DNA from: Ferrimicrobium sp. | GTDB lineage: Bacteria; Actinomycetota; Acidimicrobiia; Acidimicrobiales; Acidimicrobiaceae | Reading direction: 5' to 3' | DNA: 64,000 nucleotides | NCBI RefSeq assembly: GCF_027364955.1 | Contig: NZ_DAHXOI010000001.1 | Coordinates: 124,001 to 188,000, forward strand | In this document: positions 1 to 64,000 of the stretch, piece by piece | Numbering within the stretch: the stretch's first letter is position 1 | Layout: each line of letters opens with the position of its first letter | Notes under the pieces: model-generated | Seen by the model: only the letters and a program-made list of their open reading frames with translations | What the model was told of the DNA's origin: nothing | The model's database searches: none | Position numbers and translations under genes: made by a program

Positions 1-281
1 GGCGCCATGCCGCTCGCCAAATCGGTGTCTTAGTCAAGGGGGAGGCGACCTATCCCTTCCGCTATCGTGACAAGGGGACGATGGCGACGATTGGCCGGCG
101 CGCCGCCGTTGCGGAGGTGGGTCGTGGCATACGCCTGAGTGGGACCACGGCCTGGTTGGCTTGGCTCGGCCTCCATGTGGTCACCCTTTTAGGCTCGCGG
201 AACAAGGCTTCAGTGATGATCAACTGGACGTGGCACTACCTCTCGTGGGGCAAGGGTCCACGAGTTATTCTTGGAGGTTGA
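1..281 (+). CDS. ndh: Type II NADH dehydrogenase (NDH-2), C-terminal fragment
   Basis: Only the last ~92 codons are inside the window; the frame is open from base 3. The end of the protein contains the motifs YPFRYRDKGTMATIGRRAAV and a following hydrophobic stretch (TAWLAWLGLHVVTLLG) with NWTWHYLSWGKG near the terminus. This is the typical C-terminal membrane-anchoring part of bacterial NDH-2 flavoproteins, which oxidise NADH and reduce the quinone pool without pumping protons. The 3' end overlaps the convergent 153-aa ORF by 17 bp. The catalytic FAD/NADH domains lie outside the window, so the call rests on the tail only. Confidence 0.85.
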   Translation, partial: RHAARQIGVLVKGEATYPFRYRDKGTMATIGRRAAVAEVGRGIRLSGTTAWLAWLGLHVVTLLGSRNKASVMINWTWHYLSWGKGPRVILGG

Positions 282-726
282 GCTCCATCTCGGTAAAAGC
301 GACCATGCGCCGTAACGCTTGGTAGTTGTGGGCGACCCCCTTGAAGCGGTCTTGGCGGATACGGATCTGCTCTGAGGTGGCACCCCCGAGGTAACCGAAG
401 TGTTCGAGGACTACTTTGAGATCTGCCAGAACAGGCGCGCGTCCCAGTCCTCCTGCAATCGCCATAGCGATGGCGACTACGCCGGCCTGGATATCGGAGC
501 GCTGTTCTGTGGGTAGGGTTTGGAGCTGGTCCGCAAGGTGTCCGTAGAGCGTGAGTGCGTAGCCTTGATCCGGGCCCGGGCGCCCGTTCAGCTGCCCCTG
601 GGCAAGCTTGCGGCCAGTGAGCTCTGCGGGTCGATCGAGCGCCAACTCGACTGGGTTGACGGGTTCGGCCCAGAACAACGGTGCGCGTTCACCCTTACTA
701 ATCTCGACCATGTCTGGCTGACTCAT
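265..726 (-). CDS. Hypothetical protein downstream of cimA
   Basis: 153 residues, no signal peptide or membrane segment. I do not recognise a family. The middle (LQTLPTEQRSDIQAGVVAIAMAIAGG) and the C-terminal part look helical. The ATG overlaps the cimA stop as ATGA, a sign of translational coupling, so it is almost certainly the last gene of the leuB-ilvE-cimA operon. The 3' end overlaps the NDH-2 gene on the opposite strand by 17 bp. Context suggests a link to branched-chain amino acid synthesis, but nothing in the sequence shows an activity. Confidence 0.7.
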   Translation of the reverse strand: MSQPDMVEISKGERAPLFWAEPVNPVELALDRPAELTGRKLAQGQLNGRPGPDQGYALTLYGHLADQLQTLPTEQRSDIQAGVVAIAMAIAGGLGRAPVLADLKVVLEHFGYLGGATSEQIRIRQDRFKGVAHNYQALRRMVAFTEMELNLQE

Positions 727-2303
727 GGTGCATTCCCTTCAGTTGTGATGGTTTTCACGAGTGCGAGGACGAAGCCTTCAGTCAGTGCCGAAAACGACGC
801 CTCGATGATGTTGGTGGAGACTCCCGTGGTCGTCCACTGGGTCTCAGTGTCGGAGAAGTCGATGAGGACCCGGACAACGGCATCGGTGCCGCTTGAGGTG
901 TCCAGCACGCGCACCTTGTAGTCATCAAGCCCCATGGTGGCGAGAGAGGGGTAGGTGGTCTGTAGCGCCTGTCGGAGCGCCTGATCGAGTGCATGGACGG
1001 GTCCATTCCCCTCAGCGGTAGCGATGATTCGTTGGCCGTGTACCTGCACCTTCACCGTCGCTTCGGTAAGCAGATCAGGTCCGTGATAGCCGTCGGTCGT
1101 CACCCGGTAGGACTCCACATGAAAATAGGGCTGTGTCCAGCCGAGAGCATGGCGCATCAACAGTTCCAGTGAACCATCTGCGACTTCAAAGTGATATCCC
1201 TGATGTTCGAGATCCTTCAGGCGCTGCAACAGTGAGGTGGTCGCGTCGTCGGTGAGCTCGAGTCCGAGTTCCCCCGCTTTGATCAGGAGGGTTTGACGGC
1301 CTGCCATCTCTGACACGACAAAGCGACTATGGTTGCCGACGAGCTCAGGATTGATGTGTTCATAGGCATCGCTGCGCCTTGCGATGGCGCTGACATGGAG
1401 GCCGGCTTTGTGCGTGAAGGCAGATGCGCCCACATAGGGAGATTGTGGAGCGAGTGGGAGATTGGTGATCTCTGCAATGTGACGGGCGGTTGAGGTGAGG
1501 AGTTCAAGATTGTGGGGTGGGATGGTGATGATCTCCTGTTTGAGTGAGAGTGCCGCAATGATAGGGACAAGGTTGGCATTACCCGTCCTCTCTCCGTAGC
1601 CGTTGATGCACCCCTGTACCTGGCTGGCTCCGAGATCGACGGCTATGAGTGAGTTTGCTATGGCACAGCCCGAGTCGTTGTGAAAATGGACTCCGATGGG
1701 AAGCCCCGCCCGCTCGTTGACACTGCTCATGATCGTGGGAACCTCTGATGGCAGGGTTCCGCCATTGGTGTCGCAGAGCACCAGTGTGGTTGCTCCGGCC
1801 TCCTCGGCAGCAGTAAGTACCGAGAGTGCGAAGGTTGGATTGTCCTTGAAGCCGTCAAAGAAGTGCTCAGCGTCGAGCAGCACGTGGCAACCGTGGCTGG
1901 TCAAGAAGGCGACCGAATCTCGCACCATGGCAAGCGCCTCTTCGAGAGAGGTGCGAAGCGCGTGCACGACATGGTAATCCCAGGCCTTGGCGACGATGCA
2001 GACGTGAGTGACGCCACTATCTACCAGAGCCTGGAGATTCGGGTCACTATTGACATCCCCATTTGCGCGGCGGGTTGAGCCAAAGGCTACCAGCTGGGCA
2101 GTATGGAGGTTCAGCTCATCGGATGCTCGGGCAAAAAACGCCGCATCCTTCGGATTAGCTCCCGGCCAACCTCCCTCGATGAACTGTACCCCAAGAATGT
2201 CGAGCTGGCGGGCAACGCGCAGCTTGTCCTCAACGGTGAGGGCGATACCCTCCTGTTGGGACCCATCTCGTAGGGTCGTATCGTAGATAGCAACGTGACG
2301 CAG
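723..2303 (-). CDS. cimA: (R)-citramalate synthase, CTG start proposed
   Basis: Condenses pyruvate and acetyl-CoA to citramalate, the first step of threonine-independent isoleucine synthesis. The HMGL-like catalytic domain shows TTLRDGSQQEG at residues 9-19 and HFHNDSGCAIANS in the middle; the C-terminal part is a LeuA-type allosteric domain. At 526 residues it has the usual CimA length. The reading frame stays open up to a TGA at 2316-2318, yet there is no ATG, GTG or TTG before a GTG at 1967, which would delete the catalytic N-terminus. A CTG at 2301-2303 lies eight bases after AAGGG and just before the conserved VAIYDTTLRDG, so I place the start there. It lies 4 bases after ilvE and overlaps the next ORF by 4 bases. 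Confidence 0.88.
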   Translation of the reverse strand: MRHVAIYDTTLRDGSQQEGIALTVEDKLRVARQLDILGVQFIEGGWPGANPKDAAFFARASDELNLHTAQLVAFGSTRRANGDVNSDPNLQALVDSGVTHVCIVAKAWDYHVVHALRTSLEEALAMVRDSVAFLTSHGCHVLLDAEHFFDGFKDNPTFALSVLTAAEEAGATTLVLCDTNGGTLPSEVPTIMSSVNERAGLPIGVHFHNDSGCAIANSLIAVDLGASQVQGCINGYGERTGNANLVPIIAALSLKQEIITIPPHNLELLTSTARHIAEITNLPLAPQSPYVGASAFTHKAGLHVSAIARRSDAYEHINPELVGNHSRFVVSEMAGRQTLLIKAGELGLELTDDATTSLLQRLKDLEHQGYHFEVADGSLELLMRHALGWTQPYFHVESYRVTTDGYHGPDLLTEATVKVQVHGQRIIATAEGNGPVHALDQALRQALQTTYPSLATMGLDDYKVRVLDTSSGTDAVVRVLIDFSDTETQWTTTGVSTNIIEASFSALTEGFVLALVKTITTEGNAP

Positions 2304-2307
2304 AACG

Positions 2308-3234
2308 TTAACCCTTCACGTACTCAAGCCAGTGATCGTAGGCAGGTTCGTTGCCAGTGACGATCTGGAAGTATCGACGCTGGAGTTCCTTGGAGATCTT
2401 GCCAGGCTCGCCTGTTCCGATCAAGCGATCGTCGACCGAACTTACCGGCACTACCTCGGCGGCGGTGCCAGTAATGAACATCTCATCAGCAAGATAGAGG
2501 TCGGTTCGGAGGAGCTGGGCTTCGCGTGTCTCGATACCCATATCCTTGGCGACCTGGGTGATGGTCTTACGGGTGATGCCTGAAAGCGCTCCCGAGGCGT
2601 CAGATGGGGTGAAGAGCGTGCCATCCTTAACGATGAAGATGTTTTCGCCTGTGCATTCACTAACATTACCCTGGCCAGAGAGCATGATGGCCTCATCGTA
2701 GCCTGCTTTGATGGCCTCTGCTTTGGCGAGCGCCGAGTTGATGTATCCACCGGTCGTCTTGGCGGCTGGCGGGATAATGTTGGGGTCATGACGCTTGAAG
2801 GAAGAGATCTTCGCTCGAATGCCTTTGGCGAGGCCCTCATCGCCGAGGTAAGCACCCCACGGCCAGGTAGCGATCGCGACATCAGTCGTACCGGTCAGTG
2901 GGTTTAAGCCCATCTCACCGTAGCCGAGATAGGCGATGGGACGGATGTAGCACGATGCGTATTCGTTGTCTCCGACAAGTCGCTTGGTGGCTTCCACGAG
3001 CTCGGCGGGTGCGTAAGGGATCTCCATCATCAGAATCTTGGCCGACTCATAGAAGCGGTTGATATGGTCGGTGAGTCGAAAGATCGCTGAGCCTCGTGGA
3101 GTCTCATAGGCGCGGATACCTTCGAAGACTCCATAACCATAGTGGAGTGCATGTGTGAGAACATGAACCTTGGCATCCTCAAAAGGAACCTGTTCGCCAT
3201 TCATCCAGACGTATTTCATTGCTTGTATTGGCAT
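2308..3234 (-). CDS. ilvE: Branched-chain amino acid aminotransferase
   Basis: PLP enzyme of fold type IV that makes the last step of leucine, isoleucine and valine synthesis (and the first of their degradation). 308 residues, the family length. The PLP lysine lies in AAKTTGGYINSALAK, followed by SGQGNVSECTGENIFIV, which forms part of the cofactor site. The start ATG overlaps the leuB stop by one base (TAATG), and an AAGGG lies upstream, so translation is coupled with leuB. It sits between leuB and cimA, which fits a role in isoleucine and leucine supply. Confidence 0.95.
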   Translation of the reverse strand: MPIQAMKYVWMNGEQVPFEDAKVHVLTHALHYGYGVFEGIRAYETPRGSAIFRLTDHINRFYESAKILMMEIPYAPAELVEATKRLVGDNEYASCYIRPIAYLGYGEMGLNPLTGTTDVAIATWPWGAYLGDEGLAKGIRAKISSFKRHDPNIIPPAAKTTGGYINSALAKAEAIKAGYDEAIMLSGQGNVSECTGENIFIVKDGTLFTPSDASGALSGITRKTITQVAKDMGIETREAQLLRTDLYLADEMFITGTAAEVVPVSSVDDRLIGTGEPGKISKELQRRYFQIVTGNEPAYDHWLEYVKG

Positions 3235-4253
3235 TAGTGCGCTACCCTTTCTCCGTAGAAATCACCTATTTCGGCGGTCGTTGCACCCGAAGGGGGCAAA
3301 ACCGTCAGTGCGTGTTCGATTTTTGTGGCGATTGCTGTCTCTCCAAGGAAGGCGAGCATCATCGCTGCCGACCTGATGGCGGCGTAGGGGTTTGCCTGAC
3401 CCGTCCCGACGCGGTCGTGTGCTGCACCGTGCACCGGTTCAAAGAGCGAGGGGCCTGTGCGTGCGGGGTTGATATTCGCCGAGGCCGCATAACCAATACC
3501 TTGGGAGACCGCTGCGGCTAAGTCGGTCAGTATGTCGCCAAAGAGGTTGTCGGTGACCACCACGTCGTAACGTTCTGGCGCCTCGACAAGATAGATGCAA
3601 GCAGCATCAACGTGGTTATAGCTGGTCGTTACGGCCGGATATTCCGCCGCGACCTCAAGAAAGGTTCGATACCACAAATCCCCGGAGTACGTGAGGACGT
3701 TCGTCTTATGTACGAGCGTGAGCAACTTGCGCTCTCTTGTTTGGGCGAGATCAAAGGCAAAGCGAATCGCTCGCTCGACACCGTTGCGGGTGTTTACTGA
3801 GCCCTGGGTGGCCACTTCGTAGGCGGTTCCCTTGCGCAGGAGCCCGCCTTCGCCAGTGTAGGCACCCTCGGTATTCTCACGAATAACCACCATATCAACG
3901 GGTTTGTGGGTGATGGTAACGCTCGGATCGAGGGTAAGGAAGGGGCGTTGGTTGATGTAGAGATCGAGAGCGAAGCGGAGACGCAACAGCAGACCTCGCT
4001 CGAGGATGCCCGAGGGGACCGTGGTTGAACCGATCGCAGGGCCGATAGCTCCGAGCAGGATGGCATCAAAGCTCATGAGCTCCGCTAGCGTCTCGTCGCG
4101 CAGCACCTCACCGGTGTGCTCGTAGTGAGCCGCGCCGAGTTCAAATTCCTGGGTCTCCAAGACTGCACCAGCCGACCGGGCGACCTTCAAGGCTTCTCGG
4201 GTCACCTCTGGTCCAATGCCGTCTCCGCCGACCACGGCAATACGATACTTCAC
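3234..4253 (-). CDS. leuB: 3-Isopropylmalate dehydrogenase
   Basis: Oxidative decarboxylation of 3-isopropylmalate in leucine synthesis; the same family can act on methylmalate in the citramalate route. 339 residues. The N-terminus VVGGDGIGPEV and the later VVTDNLFGDILTDLAA with ARTGPSLFEPVHGAA are family signatures of NAD-dependent beta-decarboxylating dehydrogenases. Start is GTG at 4253 with GGTGG a few bases upstream. It is the first gene of the minus-strand operon with ilvE and cimA, transcribed divergently from greA across a 250-bp interval. A homoisocitrate or tartrate dehydrogenase cannot be fully excluded from motifs, but the context is clear. Confidence 0.9.
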   Translation of the reverse strand: MKYRIAVVGGDGIGPEVTREALKVARSAGAVLETQEFELGAAHYEHTGEVLRDETLAELMSFDAILLGAIGPAIGSTTVPSGILERGLLLRLRFALDLYINQRPFLTLDPSVTITHKPVDMVVIRENTEGAYTGEGGLLRKGTAYEVATQGSVNTRNGVERAIRFAFDLAQTRERKLLTLVHKTNVLTYSGDLWYRTFLEVAAEYPAVTTSYNHVDAACIYLVEAPERYDVVVTDNLFGDILTDLAAAVSQGIGYAASANINPARTGPSLFEPVHGAAHDRVGTGQANPYAAIRSAAMMLAFLGETAIATKIEHALTVLPPSGATTAEIGDFYGERVAH

Positions 4254-4509
4254 CTATTCCACCCTTGTCACTATGGCTTAATACAACTATGGCTCAATAA
4301 ATCTGTGTACTCGACTATTGTAGGCCGTTTTCGCAAAAATCCGAAACTGGTGGGCGATTGCGCTTGGTGATATGTCGAGTACCGCGTTGCTAGGGGCGTT
4401 CTCGCATCTGTTGCTTGCTAGTTCGGGGTTGGAACTCGTCGGAGGTGCCGAAGGAAGGACCATTTTGATGGGCAAGTGCTATGGTGGGTGAGACGCTAGA
4501 GTGTCTGTC

Positions 4510-4983
4510 ATGACGGATACTACGATCTCCCAAGCTACCTATGACGCACTGGTCGCTGAGCTCCATGAACTCACCACCACAGGCAGAATCGAGATCGCCA
4601 AGGCTATCGAGTCTGCCCGTGCACTCGGCGATCTCAGCGAAAACGGTGATTACCACGCGGCCAAGGATGCTCAGGGAAAGATGGAGGCACGAGTACGCCA
4701 GCTTCAGTCGTTGCTCGAAAATGCCGTCGTCGTCACCGACGAGGGGGCGGACGTCGACAGTGTGCGTCCTGGACTGGTGGTGGCCCTGCGGTATGAGGAA
4801 GACGATGAGGTGAGTGAGTACTTCCTCGGTTCGATTGAGGAACGACTCGCCGGAGTAGAGGTCGTATCGCCGACATCACCTCTTGGTCAGGCACTGATAG
4901 GTGCAGCCGCTGGTGATTTAGTGGAGTACCAGGCGCCAGGTGGACGGCTCAAGGTCGAGGTAGTAGCGATTCGCCGGGCGTAG
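4510..4983 (+). CDS. greA: Transcription elongation factor GreA
   Basis: Rescues backtracked RNA polymerase by stimulating cleavage of the transcript 3' end. About 157 residues, the family length. The N-terminal coiled coil carries the tip motif ALGDLSENGDYHAAKDAQG, with the acidic Asp and Glu that reach the polymerase active site; the C-terminal FKBP-like domain ends in GDLVEYQAPGGRLKVEV. I chose the ATG at 4510, although a GTG at 4501 in the same frame is possible. The gene stands alone between the leuB operon and leuC. Confidence 0.93.
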   Translation: MTDTTISQATYDALVAELHELTTTGRIEIAKAIESARALGDLSENGDYHAAKDAQGKMEARVRQLQSLLENAVVVTDEGADVDSVRPGLVVALRYEEDDEVSEYFLGSIEERLAGVEVVSPTSPLGQALIGAAAGDLVEYQAPGGRLKVEVVAIRRA

Positions 4984-5127
4984 TTCGACCGCGCTGGTCA
5001 ACGCAAGCGTTAAACGGGTGCGCGGCTACCTGCCATAGGGTTGCGTGTGGGCGCTGTTGGTGGGTGGCCTGCATTGTCGTGGGTGATGGAGGTGGTTCGA
5101 GTGAACCATGGAAAGGGGGAGTGACCA

Positions 5128-6537
5128 GTGGTCAACGGAAAGACGCTCGCCGAGAAGGTGTGGGAGTCTCACCTAGTGGATCGAGGAGGACCGGGAGAGG
5201 CAGACCTGATCTATATCGATTTACATCTTGTCCATGAGGTGACCTCTCCGCAGGCCTTCGATGGGTTGCGGCTGGCGAATCGCCGAGTTCGTCGTCCAGA
5301 CCTCACCGTCGCAACGGCCGATCATAACGTTCCTACCGAGCATATCGACCGCCCAATTGCCGACCCGATCAGCGCAAAACAGCTGGAAGTATTGGCGCGC
5401 AACTGTGATGAGTATGGGATCAGGTACTATCCCATGGGCTCACAGGGCCAGGGAATCGTACATGTGATTGGTCCGGAGCAGGGACTCACCCAGCCGGGTT
5501 TGACGATCGTCTGCGGTGACTCGCATACCGCAACCCATGGAGCGTTTGGCGCTCTTGCTTTTGGAATTGGTACCTCCGAGGTAGAGCATGTTTTGGCCAC
5601 GCAGACGCTGGCCCAGGTCCGACCAAAGACGATGGCGGTGACAGTTGATGGCGCACTCCCAGAGGGGACCTTCGCCAAAGACCTCATTCTGGCCATCATC
5701 GGGCAGATCGGGACGGGTGGAGGTATTGGCCATGTGATTGAGTATCGCGGTGAGGCCATTACCAATCTGTCGATGGAGGCTCGTATGACGGTCTGCAATA
5801 TGAGCATCGAAGCTGGCGCTCGTGCGGGCATGATTGCGCCCGATGCCACGACCTTTGCGTATCTTACGGGTCGCGAATTTGCTCCTCAAGGTGAACTCTT
5901 TGGACAGGCGACGGCGGCTTGGAATGAGCTCGCAAGTGATCCAGATGCGGCATTTGATACAGAGGTCCGGATCCAAGCTTCCACGCTGAGGCCGCAGGTC
6001 AGTTGGGGGACGAATCCCTCGCAGGTTGTCGATATCGATGGCACGATCCCCGATCCGGATCAGTTTGCACTCGCGCCGCAACGTGAGGCTGCTCATCGTG
6101 CTTTACGCTATATGGATCTCCGCCCAGGGACAGCGATCCGCGCTATCGGAGTCGATGTCGTGTTCATCGGATCATGCACCAATTCGCGCATTGAAGACCT
6201 TCGGATCGCCGCTGCGGTCCTTGAGGGTCGACATGTCAACCCTTCTGTACGCACCCTGGTGGTGCCTGGTTCACGTCGTGTGATGCAGCAAGCCGAAGCC
6301 GAGGGTCTGGATCGGATTTTTCGTGCTGCGGGAGCGGAGTGGAGGGAGCCTGGTTGCTCCATGTGTTTGGGCATGAACCCGGATCAGCTTAAGCCTGGTC
6401 AACGGGCGGCCTCAACTTCGAATCGTAACTTTGAGGGGCGACAGGGTCGGGGAGGGCGTACCCATCTGGTCTCGCCAGCGATCGCAGCCGCAACGGCGCT
6501 GCGCGGTACCTTTAGTTCGCCAAGCGATCTGGACTAG
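5128..6537 (+). CDS. leuC: 3-Isopropylmalate dehydratase large subunit
   Basis: Aconitase-family enzyme that, with LeuD, isomerises 2- to 3-isopropylmalate; the same complex can serve citramalate in the CimA route. 469 residues. The three cysteines of the 4Fe-4S cluster are seen in GSCTNSR and [24 protein letters not shown] is also typical. Start GTG at 5128 follows GGGGGA at a spacing of seven bases. leuD starts 32 bp after it. The N-terminus begins with the usual [13 protein letters not shown]. Confidence 0.97.
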
Positions 6538-6569
6538 TCACAACAACGATCGAGAAAGAGGGAGAGGGA

Positions 6570-7169
6570 ATGGAGCCTGTAACTGAACTACGCGGACACG
6601 CGGTACCGTTAGCGATATCAGATGTCGACACCGATCAGATCATTCCGAGTGAGTGGCTCAAGCGTGTCGAACGTACAGGTTTTGGTGAAGGATTGTTCTC
6701 TGAATGGCGCCAAGACCCTGAGTTCGTTCTGAACAAGCAACAGTTTGCGGGATCGACGATCTTGATCGCACGAGAGAACTTCGGGGTTGGTTCCTCACGC
6801 GAGCACGCGGTATGGGCGTTAATGGACTACGGTTTCCGGGTCGTGATATCGCCACGGTTTGGCGATATTTTTCGTAACAACTCGTTGAAAGTCGGCCTGC
6901 TGCCGGTGGAGTTGAGCCAGCAAGAGGTGCAAGCATTGCTTGAGTTGGTTGTCAAAGAACCTGCTACGGAGATCCTGGTGGACTTAGAGAGCCAGCGCGT
7001 GAGCGTACCAGGTGCCTCGCTTGAGTTCGGATTCGCGATCGACCCAACTGCGAAGGCGCGGTTACTCGCTGGTCTCGATGAGATCGGGATCAGCTTGACC
7101 AAAGAGGCTAAAATTCGTGACTACGAAAATGACCGTCCGCCGTGGATGCCAAGTCTCTCGATCAGCTGA
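6570..7169 (+). CDS. leuD: 3-Isopropylmalate dehydratase small subunit
   Basis: Swivel-domain partner of LeuC. 199 residues, normal length. The motifs DVDTDQIIPSEWLKR near the N-terminus and ILIARENFGVGSSREHAVWAL in the middle bind the substrate and are diagnostic. It is preceded by AGAGGGAGAGGG. It is cotranscribed with leuC and convergent with serC, 88 bp away. Confidence 0.97.
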   Translation: MEPVTELRGHAVPLAISDVDTDQIIPSEWLKRVERTGFGEGLFSEWRQDPEFVLNKQQFAGSTILIARENFGVGSSREHAVWALMDYGFRVVISPRFGDIFRNNSLKVGLLPVELSQQEVQALLELVVKEPATEILVDLESQRVSVPGASLEFGFAIDPTAKARLLAGLDEIGISLTKEAKIRDYENDRPPWMPSLSIS

Positions 7170-7257
7170 GCGATGCATCGGCATCCTGGGGGGGTGAGCA
7201 CTAGCCTTCCCTAGAGATAGACCGAGTTAGGGGTCCAGGGGTTTAAAGTCGGCGGCG

Positions 7258-8379
7258 CTAGCGTCGGCCCACAATGAAGTCGATGCACTGGGTGAGGGCT
7301 TCGACGTCATCAGGGTTGATCGAGGGAAAGAGCGCGATGCGTAGTTGGTTGCGGCCAAGCTTACGATACGGCTCGGTGTCGACGATACCATTAGCACGGA
7401 GTGTGGCCGCGACCGCTGTCGCATCCACACTATCGTCAAAGTCGATCGTTCCAATCACCGGTGACCGGAGTGCGGGGTCACTGACGAAAGGCTGTGCATA
7501 CGCCGCACTGTCGGCCCACTGATACAGGATGGCGGCTGAGTCTGCCGAACGTTTGGCAGCATACGAGAGCCCGCCGTGCGATAGCAACCACTCGAGCTGA
7601 GCGTTGATGAGGTAGAGGGTTGCGATTGCTGGCGTGTTGTAGGTTTGGTTCTCTCGCGAGTTGTCGATAGCAACTGACAGGTCGAGCATGGTGGGGATGT
7701 AGCGGCCAAGGGCGACAGTCTCGACGGCGCGCGATATCGCTTGGGGTGAGAGCAGTGCGATCCAGAGTCCGCCCTCAGAGGCGAAGGCTTTCTGAGGCGA
7801 GAAGTAGTAGGCATCAAAGACGGAAGGGTCTACCGGGACCGCTCCCGCTGCTGAGGTGGCATCGACGAGGACTAAGGCATCCGGCGACTGTGGCCGCTGG
7901 AGAGGGGCGAGAACGCCTGTTGAGGTTTCGTTGTGCGTGAGGGCGTAGGTGTCGATTCCCTCGACCTCCTCAAGCGTGGGGCACGATCCGTACTCGGCCT
8001 TCACCTCCTTGACCGAGTTGATGAAGGGCGCCTGCCGCGCTGCGGCGGCGAATTTTGATGAGAACTCCCCGAAGACGAGATGTTCACTCGAGGACCTGAT
8101 CAGGGAATGGACGGCCATGTCCCAGAAGAGGGTGGCTCCACCGTTCCCGAGGACAACCTCGTAACCGTCGGGGAGCTTGAACAGTTCGGACATCCTTTCA
8201 CGGATGACGCGGACCAGATCTTTGACCGCTGGTCGGCGATGAGAGGTGCCAAGAAGCGTATCCTGGGTCTCTGCCAGACCATCGAGGAAGAAGGTGGGGA
8301 TCTTCGATGGGCCGGAACCAAATCGGCCGTCGGAGGGCAGTATCTCCGAGGGTAGGGTGATGGATGAATTCGCACTCAT
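7258..8379 (-). CDS. serC: Phosphoserine aminotransferase
   Basis: PLP class V enzyme that converts 3-phosphohydroxypyruvate and glutamate to phosphoserine. 373 residues from the ATG at 8379, which has GGAG six bases upstream. The longer frame to 8433 would run into the divergent gene and has no support. FGSGPSKIP at the N-terminus and YYFSPQKAFASEGG with the PLP lysine are typical of the actinobacterial SerC type. Its partner serA lies 1.4 kb away; only 29 bp separate serC from the divergent aminotransferase, so their promoters must overlap. Confidence 0.93.
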   Translation of the reverse strand: MSANSSITLPSEILPSDGRFGSGPSKIPTFFLDGLAETQDTLLGTSHRRPAVKDLVRVIRERMSELFKLPDGYEVVLGNGGATLFWDMAVHSLIRSSSEHLVFGEFSSKFAAAARQAPFINSVKEVKAEYGSCPTLEEVEGIDTYALTHNETSTGVLAPLQRPQSPDALVLVDATSAAGAVPVDPSVFDAYYFSPQKAFASEGGLWIALLSPQAISRAVETVALGRYIPTMLDLSVAIDNSRENQTYNTPAIATLYLINAQLEWLLSHGGLSYAAKRSADSAAILYQWADSAAYAQPFVSDPALRSPVIGTIDFDDSVDATAVAATLRANGIVDTEPYRKLGRNQLRIALFPSINPDDVEALTQCIDFIVGRR

Positions 8380-8408
8380 AGTCGCTCCAATTCGAAAGGT
8401 GAAACCCA

Positions 8409-9614
8409 ATGTCTCCTCGCCGTATCGCAACACGAATCGAACAGCTCAACGAATCTGCGACGCTCGCGATCGATGCGACGGCAAAGTCGATGCTAGCCCG
8501 TGGAGTCGACCTCGTGAGCTTTGCGGCGGGAGAACCTGACTTTGCAACACCATTTTTTATTGTTGAGGCCGCTGTTGAGGCTGCGCGTGATCCACGCAAT
8601 CACCACTACACACCCGCTGCTGGGCTTGCCGAACTTCGTGAGGTCATTGCCAAGCGCACCGAGCAATTGAGCGGACTCTTTGTGGATCCGAACCAAGTGG
8701 TCGTCACCAATGGAGGCAAGCATGCGGTCTATTCGGCGATGATGACGTTACTGGACGACGGTGACGAGGTGCTTATCCCGTCTCCCTATTGGGTGACCTA
8801 TCCTGAGGTAGTACGGCTTGCTGGTGGAGTCCCCGTCGCGGTCCCGACCGATCTCTCCACTGCTTTTAAGGTCACGCCTGCGTTGCTTGAGCGCTACTGC
8901 ACACCGCGCACCAAGATGTTGATTCACGTCTCCCCGTCGAATCCTACCGGTGCGGTCTACTCCGACGAAGAGAGCGCTGCGCTGGCTGACTTTGCCGATC
9001 GTCGTGGTCTCTATATCGTTAGCGATGAGATCTATCAGCAGCTGACCTATGGGATGGAGAGTGCTCCGGCCATTGGAAGCTTTGCGAGCCAAGAGCTCAC
9101 GCAACGTTTGATCCTAGTCAACGGAGTCGCGAAGACTTTTGCCATGACCGGATGGCGCGTCGGGTGGGTGATTGCACCGGTTGATATCGCCAAAGGGGTC
9201 GTCAAGCTCCAGTCACAGCTATGTTCCAACGTCTCCAACGTCTCGCAGCGGGCGGCGGTGGCGGCGCTCGGTGCTGACGCGGACGCGACAGGCTACATGC
9301 GCGAGGCGTTTGCCCGTCGACGGGAGAGCATCGTTAGCCTTCTCGCCGCTATCGACGGAATCGATGTGATGTGGCCACAGGGTGCCTTCTATGTCTTCCC
9401 TTCGGTGCAGGGTGTGCTTGAGCGGCAGTTCGAGGGATCGCCGATTGGATCAAGCTATCGCTTTGCGGAGTTGTTGCTTGAACACGCCAAGGTTGCGGTC
9501 ATTCCGGGCGAGGCGTTCGACGCTCCTGGTTATCTGCGCCTTTCCTACGCATTGTCTGATGAAGGTATTGTCGACGGGATCGGTCGGATTGCCGACTTCG
9601 TTACTAGACTTTGA
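8409..9614 (+). CDS. Class I aminotransferase, aspartate aminotransferase type
   Basis: PLP aminotransferase of subgroup I-gamma, likely aspartate (or aspartate/prephenate) aminotransferase. 401 residues. Visible motifs: FAAGEPDFATP near residue 40, SPSNPTGAVYS, IVSDEIYQQLTY and NGVAKTFAMTGWRVGW with the PLP lysine. Start ATG at 8409 follows GAAAGGTG. It sits between serC and serA, so it may help feed glutamate-linked transamination, but its exact keto-acid partner cannot be read from the sequence. Confidence 0.9.
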   Translation: MSPRRIATRIEQLNESATLAIDATAKSMLARGVDLVSFAAGEPDFATPFFIVEAAVEAARDPRNHHYTPAAGLAELREVIAKRTEQLSGLFVDPNQVVVTNGGKHAVYSAMMTLLDDGDEVLIPSPYWVTYPEVVRLAGGVPVAVPTDLSTAFKVTPALLERYCTPRTKMLIHVSPSNPTGAVYSDEESAALADFADRRGLYIVSDEIYQQLTYGMESAPAIGSFASQELTQRLILVNGVAKTFAMTGWRVGWVIAPVDIAKGVVKLQSQLCSNVSNVSQRAAVAALGADADATGYMREAFARRRESIVSLLAAIDGIDVMWPQGAFYVFPSVQGVLERQFEGSPIGSSYRFAELLLEHAKVAVIPGEAFDAPGYLRLSYALSDEGIVDGIGRIADFVTRL

Positions 9615-9728
9615 GGGAACGTGCACTTTTTGCTGCTGACCAGCTTGTGGGCTAGGTAGCTGAAGGGTAGCGGTTGGCCGCTGGTAGCAGTGGCGCAGGC
9701 AACGGTGCCTAGGTGAAGGTATCAAAAC

Positions 9729-9755
9729 ACGATATCGTAATATGATGTCGTAATA
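9729..9755. promoter_or_regulatory. Palindrome and direct repeat before serA
   Basis: ACGATATCGT (9729-9738) is a perfect palindrome, and GATATCGTAATA at 9731-9742 recurs as GATGTCGTAATA at 9744-9755. The pair ends 15 bp before the serA GTG. The phasing of about 13 bp and the AT-rich character suggest a repressor site or an overlapping promoter; the regulator is unknown. Confidence 0.4.
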
Positions 9756-9770
9756 CAGTGGGGAGTAGAT

Positions 9771-11354
9771 GTGGCTACCATCTTAGTGAGCGAGGTTATT
9801 GCAGATCGCGGGCTTGATATCCTTCGGGGGGCGGGGCACGAGGTTCGCGTCGCGCTCGATCTCTCGCCTGAGCAACTCCTTGAGGCGGTACGAGACGTGC
9901 ACGCGATCATCATTCGGTCGGCCACCAAGGTGACGGCTGAAGTCGTCGCGAACGCACCGCATCTGATTGTGGTGGGGCGGGCTGGCATCGGTCTGGACAA
10001 CGTTGATGTGGAGGCTGCTACTCAGGCTGGCGTGATGGTGGTGAATGCACCTCAATCCAACATTATCTCTGCAGCTGAACACACCATGGCATTATTGCTG
10101 GCGCTTTCAAGGCAGATCCCACAAGCACATGCCAGCTTGGCCTCTGGCACTTGGGCCCGGTCCAAGTTCGAAGGTGTCGAACTCTATGGAAAAACGCTTG
10201 GCATCGTTGGTCTTGGACGGATTGGCGCACTTGTGGCCCAGCGAGCGCTGGCTTTTGGCATGACACTTATCGCCTATGACCCTTATATATCCCAGGAACG
10301 AGCCAAAAAAATGGGCGTTGAGCTGACCTCGCTTGTGGATCTTGTGCAACGGGCTGATTTTGTCACGATCCATCTACCCAAATCCAAGGAGACGAAAGGG
10401 CTTATTGGCAAGGAATTGCTCGCGCATGCGAAGCCAGGCATACGCTTTGTGAACGCCGCTAGGGGTGGAATCATCGATGAAGATGCGCTCTATGCTGCTC
10501 TCGTAGAGGGAACGGTTGCCGGGGCCGCTTTGGACGTTTTTGCAACAGAGCCGCCCACGGGATCGCCTTTGCTCGGTCTCGACACGGTGGTGGCCACTCC
10601 CCACCTCGGTGCAAGTACCGAGGAGGCCCAGAATAAAGCAGGCATCACCATCGCCGAGCAGGTGCAGCTAGCGCTGGCCAATGAGTTTGTTCCGTTTGCG
10701 GTGAATGTGAATGCAGCCGAGGCATCGGCACAGGTGCGTCCATATTTGGGTTTGGTGGAGTTCCTCGGCCAGTTCATCTCATCGTTGACTGGTGGCCTAC
10801 CCGGATCGCTTGAGATTGAGTATCAAGGCGAGCTCGCCCACGAGGACACCCGACTCTTGACGCTGTCGATCCTCAAAGGGATCTTTTCGGTTGGTCTGAA
10901 CGAGCCCGTCTCCTACGTGAACGCGCCTCAGCTCGCCTCAGAACGAGGGCTGGAGATTCGTGAGACGACGGTTGCCAATAGCCTGAACTTCCGCAACCTG
11001 GTCATCTTGCGCACACCGGAACATCTGGTTGGCGGAACACTCGCTGGGGCCAGTGGCGCTGAGCCAAGGATCGTGCTTGTCGATGGTCACTGGGTCGAGG
11101 TACCACCCTCAGTCTCGATGTTGGCAGTCCGTAATTTTGACCAGCCAGGCATGATTGGTGTCGTAGGCAAAGTGCTTGGCGATGGTGGGTACTCTATCGA
11201 CTCGATGGCGGTCTCCCCGAGGGTAGATGATGGAACTGCGTTGATGTTGCTCAGTGTTTCACGTCCAGTGGATCCGGAGATTATTCAGCTGCTAGAGGCC
11301 AATGCGGGGATCATTTATGCGAAGTCGGTCGGATCTGCGTTAGAGGTCGATTAG
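9771..11354 (+). CDS. serA: D-3-phosphoglycerate dehydrogenase with ACT domain
   Basis: Commits 3-phosphoglycerate to serine synthesis. 527 residues, the long form: N-terminal substrate- and NAD-binding domains (GRAGIGLDNVDVEAA near residue 70, GIVGLGRIGALVA near 145, and the catalytic His in TPHLGASTEEA), then the intervening allosteric domain, and a C-terminal ACT domain (VRNFDQPGMIGVVGKVLG) that usually senses serine. Start GTG at 9771; the overlapping ATG two bases earlier leads to an early stop. A strong double hairpin follows the gene. Confidence 0.96.
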   Translation: MATILVSEVIADRGLDILRGAGHEVRVALDLSPEQLLEAVRDVHAIIIRSATKVTAEVVANAPHLIVVGRAGIGLDNVDVEAATQAGVMVVNAPQSNIISAAEHTMALLLALSRQIPQAHASLASGTWARSKFEGVELYGKTLGIVGLGRIGALVAQRALAFGMTLIAYDPYISQERAKKMGVELTSLVDLVQRADFVTIHLPKSKETKGLIGKELLAHAKPGIRFVNAARGGIIDEDALYAALVEGTVAGAALDVFATEPPTGSPLLGLDTVVATPHLGASTEEAQNKAGITIAEQVQLALANEFVPFAVNVNAAEASAQVRPYLGLVEFLGQFISSLTGGLPGSLEIEYQGELAHEDTRLLTLSILKGIFSVGLNEPVSYVNAPQLASERGLEIRETTVANSLNFRNLVILRTPEHLVGGTLAGASGAEPRIVLVDGHWVEVPPSVSMLAVRNFDQPGMIGVVGKVLGDGGYSIDSMAVSPRVDDGTALMLLSVSRPVDPEIIQLLEANAGIIYAKSVGSALEVD

Positions 11355-11403
11355 GTTCTAGCGGATATGGGTACGTTGGCAAGTAAGCGACTTCTTCTTA
11401 TTT

Positions 11404-11467
11404 AGGGCGATCACCGTCGGTGATCGCCCTAGACCCTCTTGATCGTTGATCAGAGGGTCTTTTTATT
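11404..11467 (+). terminator. Tandem hairpins, intrinsic terminator of serA
   Basis: First stem AGGGCGATCACC / GGTGATCGCCCT at 11404-11430 with a three-base loop. The second is AGACCCTCT / AGAGGGTCT at 11431-11460, extended by TGATC pairing and followed directly by TTTTTATTT. This is a classical Rho-independent terminator and it isolates serA from leuA. Confidence 0.9.
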
Positions 11468-11593
11468 TCCCGGCAAAGAAAGCTGAGTCAACACTCTGTG
11501 GCCGTGCGTGGATAGGGAACGATGGCGATGACCGGTTGGAGAAGAGTCATACAAATGTGAGTCGTGAGCGTTGTCGTTGAATTTGGAGGAAAA

Positions 11594-13129
11594 ATGGACG
11601 AACAGGTTATTATTTTCGACACCACCCTTCGAGATGGCGAGCAGTCTCCGGGTATCTCCCTGGATGTGTTGGAGAAGTTAGAGATCGCCGAACAGCTGGC
11701 ACGTTTGAACGTGGACTACATCGAGGCGGGCTTTCCTGTTGCTTCGCAAGGCGACTTCGAGGCGGTGCAGGCGATTGCTCGTCGAGTCGAAGGGCCAGTT
11801 ATCGCCGCCCTATCGCGGACGCAACTGCGTGACGTGGACCGTTGTTGGGAGGCCTTGCGCGATGCAGAACGAGCTCGGATCCATATCTTTATCTCGACCT
11901 CTCCATCGCATCTTACCCACATGCTTAAGATGACGAACGAGATGGTTCTCGAAGAGGTGAGGGCATCGGTGGCGCATGCGCGTAACTTTACCGATGATGT
12001 CGAGTTTTCCCCACAGGATGCTACTCGTACGCCACTGGAGTTCCTCTATGAGGTCATCCAGGTAGCGGTCGACCATGGAGCTGGGACGATCAATATTCCG
12101 GACACGGTGGGGTACGGTATCCCTGCCGAGTTTGGCCGAATGGTTGAGGAGGTCCGGCGCAATGTCCAGGGAACGTATGTGATCTCAAGTCATTGCCATA
12201 ACGATCTTGGGTTGGCGACGGCGAACTCACTTGCTGCGGTAGCCGGCGGGGCGCGGCAAGTGGAGTGTTGCATCAACGGTATCGGCGAACGCGCTGGTAA
12301 TGCGGCGCTAGAAGAGGTGGTCATGGCCTTACGTGTGCGCTCTGATCTGTTCGAAGGCCTTGGAACTCAGATTCGTACGGAGGAGTTGGCCAAGGCCTCA
12401 CGTCTCGTGTCGCGGCTGACTGGCTATCCAGTGCAGTACAACAAATCAGTCGTCGGGCGTAATGCATTTGCGCATGAGTCAGGCATTCACCAGCACGGCG
12501 TGCTCGCTGATCGCAGCACCTATGAGGTGATCGACGCCAGTGCGGTCGGGCAGCAAGGATCTCAGATCGTCCTAGGCAAACATTCTGGGCGTCATGCGTT
12601 CACTTCAACCCTGCACGATATGGGATTTGATCTGTCGGGAGATGCACTCAACGCTGCATTTGAACGCTTCAAAGACATGGCAGATCGCAAGAGTGAGATC
12701 ACCGAGGCCGATCTCGAGGCGATCGTTACCGATGAACTCGGAGTTGTGATAGCAGACCGGTTCGAGCTCATCAGTCTGTCGGTTGCCTCCATTTCGGGTG
12801 AGGCCGCGAAGGCGAGCGTGGTCGTCAAAATCGATGGCGAAGCGGTGATGGCCGATGCTGTTGGGAATGGAATGGTTGACGCGATTGGTAAGGCGCTGTC
12901 GGAGGCGACTGGCGTGAGTGCCAAGCTGACCGGTTTTACCGTCACCTCGGTAACCGGCGGGGTAGACGCTCTTGGTGATGTCGTCGTTACCTTGCGGACT
13001 CCAGATGCTGAAGTCACCGGTAGAGGCATCTCGACGGACATTGTGGAGGCATCGGCTCGGGCGTATCTCAATGGCCTGAATCGGTTGCTGCGGGCGAGAG
13101 AAAAGGCATCGAATAACGAGACCCCCTAG
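11594..13129 (+). CDS. leuA: 2-Isopropylmalate synthase
   Basis: First committed step of leucine synthesis, from 2-ketoisovalerate and acetyl-CoA. 511 residues. IFDTTLRDGEQSPG at residue ~8 and SSHCHNDLGLATANS in the barrel carry the metal and substrate ligands; the C-terminal third is the leucine-sensing LeuA dimer domain with GRGISTDIVEASARAYLN. The ATG at 11594 has GGAGG five bases upstream, so the GTG 30 bases earlier is rejected. It has a paralogue in cimA (723-2303), which shares the fold but has the citramalate-type N-terminus. Confidence 0.95.
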   Translation: MDEQVIIFDTTLRDGEQSPGISLDVLEKLEIAEQLARLNVDYIEAGFPVASQGDFEAVQAIARRVEGPVIAALSRTQLRDVDRCWEALRDAERARIHIFISTSPSHLTHMLKMTNEMVLEEVRASVAHARNFTDDVEFSPQDATRTPLEFLYEVIQVAVDHGAGTINIPDTVGYGIPAEFGRMVEEVRRNVQGTYVISSHCHNDLGLATANSLAAVAGGARQVECCINGIGERAGNAALEEVVMALRVRSDLFEGLGTQIRTEELAKASRLVSRLTGYPVQYNKSVVGRNAFAHESGIHQHGVLADRSTYEVIDASAVGQQGSQIVLGKHSGRHAFTSTLHDMGFDLSGDALNAAFERFKDMADRKSEITEADLEAIVTDELGVVIADRFELISLSVASISGEAAKASVVVKIDGEAVMADAVGNGMVDAIGKALSEATGVSAKLTGFTVTSVTGGVDALGDVVVTLRTPDAEVTGRGISTDIVEASARAYLNGLNRLLRAREKASNNETP

Positions 13130-13130
13130 C

Positions 13131-13181
13131 GTTGTTGTGACCCTAGTGTTGCTGTGACCCTAGTGTTGCTGCGACCCTCAC
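13131..13181. repeat. Three tandem 17-bp repeats after leuA
   Basis: Copies GTTGTTGTGACCCTAGT, GTTGCTGTGACCCTAGT and GTTGCTGCGACCCTCAC follow one another with no gap, starting two bases after the leuA stop codon. The copies differ at few positions. No gene reads through them; they may be a slippage product. Confidence 0.75.
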
Positions 13182-13951
13182 ATTCTGGAGGTGAGCTCCC
13201 TGTTGCGTGGCGGGTTGCAATGTCACGAGGGCAAAAAGGTGTTTTAGAGAGAGACAGGGGGCTGAAACAAGGAGTCAACGTCTTGGGGATGAGTGGTGGC
13301 CAGACTCGCGAAGCCTGGCGTCGATAACATGACGCTTCGACGCGATTGGTGCGCTACGGGAAGCTCTTTGCGTCAGTGAGGAGGTGTGTGGTGCAGGCGA
13401 TCTGGGCGCCCTGTCGCTCGGGCAACCCACAACGATGTTTCCTGCGCTACGTGGTCACGAGGTGAGCTGAGCTAACTTGCTAGTAATCGATAACCGGTAA
13501 TCCTGATTATCTTGCCATGTGGAAAGCGGGCCGTTTGCGAAACTTACCTGAACTGGGAGAATGCCGTGTCAAGTAGAGCAGCTATCCTCTGTGAACTATG
13601 CGACTATCCTTTTGTAACGCTGGCTCCAAAACAGCGCTGATCTGGGGATTCCAATCATTAGATCGTAAGAGGACTCTAAACTCTTGGAAACTTGCGCCTG
13701 AACGTAGGCGATCGAGTTCCTTCAGAGCGAACCGGTTGTCCGGTCGTTGAGCACGTAGGATCGACCAGGTGCAACAATCTCTCCACTCCCCCGATTGGAC
13801 AACGGAACCTGACACGACGCATCTGGCGCGTCAATGTACCCCGACCACGGTAGTAATATCGAGTACAAACATCGGTGGCCTAGGGCTATGAGTAGTTGCA
13901 CTTTCAGTGATCAGGTGGTGGGATCAGTTCTCTGCGAAACCACTGGGTGAG
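13182..13951. other. 770-bp stretch without a convincing gene
   Basis: No frame has a good start, Shine-Dalgarno site and coding character. A 77-codon minus-strand frame at 13582-13815 is not convincing. The stretch holds GGGCCGTTTGCGAAACT at 13528-13544, which recurs inverted at 19066-19082, and a short inverted pair (GATAACC/GGTAATC) near 13489-13503. I take it as the left edge of the accessory block. Confidence 0.5.
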
Positions 13952-14896
13952 TCAAGCCTCGTTACGCTCAAAGCAGGCCATGGTTCCAGCCGAGAGATCG
14001 GCGGTGGCTGTTGCCTCGAGAACCTCTGGGAGGCTGGCATCCTTGTCGGGATGCCATGCGACCCAACGATCATTTGTTTGTGACCCTGGATCACAGAAGA
14101 AGGCATAGGCACCAAGATCACGTGCGCGATACTCGCCAAGGAGCCACAATGATGAGAGCCGTTGCTCGGTACCAGGGATCAGTGGTGGTTCGGGCAATTC
14201 ATCAGCGATGTCTCGGCCGTGAGGCTCCTCGTCGCTGTCGTGAAGATGCAGTGGCTGGGGTCCCGACATGGATGGAGCCGGTGCTCCCAAGCGGAGCCAG
14301 GTCAGCTGATTCACCTTTTGCTGGTAGGTTGGCCAGCCGTCAAAGACCAGACTCAGAATGAGGTCTGGGGGCTCTTCGAGGTAGAGCTTGAGAACACGGC
14401 TCTGCACACCTTCAGGGAAGTATTTGTTCGCCCCACCAGGACTTCGATAGCTGCTCTGCGACCAGAGATCAGCTTGCATCGCGGCATCACCCCAGAAGGG
14501 GAATCCGAACTCGTCTTCGGAAGTGACTCCCGCTGACTGGAGTCTCTCTCGCAGAGTACGAAGATGGGAGACAGTGGTGTAAGCAATGAAGGCAAGGCAC
14601 CAAGTACGCGGTGTGTGGCCAGTCGATCCTGCATTGACAAACACATGCGTCGTATCCGCTGGGTTGAGGGGAACAGGATTGTCAAGCATGAACGTCGAGA
14701 AGAAGCCGACGTCATAGATAGCGAAGCTACGGGTGAAGCCCCCGAAGAGCGCATGTTTTAAAGTACAAGCGATGTCCTCGTAGTAGCCCTCGTTCCCCTG
14801 GTAGAGCACCTCTGCGGTGTTGACCTTGCCGCACCGATAGGTGCATGGCTCCCTGGGATCGATAAGATCGGAGGGTGGTGTTCCGCTCCAGGGCAT
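13952..14896 (-). CDS. Hypothetical protein, accessory block
   Basis: 314 residues, no signal peptide and no clear membrane segment. I recognise no family. Cysteines lie in CTYRCGK near the N-terminus; a central part has HVFVNAGSTGHTPRTWC and an acidic low-complexity linker HLHDSDEEPHGRD. The start ATG at 14896 is preceded by AGAGGAG at good distance. It lies 13 bp after the exported-protein gene upstream and is probably translated from the same message. It may be a cytoplasmic partner of that protein; no function can be inferred. Confidence 0.6.
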   Translation of the reverse strand: MPWSGTPPSDLIDPREPCTYRCGKVNTAEVLYQGNEGYYEDIACTLKHALFGGFTRSFAIYDVGFFSTFMLDNPVPLNPADTTHVFVNAGSTGHTPRTWCLAFIAYTTVSHLRTLRERLQSAGVTSEDEFGFPFWGDAAMQADLWSQSSYRSPGGANKYFPEGVQSRVLKLYLEEPPDLILSLVFDGWPTYQQKVNQLTWLRLGAPAPSMSGPQPLHLHDSDEEPHGRDIADELPEPPLIPGTEQRLSSLWLLGEYRARDLGAYAFFCDPGSQTNDRWVAWHPDKDASLPEVLEATATADLSAGTMACFERNEA

Positions 14897-14909
14897 CGAG
14901 GGCTCCTCT

Positions 14910-15610
14910 CTACATGCTCGTATTGACCCAACTGGGACAATCAGGACAATAGTACGGGGTTGGATCCTCCGGATAGTTAGGACCAGCGCAATAGGCCGTA
15001 ATCACGCCGACTGGACCGGTACCCATCATTGAATAGCTGCCAACCGCATCATCGGTCGACGTCACGATGCGCACCTGGAGATTCTCATCGCCGTCGGAGT
15101 TGTAATGATAGTCTCTGAGAACACCAGGATCGTTCGGATCTTCTGACCCAGTGCCAATCCCATCCAGAACGGGCTGCAAATCCAGCTTATGATACTTGAA
15201 GAACTTTTCCCAGCCGAACTGCAGACCAGGGTAGTCCGTATTATTGTACGCACCTACGCGGACGACGATAACTTCCCCAAGGGCCTGACTGTAGTTTGAC
15301 GCACGGCAGTACCAGTACGGATCACCCTCGGAACCCTCATCAATTCCAGCACACCCGAGATCATTGTAGTAAGAAGGAACAATCCTGGGGATCGTAACCC
15401 TAACCGCATTCGTTGGTGCGGTACCGGTGGCGGTAGGTGGAGTTGGACTCCAAAACCCTGCTGCAGGATTCACATTCTCCGTCTTGGTCTGGACCGTAGG
15501 CGGCTGATTTAACGTTGAACTGGCCGTCAGGGATGATCCGCCTCCAAGACCCACCATGGCGACGCTTGCCGCTATTGTCGCCCACCCCGAACCATGTTCC
15601 GTACCTTCAT
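14910..15610 (-). pseudogene. Exported protein A, frameshifted in the signal peptide
   Basis: The N-terminus MKVRNMVRGG (ATG at 15610) matches that of the 17294 gene, but the frame then meets TAG at codon 13. Adding one G in the G-run at about 15581-15588 would restore MKVRNMVRGGATIAASVAMV and join the signal peptide to a 215-residue frame that runs to 14910. The body has a Ser/Thr/Pro-rich N-terminal linker and several cysteines (DLGCAGIDEG, YWYCRASNYS, YCAGPNYPED, YYCPDCPSW), which fits a folded extracytoplasmic domain. The body is otherwise intact, so this may be a recent mutation, a phase-variable state or a sequencing error in a homopolymer. Confidence 0.75.
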
Positions 15611-15743
15611 CACTACCCCCTTCTGGTAATCATCGCTACTGGAGTTATCGTCTGGTGCAATTGAAAACCTAACACATCGTGGCGACGATTGTACGGGATT
15701 TTGAGATATTCCCGAAAGATTATCATCTAGCTGGAGGTTTGGC
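15587..15743 (-). repeat. Duplicated leader/signal-peptide cassette, copy A
   Basis: 157 bp that match 17271-17427 at a constant offset of 1684 with about 11 mismatches and no gap. It covers the upstream region, the Shine-Dalgarno GAAGGGGGT, and the first codons of the exported-protein genes. The similarity stops inside the signal peptide, so only the expression and export cassette was copied. Confidence 0.9.
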
Positions 15744-15895
15744 GGAATCCATGGAAGCCAGACGAAATGAACCGGAGCACGAGGGGCCTTCAAGATCTAG
15801 CTCGAATCCTCGCAGCAGATCTGCTCACCGCAGCGAGCTGGTGGTGCTACCACGGTCGTGGTAATTAAAGACAGCCAACGGAGAGCTATTGTTTG

Positions 15896-16804
15896 CTATG
15901 CACTTCTCACTGTACCGCGGCGCTTCATTCCGATCATGAACGCTCCTCCACTTACGGCGATAACGACAACCCCCGCTGCGAACCAAAGACGATCGGACGA
16001 TCCATTGCTGTTACCCCTAGACCCAGGGGGAAGCACAATAGATAAACCGTCAGCACTCGTTAGGTATGCAGTGTCGGTATTCGGATCAACCGCGATTCCA
16101 GCTCCGTCGGAAGGTACAATAGTGCGGGTCACTCTATCGGTGGATCCATTGATCGCGACCACTGAATGAGTACCGTCGACATACACGGTGTCAGTGGTTG
16201 GATCAACCGCGATTCCAGTTCCATCAGAAGAAGGAAGGATAGTACGCGCCATCTTATCTGTGGATCCGTTGATCGTAAAAAGTGCACTGGGAACCGTCTT
16301 TACAGGAGAGGAGCCACCATAGTTTGTCACGTAATGGGTGGTGGGGTGATAGCTGGTCACATACACGGTGTCAGTGGTTGGATCAACCGCGATTCCACCG
16401 CCAAAGAAGTTCCCGTGGATAGTACGCACCACCTTATCGGTGGATCCATTGATCGCAACCACTGAATGAGTACCGTCGACATACACAGTGTCAGTAGTCG
16501 GATCAACCGCCACGACTATTGGATTAGTATCCAAAGGAATGCTACTGGTAACTCTGCCTGTGGTGAGGCTGATATCAGATATGGTTTTCTTCAGGGTATT
16601 TGCTGTATACATCGTATCGGTAGTCGGATCAATTGCGAGACTCATCGGGGTGGAGTCCACTGCAATGGTACGAGTGACTGAAGACGTGGCGGACCAGGAG
16701 ACGCCTGGTGCGGTGGCACCGACGACCACGCAACTCGATGCAATGACACCTAACGTACGAAGAAGCGTACTCCAATTGACAGATCTAATCAATAACCTCT
16801 GCAT
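15896..16804 (-). CDS. Exported YVTN-type beta-propeller protein, C-terminal anchor
   Basis: 302 residues. Hydrophobic signal peptide at about residues 13-40, then at least five repeats built on AVDPTTDTVYV with INGSTDKVxRTI, the pattern of YVTN-family propeller repeats found in surface proteins of archaea and bacteria. A Gly/Ser-rich linker leads to a single C-terminal membrane span (about 277-297) and a basic tail KRRG. LPPGS before the span resembles but does not match a sortase LPxTG motif. It sits between the two exported-protein genes on the same strand, so I infer a cell-surface role, perhaps protein or surface binding. Confidence 0.75.
   Translation of the reverse strand: MQRLLIRSVNWSTLLRTLGVIASSCVVVGATAPGVSWSATSSVTRTIAVDSTPMSLAIDPTTDTMYTANTLKKTISDISLTTGRVTSSIPLDTNPIVVAVDPTTDTVYVDGTHSVVAINGSTDKVVRTIHGNFFGGGIAVDPTTDTVYVTSYHPTTHYVTNYGGSSPVKTVPSALFTINGSTDKMARTILPSSDGTGIAVDPTTDTVYVDGTHSVVAINGSTDRVTRTIVPSDGAGIAVDPNTDTAYLTSADGLSIVLPPGSRGNSNGSSDRLWFAAGVVVIAVSGGAFMIGMKRRGTVRSA
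16141..16214. repeat. Internal 74-bp repeat of the propeller gene, copy 1
   Basis: Nearly identical to 16441-16514 at an offset of exactly 300 bp (100 codons). Both encode a VDGTHSVVAINGSTD-type blade, so the protein grew by in-frame duplication of one or more blades. Confidence 0.85.
16441..16514. repeat. Internal 74-bp repeat of the propeller gene, copy 2
   Basis: Partner of 16141-16214. A few single-base differences, mostly silent. Confidence 0.85.
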
Positions 16805-16883
16805 AGAACCCTTCTATCCTCTCTATCCTCGCCTCTTCACACCCATCTAGAGACACGACCGCCGGTCGCCACCGAGCGCCAGG

Positions 16884-17294
16884 CTAACCAGCAAAAACGC
16901 TGTAACTCACACTACCGGTAGCGGTATAGTAGATGATGACACCGGGTTCAGTGTGTAGCGCCTGAACAAAATAATCTACCTCATTTCCAATGGCCGGAGC
17001 AATATCGGTGATACAATTATTGTCGATCTCACTACCTTGACTGAGGTCATTACAGAGAGCGGTTCCTATTGCCGGTGCGTAACCTTGCATTACTTCATAC
17101 ACTAAATTGACGTAGCTGGGCGAAAAAGACATCGAACCTTCGCCGCCACCGCCTCCGCCTCCGACAGTCTCCCCAGGTTGCGCCTGTACCACTGGAGACT
17201 CGTTCGCTGTCAACCCGATCCCAGTTCCAAGGCTAGCGAGTCCAAGACTCAGGGCTACGACTGCCCCCCCCCGAACCATGTTCCGTACCTTCAT
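16884..17294 (-). CDS. Small exported protein B with Gly-rich linker
   Basis: 136 residues from the second ATG (17294), which alone is conserved with copy A and lies five bases after GGGGG. Signal peptide: MKVRNMVRGG, a hydrophobic core (AVVALSLGLASLG), and cleavage probably before residue 35. A run of seven glycines follows, then a ~75-residue domain with two cysteines (TALCNDL, NNCITDI) that may form a disulphide. No family recognised. Codons 8-11 contain a run of nine G bases on the coding strand, a slippage hotspot. Expected to act outside the membrane. Confidence 0.65.
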   Translation of the reverse strand: MKVRNMVRGGAVVALSLGLASLGTGIGLTANESPVVQAQPGETVGGGGGGGEGSMSFSPSYVNLVYEVMQGYAPAIGTALCNDLSQGSEIDNNCITDIAPAIGNEVDYFVQALHTEPGVIIYYTATGSVSYSVFAG

Positions 17295-17427
17295 CATTAC
17301 CCCCTTCTGGTAATCATCGCTACTGGAGTTATCGTCTGATGCAATTCAAAACCTAACACATCATGGCGACGATTGCACGGCATTTTGAGATATTCCCAAA
17401 AGTTTGTCATTGAGCTGGAGGTTTGGC
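17271..17427 (-). repeat. Duplicated leader/signal-peptide cassette, copy B
   Basis: Partner of 15587-15743, about 93% identical. It includes the putative promoter region of gene B and the first codons. Confidence 0.9.
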
Positions 17428-17605
17428 AGAGTGGTTCTGGGAATGCCAGTTAAAGACAGGAAGTGGTATTCGGATGGGCAGATGATTTGGTCCTAGTAAG
17501 GGTTCTAGACTGTTGGCTTGTGGCCCAGGATCTCAACATTGCCGAGCGATCCGAGGCACTCTTTGGAAGCGCTGATCTGATTGAGGCGGGCGTGGTGATC
17601 AAGGA

Positions 17606-17896
17606 GTGGCCACTACGTCAAAGAGATATTGGCCAAAGCGTGTCGTCCTCACTTGGCGTCAGCTTTTGGCCAAGCCAGTCTCTTCGCCCATTGAGAACGA
17701 GAAGGCCGAGAGGATCTGTGTTCGGCTATGGGGAGGACTAGACCGTGTTCCCAATTGGGTCGATGAGCACAGTGAGATGAGCCCGGCTGATAGGTCGCTT
17801 GAGATCCTCGCTGATCATGTTCGTCACCATTTGATCTGGGAGCTTGAGTTGAGGGAGCGAAAGCGGAAATGGATGGCTGAAGGTGAGCAGTCATAG
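17606..17896 (+). CDS. Possible hypothetical protein or remnant
   Basis: 96 codons from a GTG with no good Shine-Dalgarno site. The C-terminal two thirds (VRLWGGLDRVPNWVDEH, then a charged helix WELELRERKRKWMAEG) look like real protein. A frame at 17463-17605 shifted by one register also has coding character (NIAERSEALFGSADLIEAG), so this may be the 3' part of a frameshifted gene. Not recognised. Confidence 0.3.
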   Translation: MATTSKRYWPKRVVLTWRQLLAKPVSSPIENEKAERICVRLWGGLDRVPNWVDEHSEMSPADRSLEILADHVRHHLIWELELRERKRKWMAEGEQS

Positions 17897-17949
17897 CCAT
17901 CAGCAGTCTCTGAAGCCTCGTTCTGGCCGGTCGATCAGGTCCCGCTGAT

Positions 17950-18104
17950 TCAGCGAATGGTCCGTGCGTCGTCGCGTACAATCGTCACCTCTGGTGGATC
18001 CTCAATCCCGATCTTTACCGAACCGGCTTTCGTCTCCACGAGGTGATAAGAACACCCTCTCCGATTTTGACTTGTTCTCCGTCCTTGCGGGTAAGTACCA
18101 GCAT
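17950..18104 (-). pseudogene. csrA: csrA-like translational regulator, broken by a frameshift
   Basis: From ATG 18104 (preceded by AGGGAGG) the frame reads MLVLTRKDGEQVKIGEGVLIT and then goes to a premature stop. In the next register it continues VETKAGSVKIGIEDPPEVT and IVRDDARTIR to a TGA at 17950. These are the two halves of CsrA: MLxLTR-GE-xxIG and VKIGI-xxP-V-xxR. The two halves align with CsrA at exactly one missing base near 18050. CsrA binds GGA sites in mRNA leaders. The product would have 51 residues, a bit short. CsrA genes usually lie near flagellar genes, which are absent here. Confidence 0.7.
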
Positions 18105-18496
18105 CCATGCCTCCCTCTCTTGGATTCACGATAGCACTCCGAATGAGGGGTGGCAAGGCAGTGCTGGGCGCAGTTGCTCCGAGGTTTCGCTAGCAGGAAG
18201 ATTCCAAGGTCATTGATGCTATATCGACTTTGCTGACCAAAGGCACCCCGAGCCAGGTTTGGATCCGAGAAGTCCGACGCAGTGTCTGAGCCACCCCCCA
18301 TACTGATACTTCCCCGGCGAGTTGGCTTGTTCTCGATTGTCGCCGGAAGGCTAACCAGAGACAAAGGGTCACGCTGATGGATGTGATGCGCCCAAAGAAG
18401 AACCCAAGAACAATCCAGGGTTATTCAATACGCCCGTTAAGGGCAGAGTCGTCCAGTCGTTCAGTCATCCTTTGAAGGTACCGGGCTTCCAAAGAT
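18105..18496. other. 392-bp stretch without a convincing gene
   Basis: A minus-strand frame at 18002-18364 overlaps the csrA-like remnant and has no recognisable domain. I see no promoter or RNA of note. It separates two decayed genes and may be decayed itself. Confidence 0.4.
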
Positions 18497-18880
18497 TTGG
18501 TGAAGGCCACTGTCATTTGCACCAAGACGAACTCAATCACCTTTGAGGTGACCGCTGGGGCCAAGTATGCCCAGAAGCTTATCTACGGCAGTCGCGAGTC
18601 GCGCAAACTCTATGCATCTGCCCGCAACACCATCGAGGGCTTCAACGGGTATGTGAAAGGCTCAGATCATGGAGCACTCGGTGATCCAGGGCGGAGGCGG
18701 GCAGCAGGATTGACCAATCAGTTCCTGTTTACCACCCTCATCTTGGCGGCCTCAAACATTCGAAAGATCATGAGTTTCATAAGAACGAAGGTCGATGCAA
18801 CACTTCGGAGCCGCAAGCCACGACGGCGCGATTGCCGGAGTGATGTGATCGCTATCAAGGAAACTCCGCCTAGCACGTAG
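18497..18880 (+). pseudogene. C-terminal remnant of a transposase
   Basis: About 127 codons. ASARNTIEGFNGYVKGSDHG followed by DPGRRRAAGLTNQF and AASNIRKI is the C-terminal end of a DDE-type transposase common in actinobacteria, with the last catalytic Glu probably in NTIEGFNG. The N-terminal DD part is missing, since the frame upstream is closed and shows no similarity. The element is dead unless helped in trans. It lies 200 bp from tRNA-Gln. Confidence 0.7.
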
Positions 18881-19039
18881 TTCCTCTTCTCCGTAAGTCT
18901 CGGCAATGACAAGTCCCTCATCGATCACGCGCTCGGTGAGAGACGTTCTTGTTTTTAGGCCAGAGTTTCACTCCAACTCATCGCAATGGTGGAAACTCGG
19001 CCTTCAGGGAGCAGACTTTTCCCGCGAGGGGGCACTTTT

Positions 19040-19082
19040 GGCGGTTTCGCAAACATGGATGGGACAGTTTCGCAAACCGCCC
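19040..19082. repeat. Repeat cluster GTTTCGCAAAC near tRNA-Gln
   Basis: GTTTCGCAAAC occurs at 19044-19054 and 19068-19078; the outer GGCGGTTT / AAACCGCC forms an inverted repeat. AGTTTCGCAAACCGCCC at 19066-19082 recurs in inverted orientation at 13528-13544 with one mismatch. This may be an insertion-sequence end or an island boundary. Confidence 0.55.
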
Positions 19083-19086
19083 AAAG

Positions 19087-19158
19087 CTCGGGGGGGAGGA
19101 CTCGAACCCCCAATGGCAGAGCCAGAATCTGCAGTGTTGCCAATTACACCACCCCCGA
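19087..19158 (-). tRNA. tRNA-Gln (CUG)
   Basis: Cloverleaf seen by eye: acceptor TCGGGGG / CCCCCGA, anticodon stem GCAGA / TCTGC with loop TTCTGGC (anticodon CTG), T-arm GGGGG-TTCGAGT-CCTCC. The CCA end is not encoded. It lies immediately downstream of gltX in the opposite sense of position but on the same strand, 88 bp from the gltX stop. Confidence 0.93.
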
Positions 19159-19246
19159 AGGTTCCTCTGATCCTAGCAGTTGTTACCCAGCTCACCGTCC
19201 AGTCTGGGTCGGTTCATCGGAGAGAACGGACTCTTCTTTCTCATTT

Positions 19247-20647
19247 CTAGGGGTGTGAATTCGCTGCAGTCTGAGCAAGCGCATTGATTCTGGCAACACA
19301 TTCGTTCTGTCCAAGAATCGCCATGGAGCTAAAGAGAGGAGGGCCAACAGGAGCACCGGTTACGGCGAGACGGATGGGTGCCTGCAGCTTACGAAGATTG
19401 GTGCCAAGGCTGTCGGCACAGGCTCGTAGACAGGTCTCGATTTCGCCTGCAGTGAAGTCTTTTAGATCCAGTAGTGTCGCGCTGGCCTGGGTGAGGTAAC
19501 TGAGGTCGTCGGCGCGTAGCTTCCCAACGAGCTCTACGTAATCTGGGGCAAAAGTGAAGAGAAACCCAATCATCTTGGGCAGCTCGGAGAGCGTACCGAT
19601 TCGCGTCTGGACTTCAGGTGCGATACGGGCAAAGCGTTCTTCTCCATCTGGATGCATGGTGATGAGCGCTGCAACAAATGGACGGGCAACTGTTGCGAAG
19701 GATGCCATGGGGAGGGAGGCAAGGTAGGACTTGTTGAAGTGTAGCAAGCGTTGTTCGTCAAAGAAGGCGGGTGAATGGCCTACACGGTCGAGTGAAAAGG
19801 CTTGAACGAGTTCCGCCAGGGTAAAGAACTCACGATCATCCCCTGGATTCCAGCCGAGCAGTGCGAGGTAGTTGATCATCGGCTCAGGCAGGTAGCCGAG
19901 CTGTCGGTAGTCTTCGACCGCTACGCGATCGCGACGTTTCGAGAGTTTGCGACGTTGCTCGTTGACGAGAACGGGAAGATGGCCGAATTGAGGGATAGGG
20001 GCGCCTAAGGCCTGGTGAATGAGGACTGCCTTGGGTGTGGTGGGCAGGTGTTCTTCCGCGCGTAAAACTGTCGTAATGGCGAAGTCAATATCATCGATGA
20101 CGTTCGCCAAGACATAGAGTGGAGCAAGTGAGGACTTCAAGATAATGAAGTCCTCGATGGATCCTCTCGGGAAAGTGACCTCACCACGAATCAGATCGGA
20201 GACGATCACCTCGGCGTCGGGAACGCGAAAGCGCAGTGCTCTGCCGGGACCCTGCTCGAGCCCGCGATCGCGACAGAAGCCGTCGTAACCAGGCGGCGTT
20301 CCGGGCGCTTTCCGAGCTTCAACTGCATCACGTGTGCAGTCGCACCAGTATGCGTGACCGCTCTTTAGGAGGTCGAAGGCGACTGATTGGTAGTGTTCGA
20401 TCCTGCTCGATTGACGAATTGGACCTTCGTCCCAGTCAAGGCTAAGCCACTGGATGGCGCGATAGATCCCGTCAACCCATTCCTCGCGGTTTCGTTCAGT
20501 ATCAGTGTCGTCAATCCTCAGTAGTAGCGATCCATGTGTTTGGCGCGCGACGAGCCAGTTGTAGAGAATTGTTCGAGCACTTCCAACATGGAAGAAGCCG
20601 GTCGGCGATGGAGCGAACCGAACCTTCTCTGGGCGGGACGGATGCAA
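19247..20647 (-). CDS. gltX: Glutamyl-tRNA synthetase
   Basis: Charges tRNA-Glu, and in organisms without GlnRS also mischarges tRNA-Gln for the GatCAB amidotransferase. 466 residues. Class I signatures: HVGSART (HIGH box) near residue 20 and KLSKR (KMSKS box) near 245; the CDC...C cysteines around residue 100-125 are the zinc-binding insert. Start is TTG at 20647 with AAGGAGG five bases upstream, a clear ribosome site. It lies next to tRNA-Gln, which fits the indirect route to Gln-tRNA. Confidence 0.95.
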   Translation of the reverse strand: MHPSRPEKVRFAPSPTGFFHVGSARTILYNWLVARQTHGSLLLRIDDTDTERNREEWVDGIYRAIQWLSLDWDEGPIRQSSRIEHYQSVAFDLLKSGHAYWCDCTRDAVEARKAPGTPPGYDGFCRDRGLEQGPGRALRFRVPDAEVIVSDLIRGEVTFPRGSIEDFIILKSSLAPLYVLANVIDDIDFAITTVLRAEEHLPTTPKAVLIHQALGAPIPQFGHLPVLVNEQRRKLSKRRDRVAVEDYRQLGYLPEPMINYLALLGWNPGDDREFFTLAELVQAFSLDRVGHSPAFFDEQRLLHFNKSYLASLPMASFATVARPFVAALITMHPDGEERFARIAPEVQTRIGTLSELPKMIGFLFTFAPDYVELVGKLRADDLSYLTQASATLLDLKDFTAGEIETCLRACADSLGTNLRKLQAPIRLAVTGAPVGPPLFSSMAILGQNECVARINALAQTAANSHP

Positions 20648-20718
20648 CAGCTCCTCCTTTGGGCTTTGGGTCAGACGATCATCCTAGCCTCGCCCTACAG
20701 AGGAGGTGCTTGTCGACA

Positions 20719-21573
20719 CTAGTTGTACTGGTAAAACCCACGTCCTGCTTTACGCCCCAGCAACCCAGCTTCGCACATGCGTGATAGGAGTGGCGGTGGA
20801 GCATACAGTGGCTCTTTGAACTCTTCATAGAGAGACTCCGCAACTGCCATGGTGGTATCGAGGCCGATGAGGTCGGCGAGTGCAAGGGGTCCCATTGGAT
20901 GAGCACAGCCGTCCACCATACCAGTATCGATGTCCTCGGCGGTAGCAAAACCGGATTCGAACATTCGCACCGCAGAGAGCAAGTAAGGGATGAGCAGTGC
21001 ATTTACAATGAAGCCGGCGCGGTCTTTGGACTTGATCACATGTTTGCCCAGTTGCCCGGCTGCGAATTCGTTGGCCTGCTGTTCCACTTTGGCGTTGGTC
21101 ATCAATGAAGTGACGACCTCGACAAGAGGCATGACTGGTACCGGATTGAAGAAATGAATGCCAACCACCTGCTCGGGACGCCCTGTCGCCATCGCCAGTT
21201 TCATGATCGGGATTGACGAGGTGTTGGAGGCGAGGACGGCGGTAGGATCCTCTACGATGGTGTCGATACGTTTGAAGACGGCGAGTTTGGTGGTCTCATC
21301 TTCGATCACCGCCTCGATCACGAGTTCCCTGTCGCCTAGCTGTTCCATGTCCGTGGTCACCAAGACGTGGCTGAGTGCCTCCTCTCGACTCTTTTCGTCG
21401 AGTTTTCCAGAGCGGACGCCACGATCGAGGGACTTCGTGATCCGAGCCAATCCTGCCTGCGCGGCACCAGCGTCAGCCTCGATGACGATCACATCAATGC
21501 CCCGTCGGGACGCAACCTCTGCAATGCCTGATCCCATCAGACCTGCTCCAATGACACCGAGTCGCTGAATCAT
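20719..21573 (-). CDS. 3-Hydroxybutyryl-CoA dehydrogenase
   Basis: NAD-dependent oxidation or reduction at the 3-hydroxyacyl-CoA step of beta-oxidation or butyryl-CoA metabolism. 284 residues, the usual length of the monofunctional Hbd/FadB2 type. N-terminal GVIGAGLMGSGIAEV is the NAD site, HFFNPVPVMPLVEVV contains the catalytic His, and DRAGFIVNALLIPYL and GLLGRKAGRGFYQY close the C-terminal domain. The start overlaps the acyl-CoA dehydrogenase stop by one base, so the two are cotranslated. Confidence 0.94.
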   Translation of the reverse strand: MIQRLGVIGAGLMGSGIAEVASRRGIDVIVIEADAGAAQAGLARITKSLDRGVRSGKLDEKSREEALSHVLVTTDMEQLGDRELVIEAVIEDETTKLAVFKRIDTIVEDPTAVLASNTSSIPIMKLAMATGRPEQVVGIHFFNPVPVMPLVEVVTSLMTNAKVEQQANEFAAGQLGKHVIKSKDRAGFIVNALLIPYLLSAVRMFESGFATAEDIDTGMVDGCAHPMGPLALADLIGLDTTMAVAESLYEEFKEPLYAPPPLLSRMCEAGLLGRKAGRGFYQYN

Positions 21574-22736
21574 TACTTACCTCCTAGGACTTGGCGAGCG
21601 ATGACGATGCGTTGGACCTGGTTGGTTCCCTCATAGATCTGGGTGATCTTGGCGTCGCGCATCATCCTCTCGAGTGGAAAGTCTTTGGTATAGCCGTAGC
21701 CGCCAAGGAGCTGGAGGGCGTCGATGGTGGTGGACATGGCCACATCCGAAGCGAACATCTTGGCCATTGCCCCGTACTTGGTCAACTGCCCATCGGGGTC
21801 GTTGTCGATGAGCTGACACGCCTGATAGACCAGCCCCCGTGCCGCTTCGACCCGCGTTGCCATATCGGCGAGCATGAATTGAATGCCTTGATTATCCGCG
21901 ATCGCCCGTCCGAATTGCTGTCGGTTTTTGATGTAGTCAGCTGCATAGTCAATAGCCCCTGTGGCGATCCCGACGGCCTGAGCGCCGATCGTTGGCCGTG
22001 ATCGATCCAACGTGCCCATCGCGATGTAGAAGCCCTGTCCCTCTTCCCCGATACGATTCGCAACTGGTACGCGCACCTCGTCGAAGGTTATCTCACCGGT
22101 GGGGGAACCTCGGACGCCGAGCTTCTTCTCAAGTTTGGCCACCTTGACGCCCCAATCGGCCTCAACGAGGAAGGCGGTAATGCCTCGATGGCCGGCCTTT
22201 GGATCAGTCTTTGCGAAGACAGTATACGTATCGGAGATGCCCGCGTTGGTGATCCAGTACTTGGTACCAGTCAAGACGTAGTCGTCGCCATCGCGTACGG
22301 CCCTTGTCGTCATCGCGGCCACGTCGCTGCCTGCATCCGGTTCTGAGAGGCAATAGGAGGCCTGGGCATCTCCGGAGGCGACTCGCGGCAGATATTTGCG
22401 TTTGAGCTCCTCTGATCCCCAGTAGATCACCGGCGTCATCCCCAACTTGGAGATCAGCATCGTGAGTGATGTTGACGCACAGACGCGAGCGAGTTCCTCA
22501 ACCATGATGGCGTTGGTGATGCCGTCCGCTCCTGCCCCCCCGTAGGCCTCAGGGATGCCGAGGGCAGGTAACTCCATCTCTTTGCATGCCTCAAAGCTCT
22601 TCCATGGAAAGCTTGCGGACTCGTCGACCTCTTGCGCGTGAGGCGCGATGCGGTTCTCGGCAAAGGATCGGAGGACCGAGCGAAATTGTTTGTGCTCCTC
22701 ATTGAGTGCAAAGTTAGTCATTCCTCCATTGTGCAC
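21573..22736 (-). CDS. Acyl-CoA dehydrogenase
   Basis: FAD enzyme that introduces the alpha-beta double bond of acyl-CoA. 387 residues. YCLSEPDAGSDVAAMTTRAV and the C-terminal GGYGYTKDFPLERMMRDAKI and QIYEGTNQVQRIVIARQ are classical; the catalytic Glu lies in IYEGTNQ. First gene of the pair with the hydroxyacyl-CoA dehydrogenase. The start at 22736 follows GAGGG; an ATG at 22721 is an alternative. Chain-length preference is unknown. Confidence 0.93.
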   Translation of the reverse strand: MHNGGMTNFALNEEHKQFRSVLRSFAENRIAPHAQEVDESASFPWKSFEACKEMELPALGIPEAYGGAGADGITNAIMVEELARVCASTSLTMLISKLGMTPVIYWGSEELKRKYLPRVASGDAQASYCLSEPDAGSDVAAMTTRAVRDGDDYVLTGTKYWITNAGISDTYTVFAKTDPKAGHRGITAFLVEADWGVKVAKLEKKLGVRGSPTGEITFDEVRVPVANRIGEEGQGFYIAMGTLDRSRPTIGAQAVGIATGAIDYAADYIKNRQQFGRAIADNQGIQFMLADMATRVEAARGLVYQACQLIDNDPDGQLTKYGAMAKMFASDVAMSTTIDALQLLGGYGYTKDFPLERMMRDAKITQIYEGTNQVQRIVIARQVLGGK

Positions 22737-22869
22737 CCTCGCGACAACTTCTGCCAGTTTTGAGACGACGCCTTAGGTTCGAGCGAACGACGCCGATAAA
22801 AAATGTACGCAAGAAGTTTCGTGTGTCCTATGGTGTTTTAGATGGTGTGCGCTGCCGAGGGGCTGAGGT

Positions 22870-25800
22870 ATGGAGGTAAATTCAGAGTCCGGTTCAGATC
22901 TGATAGCAGCGTGCCAGAGTTCTGAGGGGTCAAGGTTGGAGACTCGCAGAGTTCCCGGAAGAGTGATTAAGGCGTTGCGACAGCTCCTGCCCAAGCTTCG
23001 CGAACTCCTCGAGGCTGACCTCGGAAGTTTTCATGAGCGTGACGCCTCGGAGGTAGATCGGATTGCTCAGCTGATCACTGAGGAGTTCATCCGGCTCTTC
23101 TCCGAGCATCGCATCGACTACGAGGTGATTGCTCGCATTGGCGATGTACATCTCCGTATGAATATCCGCCCAACATGGATTGATCTCATCTACTCGCTGT
23201 ATCGTACCGACTTGGCTGGAGTCCTCGACGAGTCGGAGCAGACACTGCTTTTGCTGCACGAGAAGGAACTCCTTGCGTGCACCAGCGAGGCGAGTATGCG
23301 CCTTTGGAGTGCCCGCGAGGCGCTCCAACAGACCATCGTTGAGGTGGCGAATCTGTTTGATCGGTATGTGCAGATGCCGGAGTCATTGCTAATAGAACAG
23401 CTGGTGGAGATGGTGCAGCGGGCCACGCAGGCGCCACTGGTCTATTTTGCCACCGTGCTCGGCACTCCAGCGACGGGGCTCGACGAAAAGATCTCCATTG
23501 TGGCAGCGGTTGGCGATGGGCGCGAGTATGTAGCCGATCTTGATTTCCGAACCGATCCAAATGACCTACGGGGCCAGGGTCCTGTGGGTATCGCTTTGCG
23601 CACTGGCGACGTCAGCTTGAGCTCTCGCGACGTCGAGAGTCGTTTTGAGCCTTGGATCGACAAACTGAAACGCTACGAGCTAGGCTCCGCCATTGTCGTG
23701 CCCTTCCCGCTCTCGTTGAACAGAAGTGCCGCTCTGGCTTTGTACCGGAGAGAGTCAGATCCGATGCCCGTCGATATCGAGGACATGATGGGTGCCCTTG
23801 GATCGGAGCTGGGTCGCCTTTTTGAGGCAAGAACCGCTTTCGCTCATGGACGGTTGCTCGATCGCATCATGGACGCCAAGATTGCCTTGCAACTGTCCAT
23901 GACGACCGATTGGGTAATGGCGATGGGGGAGGTTGCCCAAAGTATCGTGGGGGAGACCTCGATTAGCCAGGCTGCTCTTCTCTGCTTGGATACACAATCG
24001 GGTTTGCTGCGTTGCGCGGGAGTTTGGGGTGAACTCAGTGACTCTGCCCGCGATGAGCTTCTTACTCTTGAGATATCGGTATCCGACGAGACCGGCCCGC
24101 CTGGTCCCTCTGTCACGTGTTTTCGGTCACAGCGCGAGATCGTGACTAACGGCCTGATCGGCCGTTCCCAAAGTTACGAGCTCAACGAGATGGCGGCCCT
24201 GTTGGCTCATGGCAGTGCTGTGCTGCGGCTTCCAATCGTGATGAGTGGTCGGAGTCAAGGTGTGATCATCTTTGCTATCGATGATCAGGCGGATCAGGGT
24301 ATTGGTGAAGATGTCGTGCACTCGATCGACGAGCTGATTCGACAAGCCATCGCTCGGGTGGAACACAATCGTTCTGAGTGGGAGAACCGTTGGCTCAATA
24401 ACCTGACCCTGACCGTCCTCCAGAGCGCCTCGATTATGGTATCTGCTCGCACGGAGGTCGAGCTTTTGCAGTCCTTCTGTGACGTGTTGGTGACCGAGAG
24501 TGTCTTTACCTCCTCGTGGGTCGCCGTCCCGAACCCAGACATGAATCGACTTGTCCCTTTGGCCAGCGCAGGACGTGGAGCTGAGGAGGTCGGCGCTCTC
24601 ATGGTGCCACTGGATCTCGTCGGTGACGGCGGACCGTTGGCGTTGCGTGCAATCCGGAGTGATGCGGTCGTATGGAACCAAGATGAACTCGGTGATGTCA
24701 CGGTAAGCCCGTGGATCGACTTTCTCCGAACCTTTGGTTGGAATTGTGGGGTGTCGCTCCCCATCCATCGCGATGGCAAAGTTTTTGCCGCTATCACGGT
24801 CATGTCGCAGGTCACCAACACTGTCACTCCCGCAGTGCTCTCACTGCTTGAGACGGTGGTCAAGATGATTGAGCAAGGGATCGCTGATTTGAACCTCAAG
24901 CAGGCACTTGAACGGGAGCGAAACGTCCAACGCATCGCGGCACGAACCGACATGCTCACCGGCCTGGATAACCGGCTCGCATTCGAGGAAAAAGTTCGCC
25001 ATCTACTAGTTGCAGGTCGAGAGGTCGCCATTGGGATCCTTGATCTCGATGGTTTCAAAGAGTTGAATGATACAGCGGGGCACTGGGCTGGCGACAAGTT
25101 TTTGGAAGCGCTCGGTGCAGGTTTACGGTCACTCATCACTGGTGACGACTTTGTCTCTCGCCTTGGCGGTGATGAGTTTGGTTTCTGCGTCGCCGATGCT
25201 GAGTTACACACCGTCGATGATCTTGTAGAACGAGTCATGGGGCTCGTAACGACCACGGGTGAGAAATTCCGCATCACCGGATCGTTGGGATGGGCGATGT
25301 CGGTGACGGATGGACGCGACTATCCAAGCTTGCTTGCTCATGCAGATGAAGCCCTTTATGCGGCAAAGGGGGCCGGTAAGGCACGTTCCTATCTTTTTGG
25401 AGGCATGGTGGCACGTTCGATCGCGCTACGCCGCCAGGTCCGTGATCGGCTTCCTGCTGCTATTGAGAGTGGCGAGCTATATTTTTTGCTGCAACCCAAA
25501 GTCAACGGTACGACCGGCTTGATCAACGGTGTCGAGCTATTGATGCGCTGGGACGGAGTGCCACTCGAATCGGTGCTGAAGGAGGTGAAGAGCGATCCAG
25601 TATTGGCACGTATGCTTGGCAATCATGCGATTCAAGCTGCCCTCGCTACGCATCACCGGCTTGCGGCCGCTGGATACCCCGATCTCAACGTATCACTTAA
25701 TGTGACCCCGTCGCACTTCCTCTCCAGGCAATTCCCCCAGGATGTAGCGCTCTTTGCGGCCGAGGAGCCATGGCACTTCACGGTTGAGATCACTGAAGAT

Positions 25801-26472
25801 GTCGCACTTGACGACTTAGCGGCTGCGCGTTCCACCATCGGTATGCTGCACTCAGTGGGTGTTGCGGTCTCCGTTGACGATTTCGGGACTGGTTACGCTT
25901 CGCTGAGCAATGTCGCCCTACTCGATGTTGATGAACTCAAGATCGATCGGTCCTTCATCTCGCGTTTTGGCATGGATGTCAACTCATTTGCGATCGTGAG
26001 CTCACTGAGTTTTCTCGCGAGAATAGCGGGAATCCGTGTTGTCGCAGAGGGTGTCGAGACGATTGATGAACTGTCACGCTGGATTCATTTGGGTGGCCAG
26101 TTGGTGCAGGGGTACCTCTATTCGCGCCCCGCTGACTTTGAAGCACTGCTTGTCGTTCTCAGTCGAGGCGAGTTGCTACACTTCCCCGGACGGGTCTTCG
26201 CTGTCGAGGATTTTCTCTTGCTCAATGATGCCTTGGTGGTTGAGCACCTCGATCAACGGCGTGAGGAGTCTTCCCAGGTCTGTGCCTTTTTCGATTGGTT
26301 CGCTATGCGCAGCGGTCGTTGGGGAGAGCTTGCGAGCTTTGCCACGTCGGCGGCAATGCATGAACAGCTTCACCGTCCTTCCGGAGTCGACGAGAGTTAC
26401 CATGCCTTGGCCTCATACTGGGTCAGCCATGTCAAGGCCCTTCGTGATGACATCGCGAACTGTCTGCGTTGA
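22870..26472 (+). CDS. Globin-coupled GAF-GGDEF-EAL protein (cyclic-di-GMP turnover)
   Basis: 1200 residues, no membrane segment. Residues ~30-160 resemble a globin-coupled sensor: IARIGDVHLRMNIRPTW, with His94 in the position of the haem ligand (His98 in E. coli DosC). Residues ~175-690 hold two or three GAF-like sensor domains. The GGDEF domain at ~690-850 has an intact RLGGDEFGF, so it should make c-di-GMP. The EAL domain follows with ELLMRW (for EALLRW), EITED, VDDFGTGY, LKIDRSF and AEGVET intact, so phosphodiesterase activity is likely. About 100 C-terminal residues are unassigned. Divergent from the acyl-CoA dehydrogenase. Likely senses oxygen or another gas. Confidence 0.92.
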   Translation: MEVNSESGSDLIAACQSSEGSRLETRRVPGRVIKALRQLLPKLRELLEADLGSFHERDASEVDRIAQLITEEFIRLFSEHRIDYEVIARIGDVHLRMNIRPTWIDLIYSLYRTDLAGVLDESEQTLLLLHEKELLACTSEASMRLWSAREALQQTIVEVANLFDRYVQMPESLLIEQLVEMVQRATQAPLVYFATVLGTPATGLDEKISIVAAVGDGREYVADLDFRTDPNDLRGQGPVGIALRTGDVSLSSRDVESRFEPWIDKLKRYELGSAIVVPFPLSLNRSAALALYRRESDPMPVDIEDMMGALGSELGRLFEARTAFAHGRLLDRIMDAKIALQLSMTTDWVMAMGEVAQSIVGETSISQAALLCLDTQSGLLRCAGVWGELSDSARDELLTLEISVSDETGPPGPSVTCFRSQREIVTNGLIGRSQSYELNEMAALLAHGSAVLRLPIVMSGRSQGVIIFAIDDQADQGIGEDVVHSIDELIRQAIARVEHNRSEWENRWLNNLTLTVLQSASIMVSARTEVELLQSFCDVLVTESVFTSSWVAVPNPDMNRLVPLASAGRGAEEVGALMVPLDLVGDGGPLALRAIRSDAVVWNQDELGDVTVSPWIDFLRTFGWNCGVSLPIHRDGKVFAAITVMSQVTNTVTPAVLSLLETVVKMIEQGIADLNLKQALERERNVQRIAARTDMLTGLDNRLAFEEKVRHLLVAGREVAIGILDLDGFKELNDTAGHWAGDKFLEALGAGLRSLITGDDFVSRLGGDEFGFCVADAELHTVDDLVERVMGLVTTTGEKFRITGSLGWAMSVTDGRDYPSLLAHADEALYAAKGAGKARSYLFGGMVARSIALRRQVRDRLPAAIESGELYFLLQPKVNGTTGLINGVELLMRWDGVPLESVLKEVKSDPVLARMLGNHAIQAALATHHRLAAAGYPDLNVSLNVTPSHFLSRQFPQDVALFAAEEPWHFTVEITEDVALDDLAAARSTIGMLHSVGVAVSVDDFGTGYASLSNVALLDVDELKIDRSFISRFGMDVNSFAIVSSLSFLARIAGIRVVAEGVETIDELSRWIHLGGQLVQGYLYSRPADFEALLVVLSRGELLHFPGRVFAVEDFLLLNDALVVEHLDQRREESSQVCAFFDWFAMRSGRWGELASFATSAAMHEQLHRPSGVDESYHALASYWVSHVKALRDDIANCLR

Positions 26473-26550
26473 GCTACGACCCGTGATTTGATCCGGGTGC
26501 TCTGCTGGAGCACCCGCGCTTTGCTAGGCTGACTGCCAGGAGGGCGATTG

Positions 26551-27738
26551 ATGATGACGGATGAGCAAGAGGTACGCCAAGCGACGCTTCGGCTTCTCGA
26601 GGAGGTCGATTTCGAGAGGGTCGGGGGGATCGCATTCCGTGGTGAACAATACGATCGCGGTCTCGCCTTTGTACATCATCCGGTTGGTCTCGGTGGCCTT
26701 GCAGCGAGTCCCGCCCTGCAAGGGGTGATCGATGAGCTGCTGGCGAATGCGAATATCCCTCCCGCCTTTGCGAGTAACCCAATCGGCGTGGGAATGGGAG
26801 CTCCGACGGTGATGACCTATGGATCTGTCGATCTTAGGCAACGGTTGCTACGCCCGCTCTTTACTGGTGAAGAGATTTGGTGTCAGCTCTTCTCTGAGCC
26901 TGGAGCTGGGTCAGACGTCGCTTCCCTGGCGACGAGGGCGATTCGTGATGGGGATGAATGGATCCTGAACGGACAGAAAGTATGGACTACCCTCGCTCAT
27001 GTTGCTCGTTGGGGAATGCTTGTCGCACGGAGCGATCCCGGAGCACCCAAGCACCGAGGGCTGACCTATTTTGTTTTGGATATGCGCGCAGTGGGTGTTG
27101 AGGTACGGCCATTACGACAGATCACCGGTGAGGCAGAGTTCAACGAGGTGTACCTCACGGATGTGCATATCCCCGACACGATGCGCCTTGGTGATATAGG
27201 CAAGGGGTGGTCGGTCGCGATCACCACCTTGATGAGCGAGCGAGCCTCGATCGGTGGTGTGGTAATGCCGAGAAGTAGTGGGGCTATCGCAGAGGCGATC
27301 GGAGCTTTTCGCACCATGGGGAGTCCGAGCAGCGGGCTCGATCAGTTGATGCAACTATGGTGCAGCGCAGAGGCCCTCCGGTTGACCTCCTTGCGGGCCG
27401 CCGCGCAGCGACAACAGGGTAATCCGGGTCCTGAAGGGTCGGTGGTGAAGCTCGCAAATGCTGAGCTCAACCAGAAAATCTACGAATATTGCATAGATAT
27501 CCAGCAAGACGCCTCGCTGTTGTATCCGGACTACACCATGCGACGCCCTGAGTTTGCGGGTGTGCATGGTGACACCTCCTCGCGGACGATGACACAGGCA
27601 TTTTTGCGATCCCGCGCCAATACGATCGAAGGTGGCACCTCGGAGGTGATGCGAAATATCTTGGGTGAACGCGTGCTTGGGCTGCCTGGTGAACCACGTT
27701 CCGACAAGGAGTTGCCATGGTCGCAGATTCCAGGATAA
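26551..27738 (+). CDS. Acyl-CoA dehydrogenase
   Basis: 395 residues. SEPGAGSDVASLATRAI, the FAD site WILNGQKVWTTLAHVA and the C-terminal RANTIEGGTSEVMRNILGER are typical of the actinobacterial FadE family that acts on longer or branched (including steroid side-chain) acyl-CoA. ATG at 26551 lies seven bases after AGGAGG; TTG at 26548 is possible. Read downstream of the c-di-GMP gene with an 80-bp gap, and apparently alone. Confidence 0.92.
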   Translation: MMTDEQEVRQATLRLLEEVDFERVGGIAFRGEQYDRGLAFVHHPVGLGGLAASPALQGVIDELLANANIPPAFASNPIGVGMGAPTVMTYGSVDLRQRLLRPLFTGEEIWCQLFSEPGAGSDVASLATRAIRDGDEWILNGQKVWTTLAHVARWGMLVARSDPGAPKHRGLTYFVLDMRAVGVEVRPLRQITGEAEFNEVYLTDVHIPDTMRLGDIGKGWSVAITTLMSERASIGGVVMPRSSGAIAEAIGAFRTMGSPSSGLDQLMQLWCSAEALRLTSLRAAAQRQQGNPGPEGSVVKLANAELNQKIYEYCIDIQQDASLLYPDYTMRRPEFAGVHGDTSSRTMTQAFLRSRANTIEGGTSEVMRNILGERVLGLPGEPRSDKELPWSQIPG

Positions 27739-27932
27739 TCACCATGTCGTGAGTATGCCGAAGTCGATCTCGCACCTCCCTCTTTTGGGGTGTGTTGGCC
27801 GACGGTGACACCTCGCAGAATAGCGGTAGAGATGCGACTCGTATCCTTGAATCTGTGAAATGTCTGAACGCCCAATCCTTGTGTGACCAAAGTCCCTAAC
27901 ATCGTTTGCCGTGACTCCATAGGATAGTCGTT

Positions 27933-29914
27933 GGAGTTGTTCCACCGTGGATAGCTCGGTTGTTGGGTGTGTCATTTACGCGCAAGCGTTAGAAAGGATA
28001 CCGCCATGAACGGTCATCCAGTCATCGGGGCGATTGTTAACCTTAATCATCCTGATCATTACATTCACTGGGGTTTTATCCTGATCTCGATGGCGAACTT
28101 TATCGTTATCGTGATCTTGGTCGTGTTGTTCGCTCTTGCTATCAGTCTCCCCTTCCTCAAGGGCAAGCCGGTCAAGCGCAAGAAGTACCAACCAGCCGCC
28201 GCTGCCAGCGGTGACGATGAGTCCGAGGGCTGGACGGCTCATGGTCGACGTCTCGGTTTAAAGTATCTGCCACCTGATAAGTTGTTGCCAGATGGTCAAC
28301 CATCGTATGTGGCATCGTGGGTCTACGTGTTTGGCGTGCTCACCATTGGCGCGTTAATCATGGCTATTCTCAGCGGTATGGTTCTCGCTATTGAGGGCCC
28401 AACGTGGTGGCACTTGAGTGATATTGGTCATTTCGTTAATTCGCTTCATCTGTGGTCGGTAGAGCTGTTTATGGGCTTTATGACCGTGCATCTGTGGGCG
28501 AAGTTCTGGATGGCGGCCTGGCGTGGCAAGCGCTGGCTGACCTGGATGACCGGCATGCTCGCCTTCTTAGTCTCTATCGTCGAGGCCTTCACCGGGTATC
28601 TCTCTCAGACCAACTTTGATTCCCAGTGGATCGCCTTTGAGGCAAAGGATGCATTCAACGCAGGCGGCATCGGCGCATTGTTCAACGCCATGAACTTTGG
28701 CCAAGCACTGATGCTCCATATCGTTTTGGTCCCGATCATCTTGGTGTTGATCGTGGGGATTCATGTGTTGATGGTTCGCATCCGCGGTGTTGTTCCGCCG
28801 ATTGGTGCTGAGCCGGCTCACCTTGGTGAGAACGGTAGTGACGCAACGATCGCCCCCAGGACAGAAACGGCAGAGGGCCAAGAAGTGAGCACAGTGGAGG
28901 TAGGGCAATGAGTCGGTGGAGTGAAAGCGAACGTAAGGATGGCCGACCATGGCACGGGCCGCTACGCCATTATGATATTCTGAAGGAGGCGACCATAGCA
29001 TTCGGGATCGTGCTCGTCCTGGTCTTTCTCCTCGCCATCACCTTCTCGTCGCCAGATGCCCCCCCGGTTACGGTGCAGTCGTGGGCAAAGGCCCAGCCGG
29101 TTGGCTTTGTTGACATCGCTCTGACTGAGCTCAACGGGACGAGTAACTCTGCGACCTATGGACCACCCTACAATACGTCGAACAATCCGGCGACGGACTC
29201 TGTGCAATCCCTTGGTCCGATCTCGGTCCAGAAGTTCTTTGGTGTGAAGTATCCGCTCAATACGGCGAAGGACTTTGTGCTGAACCCGCTGTCGACTCTG
29301 CCGGACTTCCCTTCATTAACGGCGGCTATCGCAACCTATGAACAGGCACCCAAGGCGACCGAGGACCGCTGGGTCAGCAACTACCAAGCACAGCTCAATA
29401 AGCTTCCGCTCGGCAGCTCAGCCGTTATCTCGCAGATGCCCTCGGCGGGGCCAGTTCCCACACTGATGAGTCATCTCCTCGCCATGGCGCAGTCAGGCGC
29501 TCTTGATGCGCAACTCCTGACCCAGTCGAGCTTTTATACCACGAACTATACGAATCCTTTGATGTTCATCGGCGATTCTGTGGTGGCACAACCGAATAGT
29601 TACTGGAACAAGCTTGTCACGGTTGATCATTTACAAGGTAACCAATGGGGCGTGATGAACGAGACCGGATCCTGGCCCGGCCAGCCGTGGATGTGGCTCT
29701 ACACGATGTGGTATCAGATCTCACCGATGTCAACCTCGGGCAATGGTGATGTAGAGGTCCTCGCCATCATGACAGTATTGAGCCTCCTCTTGCTCTTTGT
29801 ACCGGTCATTCCTGGACTCCGCAAGATCCCAGAGAAGATCCCGTTGTATCGTCTTATCTGGCGTAACTACTACCGTGACCCCGATTTCACCAAGGTAGAC
29901 GTACCAGCGCAACG
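27933..29914 (+). repeat. Tandem duplication, copy 1 of the cytochrome b unit
   Basis: About 2 kb that reappears at 30084-32053. The offset is 2151 bp up to 29145 and 2139 bp after 29205. Similarity begins 73 bp before the 5' gene, at GGAGTTGTTCC, and ends in the last codons of the 3' gene. Differences are very few outside one patch at 29146-29204. Confidence 0.97.
28006..28911 (+). CDS. Cytochrome b6-type subunit, copy 1
   Basis: 301 residues from the ATG at 28006 (AAAGGA upstream). N-terminal membrane span at about 22-50, a basic and acidic linker, then four spans of a diheme cytochrome b N-terminal domain. His148/His162 and His238/His253 are the haem ligands; the 15-residue step in the second pair is the b6-type spacing. 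It should carry electrons between quinol and the rest of a bc-type complex in the cytoplasmic membrane. The 3' gene starts within its stop (ATGA). No Rieske or cytochrome c gene is in the window. The product is identical to copy 2. Confidence 0.88.
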   Translation: MNGHPVIGAIVNLNHPDHYIHWGFILISMANFIVIVILVVLFALAISLPFLKGKPVKRKKYQPAAAASGDDESEGWTAHGRRLGLKYLPPDKLLPDGQPSYVASWVYVFGVLTIGALIMAILSGMVLAIEGPTWWHLSDIGHFVNSLHLWSVELFMGFMTVHLWAKFWMAAWRGKRWLTWMTGMLAFLVSIVEAFTGYLSQTNFDSQWIAFEAKDAFNAGGIGALFNAMNFGQALMLHIVLVPIILVLIVGIHVLMVRIRGVVPPIGAEPAHLGENGSDATIAPRTETAEGQEVSTVEVGQ

Positions 29915-29921
29915 GGTCTGA
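28908..29921 (+). CDS. Membrane partner of cytochrome b6-type subunit, copy 1
   Basis: 337 residues. One span at about 28-46, a ~230-residue extracytoplasmic domain rich in Ser, Thr, Pro and Asn, and one C-terminal span (about 283-303) followed by RKIPEKIPLYRLIWRNYYRD, which recalls the cytoplasmic end of a cytochrome b or subunit IV. It begins inside the stop of the cytochrome gene. Likely a subunit-IV-like partner with a large outside domain; no haem-binding CxxCH is present. Residues ~79-98 differ strongly from copy 2. Confidence 0.7.
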   Translation: MSRWSESERKDGRPWHGPLRHYDILKEATIAFGIVLVLVFLLAITFSSPDAPPVTVQSWAKAQPVGFVDIALTELNGTSNSATYGPPYNTSNNPATDSVQSLGPISVQKFFGVKYPLNTAKDFVLNPLSTLPDFPSLTAAIATYEQAPKATEDRWVSNYQAQLNKLPLGSSAVISQMPSAGPVPTLMSHLLAMAQSGALDAQLLTQSSFYTTNYTNPLMFIGDSVVAQPNSYWNKLVTVDHLQGNQWGVMNETGSWPGQPWMWLYTMWYQISPMSTSGNGDVEVLAIMTVLSLLLLFVPVIPGLRKIPEKIPLYRLIWRNYYRDPDFTKVDVPAQRV

Positions 29922-29932
29922 GAGATCGACCG

Positions 29933-29963
29933 GGGCAGCACGGGGTTCATCCCCATGCTGCCC
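29933..29963 (+). terminator. Hairpin after cytochrome copy 1
   Basis: GGGCAGCA-c-GGGG paired with CCCC-a-TGCTGCCC around a TTCAT loop. It starts 11 bases after the stop codon of the 3' gene. There is no long T-run, so termination may be partial. Confidence 0.6.
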
Positions 29964-30083
29964 TCGTTGCTGTTACGGCGTACGTAGCAGCCAGTGGGCC
30001 GAGATAGGGCTGGTTCTAACGGCTCGACTTTGTGTGACTTAAGACTCTAGCGCTTCTTCCCGCCTGTGTGTAGGCTCACGCTG

Positions 30084-32053
30084 GGAGTTGTTCCACCGTG
30101 GATAGCTCGGTTGTTGGGTGTGTCATTTACGCGCAAGCGTTAGAAAGGATACCGCCATGAACGGTCATCCAGTCATCGGGGCGATTGTTAACCTTAATCA
30201 TCCTGATCATTACATTCACTGGGGTTTTATCCTGATCTCGATGGCGAACTTTATCGTTATCGTGATCTTGGTCGTGTTGTTCGCTCTTGCTATCAGTCTC
30301 CCCTTCCTCAAGGGCAAGCCGGTCAAGCGCAAGAAGTACCAACCAGCCGCCGCTGCCAGCGGTGACGATGAGTCCGAGGGCTGGACGGCTCATGGTCGAC
30401 GTCTCGGTTTAAAGTATCTGCCACCTGATAAGTTGTTGCCAGATGGTCAACCATCGTATGTGGCATCGTGGGTCTACGTGTTTGGCGTGCTCACCATTGG
30501 CGCGTTAATCATGGCTATTCTCAGCGGTATGGTTCTCGCTATTGAGGGCCCAACGTGGTGGCACTTGAGTGATATTGGTCATTTCGTTAATTCGCTTCAT
30601 CTGTGGTCGGTAGAGCTGTTTATGGGCTTTATGACCGTGCATCTGTGGGCGAAGTTCTGGATGGCGGCCTGGCGTGGCAAGCGCTGGCTGACCTGGATGA
30701 CCGGCATGCTCGCCTTCTTAGTCTCTATCGTCGAGGCCTTCACCGGGTATCTCTCTCAGACCAACTTTGATTCCCAGTGGATCGCCTTTGAGGCAAAGGA
30801 TGCATTCAACGCAGGCGGCATCGGCGCATTGTTCAACGCCATGAACTTTGGCCAAGCACTGATGCTCCATATCGTTTTGGTCCCGATCATCTTGGTGTTG
30901 ATCGTGGGGATTCATGTGTTGATGGTTCGCATCCGCGGTGTTGTTCCGCCGATTGGTGCTGAGCCGGCTCACCTTGGTGAGAACGGTAGTGACGCAACGA
31001 TCGCCCCCAGGACAGAAACGGCAGAGGGCCAAGAAGTGAGCACAGTGGAGGTAGGGCAATGAGTCGGTGGAGTGAAAGCGAACGTAAGTATGGCCGACCA
31101 TGGCACGGGCCGCTACGCCATTATGATATTCTGAAGGAGGCGACCATAGCATTCGGGATCGTGCTCGTCCTGGTCTTTCTCCTCGCCATCACCTTCTCGT
31201 CGCCAGATGCCCCCCCGGTTACGGTGCAGTCGTGGGCAAAGGCCCAGCCGGTTGGCTTTGTTGACATCGCTCTGACTGAGCTCAACGGGACGAGTACGAC
31301 CGCGACCTACGGACCTCCGTACAATACTGCGACGGGTTCGTTACAATCCCTTGGTCCGATCTCGGTCCAGAAGTTCTTTGGTGTGAAGTATCCGCTCAAT
31401 ACGGCGAAGGACTTTGTGCTGAACCCGCTGTCGACTCTGCCGGACTTCCCTTCATTAACGGCGGCTATCGCAACCTATGAACAGGCACCCAAGGCGACCG
31501 AGGACCGCTGGGTCAGCAACTACCAAGCACAGCTCAATAAGCTTCCGCTCGGCAGCTCAGCCGTTATCTCGCAGATGCCCTCGGCGGGGCCAGTTCCCAC
31601 ACTGATGAGTCATCTCCTCGCTATGGCGCAGTCAGGCGCTCTTGATGCGCAACTCCTGACCCAGTCGAGCTTTTATACCACGAACTATACGAATCCTTTG
31701 ATGTTCATCGGCGATTCTGTGGTGGCACAACCGAATAGTTACTGGAACAAGCTTGTCACGGTTGATCATTTACAAGGTAACCAATGGGGCGTGATGAACG
31801 AGACCGGATCCTGGCCCGGCCAGCCGTGGATGTGGCTCTACACGATGTGGTATCAGATCTCACCGATGTCAACCTCGGGCAATGGTGATGTAGAGGTCCT
31901 CGCCATCATGACAGTATTGAGCCTCCTCTTGCTCTTTGTACCGGTCATTCCTGGACTCCGCAAGATCCCAGAGAAGATCCCGTTGTATCGTCTTATCTGG
32001 CGTAACTACTACCGTGACCCCGATTTCACCAAGGTAGAGGTACCAGCGCAACG
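30084..32053 (+). repeat. Tandem duplication, copy 2 of the cytochrome b unit
   Basis: See copy 1. The 73 bp before the 5' gene are also kept, so promoter and leader elements came along. The 162 bp that separate the end of copy 1 from the start of copy 2 are unrelated to the sequence before copy 1. Confidence 0.97.
30157..31062 (+). CDS. Cytochrome b6-type subunit, copy 2
   Basis: 301 residues, with the same amino acids as copy 1 throughout, including the haem ligands His148, His162, His238 and His253. The DNA also appears identical by eye. The ATG at 30157 has the same AAAGGA leader. The perfect match means that the duplication is recent or kept uniform by gene conversion. It probably raises gene dose or pairs the same cytochrome with an altered partner (31059-32063). 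Confidence 0.88.
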   Translation: MNGHPVIGAIVNLNHPDHYIHWGFILISMANFIVIVILVVLFALAISLPFLKGKPVKRKKYQPAAAASGDDESEGWTAHGRRLGLKYLPPDKLLPDGQPSYVASWVYVFGVLTIGALIMAILSGMVLAIEGPTWWHLSDIGHFVNSLHLWSVELFMGFMTVHLWAKFWMAAWRGKRWLTWMTGMLAFLVSIVEAFTGYLSQTNFDSQWIAFEAKDAFNAGGIGALFNAMNFGQALMLHIVLVPIILVLIVGIHVLMVRIRGVVPPIGAEPAHLGENGSDATIAPRTETAEGQEVSTVEVGQ

Positions 32054-32063
32054 ACCCTCTTGA
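31059..32063 (+). CDS. Membrane partner of cytochrome b6-type subunit, copy 2
   Basis: 334 residues. Same as copy 1 except Asp11 to Tyr, a four-residue shorter and different segment around residue 79-94 (TSTTATYGPPYNTATGSLQ), and a different end (EVPAQRPS). The changes in the segment include silent ones, so it is not a set of new point mutations. The segment lies in the extracytoplasmic domain. It starts inside the stop of the cytochrome gene, as in copy 1. Confidence 0.7.
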   Translation: MSRWSESERKYGRPWHGPLRHYDILKEATIAFGIVLVLVFLLAITFSSPDAPPVTVQSWAKAQPVGFVDIALTELNGTSTTATYGPPYNTATGSLQSLGPISVQKFFGVKYPLNTAKDFVLNPLSTLPDFPSLTAAIATYEQAPKATEDRWVSNYQAQLNKLPLGSSAVISQMPSAGPVPTLMSHLLAMAQSGALDAQLLTQSSFYTTNYTNPLMFIGDSVVAQPNSYWNKLVTVDHLQGNQWGVMNETGSWPGQPWMWLYTMWYQISPMSTSGNGDVEVLAIMTVLSLLLLFVPVIPGLRKIPEKIPLYRLIWRNYYRDPDFTKVEVPAQRPS

Positions 32064-32086
32064 TTTGTTGGCTGTAGATGGTAGAG

Positions 32087-32115
32087 CCGGGGACGTATGG
32101 CGGGGCGGTCCCCGG
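32087..32115 (+). terminator. Hairpin after cytochrome copy 2
   Basis: CCGGGGAC (32087-32094) pairs with GTCCCCGG (32108-32115) around a 13-base loop, 23 bases after the stop. No T-run follows. Confidence 0.45.
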
Positions 32116-32191
32116 GTGTACCACGGATGGTGGTAAGAGACACGACATGTTGCTCGATCGGAAGCCATTATAGTGGATCGAGTCTCCTAGA

Positions 32192-32267
32192 GGCCCCATC
32201 GTCTAGAGGCCTAGGACACCACCCTCTCAAGGTGGAGACACGGGTTCGAATCCCGTTGGGGCTGCCA
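32192..32267 (+). tRNA. tRNA-Glu (CUC), CCA encoded
   Basis: Acceptor GGCCCCA / TGGGGCT (first pair G-U), anticodon stem CCACC / GGTGG with loop CTCTCAA (anticodon CTC), T-arm ACGGG-TTCGAAT-CCCGT, then discriminator G and an encoded CCA. It stands alone between the cytochrome unit and an MFS gene. Confidence 0.95.
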
Positions 32268-32622
32268 AGTATGACCTGCGAATATGCAGGTCATTGCTCT
32301 GGGAATGGTCTCTTCGACTAGGTGGAACGGGTGTTGTGCCTGTGACGGCGACGTGGAGCTTTTCGTGGCATGCGCAATGATCCCGCACTAGCACCTTTGG
32401 CTGTGGTGACTCCTCCAATCACTCTTGGGAACTATCGGCGGCTACACGAATCTCCCTATTCGACCGTTGCGTTGACCAAGATATCGGCACAAGCGCCGCG
32501 TTTCGGACGGGGGTGGGATCTCGGTAGGGTTCCAAACCGGACATCGATGATGATGGACATGCTAGTTTTCGATGATGCTTGAGACAGTTTTGGGTCTCAG
32601 TCATTGCGATGAGCGCAAGGCC
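32268..32622. other. 355-bp stretch with nothing clear
   Basis: Follows tRNA-Glu. Frames of 60-97 codons exist on both strands but lack Shine-Dalgarno sites and similarity to known proteins. No hairpin with a T-run stands out. Confidence 0.4.
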
Positions 32623-33927
32623 CTATGTCGAGTTTCCTGCGATGGCCGGTCGCTTATGAGTCCCCCAGATGACGACGCAACCTGCAGCGATGAAGGTCGC
32701 TGCCATCAGGATGAATGCAGTTTGGAAGCCACTATCGGTGACAGTCACGCCAATGATGGCGATCCAGAGCGCTCCAATCGTCTGCGAGACAGTAAAGAAC
32801 ACTCCAAAGCCAGCACGGGACATACCTGGGGGCAAGTAGTCAGCGAAGACCGTTTGGCGAAGTGATAGCTCTGAATATGAGAAAATGCCAATGGCGATGC
32901 CCACCAGAGCAAGGCTAAGCAGCTCTCGGCCGACGAAGACAAAAACGAGTAGGGCAAGCGCTCCCAGTCCGTAGTTGGCGATCAATGTGAACCGATGATT
33001 GCTCCGATCCGCGATCGATCCCATCAAGATCGGACCAATGACGGCACCGACATATAACAGCGTTAAGACGATCGTCAGGCCTAGTGCCGATAGGTGGAGG
33101 GAGCTATGCAGGTAGCCCGGAGTGTAGACGCCAACAATACCGATTCCTTGTCCGCCTGCAGCAATCGTTCCGGCGAGAAGGAGAGCGAAAACGGGACGTT
33201 GCGTCATCAATGTCCGTAGGCGATGCCAGAAGGGGGCGCTCTCCGAATGAGCTTGATCCTCCACGGTGTCGGGTGCTGTGATGCGATGCCAGGATGAGGG
33301 GAGCCAGATGGCGACGACCGCTACGGTCGTGACAAGGAGGATGGCGAGGGCCCAGAACGCTGCTCGCCAGCCGTAAGTCACAATGACCAGGGGCATAATG
33401 AGTGGTGCAAGGAGCGTGCCGAGGTTCCCGGCGGTAACATGCCAACTCAGCGTGGTGCCGCGCTGCGCAGGATACCTGTTAGCGAGATACGAGCCCCCCA
33501 CGGGGTGTTGGGGCCATCCGGCGCTGGCCTGCAACAGGCGACCAGCCATGAAGACATAGATGCCTGGCGCCAAGGCTGCAATGACGGCTCCCACCGTTGA
33601 CCCGATATTTTGAATGGTAAAGAGAACACGAGCCGAAGTTCGCCGTACCACAAGCGATAGTGCCTGGAGCGCGCTTCCGGCAATCGCGGCGATGGAGAGC
33701 AGTATGCCGACCGTGGCGTAGTCGGTGTGAAATGCCGCGATAACGTAGGGAATTGCGATTCCTAGTGATGCAACGTAGGCATGTTGTCCTGCATGAGACC
33801 AACCCACTACGATCAAATCCCGGAGCCGATGTTGATCGTCTCGCCGTGATGCAGGGTCGTTCAAGGTTCGACAGTTCCGTTGGCGTCGAGCTTGGTCATT
33901 GACGTGGCTCGGTCCTTGTAGTCGCAA
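32623..33927 (-). CDS. MFS transporter
   Basis: Up to 434 residues with about 12 hydrophobic spans. Typical MFS marks: a loop with GSIADRSNHRF between spans, and GRLLQASAGWPQHPVGG. The closest general type is the 12-span sugar/drug/anion MFS; the substrate is unknown. The first possible start is TTG at 33927 with no Shine-Dalgarno site, and the first 35 residues are charged and unlike a transporter, so the true start may be further in. It lies 16 bp after the PPOX gene and may be cotranscribed. Confidence 0.82.
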   Translation of the reverse strand: MRLQGPSHVNDQARRQRNCRTLNDPASRRDDQHRLRDLIVVGWSHAGQHAYVASLGIAIPYVIAAFHTDYATVGILLSIAAIAGSALQALSLVVRRTSARVLFTIQNIGSTVGAVIAALAPGIYVFMAGRLLQASAGWPQHPVGGSYLANRYPAQRGTTLSWHVTAGNLGTLLAPLIMPLVIVTYGWRAAFWALAILLVTTVAVVAIWLPSSWHRITAPDTVEDQAHSESAPFWHRLRTLMTQRPVFALLLAGTIAAGGQGIGIVGVYTPGYLHSSLHLSALGLTIVLTLLYVGAVIGPILMGSIADRSNHRFTLIANYGLGALALLVFVFVGRELLSLALVGIAIGIFSYSELSLRQTVFADYLPPGMSRAGFGVFFTVSQTIGALWIAIIGVTVTDSGFQTAFILMAATFIAAGCVVIWGTHKRPAIAGNST

Positions 33928-33943
33928 TCGTGTTGGTGGTCCG

Positions 33944-34330
33944 TCAATCGACTATCCGTGTACGTGTCGGTGTGATTTCGACGATGACACGTGCTGATTC
34001 GATGGTGCCAGCAAATGCTTGGCCAGTGTATCTCCTTGCTAGCTCTTCAAGATGATCGTTTGCACGGTCACCGAGAGTCGTCGCTGTGACAAGACCACGT
34101 ACCTCAACGTAGTGGTAAGGATTCTCGCGCTCCCAAACCAACACGTTGACATGCGGATTCAGTGAGATGTTACGGAATTTCGCTCGGGCAATTTCGGTAT
34201 TGATGAGGAGATGCTCATGATCGCAGTCGATCCACATGACCGACGTCTGAGGTTCTCCAGCGGGCGTGAGTGTCGTGAGACTGGCAAAATTGTTGTGGTG
34301 AACGAGGGCTTCGAGAGCGGCATCAAGCAT
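33944..34330 (-). CDS. PPOX-class flavin/F420-dependent oxidoreductase
   Basis: 128 residues from ATG 34330. Split-barrel fold of the pyridoxamine-phosphate-oxidase type: NFASLTTLTPAGEPQTSVMWI at the N-terminus, the strand AKFRNISLNPHVNVLVWE, and YHYVEVRGLVTATT. Small stand-alone members of this group in actinobacteria commonly use F420 or FAD. An ATG at 34363 in frame would run into the ribosome site of the divergent aminotransferase, so I prefer the shorter form. Substrate unknown. Confidence 0.82.
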   Translation of the reverse strand: MLDAALEALVHHNNFASLTTLTPAGEPQTSVMWIDCDHEHLLINTEIARAKFRNISLNPHVNVLVWERENPYHYVEVRGLVTATTLGDRANDHLEELARRYTGQAFAGTIESARVIVEITPTRTRIVD

Positions 34331-34361
34331 ACCACTAGAATATCGCAAGGAGGTTGACGCC

Positions 34362-35195
34362 ATGGCGGTGGTATGGATTGATGGATATCTTCACGAGGCC
34401 GACGATGCCGGTATTCCGGTATCTGATCATGGACTCGTCTGTGGTGATGGTGCCTTTGAGACTCTGGTTGTCGTCGATGGCAAGGCCTTCGCTGTCACGA
34501 GGCACCTCAGTCGCTTGGGCCGGACGGCTCGAGGCATGGGGCTTCCTGAACCGGATGTGGAGATGCTCCGCAAGGGAATCGACGCGCTGGTCATTCGGAA
34601 TGGGTTAGAGAATGCAAAAATTCGCATCACCTACACTGCTGGCAATGCTGGCCTTGGCTCGCATCGGCCGACCGAGTTGCAACCGAGAGCAGTGATCGCA
34701 ACTGAGCCGATCTCGCTCGAACCGGCTACGACGACGCTTGCGTTGGCTCCTTGGCCCCGCAACGAACGTGGTGTCCTAGCTGGTCTCAAGACAACCTCCT
34801 ATGCCGAGAATGTGATTGCCCTAGCTTGGGCCAGGGGACAAGGCGCGGATGAGGTGCTGTTTGCCAACACCCTCGGCAATCTCTGCGAAGGCTCTGGATC
34901 CAACATTTTTCTTGTTCGAGATGGAGCCATTCTGACCCCACCGTTAAGCGCTGGCTGTCTAGCAGGGGTCACGCGTGATCTCGTACTCGAAGGGGTTGGT
35001 GCTCGCGAGGTGGACATTCCCCTCGATATGCTCGCAGATCCGTTGGTTACTGAGATGTTCGTCACCTCAACCCTGCGAATGGTTCAGGGCGTTGCGCTCC
35101 TCGATCAACGTCACTTCGACGACGCTCCGGGACCGATTACGGTGAAAGCCCAGCGTTACTTCGCCGATCTTATGTTAGAACAGTTGGACCCGTAG
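34362..35195 (+). CDS. Aminotransferase class IV (aminodeoxychorismate lyase-like)
   Basis: 277 residues, fold type IV PLP enzyme. N-terminal VVWIDGYLHEADDAGIPVSDHGLVCGDGAFET is the family start; the PLP lysine is in AGLKTTSYAENV; EGSGSNIFLV contacts the cofactor phosphate. The length and start fit PabC (makes 4-aminobenzoate for folate) as well as D-amino acid or branched-chain aminotransferases. The AAGGAGG site 9 bases upstream fixes the start. It is followed 11 bases later by an XdhC-family gene, which gives no clue to the substrate. Confidence 0.85.
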   Translation: MAVVWIDGYLHEADDAGIPVSDHGLVCGDGAFETLVVVDGKAFAVTRHLSRLGRTARGMGLPEPDVEMLRKGIDALVIRNGLENAKIRITYTAGNAGLGSHRPTELQPRAVIATEPISLEPATTTLALAPWPRNERGVLAGLKTTSYAENVIALAWARGQGADEVLFANTLGNLCEGSGSNIFLVRDGAILTPPLSAGCLAGVTRDLVLEGVGAREVDIPLDMLADPLVTEMFVTSTLRMVQGVALLDQRHFDDAPGPITVKAQRYFADLMLEQLDP

Positions 35196-35205
35196 AGGTG
35201 GTTGG

Positions 35206-36162
35206 GTGACCTTCGATGAACTGAATCTGCTTGGGCAACTGGGGCTCCTTCCGGAGGCAGTGGTTGTGCGGCTCGTTGAACTACGAGGATTTGGAGGCGG
35301 CGATCGGGCGAGCGATTTGATGGTGATTGCGGACTCGCAGCAGTACGGTTCGGTTCTTTCTCCGGAAATCGCGACGCGCCTGCTGACCGATCCCAACGAT
35401 GCCAAACCCCGTACCATCACGGCTGAGATCGGTGATGCTCAAGCGGTGACCAACGGACTGGCGTGTGGTGGATCGGTGCGGGTGATGGTGCATCCTTGGG
35501 GTTGGCTCTCGGAGATCGGGCCCTATCTTGGCGCGCGCAAAGCGTTTGCGCTCGTCACCGTACTTGATTCCCAAGATCGTCCGACCCGAGTACGGGTCGT
35601 TGCACTTGGCCAGACCACCGACGATGCTACCGAGCAGGCAGCAGTCGGACTACTGGAGCGGGCCCATGCGGGGGTGAGCGTGTTGAATCTCGAAGGTGCG
35701 CAGTTCCATATCCATTGTTTCCTTCCCCGTCCTCGGCTGGTTATCGTTGGTGGGGGGGTTCTTGCAGAGGCGTTGAGCGCCCAGGTTCAGCTCATCGGTA
35801 TCGAGGCGATGGGGTTTGACGAGGCTGATGGCTTCCCACAGGTTGGTCGTAGCGATGCCGTGGTCGTGCTCGACCATGATCATGAGCGAGTCACGCCACT
35901 CTTGCATGAGCTATTGTGCACCACCGAGGTTGCCTATATCGGCTCACTGGGCTCTCGGGGAACACAGACAGAGCGCCGCCGACGTCTGCTCGACTGTGGG
36001 TGCGCAGATCAGCTCAGTCGGATCTATGGACCGGCTGGTCTCGATATCGGATCGCGCAGTACCGAGGAGACCGCCATGGCCATTGTTGCAGAGATGGTGC
36101 GTGTGCTACGCGGACGTTCGGGCGAAAGCCTGAGGGACGGATCGGGTCCAATCAACGGCTGA
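35206..36162 (+). CDS. XdhC/CoxI-family protein
   Basis: 318 residues. An N-terminal XdhC domain carries CGGSVRVMVHPWG, and a C-terminal Rossmann domain starts LVIVGGGVLAEAL and holds VAYIGSLGSRGTQTERR and PAGLDIGSRSTEETAMAIVAE. The family inserts the sulphurated molybdenum cofactor into xanthine dehydrogenase- and CO dehydrogenase-type enzymes. No molybdenum hydroxylase gene is near, so it is an orphan here. GTG start at 35206 with GAGGTGG upstream. Confidence 0.88.
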   Translation: MTFDELNLLGQLGLLPEAVVVRLVELRGFGGGDRASDLMVIADSQQYGSVLSPEIATRLLTDPNDAKPRTITAEIGDAQAVTNGLACGGSVRVMVHPWGWLSEIGPYLGARKAFALVTVLDSQDRPTRVRVVALGQTTDDATEQAAVGLLERAHAGVSVLNLEGAQFHIHCFLPRPRLVIVGGGVLAEALSAQVQLIGIEAMGFDEADGFPQVGRSDAVVVLDHDHERVTPLLHELLCTTEVAYIGSLGSRGTQTERRRRLLDCGCADQLSRIYGPAGLDIGSRSTEETAMAIVAEMVRVLRGRSGESLRDGSGPING

Positions 36163-36307
36163 CGGTTCCTCAATAGAGAGCTCGTCCCTTTTGGCGGAGG
36201 CGATGTCTTGGTCGATCGGTCGTTCTCAGGGCGGTATCGATCGGCGGGAACAGAACAGCAGTGTGCATTGTTGGTTGGATCTCTCGGAAGCGAGAACGAG
36301 ACGAGGC

Positions 36308-37891
36308 TCAAACAGCGAGTCGCAGCGCTTCGGGTAACTTCCAGGCAGGCAGGCTGTGGGTCTGCATGGCGTTCCAGCGTAGCTCTGCAACATCGGCGAG
36401 TTCGGGCACATAGCTTGCAAAACGCCCGAGAGCGGCGATCTCAAGACACTCTCCGAGGAGTTCAAGGGATTCTTTTAGATACCACGTTTCACCAGCTAGG
36501 CCGTCTAGTGCGATCTCAACGCTCTTGAGCACTGGGCCTTGCAACGATTGTGGTACCCACTTCGTGAGCAGGGCTCTGACTCCGATAGCGGCCTCAGGGT
36601 GCCGTAGCACCTCAGCGGCGTCCAAGGCATGGATGTTTGCACTCCCCTCCCAGATCGGCAGGACTAGTGCCTCGCGATGCCAACGCGCGATAGCATACTC
36701 CTCTAAAAATCCAAGGCCCCCAAAGCATTCCATTGCCTGTTGGGTGATGATGGTGGAATGTTTTGCGGTGTGGATCTTGGTCGCGTGACTCAGCAGCCTG
36801 AGTACAAGGTAGTTTGCATCGTTGTGGTCGCTGAAATCGTAGCTCTCCTGGAAGGTCTCAGCACCCAGCAGGGCGAGAGAGAGGATACCGAGATGGGCAA
36901 GGCGTAACATCACGAGATCGCGAGCAAAGAGGGCATGTTCCCTGAGAGGATGTCCGAAGGCCTGCCTTCGTTCTCCTCGGAGGGTGGCCTCTATCGTTGC
37001 GATTCTCGCCACACCAGCGCTCGCAATCGCGTTCGCCGTCCGGGCAAGGGTGAGGCTTTGCAGAATACGATAGATGCCATCATTCTCACCAGCTAGCAGC
37101 GTTGCCTGCGCCTCGACGAGCTCGATTTCTCCGGTTGGGATCGCCTTTGTGGCGAGTTTTGACTTGAGTCGCCGAAGAGTGAAATTCAGCTCTCCTTCGT
37201 CGGTATATTTGTCGACAAGATAGAGATGGAGGTCCCGTAGTGAGCTGGCATGCGGAGGATATGCGCTGGTGATTGCGAGATCAGTGAGGCCTGCTCCGCT
37301 TGCAAAGTATTTGTCCCCGCTGGAGAGGAGCCATTTGTCTATGTCTCGTCGAGCTTGCGTCCGGGTGGCGGCTAGGTCGCTTCCCGCATGTGTCTCCGTG
37401 AACCAGGTTCCTCCCCAGCTTGGACCATCGGTGAGTCGTCGAAGGTAGCGACTGGAATCCGGGAGCAATAGTTGCAGTGCACTTGCGACCTGGGTCGTAA
37501 GCGTCAGCAAACAATAGAAGCCTGGGTCTGCTATCAGGTAACCTTGGAGAAAATGGCCGATAAAACCTGCTTTGCTCCAGGGCGTTGAGACGACATGGCG
37601 AAGTTGTTCGTAGATTGCGGTATGGGAGGTAGTGAGGCGGGCCTGATCGATGCGGTGGCCATCGAGATCGTGACTGATCAACGCGATGGAGGGGGCCTGA
37701 TCGATCTCGATGCCGACCGGTAACACGTGATCGCCGACGGTGGCACCCAATTCGACGAGTTGGGACGTGAAGGAAGGTGCGATGAGTCCCTCGGCGATTC
37801 TCGTTAAGACTGGATCCACAAGATACTGATTGAGGCCAACGGCATAACTGAGTGGGCTTGTTGTCGGTTCCATAGTGCCAACCGTACTCAC
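36308..37891 (-). CDS. AidB-like acyl-CoA dehydrogenase
   Basis: 527 residues, longer than standard acyl-CoA dehydrogenases. FTETHAGSDLAATRTQARR and GGLGFLEEYAIARWHREALV with PIWEGSANIHALDAAEVLRH are the marks of the AidB subfamily, in which the C-terminal part differs from FadE. E. coli AidB binds DNA and protects from alkylation; activity here is open. It follows the gamma-glutamyltransferase gene by 48 bp and may share its transcript. Confidence 0.87.
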   Translation of the reverse strand: MSTVGTMEPTTSPLSYAVGLNQYLVDPVLTRIAEGLIAPSFTSQLVELGATVGDHVLPVGIEIDQAPSIALISHDLDGHRIDQARLTTSHTAIYEQLRHVVSTPWSKAGFIGHFLQGYLIADPGFYCLLTLTTQVASALQLLLPDSSRYLRRLTDGPSWGGTWFTETHAGSDLAATRTQARRDIDKWLLSSGDKYFASGAGLTDLAITSAYPPHASSLRDLHLYLVDKYTDEGELNFTLRRLKSKLATKAIPTGEIELVEAQATLLAGENDGIYRILQSLTLARTANAIASAGVARIATIEATLRGERRQAFGHPLREHALFARDLVMLRLAHLGILSLALLGAETFQESYDFSDHNDANYLVLRLLSHATKIHTAKHSTIITQQAMECFGGLGFLEEYAIARWHREALVLPIWEGSANIHALDAAEVLRHPEAAIGVRALLTKWVPQSLQGPVLKSVEIALDGLAGETWYLKESLELLGECLEIAALGRFASYVPELADVAELRWNAMQTHSLPAWKLPEALRLAV

Positions 37892-37939
37892 TCGAGAGAA
37901 GGTTTGCTTGGCAGCGAGGCAATCACCCGGTTGCGTTAG

Positions 37940-39517
37940 CTAGTAACCGGCAATTCCAGCGGCCTCTGATCGTGGATCTGCCGCGATCATCCAGCTGTGT
38001 GATCGACGTAGGGTGACATGCGCCACACCAGACTCCGTGCCAAAGGCGGGAGTCGCTACCACTGCACCCAATCTTCGTGTGAGTTCATCGAATATCGATG
38101 GCGACAGATGATCTTCGCAAGTGATAATCGGTTCTTGGCTCCCGTCATAGGTATCAAACCCCGACAGCTCGCTCGAGGTCATCGACGAGAAGGCAAAGCG
38201 TGGTTGGACGAGAGCGTCACGTGGATCGCTCTGATCGCGTAATGCTGCGGTGATGACCTGGGCCAAAATGCTGGGTTGCCGATCTCCGCCCATCGTACCG
38301 GCGATCAGGGCAAGATCACCACTGAGGGTCTGGGCCATGATGGGTGCAAGCGTGTGACGAGGACGCGCTCTGGGTCTGAGCTCGTTTGGATCGCCAGGCA
38401 GCAGGTTAAACCCAACTGCTCCGCGATCATGGATGAAGATGTTGGTATCAGGTGTCGCAAGACGTGAACCGAAGGCATGTCCGTTGGACTGCACGAGAAC
38501 GGCCGCGAGCCCGTTTTCATCGACCGCGGTGATCGCAGTTGTGTCCGGCCCATTTGCCACGGTGTGGGTGCGAGGGGCGGCAGAACTCATTGTGCCAGCT
38601 AGGACACTTGCGAGATCAGCGTCATCGTGGTGATAGCCGTGCATCCAACGAATCGTGCGGAAGGCCTCGATGAGCTCTACGTACCAATCCGCATCACCGA
38701 ATGTGGTGGCAGTGTTGCCGAGCTGTGCCAACGCGCCAAGGATAAGAAACCCTGCACTCGGTGCAGGGTTGGTGGTCAACACATGTCCAAAGAGGGTCGC
38801 TGTCAGCGGCGTTGCAAACCTCGCAATGGGTTTAGCCAAGTCGTCGGGTCGGAAAACACCGTCACTGAGCTTCATGAGCTCTGCTCCGAATTCGCCAGCA
38901 TAGAATCCTTCGCGTCCAAGTTTGGAGATTGCTAGAAGAGTCCGAGCAACGCCAGGGCGGCGCACGAGCGGTGCAGAGCTCGTTGTTGCCATCAAGAAGC
39001 CACCGAGTTCAACCCCTGAGGCATGGCTGCGGATCTGTTCATAGTTCCGTCGTAGCCGGTTGGACGCGGGGAATCCGTTGGTGGCGTAATCGATAGCAAT
39101 CTCGAGCACTTGATCAAGCCGAAGTTTGCCGAATCTGTGGTGGAGCGCTAACCATCCGTCGACCGCACCAGGTACCGTCAGGGCTCCAAGACTGGAACGT
39201 GGGATCGTCCGATGGCCGTTCGCGCGCATCATCTCTGCCGATGCCCCAGTGCCGGAGGTACCTATCGCCTGGAGCGACTGTACTTGAGCCGGACCCCGAG
39301 ATGAGGGAGGGGAGTAGACCAACGCAACGAGATCACCCCCTAGGCCACACTGGTCAGGTGCGGTTACCGAGAGCACGGCGTTGGCCGCGATAGCGGCGTC
39401 GACGGCGGAGCCACCCTTGCGCAAGAGGTGGATGGCTGCCTGTGATGCCAACGGATCGATAGAGGAGACGGCTGCATTCGGGAAGAGTTCGCTGAAGGAT
39501 GGTGAGAAGTAGTGCAC
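37940..39517 (-). CDS. ggt: Gamma-glutamyltransferase
   Basis: N-terminal nucleophile hydrolase that moves or hydrolyses gamma-glutamyl groups, for example of glutathione analogues, gamma-Glu-putrescine or gamma-Glu amines. 525 residues. The nucleophile Thr heads the small subunit at PDTTAITAVDENGLAAV; SNGHAFGSRLATPDTNIF and TMGGDRQPSILAQ follow. Residues 17-60 (SSIDPLASQAAIHLLRKGGSAVDAA, GLGGDL) fit the family. No signal peptide is seen, so it seems cytoplasmic, unlike E. coli GGT. It is divergent from alanine dehydrogenase and lies next to the amine-degradation genes, so gamma-glutamyl amine substrates are plausible. Confidence 0.9.
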   Translation of the reverse strand: MHYFSPSFSELFPNAAVSSIDPLASQAAIHLLRKGGSAVDAAIAANAVLSVTAPDQCGLGGDLVALVYSPPSSRGPAQVQSLQAIGTSGTGASAEMMRANGHRTIPRSSLGALTVPGAVDGWLALHHRFGKLRLDQVLEIAIDYATNGFPASNRLRRNYEQIRSHASGVELGGFLMATTSSAPLVRRPGVARTLLAISKLGREGFYAGEFGAELMKLSDGVFRPDDLAKPIARFATPLTATLFGHVLTTNPAPSAGFLILGALAQLGNTATTFGDADWYVELIEAFRTIRWMHGYHHDDADLASVLAGTMSSAAPRTHTVANGPDTTAITAVDENGLAAVLVQSNGHAFGSRLATPDTNIFIHDRGAVGFNLLPGDPNELRPRARPRHTLAPIMAQTLSGDLALIAGTMGGDRQPSILAQVITAALRDQSDPRDALVQPRFAFSSMTSSELSGFDTYDGSQEPIITCEDHLSPSIFDELTRRLGAVVATPAFGTESGVAHVTLRRSHSWMIAADPRSEAAGIAGY

Positions 39518-39782
39518 TGGCCCTAAGAATAGCCTTTAGCTGGTGCTCTTGCGTCGGTCTGCGGGGCAATCGTGATCGTTGGTGCCTCGGCGAATGAGGA
39601 TTACCGTTAGATTTTCGTCATTAGGTGTTGAATCAGCAGAATCCACTCCTGAATTTTATGGATTCGCTTGCATGGTTGGTGCGTATGCTCTAGCATGGAA
39701 TCGGGGTAATTTTCAATGTTGTCCCACCATGGTTTCTGTCGCCAGCGTTGTCTGTCGCCACGAGTGATTGAGGAGTAATTGT

Positions 39783-40838
39783 ATGGTTCAGTCGATCGGC
39801 CTTCCTAAGGAGATCAAGGACGGAGAGCGAAGAGTAGCGCTTGATCCCTCGGCAGTGAAGTCCTGCGTTCAGGCTGGGTTTGATGTGTGGGTAGAGACGA
39901 ACGCAGGCGTAGGTGCCGGTTTCGCTAACGCCGATTACGAGGCTGTTGGGGCCAAGATTACTCCAGATGCCAAGGCAACCTGGGCCGCTGATCTCGTCGT
40001 GAAGGTGAAGGAGCCACAGGAGTCGGAGTGGGGGTTCTTCCGTAAGGATCTCACGCTTTTTGCCTATCTCCATCTCGCTGCAGAGCCTGCACTTGCGAAG
40101 GCGCTCGCAGATAGCGGTATCGACGCGTTCGCGTATGAGACATTGGAGGAAAAAGGTGGCCTCCCGTTGCTCGCGCCTATGAGCGAGGTGGCCGGGCGTA
40201 CGGCCGCGATCGTTGGTGCTCATTATCTCGCTAGTGGCTCCGGAGTCCTCCTTGGTGGATCGGCTGGAGTGCCGCCAGCGCGAGTTGTGGTCATTGGTAT
40301 GGGTGTAGCAGGCACGATGGCAGCTCGCGGTGCTCGAGGAATGGATGCTGAAGTTACTGGAGTGGACATCGATCTTCACCGACTGTACATGGCCCAGCAA
40401 GAGGGTACGGTGACCGCAACACTCGCCAGTTCCGAGCATGCGATTAGTGAGGCAGTGAGAGAGGCAGACCTCGTTGTGGGTGCTGCATTGGTCACCGGTG
40501 CTAAGGCACCAAAGCTCGTGTTGCGTGACCATATTGCCAGTATGAGGCCGGGCTCTGTCGTTGTTGACCTCGCGATTGACCAGGGAGGGTGCATTGAGAC
40601 ATCGCGACCCACTTCGCACTCTGAGCCAATCTATGAGGAGTTAGGTGTGATACACTACTGTGTCACCAATGTCCCTGGTCAATACCCGAAGACGGCGTCG
40701 CGAGCATTGTCAGCGGCAGTGGCTCCAAAGCTTGTCCGGTTGGCGCGAGATCCTCAGGATCCGGTACTTACCGGTTCGCTGAACGTTGCCAAGGGCGAGA
40801 TCGTACATCCGGTCGTCGCTAAGGCGCTTGGGTTATAG
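39783..40838 (+). CDS. ald: Alanine dehydrogenase
   Basis: Reversible NAD-linked conversion of L-alanine to pyruvate and ammonia. 351 residues. N-terminal IGLPKEIKDGERRVALDPSAV; catalytic Lys in KVKEPQ and His in YLHLAAEP; NAD site VVVIGMGVAGTMAARGARG; VTNVPGQYPKTAS near the end. The ATG at 39783 has GAGGAG upstream; the longer frame from 39768 is unsupported. It could supply ammonia acceptor or donor to the following amine-catabolism genes, though a separate role is as likely. Confidence 0.92.
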   Translation: MVQSIGLPKEIKDGERRVALDPSAVKSCVQAGFDVWVETNAGVGAGFANADYEAVGAKITPDAKATWAADLVVKVKEPQESEWGFFRKDLTLFAYLHLAAEPALAKALADSGIDAFAYETLEEKGGLPLLAPMSEVAGRTAAIVGAHYLASGSGVLLGGSAGVPPARVVVIGMGVAGTMAARGARGMDAEVTGVDIDLHRLYMAQQEGTVTATLASSEHAISEAVREADLVVGAALVTGAKAPKLVLRDHIASMRPGSVVVDLAIDQGGCIETSRPTSHSEPIYEELGVIHYCVTNVPGQYPKTASRALSAAVAPKLVRLARDPQDPVLTGSLNVAKGEIVHPVVAKALGL

Positions 40839-40868
40839 CGGCACTATTTGATGATTGAGCGATAGCCT

Positions 40869-42218
40869 GTGGTGAGTCCTCCGAGCTTTTGGTTACAGCA
40901 GCTAGGTGATATAACCCCGCGGGCATCGCTGCAATCGTCGATGCAGGTCGATGTCGCGATCGTTGGCGGGGGCCTCACGGGATTGTGGACGGGGCGATAT
41001 CTTGCTGCACTCGATCCCACGCTCCGTATCGCTGTTTTTGAGCGTGACTATGTCGGTTTTGGGGCGTCGGGGCGCAACGGTGGTTGGGTCTCAAGTCTCT
41101 TTCCGGTCCCGGCTTCGAAGGTGGAACGGATCTATGGTGCACAACTCGCGGACGAACTGTTGCGCGCACTCGGAGAGACCGTCGATGAGATCGCCCAGCA
41201 AGTCGATCAGCTCCATATCGCGTGTGATTTCACGAAGGCAGGCACGCTGGTCCTTGCTAGGGATCGTGTGCAATGGCAGCGGCTGCGGGGCGAAGTCAAG
41301 GACGTAACGACCCTGTTGGATGCGCGTGGAACCGATCGCTTCCTGAGGGCGAGGCACGTCATTGGGGCCGCGCATGAGCCGCAGTGTGCGACGGTGCAGC
41401 CGGCCAGATTGGTGCGCGGTCTTGCCGATCGACTCGAGGAGTTCGGCGTACGAATCTATGAGGGTACGAACGTGAGCAGTATCGGAGACCATGCGTTGGT
41501 GGCAAACGGACACACCGTGCAAGCGGGAGCAGTCGTCCTCGCCACGGAGTCGTACACCGCTCAATTCGCCGATTGGCACCGGTTGGTTCTTCCCCTGTAT
41601 TCGATGATGGTAGTCACCGCTCCGCTGAGTGACGCACAGTACGAAGCGATTGGAAGTCCTCAACTTGGCTTGAGTTTCGCCGATGAGCGGAATCTGGTCA
41701 TTTATGGACAGATCACCGCCGATCGGCGCATCGCCTTTGGTGGGCGTGGTGCCCCTTATGGCTATGGTTCGGTGATCACCCCGGCACCTGATCGGGGTAG
41801 GGGAATGCGGCGGCGACTCGAGCAGACGCTGTTGGAGCTGTTGCCAGGCCTTGGTGGTATCGAGTTTTCTGCCTTCTGGGGAGGTACGCTCGGAGTGACC
41901 AGAGACTGGTTCCCGCGTATTGATGTCGATGAGTCGGCCGGCGTTACCAAGGTGTACGGGTACGCTGGCGACGGTGTCGCGATGACCAACCTGATGGGTA
42001 GACTCGTCGCCCAAGGACTGGTCTCCCCCCAAAAACTTCCAGCAATGCACGCCATTTTTAGGCGAGTTCCGCGTGTATGGGAGCCAGAACCTCTGCGCTA
42101 CCTAGGGATTAACGCGGGGCTACTGATGACCCAACTCGTCGACATCGGTGAGCAACGTGGCGTTCCCGTACGGTTTCTTGACACCTTGAGGCGCGCCTTA
42201 ATTGGTCAAGTTGGATAA
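40869..42218 (+). CDS. FAD-dependent amine oxidase (DAO family, PuuB-like)
   Basis: 449 residues. Dinucleotide motif VDVAIVGGGLTGLWTGRYLA at ~27-46, then FGASGRNGGWVSSLFP, and a C-terminal YAGDGVAMTNLMGRLVA closing the FAD site. This is the group of gamma-glutamylputrescine oxidase and related amine oxidases. It sits 30 bp after alanine dehydrogenase and 33 bp before a 4-aminobutyrate aminotransferase, which fits a step in putrescine or polyamine breakdown; the true amine substrate is inferred. Confidence 0.85.
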   Translation: MVSPPSFWLQQLGDITPRASLQSSMQVDVAIVGGGLTGLWTGRYLAALDPTLRIAVFERDYVGFGASGRNGGWVSSLFPVPASKVERIYGAQLADELLRALGETVDEIAQQVDQLHIACDFTKAGTLVLARDRVQWQRLRGEVKDVTTLLDARGTDRFLRARHVIGAAHEPQCATVQPARLVRGLADRLEEFGVRIYEGTNVSSIGDHALVANGHTVQAGAVVLATESYTAQFADWHRLVLPLYSMMVVTAPLSDAQYEAIGSPQLGLSFADERNLVIYGQITADRRIAFGGRGAPYGYGSVITPAPDRGRGMRRRLEQTLLELLPGLGGIEFSAFWGGTLGVTRDWFPRIDVDESAGVTKVYGYAGDGVAMTNLMGRLVAQGLVSPQKLPAMHAIFRRVPRVWEPEPLRYLGINAGLLMTQLVDIGEQRGVPVRFLDTLRRALIGQVG

Positions 42219-42251
42219 AGTCATGATACAACAGCAAACAAAGGAGGAAAT

Positions 42252-43508
42252 GTGGCATATCTAGCACCAGTCTGGTCAAAACTCACCCCACTGACGGTTG
42301 TGCGTGGAGAGGGTGCGTACGTCTTCGACACCGAGGGTACGCGTTATCTCGATGCAACATCGGGCATTGCGGTGACATCGACAGGTCACAGCCACCCCAG
42401 GGTGGCCAGGGCCATTGCCGAACAGGCGCAAGAGTTCATTCACGCGCAGGTCAACATCTATACTCATCACCGATTGCAGGAACTCGCGGACCGTTTGGAG
42501 AGCGTTACCCCTGCGGGGATCGACACCTTTTTCTACAGCAACTCTGGTGCCGAGGCCACGGAAGCCGCGGTCAAATTGGCGAGGCAGTACACCAAGCGCA
42601 CGAATATTATCGTCTTTCAGGGAAGCTTCCATGGGCGTACGGCTCAGGCGATGGCGATGACCACCTCCCGCACTGGTTATCGAGCTGGCTATCAACCACT
42701 TCCAGCTGGAGTGTTTGTCTCATTGTTCCCCGGCTTTCCGCGCGCGGGTGGAGCTGATGGTACAAGTGTTGGCGAAGCGATTGATTATCTCGATTACCTA
42801 TTAGCGGCACAAACGGCACCGAGCGAGACCGCAGCGATGGTCATCGAGCCGGTCTTGGGTGAGGGTGGATACCTGCCAGCGCCAACTGAGTTCCTTGAGG
42901 CGATTCGCGAGCGTTGTACCCAGCATGGCATCCTTTTTGTGGCTGACGAGGTGCAGACCGGGTTTGGACGTACAGGGCGTATGTTTGCGGTTGAGCATGC
43001 GGGCGTCAGCCCCGATATTCTCGTGATGGCTAAAGGCATCGCGTCAGGGTTTCCATTCTCAGCGATTGGCTCCTCCTATGGCATCATGAAGGAGTGGACC
43101 GTTGGAAGTCATGGTGGAACCTATGGTGCCAATCCTATTGGCGTCGCGGCGGCAATCGCAACCCTTGATGTCATTCAGGAGGAGGGTCTCGTTGAGAACG
43201 CCGCCCAACGAGGGGCGCAGCTCGCTGAAGGGTTGCGCCGCATTGCCGAGTCACGCAAGGAGATTGGGAGGATTCGTTCGCTCGGTTTGATGGTTGGTGT
43301 AGAGATTGTCGACCCGGTGACTGGAGCGCCAGACGCAGCACGGACCACCGCCATTTTGAAGGAACTCTTTACTGCCCATCGGATTATTGCGATGAACGCA
43401 GGGACCTTTGGTAACATCATTCGCTGGATGCCGCCCCTCATCATCTCGCAAGAGCAGATCGATACCATGCTCGATGGGTTTCGCGCATCGGTCGAGGCAA
43501 CTGCGTGA
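42252..43508 (+). CDS. gabT: 4-Aminobutyrate aminotransferase or related class III aminotransferase
   Basis: 418 residues. PLP lysine in MAKGIASGFP; the cofactor site carries SNSGAEATEAAVKLARQY and ADEVQTGFGRTGRMF. GTG start at 42252 follows AAAGGAGG at an ideal distance. Likely turns 4-aminobutyrate and 2-oxoglutarate into succinate semialdehyde and glutamate, but acetylornithine aminotransferase shares these motifs and cannot be excluded. The next gene (43783-45216) encodes the matching aldehyde dehydrogenase on the other strand. Confidence 0.85.
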   Translation: MAYLAPVWSKLTPLTVVRGEGAYVFDTEGTRYLDATSGIAVTSTGHSHPRVARAIAEQAQEFIHAQVNIYTHHRLQELADRLESVTPAGIDTFFYSNSGAEATEAAVKLARQYTKRTNIIVFQGSFHGRTAQAMAMTTSRTGYRAGYQPLPAGVFVSLFPGFPRAGGADGTSVGEAIDYLDYLLAAQTAPSETAAMVIEPVLGEGGYLPAPTEFLEAIRERCTQHGILFVADEVQTGFGRTGRMFAVEHAGVSPDILVMAKGIASGFPFSAIGSSYGIMKEWTVGSHGGTYGANPIGVAAAIATLDVIQEEGLVENAAQRGAQLAEGLRRIAESRKEIGRIRSLGLMVGVEIVDPVTGAPDAARTTAILKELFTAHRIIAMNAGTFGNIIRWMPPLIISQEQIDTMLDGFRASVEATA

Positions 43509-43676
43509 GCTGCTCATACGAGCGCTAAATGGCTGACGGGTTCCGGTGATGTCAACGCAATGATCGCGTCGAGATTGATCGGCGTTGGCGAGACGTTGTT
43601 CGCACCGCCTTGTCCATGGGTGCGTTTGGAGTGACTGTTGCGAGCCACGTCCAACGCCGACATGTATCTCTGGTAG

Positions 43677-43712
43677 CAACAAGGCCCTGGATAGAGATCC
43701 AGGGCCTTGTTG
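43677..43712. terminator. Strong hairpin between convergent genes
   Basis: CAACAAGGCCCTGGAT and its exact complement flank AGAG, a 16-bp perfect stem with a four-base loop. It lies in the 274 bp between gabT and the aldehyde dehydrogenase stop codons. No T-run on either strand, but the place and strength fit a shared terminator. Confidence 0.65.
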
Positions 43713-43782
43713 GGTTCGGTCTGTGCCCTACGTATGTGTTAAGGGACGTGAGAACCCTGTGACGGTATGCGGCGCGTCGGGG

Positions 43783-45216
43783 TCAATCCTTGCCGGTGTA
43801 GCTCATCACGTGCTTGATACGGGTGTAGTCCTCAAAGCCATACATCGAAAGGTCTTTGCCATAACCTGAGTGCTTGAAACCACCATGTGGCATCTCGCCG
43901 ACGATCGGTATATGGGTGTTGATCCAGACAGCACCAAAGTCGAGATTGCGTGACACACGTAGGGCGGTACCGTGATCACGAGTCCAAATGCTCGATGCGA
44001 GGCCATACTCCACATCGTTGGCCAGCCTCACCGCCTCCTCTTCTGTGTCAAAGGTTTGAACGGTGATAATTGGTCCAAAAATTTCATTTCGGATAATCTC
44101 GTCCTCCTGCCGAAGATTGTCTACGACGGTGGCGGGGAAAAAGTAGCCGTTCCGATCGATCCGAGCCCCACCGGCTGTCACCTTTGCATGATCAGGCAGT
44201 CGATCGACGAGTCCGAGAATTCTGTCATACTGGTTGATATTGTTCAGGGGGCCAAAGTAGGCGTCATCGTCTCCTGGTGCCCCCGTCTTCGTCTCGGCGG
44301 CAGCCTTTGAAAGCGCCTCGACGAAGGCGTCATGTACTCCTCGCTGGACTAGCACTCGCGCAGCTGCGGTACAGTCTTGGCCCGCGTTGAAGTAGCCGGC
44401 TCCGGCGATGCCTTCGGCGGCTCGGGCAACATCTGCGTCGTCGAAGACGATGACGGGTGCATTGCCACCGAGCTCTAGGTGGACACGTTTGACATCCGCT
44501 GCGGCAGCCATCGCAACCTCTCGTCCAGCACGGAGCGAGCCAGTGATTGCTACCAATTGCGGTGTCTTATGACTGACGAGCAGGCGTCCGGTATCTCGGT
44601 CGCCGAGGACGACGTTAAAGACGCCGGCTGGAAAGATCTCGCCGATAAGGCGGGCAAGAATGGTCGAACTTGCGGGTGTCGTGTCTGATGGCTTTAAGAC
44701 CAAGGTATTGCCTGCCGCTAGCGCAGGTCCGATTTTCCATATGGCCATCATCATCGGATAGTTCCATGGCGTCACGGCAGCGCATACACCAATTGGCTCA
44801 CGGCGAATATAGGAAGTATGGTTAGCCATGTACTCACCAGCGCTCTTGCCCTCGAGATTGCGAGCAGCGGCAGCAAAGAAGCGGATCTGGTCCGCCATCG
44901 GTGGAATCTCCTCACTCATGGTGAGTCCGACTGGTTTGCCGGTATTGGTGGTCTCCGCTTGGACAAGCTCCTCGGCGTGTTCTTCGATAGCGTCAGCCAA
45001 TCGAATAAGCATCAGGCTTCGTTCTGAAGGTGTTGAATCTCTCCAACTTTCGAAGGCTTCAGCTGCGCTCGTGAAAGCGAGATCGATGTCTGCCTCTCGC
45101 GAGGCTGGAGACGTTGCGTACACCTCACCGGTCGACGGGTTCACGATCTTCATCGACTCATCGGATTTAGCTTCGACGAAGTTGCCGCCGATATAATTGT
45201 GAAACTGTTCGCTCAT
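43783..45216 (-). CDS. Gamma-aminobutyraldehyde dehydrogenase
   Basis: 477 residues, NAD(P)-dependent aldehyde dehydrogenase. Catalytic Cys in YFNAGQDCTAAARV, catalytic Glu in LELGGNAPVIV, cofactor site WNYPMMMAIWKIGPALAAGN. WINTHIPIVGEMPHGGFKHSGYG is the PatD/PuuC-like C-terminal motif. Makes GABA from 4-aminobutanal, which joins the putrescine aminotransferase (46436-47797) and gabT into one pathway. ATG at 45216 follows AGGAGG. Confidence 0.88.
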   Translation of the reverse strand: MSEQFHNYIGGNFVEAKSDESMKIVNPSTGEVYATSPASREADIDLAFTSAAEAFESWRDSTPSERSLMLIRLADAIEEHAEELVQAETTNTGKPVGLTMSEEIPPMADQIRFFAAAARNLEGKSAGEYMANHTSYIRREPIGVCAAVTPWNYPMMMAIWKIGPALAAGNTLVLKPSDTTPASSTILARLIGEIFPAGVFNVVLGDRDTGRLLVSHKTPQLVAITGSLRAGREVAMAAAADVKRVHLELGGNAPVIVFDDADVARAAEGIAGAGYFNAGQDCTAAARVLVQRGVHDAFVEALSKAAAETKTGAPGDDDAYFGPLNNINQYDRILGLVDRLPDHAKVTAGGARIDRNGYFFPATVVDNLRQEDEIIRNEIFGPIITVQTFDTEEEAVRLANDVEYGLASSIWTRDHGTALRVSRNLDFGAVWINTHIPIVGEMPHGGFKHSGYGKDLSMYGFEDYTRIKHVMSYTGKD

Positions 45217-45686
45217 GGACTACCCTCCTCCTTGTTGGGCCATATTGCTATGGCCGTACTGCTATGGCTGGTCTTTACCCAGTGCTTCGATGACGATCCG
45301 CATCACTAGCGCTGTTGACGGAACCATCTGGGCTACGAGCCCACTCTCCCCTTACCTTACACTATCTCGGTCCTGCACGCAGGTGTTACGATGGAAATCG
45401 CAGAATTTCAATAAAAATAGTGCGTATTCGGTTGACAATGCCTAAAATATGGTTAAGAATAGTTGTGTCGTTGTGGTTGCTCTATGTAAGTAGACATAAG
45501 TTCCTCCCAGAATAGGCTCCTCACAAGGGAGCGTAGCCAGTGTTCGTTGCGCGGTGTCGGTGGTTGGTTCACCAATGACGGTGCTTCGCAGAGATGGGAC
45601 TGCTGCTGATCGCTATGAAGTGTGAGGATGCTAACCAAACGGTCACATTGGTGGACAATGGAGAGGACAGGAGAGGGGGATGACGC
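45217..45686. other. 470-bp divergent regulatory interval
   Basis: Between the aldehyde dehydrogenase (minus) and the Lrp-type regulator (plus). Holds the GGCCATA inverted repeat at 45238-45255 and an AT-rich part around 45400-45470 that could be a promoter. No convincing gene. Confidence 0.5.
45238..45255. promoter_or_regulatory. Inverted repeat before the aldehyde dehydrogenase
   Basis: GGCCATA-TTGC-TATGGCC, perfect 7-bp arms. It lies ~22 bp upstream of the minus-strand ATG, next to the ribosome site. GCTATGGCC also recurs as GCTATGGCT at 45261-45269. Candidate operator or 5' hairpin; the Lrp-type regulator nearby is a natural suspect. Confidence 0.45.
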
Positions 45687-46238
45687 TTGGCGAATCGTAG
45701 TGAAGCTGGGAAGGTAGAACGCACTTTCCCGTTGATCCGTGGCCAGGGGTTGCCGCCAATCCGGGATCAGAATCCCAGTGGGCACCCGGCGATGACTCTT
45801 GATGGGACATCAAAACGTTTGATCGAACTCTTGCAGGAGGATGGCCGCGCATCATATGCCGCTCTTGCCAAGGTGGTTGGCCTATCCGAGGCAGCGGTCC
45901 GTCAGCGGGTTCAGCGACTCATCGATAACGGCGTCATGCAAATCGTGGCGGTTACCGATCCAACGAGAGTTGGGTTTATGCGCCAAGCCATGATTGGACT
46001 CAAGGTAACTGGTACGTTATCGTCTGTCGCAGAGCAGTGTGCAGCGTTGCCGGAGGTTGATTATGTGGTCATTGCTGCTGGTCGGTATGATCTTCTCCTT
46101 GAGGTGGTGTGCGAGAATGATGAGCACCTCCTCGAGCTCATGAGTGATCGCATACGAACGCTCGAGGGAGTTGTCTCCGCTGAGGTGAATGTGTACCTGA
46201 GATTGGAGAAGCAGACCTACAGTTGGGGGACGCGTTAG
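45687..46238 (+). CDS. Lrp/AsnC-family transcriptional regulator
   Basis: 183 residues from TTG 45687, which follows GGAGAGGGGGA. Residues 36-100 are the AsnC-type winged HTH (LDGTSKRLIELLQEDGRASY, VGLSEAAVRQRVQRLIDNG); residues ~105-180 are the RAM effector domain (VDYVVIAAGRYDLLLEVV, SAEVNVYLRLEKQTY). An ATG at 45792 begins right at MTLDG, the usual start of the HTH domain, so the first 35 residues may not be real. Likely regulates the amine-degradation genes on both sides, probably in response to an amino acid or amine. Confidence 0.87.
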   Translation: MANRSEAGKVERTFPLIRGQGLPPIRDQNPSGHPAMTLDGTSKRLIELLQEDGRASYAALAKVVGLSEAAVRQRVQRLIDNGVMQIVAVTDPTRVGFMRQAMIGLKVTGTLSSVAEQCAALPEVDYVVIAAGRYDLLLEVVCENDEHLLELMSDRIRTLEGVVSAEVNVYLRLEKQTYSWGTR

Positions 46239-46372
46239 CAGGCGGAGTCCTGTTGCGGTTGATGGTGGTGGTTTGTTCTGCTAGCGTGGCACCGTAGAGA
46301 CCCACCAATAGCTCCATCAGCGGTTCGAGCTGAATGCGTGTCGAGCAGGCGTTCTGTGCGTCGCGGGAGATC

Positions 46373-46389
46373 TGACACCACGAGTGTCA
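46373..46389. promoter_or_regulatory. Palindrome before the putrescine-type aminotransferase
   Basis: TGACAC-CACGA-GTGTCA, six-base arms, 47 bp upstream of the ATG. Size and symmetry fit a dimeric regulator site such as that of an Lrp-type protein. Confidence 0.45.
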
Positions 46390-46435
46390 AAGCAGATGTG
46401 GCACAACAAGTGCCCAGAGAAGGAGACAAGAGGAA

Positions 46436-47797
46436 ATGAATACAGAAGAGCTTTCAGAATCAGCCAAGCGACATCTTTGGATGCACTTTACGCGAATGTC
46501 TTCGTACGCCGATCACGAGGTGCCAGTGATGGTACGGGGCCAGGGGCCCTACGTCTATGACAGCAAAGGCAAGCGTTATCTCGATGGACTGGCCGGGCTC
46601 TTTGTGGTTCAGGTTGGTCACGGGCGTACTGAGTTGGCTGAAGCGGCCGCGAAGCAGGCGAGCGAGTTAGCCTACTTCCCACTATGGAGTTATGCTCACC
46701 AGCCGGCAGTGGAGCTTGCTGATCGGCTGGCGGCGATCGCCCCTGGCGATATCAATCGCGTGTTCTTTACGACTGGTGGATCAGAGGCGGTCGAGTCAGC
46801 GTGGAAGTTGGCACGACAGTACTTCAAACTCATCGGCAAGCCAGAGAAGACCAAGGTCATCTCCCGCAACCTCTCGTATCACGGGACCACCTTTGGTGCT
46901 CTATCGCTGACAGGTCTCCCAGGTATTAAGACCCCATTTGAGCCGCTTGTCCCGGGGGCCATCAAGGTCCAAAACACGAATCACTATCGCTGTGTTGACT
47001 GCGCCATGCTTGACCAGTGTAATCTGGCCTGCGCCGATGATATTGAGCAGCGAATTGAGTTCGAAGGGCCAGAGACGATAGCCGCCGTATACCTTGAGCC
47101 AGTCCAGAATGCGGGAGGTTGCTTCACGCCAGCGCCGGGATACTTCCAGCGGGTGCGAGAGATCTGCGATAAGTACGATATTTTGCTCGTGTCCGATGAG
47201 GTGATTACTGCCTTTGGCCGTCTCGGTTATTGGTTTGGTGCACAAAAGTATGGCTACCAGCCTGATATCATTACCTGCGCCAAGGGATTGACCTCTGGAT
47301 ACTCTCCGATCGGCGCGATGTTGGCCTCTGACCGCCTCATGGAGCCGTTCTTGAAGGAACAGAATAGCTTCCTCCATGGCATCACGTTTGCAGGACATCC
47401 GGTTAGCGCGGCAGTAGCTCTCGCAAACCTCGATATCTTTGAACGTGATCAGCTTCTTGACCATGTCCGTGGCAAGGAAGGTGAGTTCCGGGCAAAGCTC
47501 GAGACCCTGACTGATCTCGACATCGTGGGAGAGATTCGAGGTACGGGTTTCTTTTACGGAATCGAGTTGGTGAAGGACAAGAGCACTCGGGAGACGTTCA
47601 ACGATGACGAGTCAGAACGACTTCTGCGTGGGATCTTGACACCGAAGCTTTTCGAACTCGGATTGATCTGCCGGGCTGATGATCGTGGTGATCCTGTGGT
47701 CCAGCTCTCGCCACCGCTTGTCTGCGACTCTGAGCAGTTCGATGAGATGGTATCTATTCTTCGAGAGGCCTTTGAGGCGGCACAAGCAGCGCTCTAG
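46436..47797 (+). CDS. Class III aminotransferase, putrescine/diamine type
   Basis: 453 residues. PLP lysine in CAKGLTSGYSPIGAML; TTGGSEAVESAWKLARQY and VSDEVITAFGRLGYWFG are typical of the SpuC/YgjG group that moves an amino group from putrescine or beta-alanine to pyruvate or 2-oxoglutarate. The product 4-aminobutanal would go to the aldehyde dehydrogenase at 43783-45216. GDINRVFFTTGGSEAVE is especially like omega-amino acid:pyruvate transaminases, so the substrate stays open. Own leader with a palindrome. Confidence 0.87.
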   Translation: MNTEELSESAKRHLWMHFTRMSSYADHEVPVMVRGQGPYVYDSKGKRYLDGLAGLFVVQVGHGRTELAEAAAKQASELAYFPLWSYAHQPAVELADRLAAIAPGDINRVFFTTGGSEAVESAWKLARQYFKLIGKPEKTKVISRNLSYHGTTFGALSLTGLPGIKTPFEPLVPGAIKVQNTNHYRCVDCAMLDQCNLACADDIEQRIEFEGPETIAAVYLEPVQNAGGCFTPAPGYFQRVREICDKYDILLVSDEVITAFGRLGYWFGAQKYGYQPDIITCAKGLTSGYSPIGAMLASDRLMEPFLKEQNSFLHGITFAGHPVSAAVALANLDIFERDQLLDHVRGKEGEFRAKLETLTDLDIVGEIRGTGFFYGIELVKDKSTRETFNDDESERLLRGILTPKLFELGLICRADDRGDPVVQLSPPLVCDSEQFDEMVSILREAFEAAQAAL

Positions 47798-47903
47798 CCG
47801 GGCATCCTCGACGCTTCCTGCTTCTCGCAGGAAAGCGCCGGGACCTGCTGGGCAGACCTAGGATTGTAGACGTACGATTAGGGAAGAGTAGTCGGGCCGA
47901 ATC

Positions 47904-50060
47904 GTGGGCCGGTCGATTGGTGGAGTCCCCACCCTCAACGGTGAGAAACCAAGGGGGGTGGGGTTGCGCCTGTTTAAGATTCGAGGGTCTCTCGACTACT
48001 ATATCGAGCGAGAATTACGTGATGAAGTCGGTGTGGTCAACCGGGTTGGCGTGGGGTGCCAGTCGGATGTCCCCGTTGAGCTTGTTGACCTCGGTAGTGC
48101 CGCCACGACCATCCGTTACCCTATCAAGGCGTTGGATTTCACGATTGCTGCCCCGAAAGCTGTCTCGGTCCGTTGGGCACTTGCGCCGGAGGCGGAGCGC
48201 ATCCAGATTGAGGCGGCTCACCATGTTGCCGTTCGCCATACGTTTGAGCTGATGACTGAGTTTGACGCAGCGAAAACCATTCACGGTACGATCCAACCGG
48301 TTGCGGGGGTTGCCGCCTTTGATGTCGGCCATCGGCTCTCTCGCTCCGGTGATCCGCATCTTCATTCCCACCTCGTTGTACTGAATTACGCCGATGTAGA
48401 CGGGCGAAGGGTCGCACTCGACCACGCGCATTGGGCACGTGGCCTCCCTGTCTGGGAGCTCTGTTACCGGACCGAATTGGCTCACGAACTAGAGGCGCTT
48501 GGGATCGGGCTCATTGGCCAGGGTCTCGGATCGTGGCGGGTGGCGGGGCAGGCTGCAGGTCTCAATGAAGTGTTTTCCAAGCGGCGTCACGAGGTTATCG
48601 CTTTCAGCGGCGATCATGGTTCTGGACGGATGCGTCAGTTGGCGGCCCTGAGAACTCGCCAGGAGAAGGTTCCACATCTACAGTCGGAACTTCGTGCGCG
48701 TTGGGAGTCTGAGGCACGCTCGGTGTCCCGTGAGGTGGCGGCCCCACCTGTCCTTGCTGGGGAAGCGAGAGCAGTCGTTCGTGTGAATGACCCACTCCTC
48801 AACGAGTTAGTCAAGGCAATAGAACGAGGTGCAACGGACTTAGCGACGGCGAAGGAGGTGGCGCTTCGTGCTGCGCTGGGGGAGCAACGGGCCGCACGGC
48901 TCACGAGGGGTGAAAGGATTACGCTCGCTGGCAAGAGGACGGGGCTTGACGGATCGCTCTGTCAAACCTATCGTTCCTTGCCGGTTGCAGAGCGATTGGC
49001 TTTGATGGATGTACCAACGAAACATCTGCAAGAAGTGTTCGCCTCGCGCGAGGTGATCCCGATGGTTGCCGCACTTGAAGGGGCAGGGTTGCGTCCGGGG
49101 GATCGAGTGACCGTGGAGACGCGAACCTCGCAGGAGGCGACGCTGGTCAACAGTTTTGGCCAATATCGCCAATCGATCCACGGGGCAACGCTCGTGGTTG
49201 ATGTGAACGCGTTGCCCCCTTCTGAATTCGGTGACTTGGTTAGGCAGCGAAAAACAGTGGTGCGGAGTCCAGGAGTGTCGTTCCATGGATCGGTCGCGAC
49301 GACGATGCTTGGATTGCGTAACGATGAGGGTAAGAGTCTTGTGCTGGCAGAGAGTTCGGTCGCTTTATGGAAGGCGTTTGTCGCTGATTGTGTCGATTGG
49401 GTACGCGCAGAATGCAAGGAAGATGTCGCCTTCGCTGCCTCCTCACCGGGGCTCGGCGCCAAACTACGCAGGGAAGTCGGCAGACAGATGCCCGAGGCGG
49501 TAGTCGGCCATATGGGTTCACGACCGTTGTTCCGGGGTGAGCCAGTGACGATGCCAGATGGCCGTAGCGGAAGAATCATCGCCGCCCAAGACCATCATCT
49601 CCAGGTCCTCATCGGTGAAACGACCGAGATGGTACCGATCCAGGAAGCGCGACCAGTGGGTTTTTCTGCAGAGTCCAACGATCGACGCCTGGTGGTGTTT
49701 GGCCCTCTCGGTGGGAAGGATATGGGAAGTATCGAGCGTGCCTATCTGTGCCAACAACAATTGAGCGAGCTGGTTCATCATTTGCGTCTCAGCACCGACG
49801 GCCATGGAGTGAGTTGGTTGGATGCACAACCCACGAGCACGATCTCACTGGCGCGACGCGCAGAACTCGCTAGGACAAATGGTCGTTTTCACGGAGAGAA
49901 GCTCTATCAGCTTCGTGCGGTCACCACGACGTTGAGTAGCATCTACGATCGGGCCCAAGAGCTCGGATTCGATGATCGCCGAGGGAGAGACCGTATCATG
50001 GATGAGCAGCTCGGATTGTATCGCGAACGGGATGCCTTGAGCCGCGGTCGCTCACGCTAG
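47904..50060 (+). CDS. MobF/TrwC-type relaxase without helicase motifs
   Basis: 718 residues. N-terminal TrwC relaxase domain: paired tyrosines in SLDYYIERE at ~31-32 (nick-and-join residues), APKAVSVRWAL, and the metal triad H-x-H-x-H in SRSGDPHLHSHLVVLN near 151-155. The C-terminal ~450 residues show no Walker A GxGKT, though they keep a helicase-like layout, so the helicase part is degenerate or lost. Relaxases of this type start conjugative DNA transfer. No coupling protein, T4SS or integrase is in the window. GTG start. Confidence 0.85.
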   Translation: MGRSIGGVPTLNGEKPRGVGLRLFKIRGSLDYYIERELRDEVGVVNRVGVGCQSDVPVELVDLGSAATTIRYPIKALDFTIAAPKAVSVRWALAPEAERIQIEAAHHVAVRHTFELMTEFDAAKTIHGTIQPVAGVAAFDVGHRLSRSGDPHLHSHLVVLNYADVDGRRVALDHAHWARGLPVWELCYRTELAHELEALGIGLIGQGLGSWRVAGQAAGLNEVFSKRRHEVIAFSGDHGSGRMRQLAALRTRQEKVPHLQSELRARWESEARSVSREVAAPPVLAGEARAVVRVNDPLLNELVKAIERGATDLATAKEVALRAALGEQRAARLTRGERITLAGKRTGLDGSLCQTYRSLPVAERLALMDVPTKHLQEVFASREVIPMVAALEGAGLRPGDRVTVETRTSQEATLVNSFGQYRQSIHGATLVVDVNALPPSEFGDLVRQRKTVVRSPGVSFHGSVATTMLGLRNDEGKSLVLAESSVALWKAFVADCVDWVRAECKEDVAFAASSPGLGAKLRREVGRQMPEAVVGHMGSRPLFRGEPVTMPDGRSGRIIAAQDHHLQVLIGETTEMVPIQEARPVGFSAESNDRRLVVFGPLGGKDMGSIERAYLCQQQLSELVHHLRLSTDGHGVSWLDAQPTSTISLARRAELARTNGRFHGEKLYQLRAVTTTLSSIYDRAQELGFDDRRGRDRIMDEQLGLYRERDALSRGRSR

Positions 50061-50108
50061 CGGAAACTCGAAACCTTGCAAAACGGTTGGTGGCGATGAA
50101 GCGAGGGG

Positions 50109-51455
50109 CTAGAGCGGCGAATTAGCATGTTTTGCATTGCGTAGCCGTTCCTTCTTGGTGGCGAGAAGATCAAAGGCATGAACAAGATGGGCCCTGGTTC
50201 GATTCGGCTCGATCACGTTGTCGACAAAACCCCGTTCCGCAGCAATCCAGGGGGTGAGGTACTCGTCCTCGTATTTTTGTTGATGGCGGAGTCGTTCTTC
50301 ATTAGGCGCGCGCCGGTAGATGATCTCTACGGCTCCTTGTGCTCCCATGACAGCGATCTCTGCTGAAGGCCATGCGAAGGTGAGGTCGTTGCCGATCCCC
50401 TTGGAATCCATGACGATATATGCCCCTCCGTAGGCTTTGCGCGTAATGAGACAGATGCGTGGCACATTGCATGCGGCATAGGAGAACGCGAGTTCGGCAC
50501 CGTGGCGAATCATGCCACGCCACTCAACGTCCTTGCCCGGCAAAAAGCCGGGTGTATCGACGAGCGTGATCATCGGGATATTGAAGGAGTCGCAGAAACG
50601 AACGAAACGAGCACCCTTCTGAGCCGCAGGAATGTCGAGGGTACCCGCCATTATTTTGGGCTGATTTGCCAGAATTCCAACGGTGCGACCCTCAAGACGG
50701 GCGAGTCCCGTTACGAGTTGGTTCGCCCAAGTGGACCGAAGTTCATAGAAGGTGTCGTGATCGACAATACCACTGACAAGGTCGCGGACATCGTAGGCCG
50801 CGGTTGGCTGTTCAGGGATAATCATATCAAGGTCGACATCGGCAGGGTCGTTGGAGTCTACTCTTGTTGGGAGTTCATTCGTGGAATCCGGGAGATAGCT
50901 CAGGAGTTTCAGGATTGACTCTTCGATATCACGTCGGTCGTTGGCGACGTCAAAAGCAACGCCTGAGCGGTTGAGCAGGACAGATGCACCGCCAAGTTCT
51001 TGATTTGTCACCGAGACGCCGGTGAATTCGACGACTGACTGGGGCCCACTGAGGAAGGCGAAGGAGTCCGGTGCCATGACGACGTAGTCGGCGAGTCCGA
51101 GGAGTAAAGCGGGGCCTGAGACTGCTGGCCCAGTGAGGCCGATCAGAATGGGCACTTGACCCGAACAGTGTGCGAGTGCGCGTGCGGCAATCCCCCAACC
51201 ATGCAGCGCAGCGACCCCATCTTGGATTTTGGCACCTGAGGTTGAGAGTTCGCAGACGATCGGTACGCCAATGCTTGCAGCTGTAGAGGCGGCATGGGCG
51301 ATGCGTTCTCCGTCGCGTTCAGAGAGCGCTCCCCGCCTTGTCGTTGCTCGGGATGAGATCCACATAACGCGACGCCCATCAAAGGTACGGAATTCCGATC
51401 GGGTGGAACCGGTCGAGGATGCCTTCAGTTCAAGATGGGGGCTTCTCCTAGCCAT
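50109..51455 (-). CDS. Acyl-CoA carboxylase carboxyltransferase (beta) subunit
   Basis: 448 residues, about 70 shorter at the N-terminus than the common PccB form. The oxyanion motifs are SGAKIQDGVAALHG (N-half) and GGAYIVMDSKGIGNDLTFAWP (C-half), the latter with ALGAQGA-like MGAQGAVEIIYRR. Transfers carboxyl from biotin to acetyl- or propionyl-CoA; the biotin carboxylase/carrier subunit is not in the window. It overlaps the FAD oxidoreductase gene upstream by 8 bp. Confidence 0.9.
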   Translation of the reverse strand: MARRSPHLELKASSTGSTRSEFRTFDGRRVMWISSRATTRRGALSERDGERIAHAASTAASIGVPIVCELSTSGAKIQDGVAALHGWGIAARALAHCSGQVPILIGLTGPAVSGPALLLGLADYVVMAPDSFAFLSGPQSVVEFTGVSVTNQELGGASVLLNRSGVAFDVANDRRDIEESILKLLSYLPDSTNELPTRVDSNDPADVDLDMIIPEQPTAAYDVRDLVSGIVDHDTFYELRSTWANQLVTGLARLEGRTVGILANQPKIMAGTLDIPAAQKGARFVRFCDSFNIPMITLVDTPGFLPGKDVEWRGMIRHGAELAFSYAACNVPRICLITRKAYGGAYIVMDSKGIGNDLTFAWPSAEIAVMGAQGAVEIIYRRAPNEERLRHQQKYEDEYLTPWIAAERGFVDNVIEPNRTRAHLVHAFDLLATKKERLRNAKHANSPL

Positions 51456-52650
51456 CGGTCTTTAGCTCCTTTGTTGGCCTTTGGGCGGTCCGTATGATGC
51501 GTTCGGCTGCTCTCCGGCCTGACTCGATAGCACTGTTGAGCGAAGGGGTCCCAAGATGGTCCCCGGCGAGAAGAACACGTTGACCTATCTCGTTGACGGT
51601 GTGTGTGCTCCGCGGAAGGGCAGCCTCGACAACGCCAAACTCGACGAAGTCTAGGTCTTGTTGATCACAGTTAAGGGCGAGTGCCAGCGCACTACGCACC
51701 TCGGCCGGGGGCGCCGTCGGATCGCAGGATGCGGTGATGAGGTGCCGTTCTGGATCGTGGCTCACGTAGCTGGGTGCGATGTCGCTCATGGGTGCAACGG
51801 TGTAGATAGGACTCCCAAGTGGTGGCAGCACGACGGCGGGTACGCCAAAGAGACGACGGTTGCTCAGCACATGGATAAAGCCAACAGAACGCATCGCTGG
51901 GAGATGGAGATCGAGTAGTGGGCCCAGCGCCGGCGCATCTACGGCCAAAATGATCCAGTCGGTGGACACCGTTGTTCCATTTTCAAAGGCCAGTTGTCCG
52001 CTGGCCACCGAGACTGCCCGGTGGTGGTAGTGAATTCCTCCCGGGAGAGTACGGGCGATGATGGCTGGCAATTGGGCCATTCCTTCGGTCGGCAAACTCG
52101 CGTAACCGTTCAAGAGGCGTCTCAAGACAAAACCGGCAAAACTTGCTGGCTCGACGAGATCGGGGTCGATGGTAATGCCGCGAAAGAGGGGAGCAAAAAC
52201 GCTCTCATAGAGTGGGCGTGGTAGCAGCCCGCCGAGATCAGCGATCGTCGGATGTTGGGTGGTGATGAAGTGAAGGAGGGATTGCCAGTTCGGGAGCTGC
52301 AGGAGACGGGCCAGAGCGGAGAAGGTCGCTCGATAGGTGCCAGGGACGCGACGAGGGTCAGAGAGCAAAAGTGGCCCTTCTGAGCGTTGCAGATAGACAC
52401 CCGGATAAAGATGCTGTAAGGGCAGCTCTGCGACTGAAACGAGTCGACGAAGTTCTGGATAGTCATCGAGGATGATCTGGAATCCTCGATCGAGGATCAG
52501 CCCGTCGACATGATCAGTCGCAACGCGGCCACCTGGGCGATCTGAGGCTTCGTAGACCTGGAAGTCAATGTGGTTGATCGCAAGGTAGTGTGCAGCCGCC
52601 AAGCCAGCCATGCCTGCGCCAACGATTGCGACCGTTGGAGATTCCGCCAC
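51448..52650 (-). CDS. FAD-dependent amine-oxidase-like oxidoreductase
   Basis: 400 residues. N-terminal VAIVGAGMAGLAAAHYLA and EASDRPGGRVATD bind FAD; the C-terminal VLLAGDHLGTPSLNSAIESGRRAAERI completes the site. The type includes amine oxidases, protoporphyrinogen oxidase and carotenoid desaturases; the short length and the FQIILDDYPELRRL segment are often seen in uncharacterised actinobacterial and cyanobacterial members. Coupled with the carboxyltransferase gene. No substrate can be read. Confidence 0.85.
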   Translation of the reverse strand: MAESPTVAIVGAGMAGLAAAHYLAINHIDFQVYEASDRPGGRVATDHVDGLILDRGFQIILDDYPELRRLVSVAELPLQHLYPGVYLQRSEGPLLLSDPRRVPGTYRATFSALARLLQLPNWQSLLHFITTQHPTIADLGGLLPRPLYESVFAPLFRGITIDPDLVEPASFAGFVLRRLLNGYASLPTEGMAQLPAIIARTLPGGIHYHHRAVSVASGQLAFENGTTVSTDWIILAVDAPALGPLLDLHLPAMRSVGFIHVLSNRRLFGVPAVVLPPLGSPIYTVAPMSDIAPSYVSHDPERHLITASCDPTAPPAEVRSALALALNCDQQDLDFVEFGVVEAALPRSTHTVNEIGQRVLLAGDHLGTPSLNSAIESGRRAAERIIRTAQRPTKELKTDG

Positions 52651-52928
52651 TCGCCTCCCTCTCGTTATCGATGACCATCCCCACCCAAATCCCTCGCGAG
52701 CGCTAGGCAGCCGATGTCATCATTCACGCTAATGTCGGTGGGGCCGGCAAGCGTCCGGAGTTGGTAACGAGTCTTGCGAGATGAGTCGCTCCTGGCCAGG
52801 CTGCGAGCCGCTAGGGGCGTAATCGTTGGTGTCGGCCTCTAACCTGCTGAGAATAGAGACTGATGATGACCGGTGACGCGAGTAGGTAAGACGACGAAGT
52901 GCTATCAAAGGCCTGTAGTGCCTTGGCG

Positions 52929-53903
52929 ATGAAGACCTCGACCCGCCGCGGGGTGCAGATAGTCATCGGTCTGGTTGCGCTTGTCGTGGCCGCTTTGGTG
53001 ATCTACAGTGAGCGTGGGCAACTGAGCGGTACCGCCGCAGCGCTGTCGACCGCGGATTTTGGACTGATGGTGATCGGTTTCGCCCTCGAGGTTCTGTCGG
53101 ACCTATCGTACTCGCTGATGACGTACTACCTCTTGCCAACCCGATTAGGCCGTTTGACACGACGGTGGTTTTTTGGAGCCTCTCTCGCGGCGATCGCCAT
53201 GAATGATTCCATACCACTTGGTGCTGGTTTTTCTGTTGCGTATCTTTATCGCAAGCTTCGAGGCAGGGGTTGTAGCCCCCTTGAGGCGACGGCTGCGTTG
53301 CTCGCCGGGAATCTGCTCGCCATCGTTGCCCTTTTGGTCCTGCTTGGCCTGGTACTTGTCGCGCACACCCAGGCAACTGCTGTGCTAAGCAATGTCGATA
53401 TTGCGATTTTGTTTGGATTGCTATTGCTAGCCGTCGCTGCGATCATCCGGATGGATCGAGTCCTCGTCGTGGCGATCCGGGTAGGCGCATATCTCCGTCG
53501 CATCGTACACGTGCAGGGTCAATCCAACCAGTCCAGTATTTTGATGGCGCAACAGCTCCGCTATCGGCCGCGCGCTATCGTGCAATCATCGCTTGGGGCA
53601 CTTGGGAATTGGCTCTTTGACCTCGCCACCTTGGTTTTGAGTCTGGTCGCCGTCCATGCGCACGTTGGTCTTGTTGGAGTCACGGCCGCTTATGTGCTTG
53701 GGGCACTCGCTGCCAACCTTCCGATTACCCCAGGTGGGCTCGGAGTGGTTGAGGGGTCGATCACGGTTGCGTTGGTGGCCTTTGGTGGAGCCCCATCGTC
53801 GATGTTGGCTGCTGTCCTGCTCTACCGGGTAGTGAGCTATTGGTTGTGGATCCCCATCGGTTGGAGTAGTTATTTTCTGTTGGGAGGTCTGCGTGAGGAT
53901 TAA
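52929..53903 (+). CDS. YbhN/UPF0104-type membrane protein
   Basis: 324 residues with about 8 hydrophobic spans. The lysylphosphatidylglycerol-synthase-like membrane domain is indicated by AGFSVAYLYRKLRGRGCSPLEA and LPITPGGLGVVEGSI, typical of the MprF/AglD membrane family, without the catalytic domain of MprF. Such proteins move or modify lipid-linked groups. An ATG at 52929 is chosen; a GTG at 52899 is possible. The next gene begins inside its end. Confidence 0.82.
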   Translation: MKTSTRRGVQIVIGLVALVVAALVIYSERGQLSGTAAALSTADFGLMVIGFALEVLSDLSYSLMTYYLLPTRLGRLTRRWFFGASLAAIAMNDSIPLGAGFSVAYLYRKLRGRGCSPLEATAALLAGNLLAIVALLVLLGLVLVAHTQATAVLSNVDIAILFGLLLLAVAAIIRMDRVLVVAIRVGAYLRRIVHVQGQSNQSSILMAQQLRYRPRAIVQSSLGALGNWLFDLATLVLSLVAVHAHVGLVGVTAAYVLGALAANLPITPGGLGVVEGSITVALVAFGGAPSSMLAAVLLYRVVSYWLWIPIGWSSYFLLGGLRED

Positions 53904-54270
53904 GTGGTGGCGGCGGTGGCCGGTGGCACTCGTGTTGTCCGCGGTGGCACTCGCCTCCTGCGGAGGTGCTCGGTCGGTATCTGGCACCTCTGCAGCTAAC
54001 TGCGTTGACGCGCTTCAGCGAGCACTGACGATGGCGCCTCATGACGATAGTTTTCGGGGACTGGCACAACTCAATGCTCGTGGGATGGCACACTTGGGGT
54101 TTGGAACGATTGCACCTGGCCAGTACTGCGTGATCATGTTTCTCAACAGGAACCTGTCGACTCGGAGGCGCTTTGTCCTCGAGCTCTATGGCTATACCGA
54201 GCGTCCTGTCTATTTAGTCGGTCATCTCCAGCACGTTCGAAAGGCTCCCAAATTACTCGATCTCGCCTGA
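53893..54270 (+). CDS. Putative lipoprotein
   Basis: 125 residues, GTG start within the end of the preceding gene. The signal sequence is MRIKWWRRWPVALVLSAVALASC with a lipobox LASC, so the Cys near residue 23 would be lipidated. The mature domain is ~100 residues with two more Cys. No family recognised. Overlaps the YbhN-type gene by 11 bp; probably cotranslated. Confidence 0.75.
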   Translation: MRIKWWRRWPVALVLSAVALASCGGARSVSGTSAANCVDALQRALTMAPHDDSFRGLAQLNARGMAHLGFGTIAPGQYCVIMFLNRNLSTRRRFVLELYGYTERPVYLVGHLQHVRKAPKLLDLA

Positions 54271-54415
54271 GCGCTTTGGTGTTCAAGCCAAGAAGGCCTG
54301 TGTATGGTGGGGCTATCGCCCTGTCATAGGGAATCGGTTGAGCATCATCAACGGCGTGCGATGAGAAAACGCTCCGTGGTTGCGTGGGGATGGTGCTCAA
54401 CGTCAGCGAGGGAAC

Positions 54416-56743
54416 TCATGCGAGAAGTGCGGTACCATGCGTGACAAGCTTGACCTTTACAAAGTCGAGGACGATCACCCAGATGAGCGTTCCGATGAAC
54501 ACCAGGATGACAGCCTCGACGGGTACTGCGCTCATGAGCACTCCGGTCGTCGCGAAAAGACCGACGACGAGCGTGTCGACACCGGATGCTAACAAGAGGA
54601 AGGTCCCTGGTTTTGACGCCCACAGGTGTCCTCGCTCTCTGAGGAGGAGGACATTGGCGAGACCAGAGAAGACGAGCGCCACAAAGTCGAGGGTTTGTAG
54701 TTGCCGTTGAGACAGTCCGGCCAAGCTAGCGAAAGCGTAGGTGGCAAAAGAGAAGAGTAGCCATGCGAGCGCGATGATGCCACTGGTCCTCATCAGCGCT
54801 GCGACGCTCCAATGGTTGGGGTCTTTCGATGGGTGGACGTTGTCACTAGCCAGTGACATCGTTACGAGATCGTTTGCAAAGAGCAGCAGCAAGATGAGGA
54901 GAGGTGTCACCACGAGTTTCCCGAGCACGAGGACTCCAATACTGAGAAAGAGGGCCACTTGGAGGGTCTTTACGATCTTGTTGAGCGTGTACGTGAGCAG
55001 ACGTTGGTAAACCGCCCGCCCCATATCGATGGCGTCAACCAGACCGGCAAGACCTGGAGTGGTAAGAACAAGACTGGCTGAGGCTTTGGCGACGTCGGTA
55101 GCGGTCGCTACAGCGATCCCAACCTCGGCCTGACGTAATGCGGGCGCGTCGTTGACCCCGTCTCCAGTCATGCCAACGATCGCTCGTTGCGTCTGATGCG
55201 CTGCGACCAGCTTGTACTTGTCCTCTGGGAAAACCCCCGCATAGACCGCACAAGTTGACTCACTGTTATCGGGTGAACAGACTTTGCCTGATAGGCCAAG
55301 TTGCGTTGCGATCGAAGCTGCCGTCTCCGGGGTATCGCCAGTGACCATTTTGACGGTGATGCCAAGCCCTGCAAGCTGTTGAAGAATCTCTACCGCATCA
55401 TCGCGTAACGGATCGGCGAAAGCGATTAAGCCAAGCAATTTGAGGTCGGAGGCGACTCCCCCAGCGATGCCGAGGACTCTCGAGCCGCTGCGTGCAAGAT
55501 CAACGAGTGTTCCCGTGAGCGTAGAGGGTTCTTCACCCCCCGTGATGAGCGTCTTGAGCACCTGAGGGGCACCCTTCAAGGCGTGGTGCTCCGATCCCGA
55601 CGCATCGAGATAGGTTGACTCAGAACGTTTGGTCGCGGGGTCGAAGGGAGAAAAGGTTGCTCGAGGTACGGGTTTGATCCCAAGCTGCTGTGCCTTGGCC
55701 AGCGTGGCAAGATCGAGAGGATCTTGGGTGGATGCGTCCGATGCCATCGCTGCAGCAAAGAGCACATCAGCATCGGTGGCGTCCCCAAAGGTGACGATCG
55801 ATTGAACCCTGAGTTCATTTTTGGTAAGCGTGCCAGTTTTGTCACTCAAGAGAACGGTCATCGACGCGGCCTCTTCAATAGCCGCGAGGCGAGTGACAAG
55901 GATGCCGCGACGCACGAGCTCCATCGCCGCGACCGCCGTGGCGAGCGTAAAAGTGGCTGGGAGCGCTATTGGAACCGAGGCGACGAGGAGGATGAGCGCG
56001 AACGGTGCTATGTGGGAGAGAGTGATTCCTCGTACGAGCGCATCCACGAGTACGAGGACGACGAGTACGATGTCGAAGGTGACGAGCCATTTCACGATGC
56101 CGAGCACCAGCACTTCAAGGTGACTGGCAGATCCCGCTGTCCTCACGAGGTCCGCGGTTTTGCCGAAGTAACTCTTCGCGCCCGTTGCGGTCACCTCGCC
56201 TGAGGCTTCGCCTCGTCGGATAATCGACGCAGAATAGACCGTGTCACCACAGTGATGTTCCACCGGGAGCGACTCGCCCGTCAGTGCGGATTGGTCAACC
56301 AGCAGTTCGCCATCGACGATTCGTAGATCGGCTGGCGCAAGATCGCCGATCCGTAGATGGATGAGGTCGCCAGGCACTAGATCGAGGGCCGGTACTTGTT
56401 GCCAAGATCCATCCCTAAAGACCCTGGCAGTGATCTGCAGTTTGGACTGGAGCAGTTCCAACGCTTTCTTGGCCCGACTTTCTTGCGAGAACGACAGCAC
56501 TGAGTTCAACACGAGTAGCAAAGCAATAACAATGGCCTCGGCCGATTTGCCGAGCGCCAGTTCCAAGATGAGAGTCACCTCAAGCATCCAAGGAACAGGA
56601 GCCCAAAACTTCTTTAAGAATAGAGCAAAAGGATGTTCCTTGGGATGGACGATTGCGTTCGGACCATACTGTTTGCGTCGCTGTGCGACCTCGGCGGTGG
56701 TGAGCCCGTGAGTCTCGGAATCCGGTACGAAAGGTTCAGGCAA
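54416..56743 (-). CDS. P-type H+-ATPase, plasma-membrane (P3A) type
   Basis: 775 residues, ~10 membrane spans. Phosphorylation site SDKTGTLTKNEL near 310, actuator LTGESLPVE near 160, PIALPA in span 4, hinge GMTGDGVNDAPALRQAEVGIA. The size and PIALPA fit proton pumps of the fungal/plant type found in some acidophiles and archaea, rather than Ca or heavy-metal pumps (no CPx). Would export protons at ATP cost and keep cytoplasmic pH. It follows the UspA gene by four bases on one message. Confidence 0.9.
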   Translation of the reverse strand: MPEPFVPDSETHGLTTAEVAQRRKQYGPNAIVHPKEHPFALFLKKFWAPVPWMLEVTLILELALGKSAEAIVIALLLVLNSVLSFSQESRAKKALELLQSKLQITARVFRDGSWQQVPALDLVPGDLIHLRIGDLAPADLRIVDGELLVDQSALTGESLPVEHHCGDTVYSASIIRRGEASGEVTATGAKSYFGKTADLVRTAGSASHLEVLVLGIVKWLVTFDIVLVVLVLVDALVRGITLSHIAPFALILLVASVPIALPATFTLATAVAAMELVRRGILVTRLAAIEEAASMTVLLSDKTGTLTKNELRVQSIVTFGDATDADVLFAAAMASDASTQDPLDLATLAKAQQLGIKPVPRATFSPFDPATKRSESTYLDASGSEHHALKGAPQVLKTLITGGEEPSTLTGTLVDLARSGSRVLGIAGGVASDLKLLGLIAFADPLRDDAVEILQQLAGLGITVKMVTGDTPETAASIATQLGLSGKVCSPDNSESTCAVYAGVFPEDKYKLVAAHQTQRAIVGMTGDGVNDAPALRQAEVGIAVATATDVAKASASLVLTTPGLAGLVDAIDMGRAVYQRLLTYTLNKIVKTLQVALFLSIGVLVLGKLVVTPLLILLLLFANDLVTMSLASDNVHPSKDPNHWSVAALMRTSGIIALAWLLFSFATYAFASLAGLSQRQLQTLDFVALVFSGLANVLLLRERGHLWASKPGTFLLLASGVDTLVVGLFATTGVLMSAVPVEAVILVFIGTLIWVIVLDFVKVKLVTHGTALLA

Positions 56744-56747
56744 CCGA

Positions 56748-57185
56748 TCAGTGCCTCACAACCAGTACGGGAACTTCGGCATGGTGGATAAGCTGATCGC
56801 TGACGCTCCCGAGCAACAGTGCCGAGAAGCCACCCCTCCCTCGTGCCCCTACCACCACCATGTCGGCTTCCTTTGCAAGCTCGATGAGCGCGTAGGCAGG
56901 TTCTCCCTCCAAAAGATGCGTTTGAAACGCTACGTCTGGGTACTTGTCTCGCATGAACGCTGCGCCAGTCTCAAGGATGGCCTCGGCGGCGTGCGAAAGT
57001 GTCTTGAGGGTGCCCGCCGTTACGCCGAAGTCATAGCCACCGATCTCCCAGGCGATCGCGATCGCAACACTGGCCCCCCGTAGTTTTGCCTCTTGAGCGG
57101 CGTAGTCGAGCGCCTCCTGTGCATACTCCGATCCGTCGTAACCGACCAACACCACACCATTTTTGTCAAAGCTTGACGTCTCCAT
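56748..57185 (-). CDS. Universal stress protein (UspA family)
   Basis: 145 residues from ATG 57185, which has GGAG at good distance; ATG 57218 would add 11 residues of no known role. Single Usp domain: VVLVGYDGSEYAQEALDYA at the start and the ATP-binding pattern G-x2-G-x9-G-S in GARGRGGFSALLLGSVSDQL near the end. Upstream of the H+-ATPase with a four-base gap, so the pair is likely expressed together in acid or energy stress. Confidence 0.93.
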   Translation of the reverse strand: METSSFDKNGVVLVGYDGSEYAQEALDYAAQEAKLRGASVAIAIAWEIGGYDFGVTAGTLKTLSHAAEAILETGAAFMRDKYPDVAFQTHLLEGEPAYALIELAKEADMVVVGARGRGGFSALLLGSVSDQLIHHAEVPVLVVRH

Positions 57186-57737
57186 GTTCGGATCTCCGAT
57201 CTTGTTACCCTGTCTCACAACCTAGGGCTGGTCAAGCCGTTTCACTAGGGGATAAGGTCCCTTGATGAGGAGACGAGGGATGGTGGGCGAGCTTACAGTG
57301 AGAAGGGAATCAGTTGAGTGATCGTTAGTCAAGCCGATTGCGGTCGCTGTTAGCAGCCATGGTTGGGGTAGCTGTCATCCAAGGCACGACGAGGCTCGCT
57401 ACATCCATCCACAGACAGAATCCTTCGAATGTCTGTCAGTCCGTCGAGACGATCGGCTTTGTACAGAGCTAGTGGTCGGTAAAGTGAGGCTCCTGTGCTG
57501 CCGAGCTGCTCGCTGGTGGTGAGGTGCGCCTCACGGAAGACCTCGGGTAGCCAACCTCGCTGGAATGCAATTCGAGGGTGACTAGGGTTCGGTCACGACT
57601 AGAGGCTTCAATCATAACTAGGGTCGAACGGTTTGGTCGCTAAACGCTGTGGGCCATGGTACCCTAGGTCCGAACAGGGAGAGGAGCCTCTTGCCCGACT
57701 TGGCAAGAGGCTCCTCTGTGGTCGTTGATCGAGCCAG
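57186..57737. other. 550-bp stretch with a hairpin only
   Basis: No coding frame with support. The 16-bp stem AGAGGAGCCTCTTGCC / GGCAAGAGGCTCCTCT at 57680-57717 lies 20 bp after the stop of the minus-strand DUF1269 gene. It probably serves as its terminator, though without a T-run. The rest may hold the UspA promoter. Confidence 0.5.
57680..57717 (-). terminator. Hairpin after DUF1269 gene
   Basis: Perfect 16-bp stem with a six-base loop (CGACTT). Confidence 0.6.
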
Positions 57738-58247
57738 TTAGGAGTTCTCGTTTGCCTTCTCAAATGCTTGACGAAGGTTCTCGACTGTCTCCTCGGTGAT
57801 GGAGTTACGAATCACCTTCGATGGGTGATAGGGTTCAAATGCGCGGGTCATCTGATCGGCATCTCCTGACACTCCAACCAGAAGAAGTGCTGATGTGCCC
57901 GGGGTGAGTTCGGACTTAACCTCGGCCACGAGCTTTTCGTCGATGCCTGATCGCTTCCACAGCTCTCCTATCGCAGCTCCTGCACCCATCCCCCCGAGCC
58001 AACCGCCGAAGAACCACGCCGGTGGAAACCACCAGAACAGCAAGATACCTGCGAGTCCACCCAAGAAGGCACCGCCAGCGACGGAGCCGTGAGGTGTTGA
58101 AAGCGTGGTGATGCCTGACTTGTGTTTCTCGACGACGGCGACGTTGTCAACCCAGGCATAACGCAACTCTTCGAGGGCGCGGACGGCGTCGAGCGCCTTT
58201 TGGGCGTCATATGAATGGTCGAACTTTAGCAAGATCAAATCCGGCAT
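57738..58247 (-). CDS. DUF1269-family membrane protein
   Basis: 169 residues. N-terminal alpha/beta part (ILLKFDHSYDAQKALDAVRAL), two glycine-rich spans in the middle (GAFLGGLAGILLFWWFPPAW, GGWLGGMGAGAAIGEL) and a C-terminal part LTPGTSALLLVGVSGDAD with a helical tail. This is the layout of DUF1269 proteins, often linked to stress regulons in actinobacteria. Two palindromes lie upstream. No biochemical role is established. Confidence 0.8.
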   Translation of the reverse strand: MPDLILLKFDHSYDAQKALDAVRALEELRYAWVDNVAVVEKHKSGITTLSTPHGSVAGGAFLGGLAGILLFWWFPPAWFFGGWLGGMGAGAAIGELWKRSGIDEKLVAEVKSELTPGTSALLLVGVSGDADQMTRAFEPYHPSKVIRNSITEETVENLRQAFEKANENS

Positions 58248-58293
58248 GTCGTTACCTCTTCTCTTTCTTTCTTAGTCACTCTAACTTCCTTCT

Positions 58294-58331
58294 CAGTTAG
58301 TCTAACTGCTTCCTCTACAGTTCTACTGTAG
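58294..58331 (-). promoter_or_regulatory. Two palindromes upstream of DUF1269 gene
   Basis: CAGTTAG-T-CTAACTG (58294-58308) and CTACAGT-TCT-ACTGTAG (58315-58331), both with perfect 7-bp arms, 47-84 bp before the minus-strand ATG. Their centres are 22 bp apart, i.e. about two helical turns, so two dimers could sit on one face. Confidence 0.55.
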
Positions 58332-59114
58332 TTGGGTTTCCAGGAGTTGTGTTACCGATTTGTTTTGAGTATTCTCACAGTTGATTGTTCATTGTTTTGC
58401 TTGGTGCCGTTATGGCGAGTCACTATCTGAGCTATCAGGGCAGTAAAGTGCTCGATTGGACCGATGCTATCCTCGCGTGTGGGTGGTTGAAGGAAGCAGA
58501 TTTGTGATGTTTCTGCGAGGGTTGGATACTACTTAGAAGTGGACCGACTGAAGCCTTTCATGGGCTCCATATGAAGCTACCGGTATTCGAAGGTCGATGC
58601 CGTGAGCCGCAAAATGTGTGACCAAGTTGACGAAGAGTTGGGTTGGCTGATCACGGATCTTGTGTTAGCTCATTCGATTCTCACGTGGTCTAGGCATCAC
58701 CATCGCTTGCACGCGATGGTGGGCTTGTCACCCTGAGGTGATGGTACCTTCGTCGAGGATGCTGTTGGGATGAGCATAGGTCAGCAGTACCGTTGCCTGC
58801 CTGTGGCTGGTGATCATGATGGGAGGTTGGCGACATCTCCAGGTCGGTTATGGGGTAGTTGATGTTCGCAGTCGTAGGCGACGAATGAGCTGTCCGAGGG
58901 CCCTCGGGCCTACCCGGTTAGGGTACTTTGCCTCTTTGCTTTGGTTCTGAGCCACCTTAGTATGACCGACTGGATGGTTGGCAGTGAGAAGAACGAACAG
59001 CGTTGGTGAGCTGGACCATCATGAAGGGTTGGTGGCAGATGAAGATGAGGGAATGCGCGCGATAGCGCATAGTAGGCGTTAAGTGGACAGCGCGAAGCGA
59101 TCTGTTCTCCGTTG
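58332..59114. other. 780 bp without a gene
   Basis: No frame of useful length in either strand. Holds a hairpin CACCATCGC / GCGATGGTG at 58698-58721 and TCACC-CTGA-GGTGA at 58728-58741 directly after. May contain promoters for both neighbours and possibly a small RNA, but nothing is decisive. Confidence 0.45.
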
Positions 59115-59140
59115 AGCTACGAGTCGGTCTAGCTACGAGT
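59115..59140. promoter_or_regulatory. Direct repeat before the arginine permease
   Basis: AGCTACGAGT occurs at 59115-59124 and again at 59131-59140, 28 bp before the ATG and next to the ribosome site GAGGAGG. Could be an operator of the arc genes. Confidence 0.4.
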
Positions 59141-59168
59141 GGATTCAGATGTTGAGGAGGAGTGAAGG

Positions 59169-60611
59169 ATGGCCAAAGTCGTCGACAAGCCTATTGATCC
59201 AGTTGATCCAGCGATAGGAGGTGGCGGAGTCCATCCGCGGGGTATGGGTCTGACCTCGAGCACTGGAGTGGTTGTCGGTTCTATCGTTGGCGCTGGTGTA
59301 TTTACCATGCCGGCGGTCATGGCAGGAGCGGGGACGAGTTCGATTCTTGTGTTAGCGGCGATTGCTGTTGGGGCAATGGTCTTGGCTACCCTTTTCGGTC
59401 AATTAACGCGCAAAGTACCGAGCTCGGATGGTGGTCTCTACGCCTATTCGCGCTTCGCCTTCGGTGATTTCGCGGGTTATATTATTGGTTGGGCTTACTG
59501 GATTCAAGCGTGGGCTGGCAATGCTGCCATTATTGCATCTTGGGTACTCTATGTTGAGGCTCTCCTCAGCATGACGCATCCGACACGATGGGATAACATC
59601 GTGATCGCACTGCTCGGTCTTTGGATTCCTGCGGCGATCAATATTGCCGGTATCCGGTCGATGGCGTGGGTACAGAATGTCACTGTTGTGTTGCGCTTCA
59701 TGCCGTTACTCTTCGTCGGGGTGATTGGCTGGTTCTTCATTCATGGTAGTTACTTTGGTCGATTCAACGCTTCAGGCGGGAGCCTCTATTCTGCTATCGG
59801 CATTGCGAGCGGTGTAGCACTTTTCTCCTTCATCGGTATCGAAACCGCCGCAATCACTGCTCGTAGGGTTCGTAATCCAGAGAGAAATGTGGGGAGGGCA
59901 TCGATACTTGGGACGGCGGCGAGTGCGATCGTCTATCTTCTTGTGAGTGCGGTGGTGATGGGATTGGTGCCTCATGGGCAACTCGTCAAGGATGGAGCCC
60001 CCTTCGTCACCGCCTTCCAGACAATGTTCGGACATGCGGCATGGGTTGGCAAGGCGGTCGCGGCGACGGCAGTGATCTCAGGATTTGGGGCTCTCGTTAC
60101 TTGGACGCTTGTCACTGCTGAGGTCTCCTATGCAATGGCCAAGGATGATCTGTTCTTCCCGATCTTCAAAAAAGTTGATGCGCAACACACTGCGCGCATT
60201 GGTGTGCTGTTCGCGGCGTTCCTTCCAAGCGTTCTTCTGGTGTGGCGGTATCTCAACTCATCCGGTCTGACGGTCTTTGTCTACTTGGTGAACTTGAGCG
60301 TGGTGCTCGTTGCTATCCCCTATCTGTTCTCGGCGTCGGCGCAGTTGTATTTCCTGATCCATAGCCGACGCCCACTGCAGAAAATGCAGTTGTGGAGGGA
60401 TGCGACACTCGGTATCGTCGGGTTTCTCTTCTCCATGTGGGTTACCTTTGCCTCAGGTTACTCAGCGGTATATCAGGCGATGGTATTGATACTTGTCGGA
60501 GTTCCTCTCTTTGGATTGCTCAAGAACGTTGGCAAGCGTGGCCAGGTCGCGGATGGGGCTACCGATGATCTCGTGATAACTGAAGGAAGCGAGGAGGAGG
60601 TGAGAGCATGA
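59169..60611 (+). CDS. arcD: APC-family permease, likely arginine/ornithine antiporter
   Basis: 480 residues, ~12 spans. [19 protein letters not shown] at the first span is the helix-break motif of APC carriers; [21 protein letters not shown] in span 6 and the loop are also typical. Being the first gene before arcA with an ATGA overlap, it most likely exchanges arginine for ornithine, as ArcD does in this pathway. Substrate is inferred from context. Confidence 0.85.
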
Positions 60612-61849
60612 AAGAGGAGAGGGATTTTCGTCCGTACGTTGGCTCAGAGGTGGGCACGCTGCAGAGCGTGATTCTTCACCGCCCTGGTCTTGAGCTAGCT
60701 CGTTTGAGCCCTGAGAACATCAACGAACTGCTCTTTGACGATGTGATCTGGCTGAAAAAAGCGAAGGAAGAGCATGACGCGTTTGCCGAAGCCTTCCGTG
60801 ATCGGGGAATCAACGTTCTCTACTTTCACGACCTTCTTGCCGGGGCGCTCGAGGTTGATGAGGGACGGGCATTTATGCTCGATCATATCTGCACTGAGGA
60901 TCGGTTCGGATCAGTGCTCGTCGAGGTGGTCCGCGATTTTCTCGAGGAACTGAACGCAGAGGAGCTAGCGGCCACGGTCATCGGTGGTATTCTCAAGAGC
61001 GATCTTGGGCGAGTACGCCGACATAGTATCGTTTTGAGCGCTCTCAGCAACGACGATTTTGTTCTCCCACCTCTGCCAAATCATCTCTTTCAGCGCGATA
61101 ACTCAGCGTGGATCTATGGAGGAGTCTCGATCCACCCGATGGCTAAGGAGGCGCGCCGTCGCGAGACGATCAATACCCGGGCGGTCTATGCCTACAATCC
61201 GGTGTTTGCGGGGAGTACGTTCATCACCTACCTCGGCGACGATGATCGCGACCATCAACCCGCCTCAATAGAGGGTGGGGATATCCATGTGATCGGGCAT
61301 GGGTCGGTGCTAGTAGGCATGGGAGAGCGAACGACTCCGATGGCCGTTGAACAGCTTGCAACGCGGCTGCTCGCAACGGGTCAGGCGGAGCAGATTGTCG
61401 CCGTACAGATTCCGAAGTCGCACGCAACGATGCATCTCGACACCTTGATGACCATGGTTGATCATGATTGCTTTGTCGTCTATCCGTATCTCGACCATCA
61501 CCTGCGGAGTTGGACGATCTCAGCTGACGAGAGTGGTAGGCCAGTCATTCACGAGAACCGCGATCTTTGGGCGACGCTGGCAGAGTTACTAGAGGTTGAC
61601 CGTCTCCGTATCTTGAGGAGCGATGAGGATGTCCGAGCGGCAGAGCGTGAACAGTGGGATGATGGGAACAACTACCTGGCAGTGGCGCCGGGTGTGGTCA
61701 TGGGCTATGAGCGAAACGTCGCGACAAATACCATGTTGCGTAGGAGTGGGATTGAGGTGATCACGATCGCAGGGAGCGAGCTTGGAAGGGGGCGTGGCGG
61801 TCCGCGTTGCATGGCTTGTCCTGTTGAGCGTGATGCGGTAGAGAGCTAA
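60608..61849 (+). CDS. arcA: Arginine deiminase
   Basis: Hydrolyses arginine to citrulline and ammonia. 413 residues. Motifs: [18 protein letters not shown] (for FTRD), [30 protein letters not shown] with the catalytic His region, and the C-terminal [13 protein letters not shown] with the nucleophilic Cys. Overlaps the permease stop by four bases. The ammonia made can neutralise acid, and arcC yields ATP. Confidence 0.97.
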
Positions 61850-61861
61850 GGGAGTCCGAAG

Positions 61862-62860
61862 ATGAATTTATATGGTCGTAGCTTGGTCAAGGTCGATGAT
61901 CTAAAGGCGAACGAGTTTTTCTACCTCGTCAAGTTGGCCACCACCTTGAAGCACGCGAAGCAAAACGGTGTCGAGGTGCCAGAGCTTGTCGGCAAAAAGA
62001 TCGCGCTGATCTTCGAGAAACCCTCTACTCGAACGCGATCGGCATTCGAAGTCGCTGCCCTTGACCAGGGTGCACATCCTGTCTACATCGGTCCTGGTGA
62101 GAGTCATCTCGGAGTCGAAGAGTCGCCAGCGGACACGGGAAAGGTCCTCAGCCGAATGTACGATGGAATCGAGTTTCGAGGGTTCACACAAGAGAGTGTC
62201 GAGAGGTTAGATCAGGCGGCTGACGTGCCGGTGTGGAATGGCCTGACTGATAGGTGGCATCCCACGCAGATGCTCGCAGATGTGCTGACCATGACGGAAC
62301 ATACCACCAAAGAGTTCGGGCGCGTTGTGTTGACCTACGTCGGCGATGGGCGCAATAACACTGCACGCTCGTTGCTGGTGACAGGTGCTCTGTTGGGTTT
62401 CGAGATCAGGATTGTGAGCCCAAAGGAGCTCACACTTGAGGACACCTCTGTGCTCCTCGCCAAGCAATTGGCCGAGAACTCCGGTGCGCGACTGGTCATG
62501 ACGGAAAATATCGAGTGGGGACTGCACGGGACTGACTTTCTCTACACCGATGTCTGGTTATCCATGGGTGAGCCTGAGGAGGCATGGAAAGAACGCATTG
62601 ACCTTCTCCGGGAGTATCAAGTGAACGAAGCCATGATACGCGCGACCCATAACCCAGAGGTCAAGTTTATGCATTGTCTTCCTTCGTTGCATGACCAGCA
62701 TTCGGCGACAGGCGCCCGCCTGTCCAAGCTTGTGGGCACCGATGGGGTGGAGGTGACCGACGAGGTCTTCTCCTCTCAGGCTTCCATCGTCTTTGATCAG
62801 GCTGAGAATCGGCTCCACACCATCAAGGCGTTGATGCTGGCTTCGCTGCGTGGTCATTGA
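61862..62860 (+). CDS. arcB: Ornithine carbamoyltransferase, catabolic
   Basis: 332 residues. Carbamoyl-phosphate site EKPSTRTRSAF near residue 55, ornithine/carbamoyl site HPTQMLADVLTM near 135, and HCLPSLHDQHSAT near 275. Splits citrulline with phosphate into ornithine and carbamoyl phosphate. Twelve bases after arcA, with GGGAGTCCGAAG as ribosome site. The catabolic role is inferred from the operon. Confidence 0.96.
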   Translation: MNLYGRSLVKVDDLKANEFFYLVKLATTLKHAKQNGVEVPELVGKKIALIFEKPSTRTRSAFEVAALDQGAHPVYIGPGESHLGVEESPADTGKVLSRMYDGIEFRGFTQESVERLDQAADVPVWNGLTDRWHPTQMLADVLTMTEHTTKEFGRVVLTYVGDGRNNTARSLLVTGALLGFEIRIVSPKELTLEDTSVLLAKQLAENSGARLVMTENIEWGLHGTDFLYTDVWLSMGEPEEAWKERIDLLREYQVNEAMIRATHNPEVKFMHCLPSLHDQHSATGARLSKLVGTDGVEVTDEVFSSQASIVFDQAENRLHTIKALMLASLRGH

Positions 62861-63768
62861 TGCGGCTGGTGGTAGCGCTAGGAGGCAACGCGTTGCTTCG
62901 GCGCGGCGAGCGACCTGATGCGACCACCCAGTCGCATCACGTTGAGGAGGCTGCTGTCTCGCTCGGAAGATTGCGCGTCGGCAACCAGCTCGTCATTACC
63001 CACGGCAACGGCCCGCAGGTGGGGTTATTGGCGCTTGAGAGTCAGGAGGATTCCTCGCTCAGCTCTCCCTACCCACTCGACGTTCTTGGTGCACAGACCC
63101 AGGGGATGATCGGCTATTGGATTAGTAACGACCTTGACAGCACCGCTGGAGCCTCGGGTACCTGTACCTTGATCACTAGGGTGGTGATCGATCCGAACGA
63201 TGCGGCCTTCACCGACCCCACCAAGTTTGTGGGTAGGACCTATGACGCTGAAGAGGCGAGAAGACTGGCCTCAGAATTTGGGTGGGAGGTCAAACGTGAC
63301 GGTGATGCTTGGCGGCGGGTGGTTCCCTCTCCCTATCCGCTGCGCATCGTCGAGCTGCCGGTGATCGAGGGCTTGCTATCGATGGGCCTCACCGTCATCT
63401 GCGCCGGTGGGGGCGGGATCCCTGTCATGGAGGGACCCCAGGGAGGATTGCTTGGAGTTGAGGCGGTCATCGACAAGGATCTCACCAGTGCAAAGTTGGC
63501 CATCGCGTTGGAGGCGGATGTGTTGATGATCCTTACCGACGTCAATGCGATTTATCGTGACTATGGAACGGAACATGCCACAGCCTATCGAAGGCTATCA
63601 CTTACCCAGCTTGCGGGGTTGGACTTCGCGGCTGGATCGATGGGCCCAAAAGTCCGTGCCGCCGAGGAGTTTGTGCGACACACTGGCCGTAGGGCCGTCG
63701 TCGGCGCGCTTGAGGATGCTGATACGCTTCTCGCTGGTGAGAAGGGAACCATGATCATCTCAGGCTGA
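62860..63768 (+). CDS. arcC: Carbamate kinase
   Basis: 302 residues from the ATG at 62860, which overlaps the arcB stop by one base (TGATG); the TTG one codon earlier is less likely. VVALGGNALLRRGE, THGNGPQVGLLALES and VICAGGGGIPVM fit the amino-acid-kinase fold. Makes ATP from carbamoyl phosphate, the energy-yielding end of the arginine deiminase pathway. Confidence 0.96.
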   Translation: MRLVVALGGNALLRRGERPDATTQSHHVEEAAVSLGRLRVGNQLVITHGNGPQVGLLALESQEDSSLSSPYPLDVLGAQTQGMIGYWISNDLDSTAGASGTCTLITRVVIDPNDAAFTDPTKFVGRTYDAEEARRLASEFGWEVKRDGDAWRRVVPSPYPLRIVELPVIEGLLSMGLTVICAGGGGIPVMEGPQGGLLGVEAVIDKDLTSAKLAIALEADVLMILTDVNAIYRDYGTEHATAYRRLSLTQLAGLDFAAGSMGPKVRAAEEFVRHTGRRAVVGALEDADTLLAGEKGTMIISG

Positions 63769-63894
63769 GGGTGCCTCCTCACCAAGGCCCTAAGTCCCGC
63801 CCTTGCTGTGTCCAAGGCCACTGGGTATTGCCCCGTTCGATCCCTAAAACGAGTAGGTGAAGCCCGGGTGGGCCAGGGAGTGGAAGGAGTGATC

Positions 63895-64000
63895 ATGACC
63901 AAGTTCATGCATCATCAGACAACGACACCAACCAAGACGGTCGATGTCACCAATATCGAGGAGCCACGAGCGGCTCGTTGGCTCTTTGCCAGCAAGGCCG
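63895..64000 (+). CDS. Start of an unidentified gene
   Basis: Begins MTKFMHHQTTTPTKTVDVTN with AAGGAG five to ten bases upstream and runs off the window after 35 codons. Near the end IEEPRAARWLFASKA suggests that a membrane domain follows, as in DoxX/DoxD-type proteins, but too little is seen for a call. It starts 126 bp after arcC. Confidence 0.6.
   Translation, partial: MTKFMHHQTTTPTKTVDVTNIEEPRAARWLFASKA

Follow-up and report, generated by a model that had tools for sequence, protein, structure and literature searches.

Concerted evolution among lithotroph energy genes is known from amoCAB, haoAB and cycAB of the Nitrosomonadales, traced through 8 species to a depth of 449 million years, where, in the account given there, near-identical multi-copy operons are closer to their paralogs than to their orthologs, synteny excludes recent duplication, and gene conversion is inferred (PMC6053082). 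Tandem duplicates with long-lasting gene conversion are described for the methanogen mtrA pair, which belongs to an energy-metabolism operon (PMC4632066; PMC6053082). The locus reported here lies in a window of 64,000 nucleotides (the whole stretch of DNA analyzed) from a draft assembly of Ferrimicrobium sp., a genus of iron-cycling, acid-loving bacteria, and shares these features of the Nitrosomonadales operons. It differs in the side-by-side arrangement of its copies, seen in 2 (perhaps 3) of the 7 genus genomes, whereas those of amoCAB, haoAB and cycAB are dispersed. It also comprises a whole unit with its promoter, whereas the mtrA pair, as presented in those papers, is one gene within an operon. 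The features of the locus are as follows.

27879-27932, + strand: predicted promoter A, with the conserved element TTGTGTGACNNAAGNCNCTA (27879-27898) and a -10-like TAGGAT (27920-27925)
27933-29914, + strand: copy A, whole repeat unit, 1982 bp
27933-28005, + strand: leader of copy A, 73 bp, same as that of copy B, with an RBS-like AAAGGA ahead of the ATG
28006-28911, + strand: copy A gene 1, cytochrome b with a b6-like N-terminal domain and one additional helix at the N-terminus; 301 aa when started at ATG 28006 (used instead of GTG 27967 of the open reading frame listing)
28908-29921, + strand: copy A gene 2 (p2), 337 aa
29146-29204, + strand: divergent patch in copy A, its loop of the long form with 4 extra residues
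29915-30083, + strand: spacer, 169 bp, occurring once in the genome, its 3' part homologous to the spacer of a second genome, G001
29932-29964, + strand: terminator-like hairpin 3' of copy A, found by folding, with no T run
30030-30083, + strand: predicted promoter B, with the same element as A and a -10-like TAGGCT
30084-32053, + strand: copy B, whole repeat unit, 1970 bp
30084-30156, + strand: leader of copy B, 73 bp
30157-31062, + strand: copy B gene 1, cytochrome b, protein identical to that of copy A
31059-32063, + strand: copy B gene 2 (p2), short loop form, 334 aa
31297-31343, + strand: divergent patch in copy B, its loop of the short form also seen in copy 2 of G001 and in G003, G005, and G006

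The tandem duplication is real. The first-pass annotation had described a near-perfect duplication of about 2 kb that takes in the 73-bp leader and encodes identical cytochrome subunits, and all of this was confirmed: the copies in the draft assembly align with 16 mismatches and a single 12-bp gap, the leaders are identical, and both copies give the same cytochrome protein. Identity is perfect across the initial 1005 bp, including the leader up to the ATG (28006/30157), and the repeat edges are sharp. A search of the whole draft genome placed the repeat at two sites, a minimum for a draft assembly, and a repeat of such length and identity is not attributable to chance. One 59-bp patch (29146-29204 in copy A) holds 13 of the 16 mismatches plus the 12-bp indel, with 99.9% identity on each side of it (1139/1140 and 684/685). 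Outside the patch the copies differ at 28938 of copy A (Asp in A, Tyr in B), at 29483 (silent), and at 29900 (Asp/Glu).

G001, a MAG of the same genus, also carries this tandem pair, its spacer related to the present one, and synteny with the present genome (G000) is maintained on both sides of the locus. In G001 a single contig carries the tail of copy 1, the spacer, and the full copy 2, while the head of copy 1 ends another contig; the 215 bp assembled from this head and tail are the sole basis for comparisons of that copy. On these 215 bp the coding sequence groups by genome, with no differences between A and B and one within G001, compared with 22 or 23 between G000 and G001. On the 215 bp open to comparison, paralogs are therefore closer than orthologs. 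Part of the identity of the two G001 copies is built in, since assembly programs end contigs where sequence is identical, and the result carries this partial bias. Similarity also extends to synonymous positions: outside the patch, A and B agree at 313 of 314 four-fold sites, compared with 162 of 282 for A and copy 2 of G001. In contrast, the promoters group by position. Promoter A and the first promoter of G001 are identical at 45/54 sites and promoter B and the second at 41/54, but across positions the values fall to 29/54 (A/B), 24/54 (within G001), and 25 and 26/54 (the others). Promoter B is thus diverged from A in sequence and common to copy 2 of G001. The 3' part of the spacer is likewise alike in the two genomes (82% over 55 bp, E 4.2e-7), which shows the duplication to be shared; the spacer had no match in the remaining 5 genus genomes.

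These results very probably reflect the concerted evolution of an old duplication, in which the two promoters diverged and each was conserved. The two-gene cytochrome b operon and its promoter would have been duplicated in tandem before the ancestors of G000 and G001 split, and the leaders and genes would have been homogenized within each genome thereafter, most simply by gene conversion between direct repeats. The upstream promoters would meanwhile have diverged, each remaining conserved. Homogenization appears to halt near the predicted transcription start and to pass over the 59-bp patch. Homogenization by gene conversion, as suggested earlier, is supported by the grouping of the genes by genome and by the four-fold sites, and conversion probably best explains the pattern. 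The alternative, repeated loss and renewed duplication of the entire unit, is argued against by promoters that are both old and distinct. We infer promoter function and start site, as we do the mechanism, and the outcome would be a single membrane complex with two promoters, each under its own control. This kind of process is already known, and the locus offers a clean natural case of opposite evolutionary rules for the coding sequence and the promoters of the same duplicates.

Other histories have to be weighed against this one. One locus might have been assembled as two, when the haplotypes of two strains, or a collapsed repeat, were joined end to end. The data are draft, the patch could reflect a strain difference, and if the genome is that of F. 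acidiphilum T23, the mean length of its 454 reads, about 0.7 kb as calculated from the published figures, is shorter than the 1005-bp perfect repeat. For the T23 genome, 454 and Illumina data were assembled with Newbler and MIRA (PMC4417700). However, the spacer has its own, second promoter-like element, and in an independent MAG two copies likewise flank a related spacer with its promoter, so that an artefact is extremely improbable. The concern of the first-pass annotation that the pair might be an assembly artefact is answered in part by this independent occurrence. If the tandem pair had arisen recently in this lineage, separately from that of G001, youth would explain the 99.9% identity outside the patch, and the single copy of four congeners would fit. 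This is improbable, since promoter B is closer to its G001 counterpart than to promoter A of its own genome, and the patches of A and B (34/47 identical) have diverged about as far as those of different species. The duplicated locus could also have moved horizontally among Ferrimicrobium lineages instead of being inherited by descent; in favor of this, an element with recombinase-like ORFs (named by eye) adjoins the G001 locus. Such spread is nevertheless very improbable: only 57% of four-fold sites are identical between G000 and G001, which indicates no recent transfer, and synteny is kept on either side.

Perfect tandem copies had been expected to be lost easily by recombination. A single copy at the same place in 4 of the 6 other genus genomes fits such loss, but it fits equally a locus that was never duplicated there. 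In the fifth congener, G004, perhaps a third carrier of the pair, a contig breaks here, 141 bp into the repeat, and no copy is assembled. Its other contig ends at window position 32154, some 100 bp beyond the repeat instead of within it, and the two sides together are not explained by a simple one-k-mer overlap. In a tree of the neighboring dehydrogenase gene only the grouping of G000 with G004 was resolved, and the protein tree, with patch columns included, left 7 of 28 inner branches open and Ferrimicrobium unresolved.

The long loop form of copy A occurs in 5 and the short form in 26 of the 31 rows of the family alignment, which omits G013, G015, G020, G021, G032, G055, and G057 of the 36 strong-match genomes and, for G023, G025, and G026, the second copy of each; both forms are spread across species. 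Because the long form is also found in G002 and other genera, import of this patch into copy A by recombination is possible. The sequences nearest to it are those of G023 (48/60 bases) and G002 (46/60), and a recent import was rejected, as no close donor was seen. Alternatively, selection might hold the patch different in two functional isoforms, each copy having its own role, for instance in partner or direction. The presence of both loops across species and the Asp of copy A, where seven other compared rows have Tyr, would agree with this. However, single-copy species carry either form (long in G002; short in G003, G005, and G006), and a 12-bp heterology may by itself block gene conversion with no need for selection; we regard isoforms as unlikely. 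Such isoforms would be compatible with concerted evolution.

The earlier proposal that each copy serves one direction of electron flow found no support, since the cytochromes are identical and the p2 proteins 98% identical (337 and 334 aa), differing for the most part in one loop. That each promoter has been conserved on its own argues for different expression, not different direction, and a difference in expression between A and B would be the better idea. If the promoters do answer different electron donors or acceptors, the pair would reveal when the complex works.

The cytochrome subunit matches PF13631 (E 6.7e-9) and, among structure chains, cytochrome b6 (1q90_B, E 1.7e-7). Its likeness to cytochrome b6 and bc1 cytochrome b (1q90_B, 6kls_B) lies in the N-terminal domain with two haem-ligand pairs, the four haem-b His ligands being present in 31/31 rows; the PDB match of the family profile extends beyond the b6 part. 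As in b6f, where the cytochrome and the following module are encoded separately, the two are separate genes here. The first-pass annotation had assumed a bc-type complex, which our results do not support. No Rieske gene lies beside the operon, the three Rieske-domain places of the genome all being distant, and no Rieske box was found in ORFs at 8 loci of other genomes. PEWY/PDWY, CxxCH, and the Rieske box are absent from all 31 rows. No CxxCH (cytochrome c1/f) occurred in the selected ORFs of the window; at 13 loci of relatives it occurred once each in two ORFs (104 aa at L053; 470 aa at L108), which were not judged to be c-type cytochromes. The partner protein is large-looped and Cys-free. 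The operon's product could nevertheless use a Rieske protein from another locus. The genome has its own qcrCAB-ctaCDE-like cluster at a separate locus (contig C1, ~20-27 kb, L051), its gene names partly by eye and its cytochrome b and Rieske backed by searches. It too has a cytochrome b (N-terminal profile comparison, probability 94, E 9.4e-8), but with only 28% identity over 115 residues, with PDWY, and with Rieske and cytochrome oxidase genes alongside; in the 13-row QcrB alignment, four rows (L127-L130) lack PDWY, are probably in wrong frames, and were retained. The p2 profile had no significant match to QcrB.

As read from its sequence, the operon product is a stand-alone cytochrome b with a cysteine-free large-loop protein, and the cytochrome family is uncharacterized. 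In copy A, p2 has two strongly hydrophobic stretches (28-46 and 284-302), ~237 residues apart; it matched nothing in Pfam or NCBIfam at E up to 1, and in other genera it is fused to the cytochrome. AlphaFold2 models (pLDDT 53.4 for a fused relative, 62.6 for p2) were too poor for interpretation. The Foldseek matches of the fused model were QcrB/cytochrome b chains, the best at E 4e-5 with a TM-score of 0.27 by query; they add little beyond the sequence match. For p2, Foldseek gave 0 matches with E up to 0.001. No redox partner was evident in the operon neighborhoods, whose ORFs were read by eye without a family search. The likeliest role, offered tentatively and because of the conserved haem ligands only, may be to move electrons across the membrane, by way of the two b haems, between the quinone pool and an outer-face partner. 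At E under 1e-80 the family is present in 36 of the 60 genomes searched among relatives, and in a draw of 396 genomes from the phylum it is present in 11; both counts include the present genome. The pair marks a stand-alone cytochrome b family as important enough for two copies in an iron-cycling acidophile, where an uncharacterized respiratory-type protein gains two separate control regions. A bolder and doubtful reading is that Ferrimicrobium needs an undescribed cytochrome b complex, which lacks both Rieske and c haem and has a large-loop partner of its own, in two regimes (e.g., Fe(II) oxidation and Fe(III)/organic respiration), with one protein design maintained by conversion under two old promoters that are conserved separately, conversion ending at the transcription start, and the spared loop being a functional isoform.

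The control regions were also searched more widely. With up to 2 mismatches the promoter element has two sites in this genome, both of them the operon promoters, and the reversed control pattern has 1 match; a wider regulon was therefore rejected. The element lies 54 bp from the repeat in promoter B, as in promoter A. Combined with the TAGG part, it is found in 7/7 genus genomes, exclusively before assembled operon copies (2 in G000, 2 in G001, and 1 in each of the other five; controls 0), and the promoters of the single-copy relatives are nearer the A type. It is absent from 12 upstream regions (~450 bases, 11 loci, other genera), where gene starts are approximate and the fewest mismatches were 6/16. 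A sigma-70 scan gave 3 sites against a shuffle mean of 2.7, neither predicted promoter among them. A terminator scan gave 5 sites (shuffle mean 3.1), omitting the hairpin at 29932-29964 and listing a weak site at 30007-30025. The region 29915-29990 folds at -42.9 kcal/mol (z -5.3), equaled by 0/200 shuffles. The region 3' of copy B (32054-32145) folds more weakly (z -1.6), and given this weak hairpin the terminators of A and B are unequal.

A near-perfect tandem duplication, as described in the first-pass annotation, was confirmed in the window's source genome, a 3.08-Mb draft in 84 contigs. Copies A and B differ by 16 bases and one 12-bp indel, and both consist of a leader, a cytochrome b gene and the p2 gene. 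A patch inside p2 (29146-29204 in copy A) holds 13 of the 16 base differences and the indel. The copies are separated by a 169-bp spacer that occurs once in the genome and contains a strong hairpin (z -5.3) followed by a second promoter-like element; folding is weaker 3' of copy B (z -1.6).

Features of the operon region (window positions)
26548-27738, acyl-CoA dehydrogenase-like gene (named by eye), upstream of the operon copies
27933-29914, copy A
30084-32053, copy B
32192-32267, tRNA-Glu, downstream of the operon copies

The first gene encodes a protein with hits to the N-terminal domain of cytochrome b (PF13631, E 6.7e-9) and to cytochrome b6 (1q90_B, E 1.7e-7), and all 31 rows of the family alignment retain its four haem ligands (H-x13-H and H-x14-H). 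The p2 protein matched nothing in Pfam or NCBIfam; its residues 28-46 and 284-302 form two strongly hydrophobic stretches. When the family profile is compared with PDB cytochrome b, the alignment continues beyond the b6 part and reaches the beginning of p2, which suggests that p2 opens like subunit IV, presumably with its helix E; the end of p2 gave no significant match in the profile comparison. PEWY/PDWY, CxxCH and the Rieske box occur in none of the 31 rows, and NETG and GQxWxWxY occur in all of them. In other genera, either a small helix protein is separate and the cytochrome and p2 are fused, or a single chain of about 610-640 residues contains all parts. These various fusions and splits are good evidence that cytochrome b and p2 form one complex.

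Among the seven genomes of the genus, the pair is present in two, a single copy in four, and one has a break that may hide a pair. The order dehydrogenase, single operon copy, tRNA was found on one contig in each of G002, G003, G005 and G006. In the metagenome-assembled G001, two contigs carry the locus: one stops in the head of a first copy, which is preceded by the dehydrogenase and an A-type promoter; the other opens with the last 44 residues of the first p2, a spacer related to that of the window (82% over 55 bp, E 4.2e-7) and a complete copy. In G004, which is 94% identical upstream, one contig breaks off 141 bp inside the repeat (window position 28073) and another stops at 32154; no complete cytochrome gene and no p2 were found in its assembly. 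On the G001 contig C108, about 7 kb of extra DNA (2425-9566) starts at tRNA-Glu (2425-2498), ends at an 80-bp stretch (9487-9566) and carries tyrosine-recombinase-like and resolvase-like ORFs (named by eye). The 80-bp stretch resembles window 32215-32294 at 91%, a segment that covers the 3' portion of tRNA-Glu and the sequence beyond. This DNA is a probable integrative element, sited at the tRNA that adjoins the operon.

The genes group by genome, whereas the promoters group by position. In the gene comparison, limited to 215 bp of G001 copy 1, there were 0 differences between A and B, 1 between the G001 copies, and 22 or 23 between the two genomes. Similarly, 313/314 four-fold sites outside the patch are identical between A and B, and 162/282 between A and G001 copy 2. 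In the 54 bases before the repeat, matches were 45/54 for A and G001 copy 1 and 41/54 for B and G001 copy 2, but 29/54 for A and B and 24/54 for the two G001 copies. The promoters of G004 and the four single-copy species are closer to the A type. Thus, the duplicated promoter predates the split of the two genomes and has persisted as a distinct, conserved type, with homogenisation of the genes coming after that split. Constant gene conversion, offered earlier as an alternative to selection for dose to explain the persistence of the copies, is well supported by this pattern. Exact identity of the G001 copies starts at C108 position 326, 13 bp later than the expected 313, indicating that conversion has no fixed edge. 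In the window, A/B identity starts 8 bp past the TAGGAT/TAGGCT element, close to the predicted transcription start.

The element TTGTGTGACNNAAGNCNCTA sits 54 bp 5' of the repeat in both copies, and no further site was found in this genome at up to 2 mismatches (reversed control pattern, 1 match). Combined with the TAGG part, it has 2 sites in this genome, 2 in G001 and 1 in each of the other five genomes, every one preceding an assembled operon copy (control matches, 0); it was not found upstream of the operon in other genera. A sigma-70 scan gave no site at predicted promoters A and B, which would fit an activator-dependent promoter.

The patch in copy A encodes the long form NSATYGPPYNTSNNPATDSV, 4 residues longer than the short form TTATYGPPYNTATGSL of copy B. 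The long form occurs in 5/31 rows (copy A, G002, and the split-type proteins of G016, G023 and G026), and the remaining 26 rows, among them copy B and G001 copy 2, have the short form. The gene tree, unresolved within the genus, requires at least three changes of form. A/B identity in the patch (34/47) is about the same as between different species, so it is either an old difference retained or an import from a lineage outside the sample. Conversion may be blocked by the heterology itself. At window position 28938, in the p2 N-terminus, copy A has Asp (SERKDGRPW), and copy B (SERKYGRPW) and six aligned relatives have Tyr; we regard the Asp as a change left in place by conversion. A more distant protein, from G025, has Glu at or near this position.

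The proposal that each copy serves one direction of electron flow was not supported, and one protein design under two promoters is a more useful reading. Respiration in F. acidiphilum is described as using Fe(II) under aerobic or Fe(III) under anaerobic conditions (PMC8350767; PMC8790237). Whole-cell spectra on iron are reported to be dominated by a-type cytochromes, and their authors state that b cytochromes may escape detection (PMC5143472), so the spectra argue neither for nor against a b-type complex. In a mine-drainage study, none of the Acidimicrobiales MAGs in the table passage received a Cyc2-based score as an Fe(II) oxidiser (PMC8357290). Concerted evolution of lithotroph energy genes is described as established (PMC6053082). 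The cytochrome b/p2 operon is unmentioned in the F. acidiphilum T23 genome paper (PMC4417700), and among the papers listed in literature searches, judged on titles and abstract openings, none dealt with it.

The family was found in 36 of 60 genomes (E under 1e-80), and p2-length matches in 11 of 396 phylum genomes, three outside the class; both counts include the window's own genome. In G016, of another genus, split-type and fused-type operon paralogs lie close together (contig C19, 5962-7611 and 8636-10557), an older, diverged double set. G151, outside the class, has two diverged cytochrome/p2 pairs on different contigs (L108, 3383-4952; L109, 1378-3237), one adjoining a P-type ATPase-like gene; a ferritin-like gene lies a few genes away from the other pair (both genes named by eye). 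In the window's own genome, ETF-like genes followed by a gene for a 721-residue protein (names by eye; L084, contig C14, 1189-5112) lie about 2 kb before one of its three Rieske-domain places.
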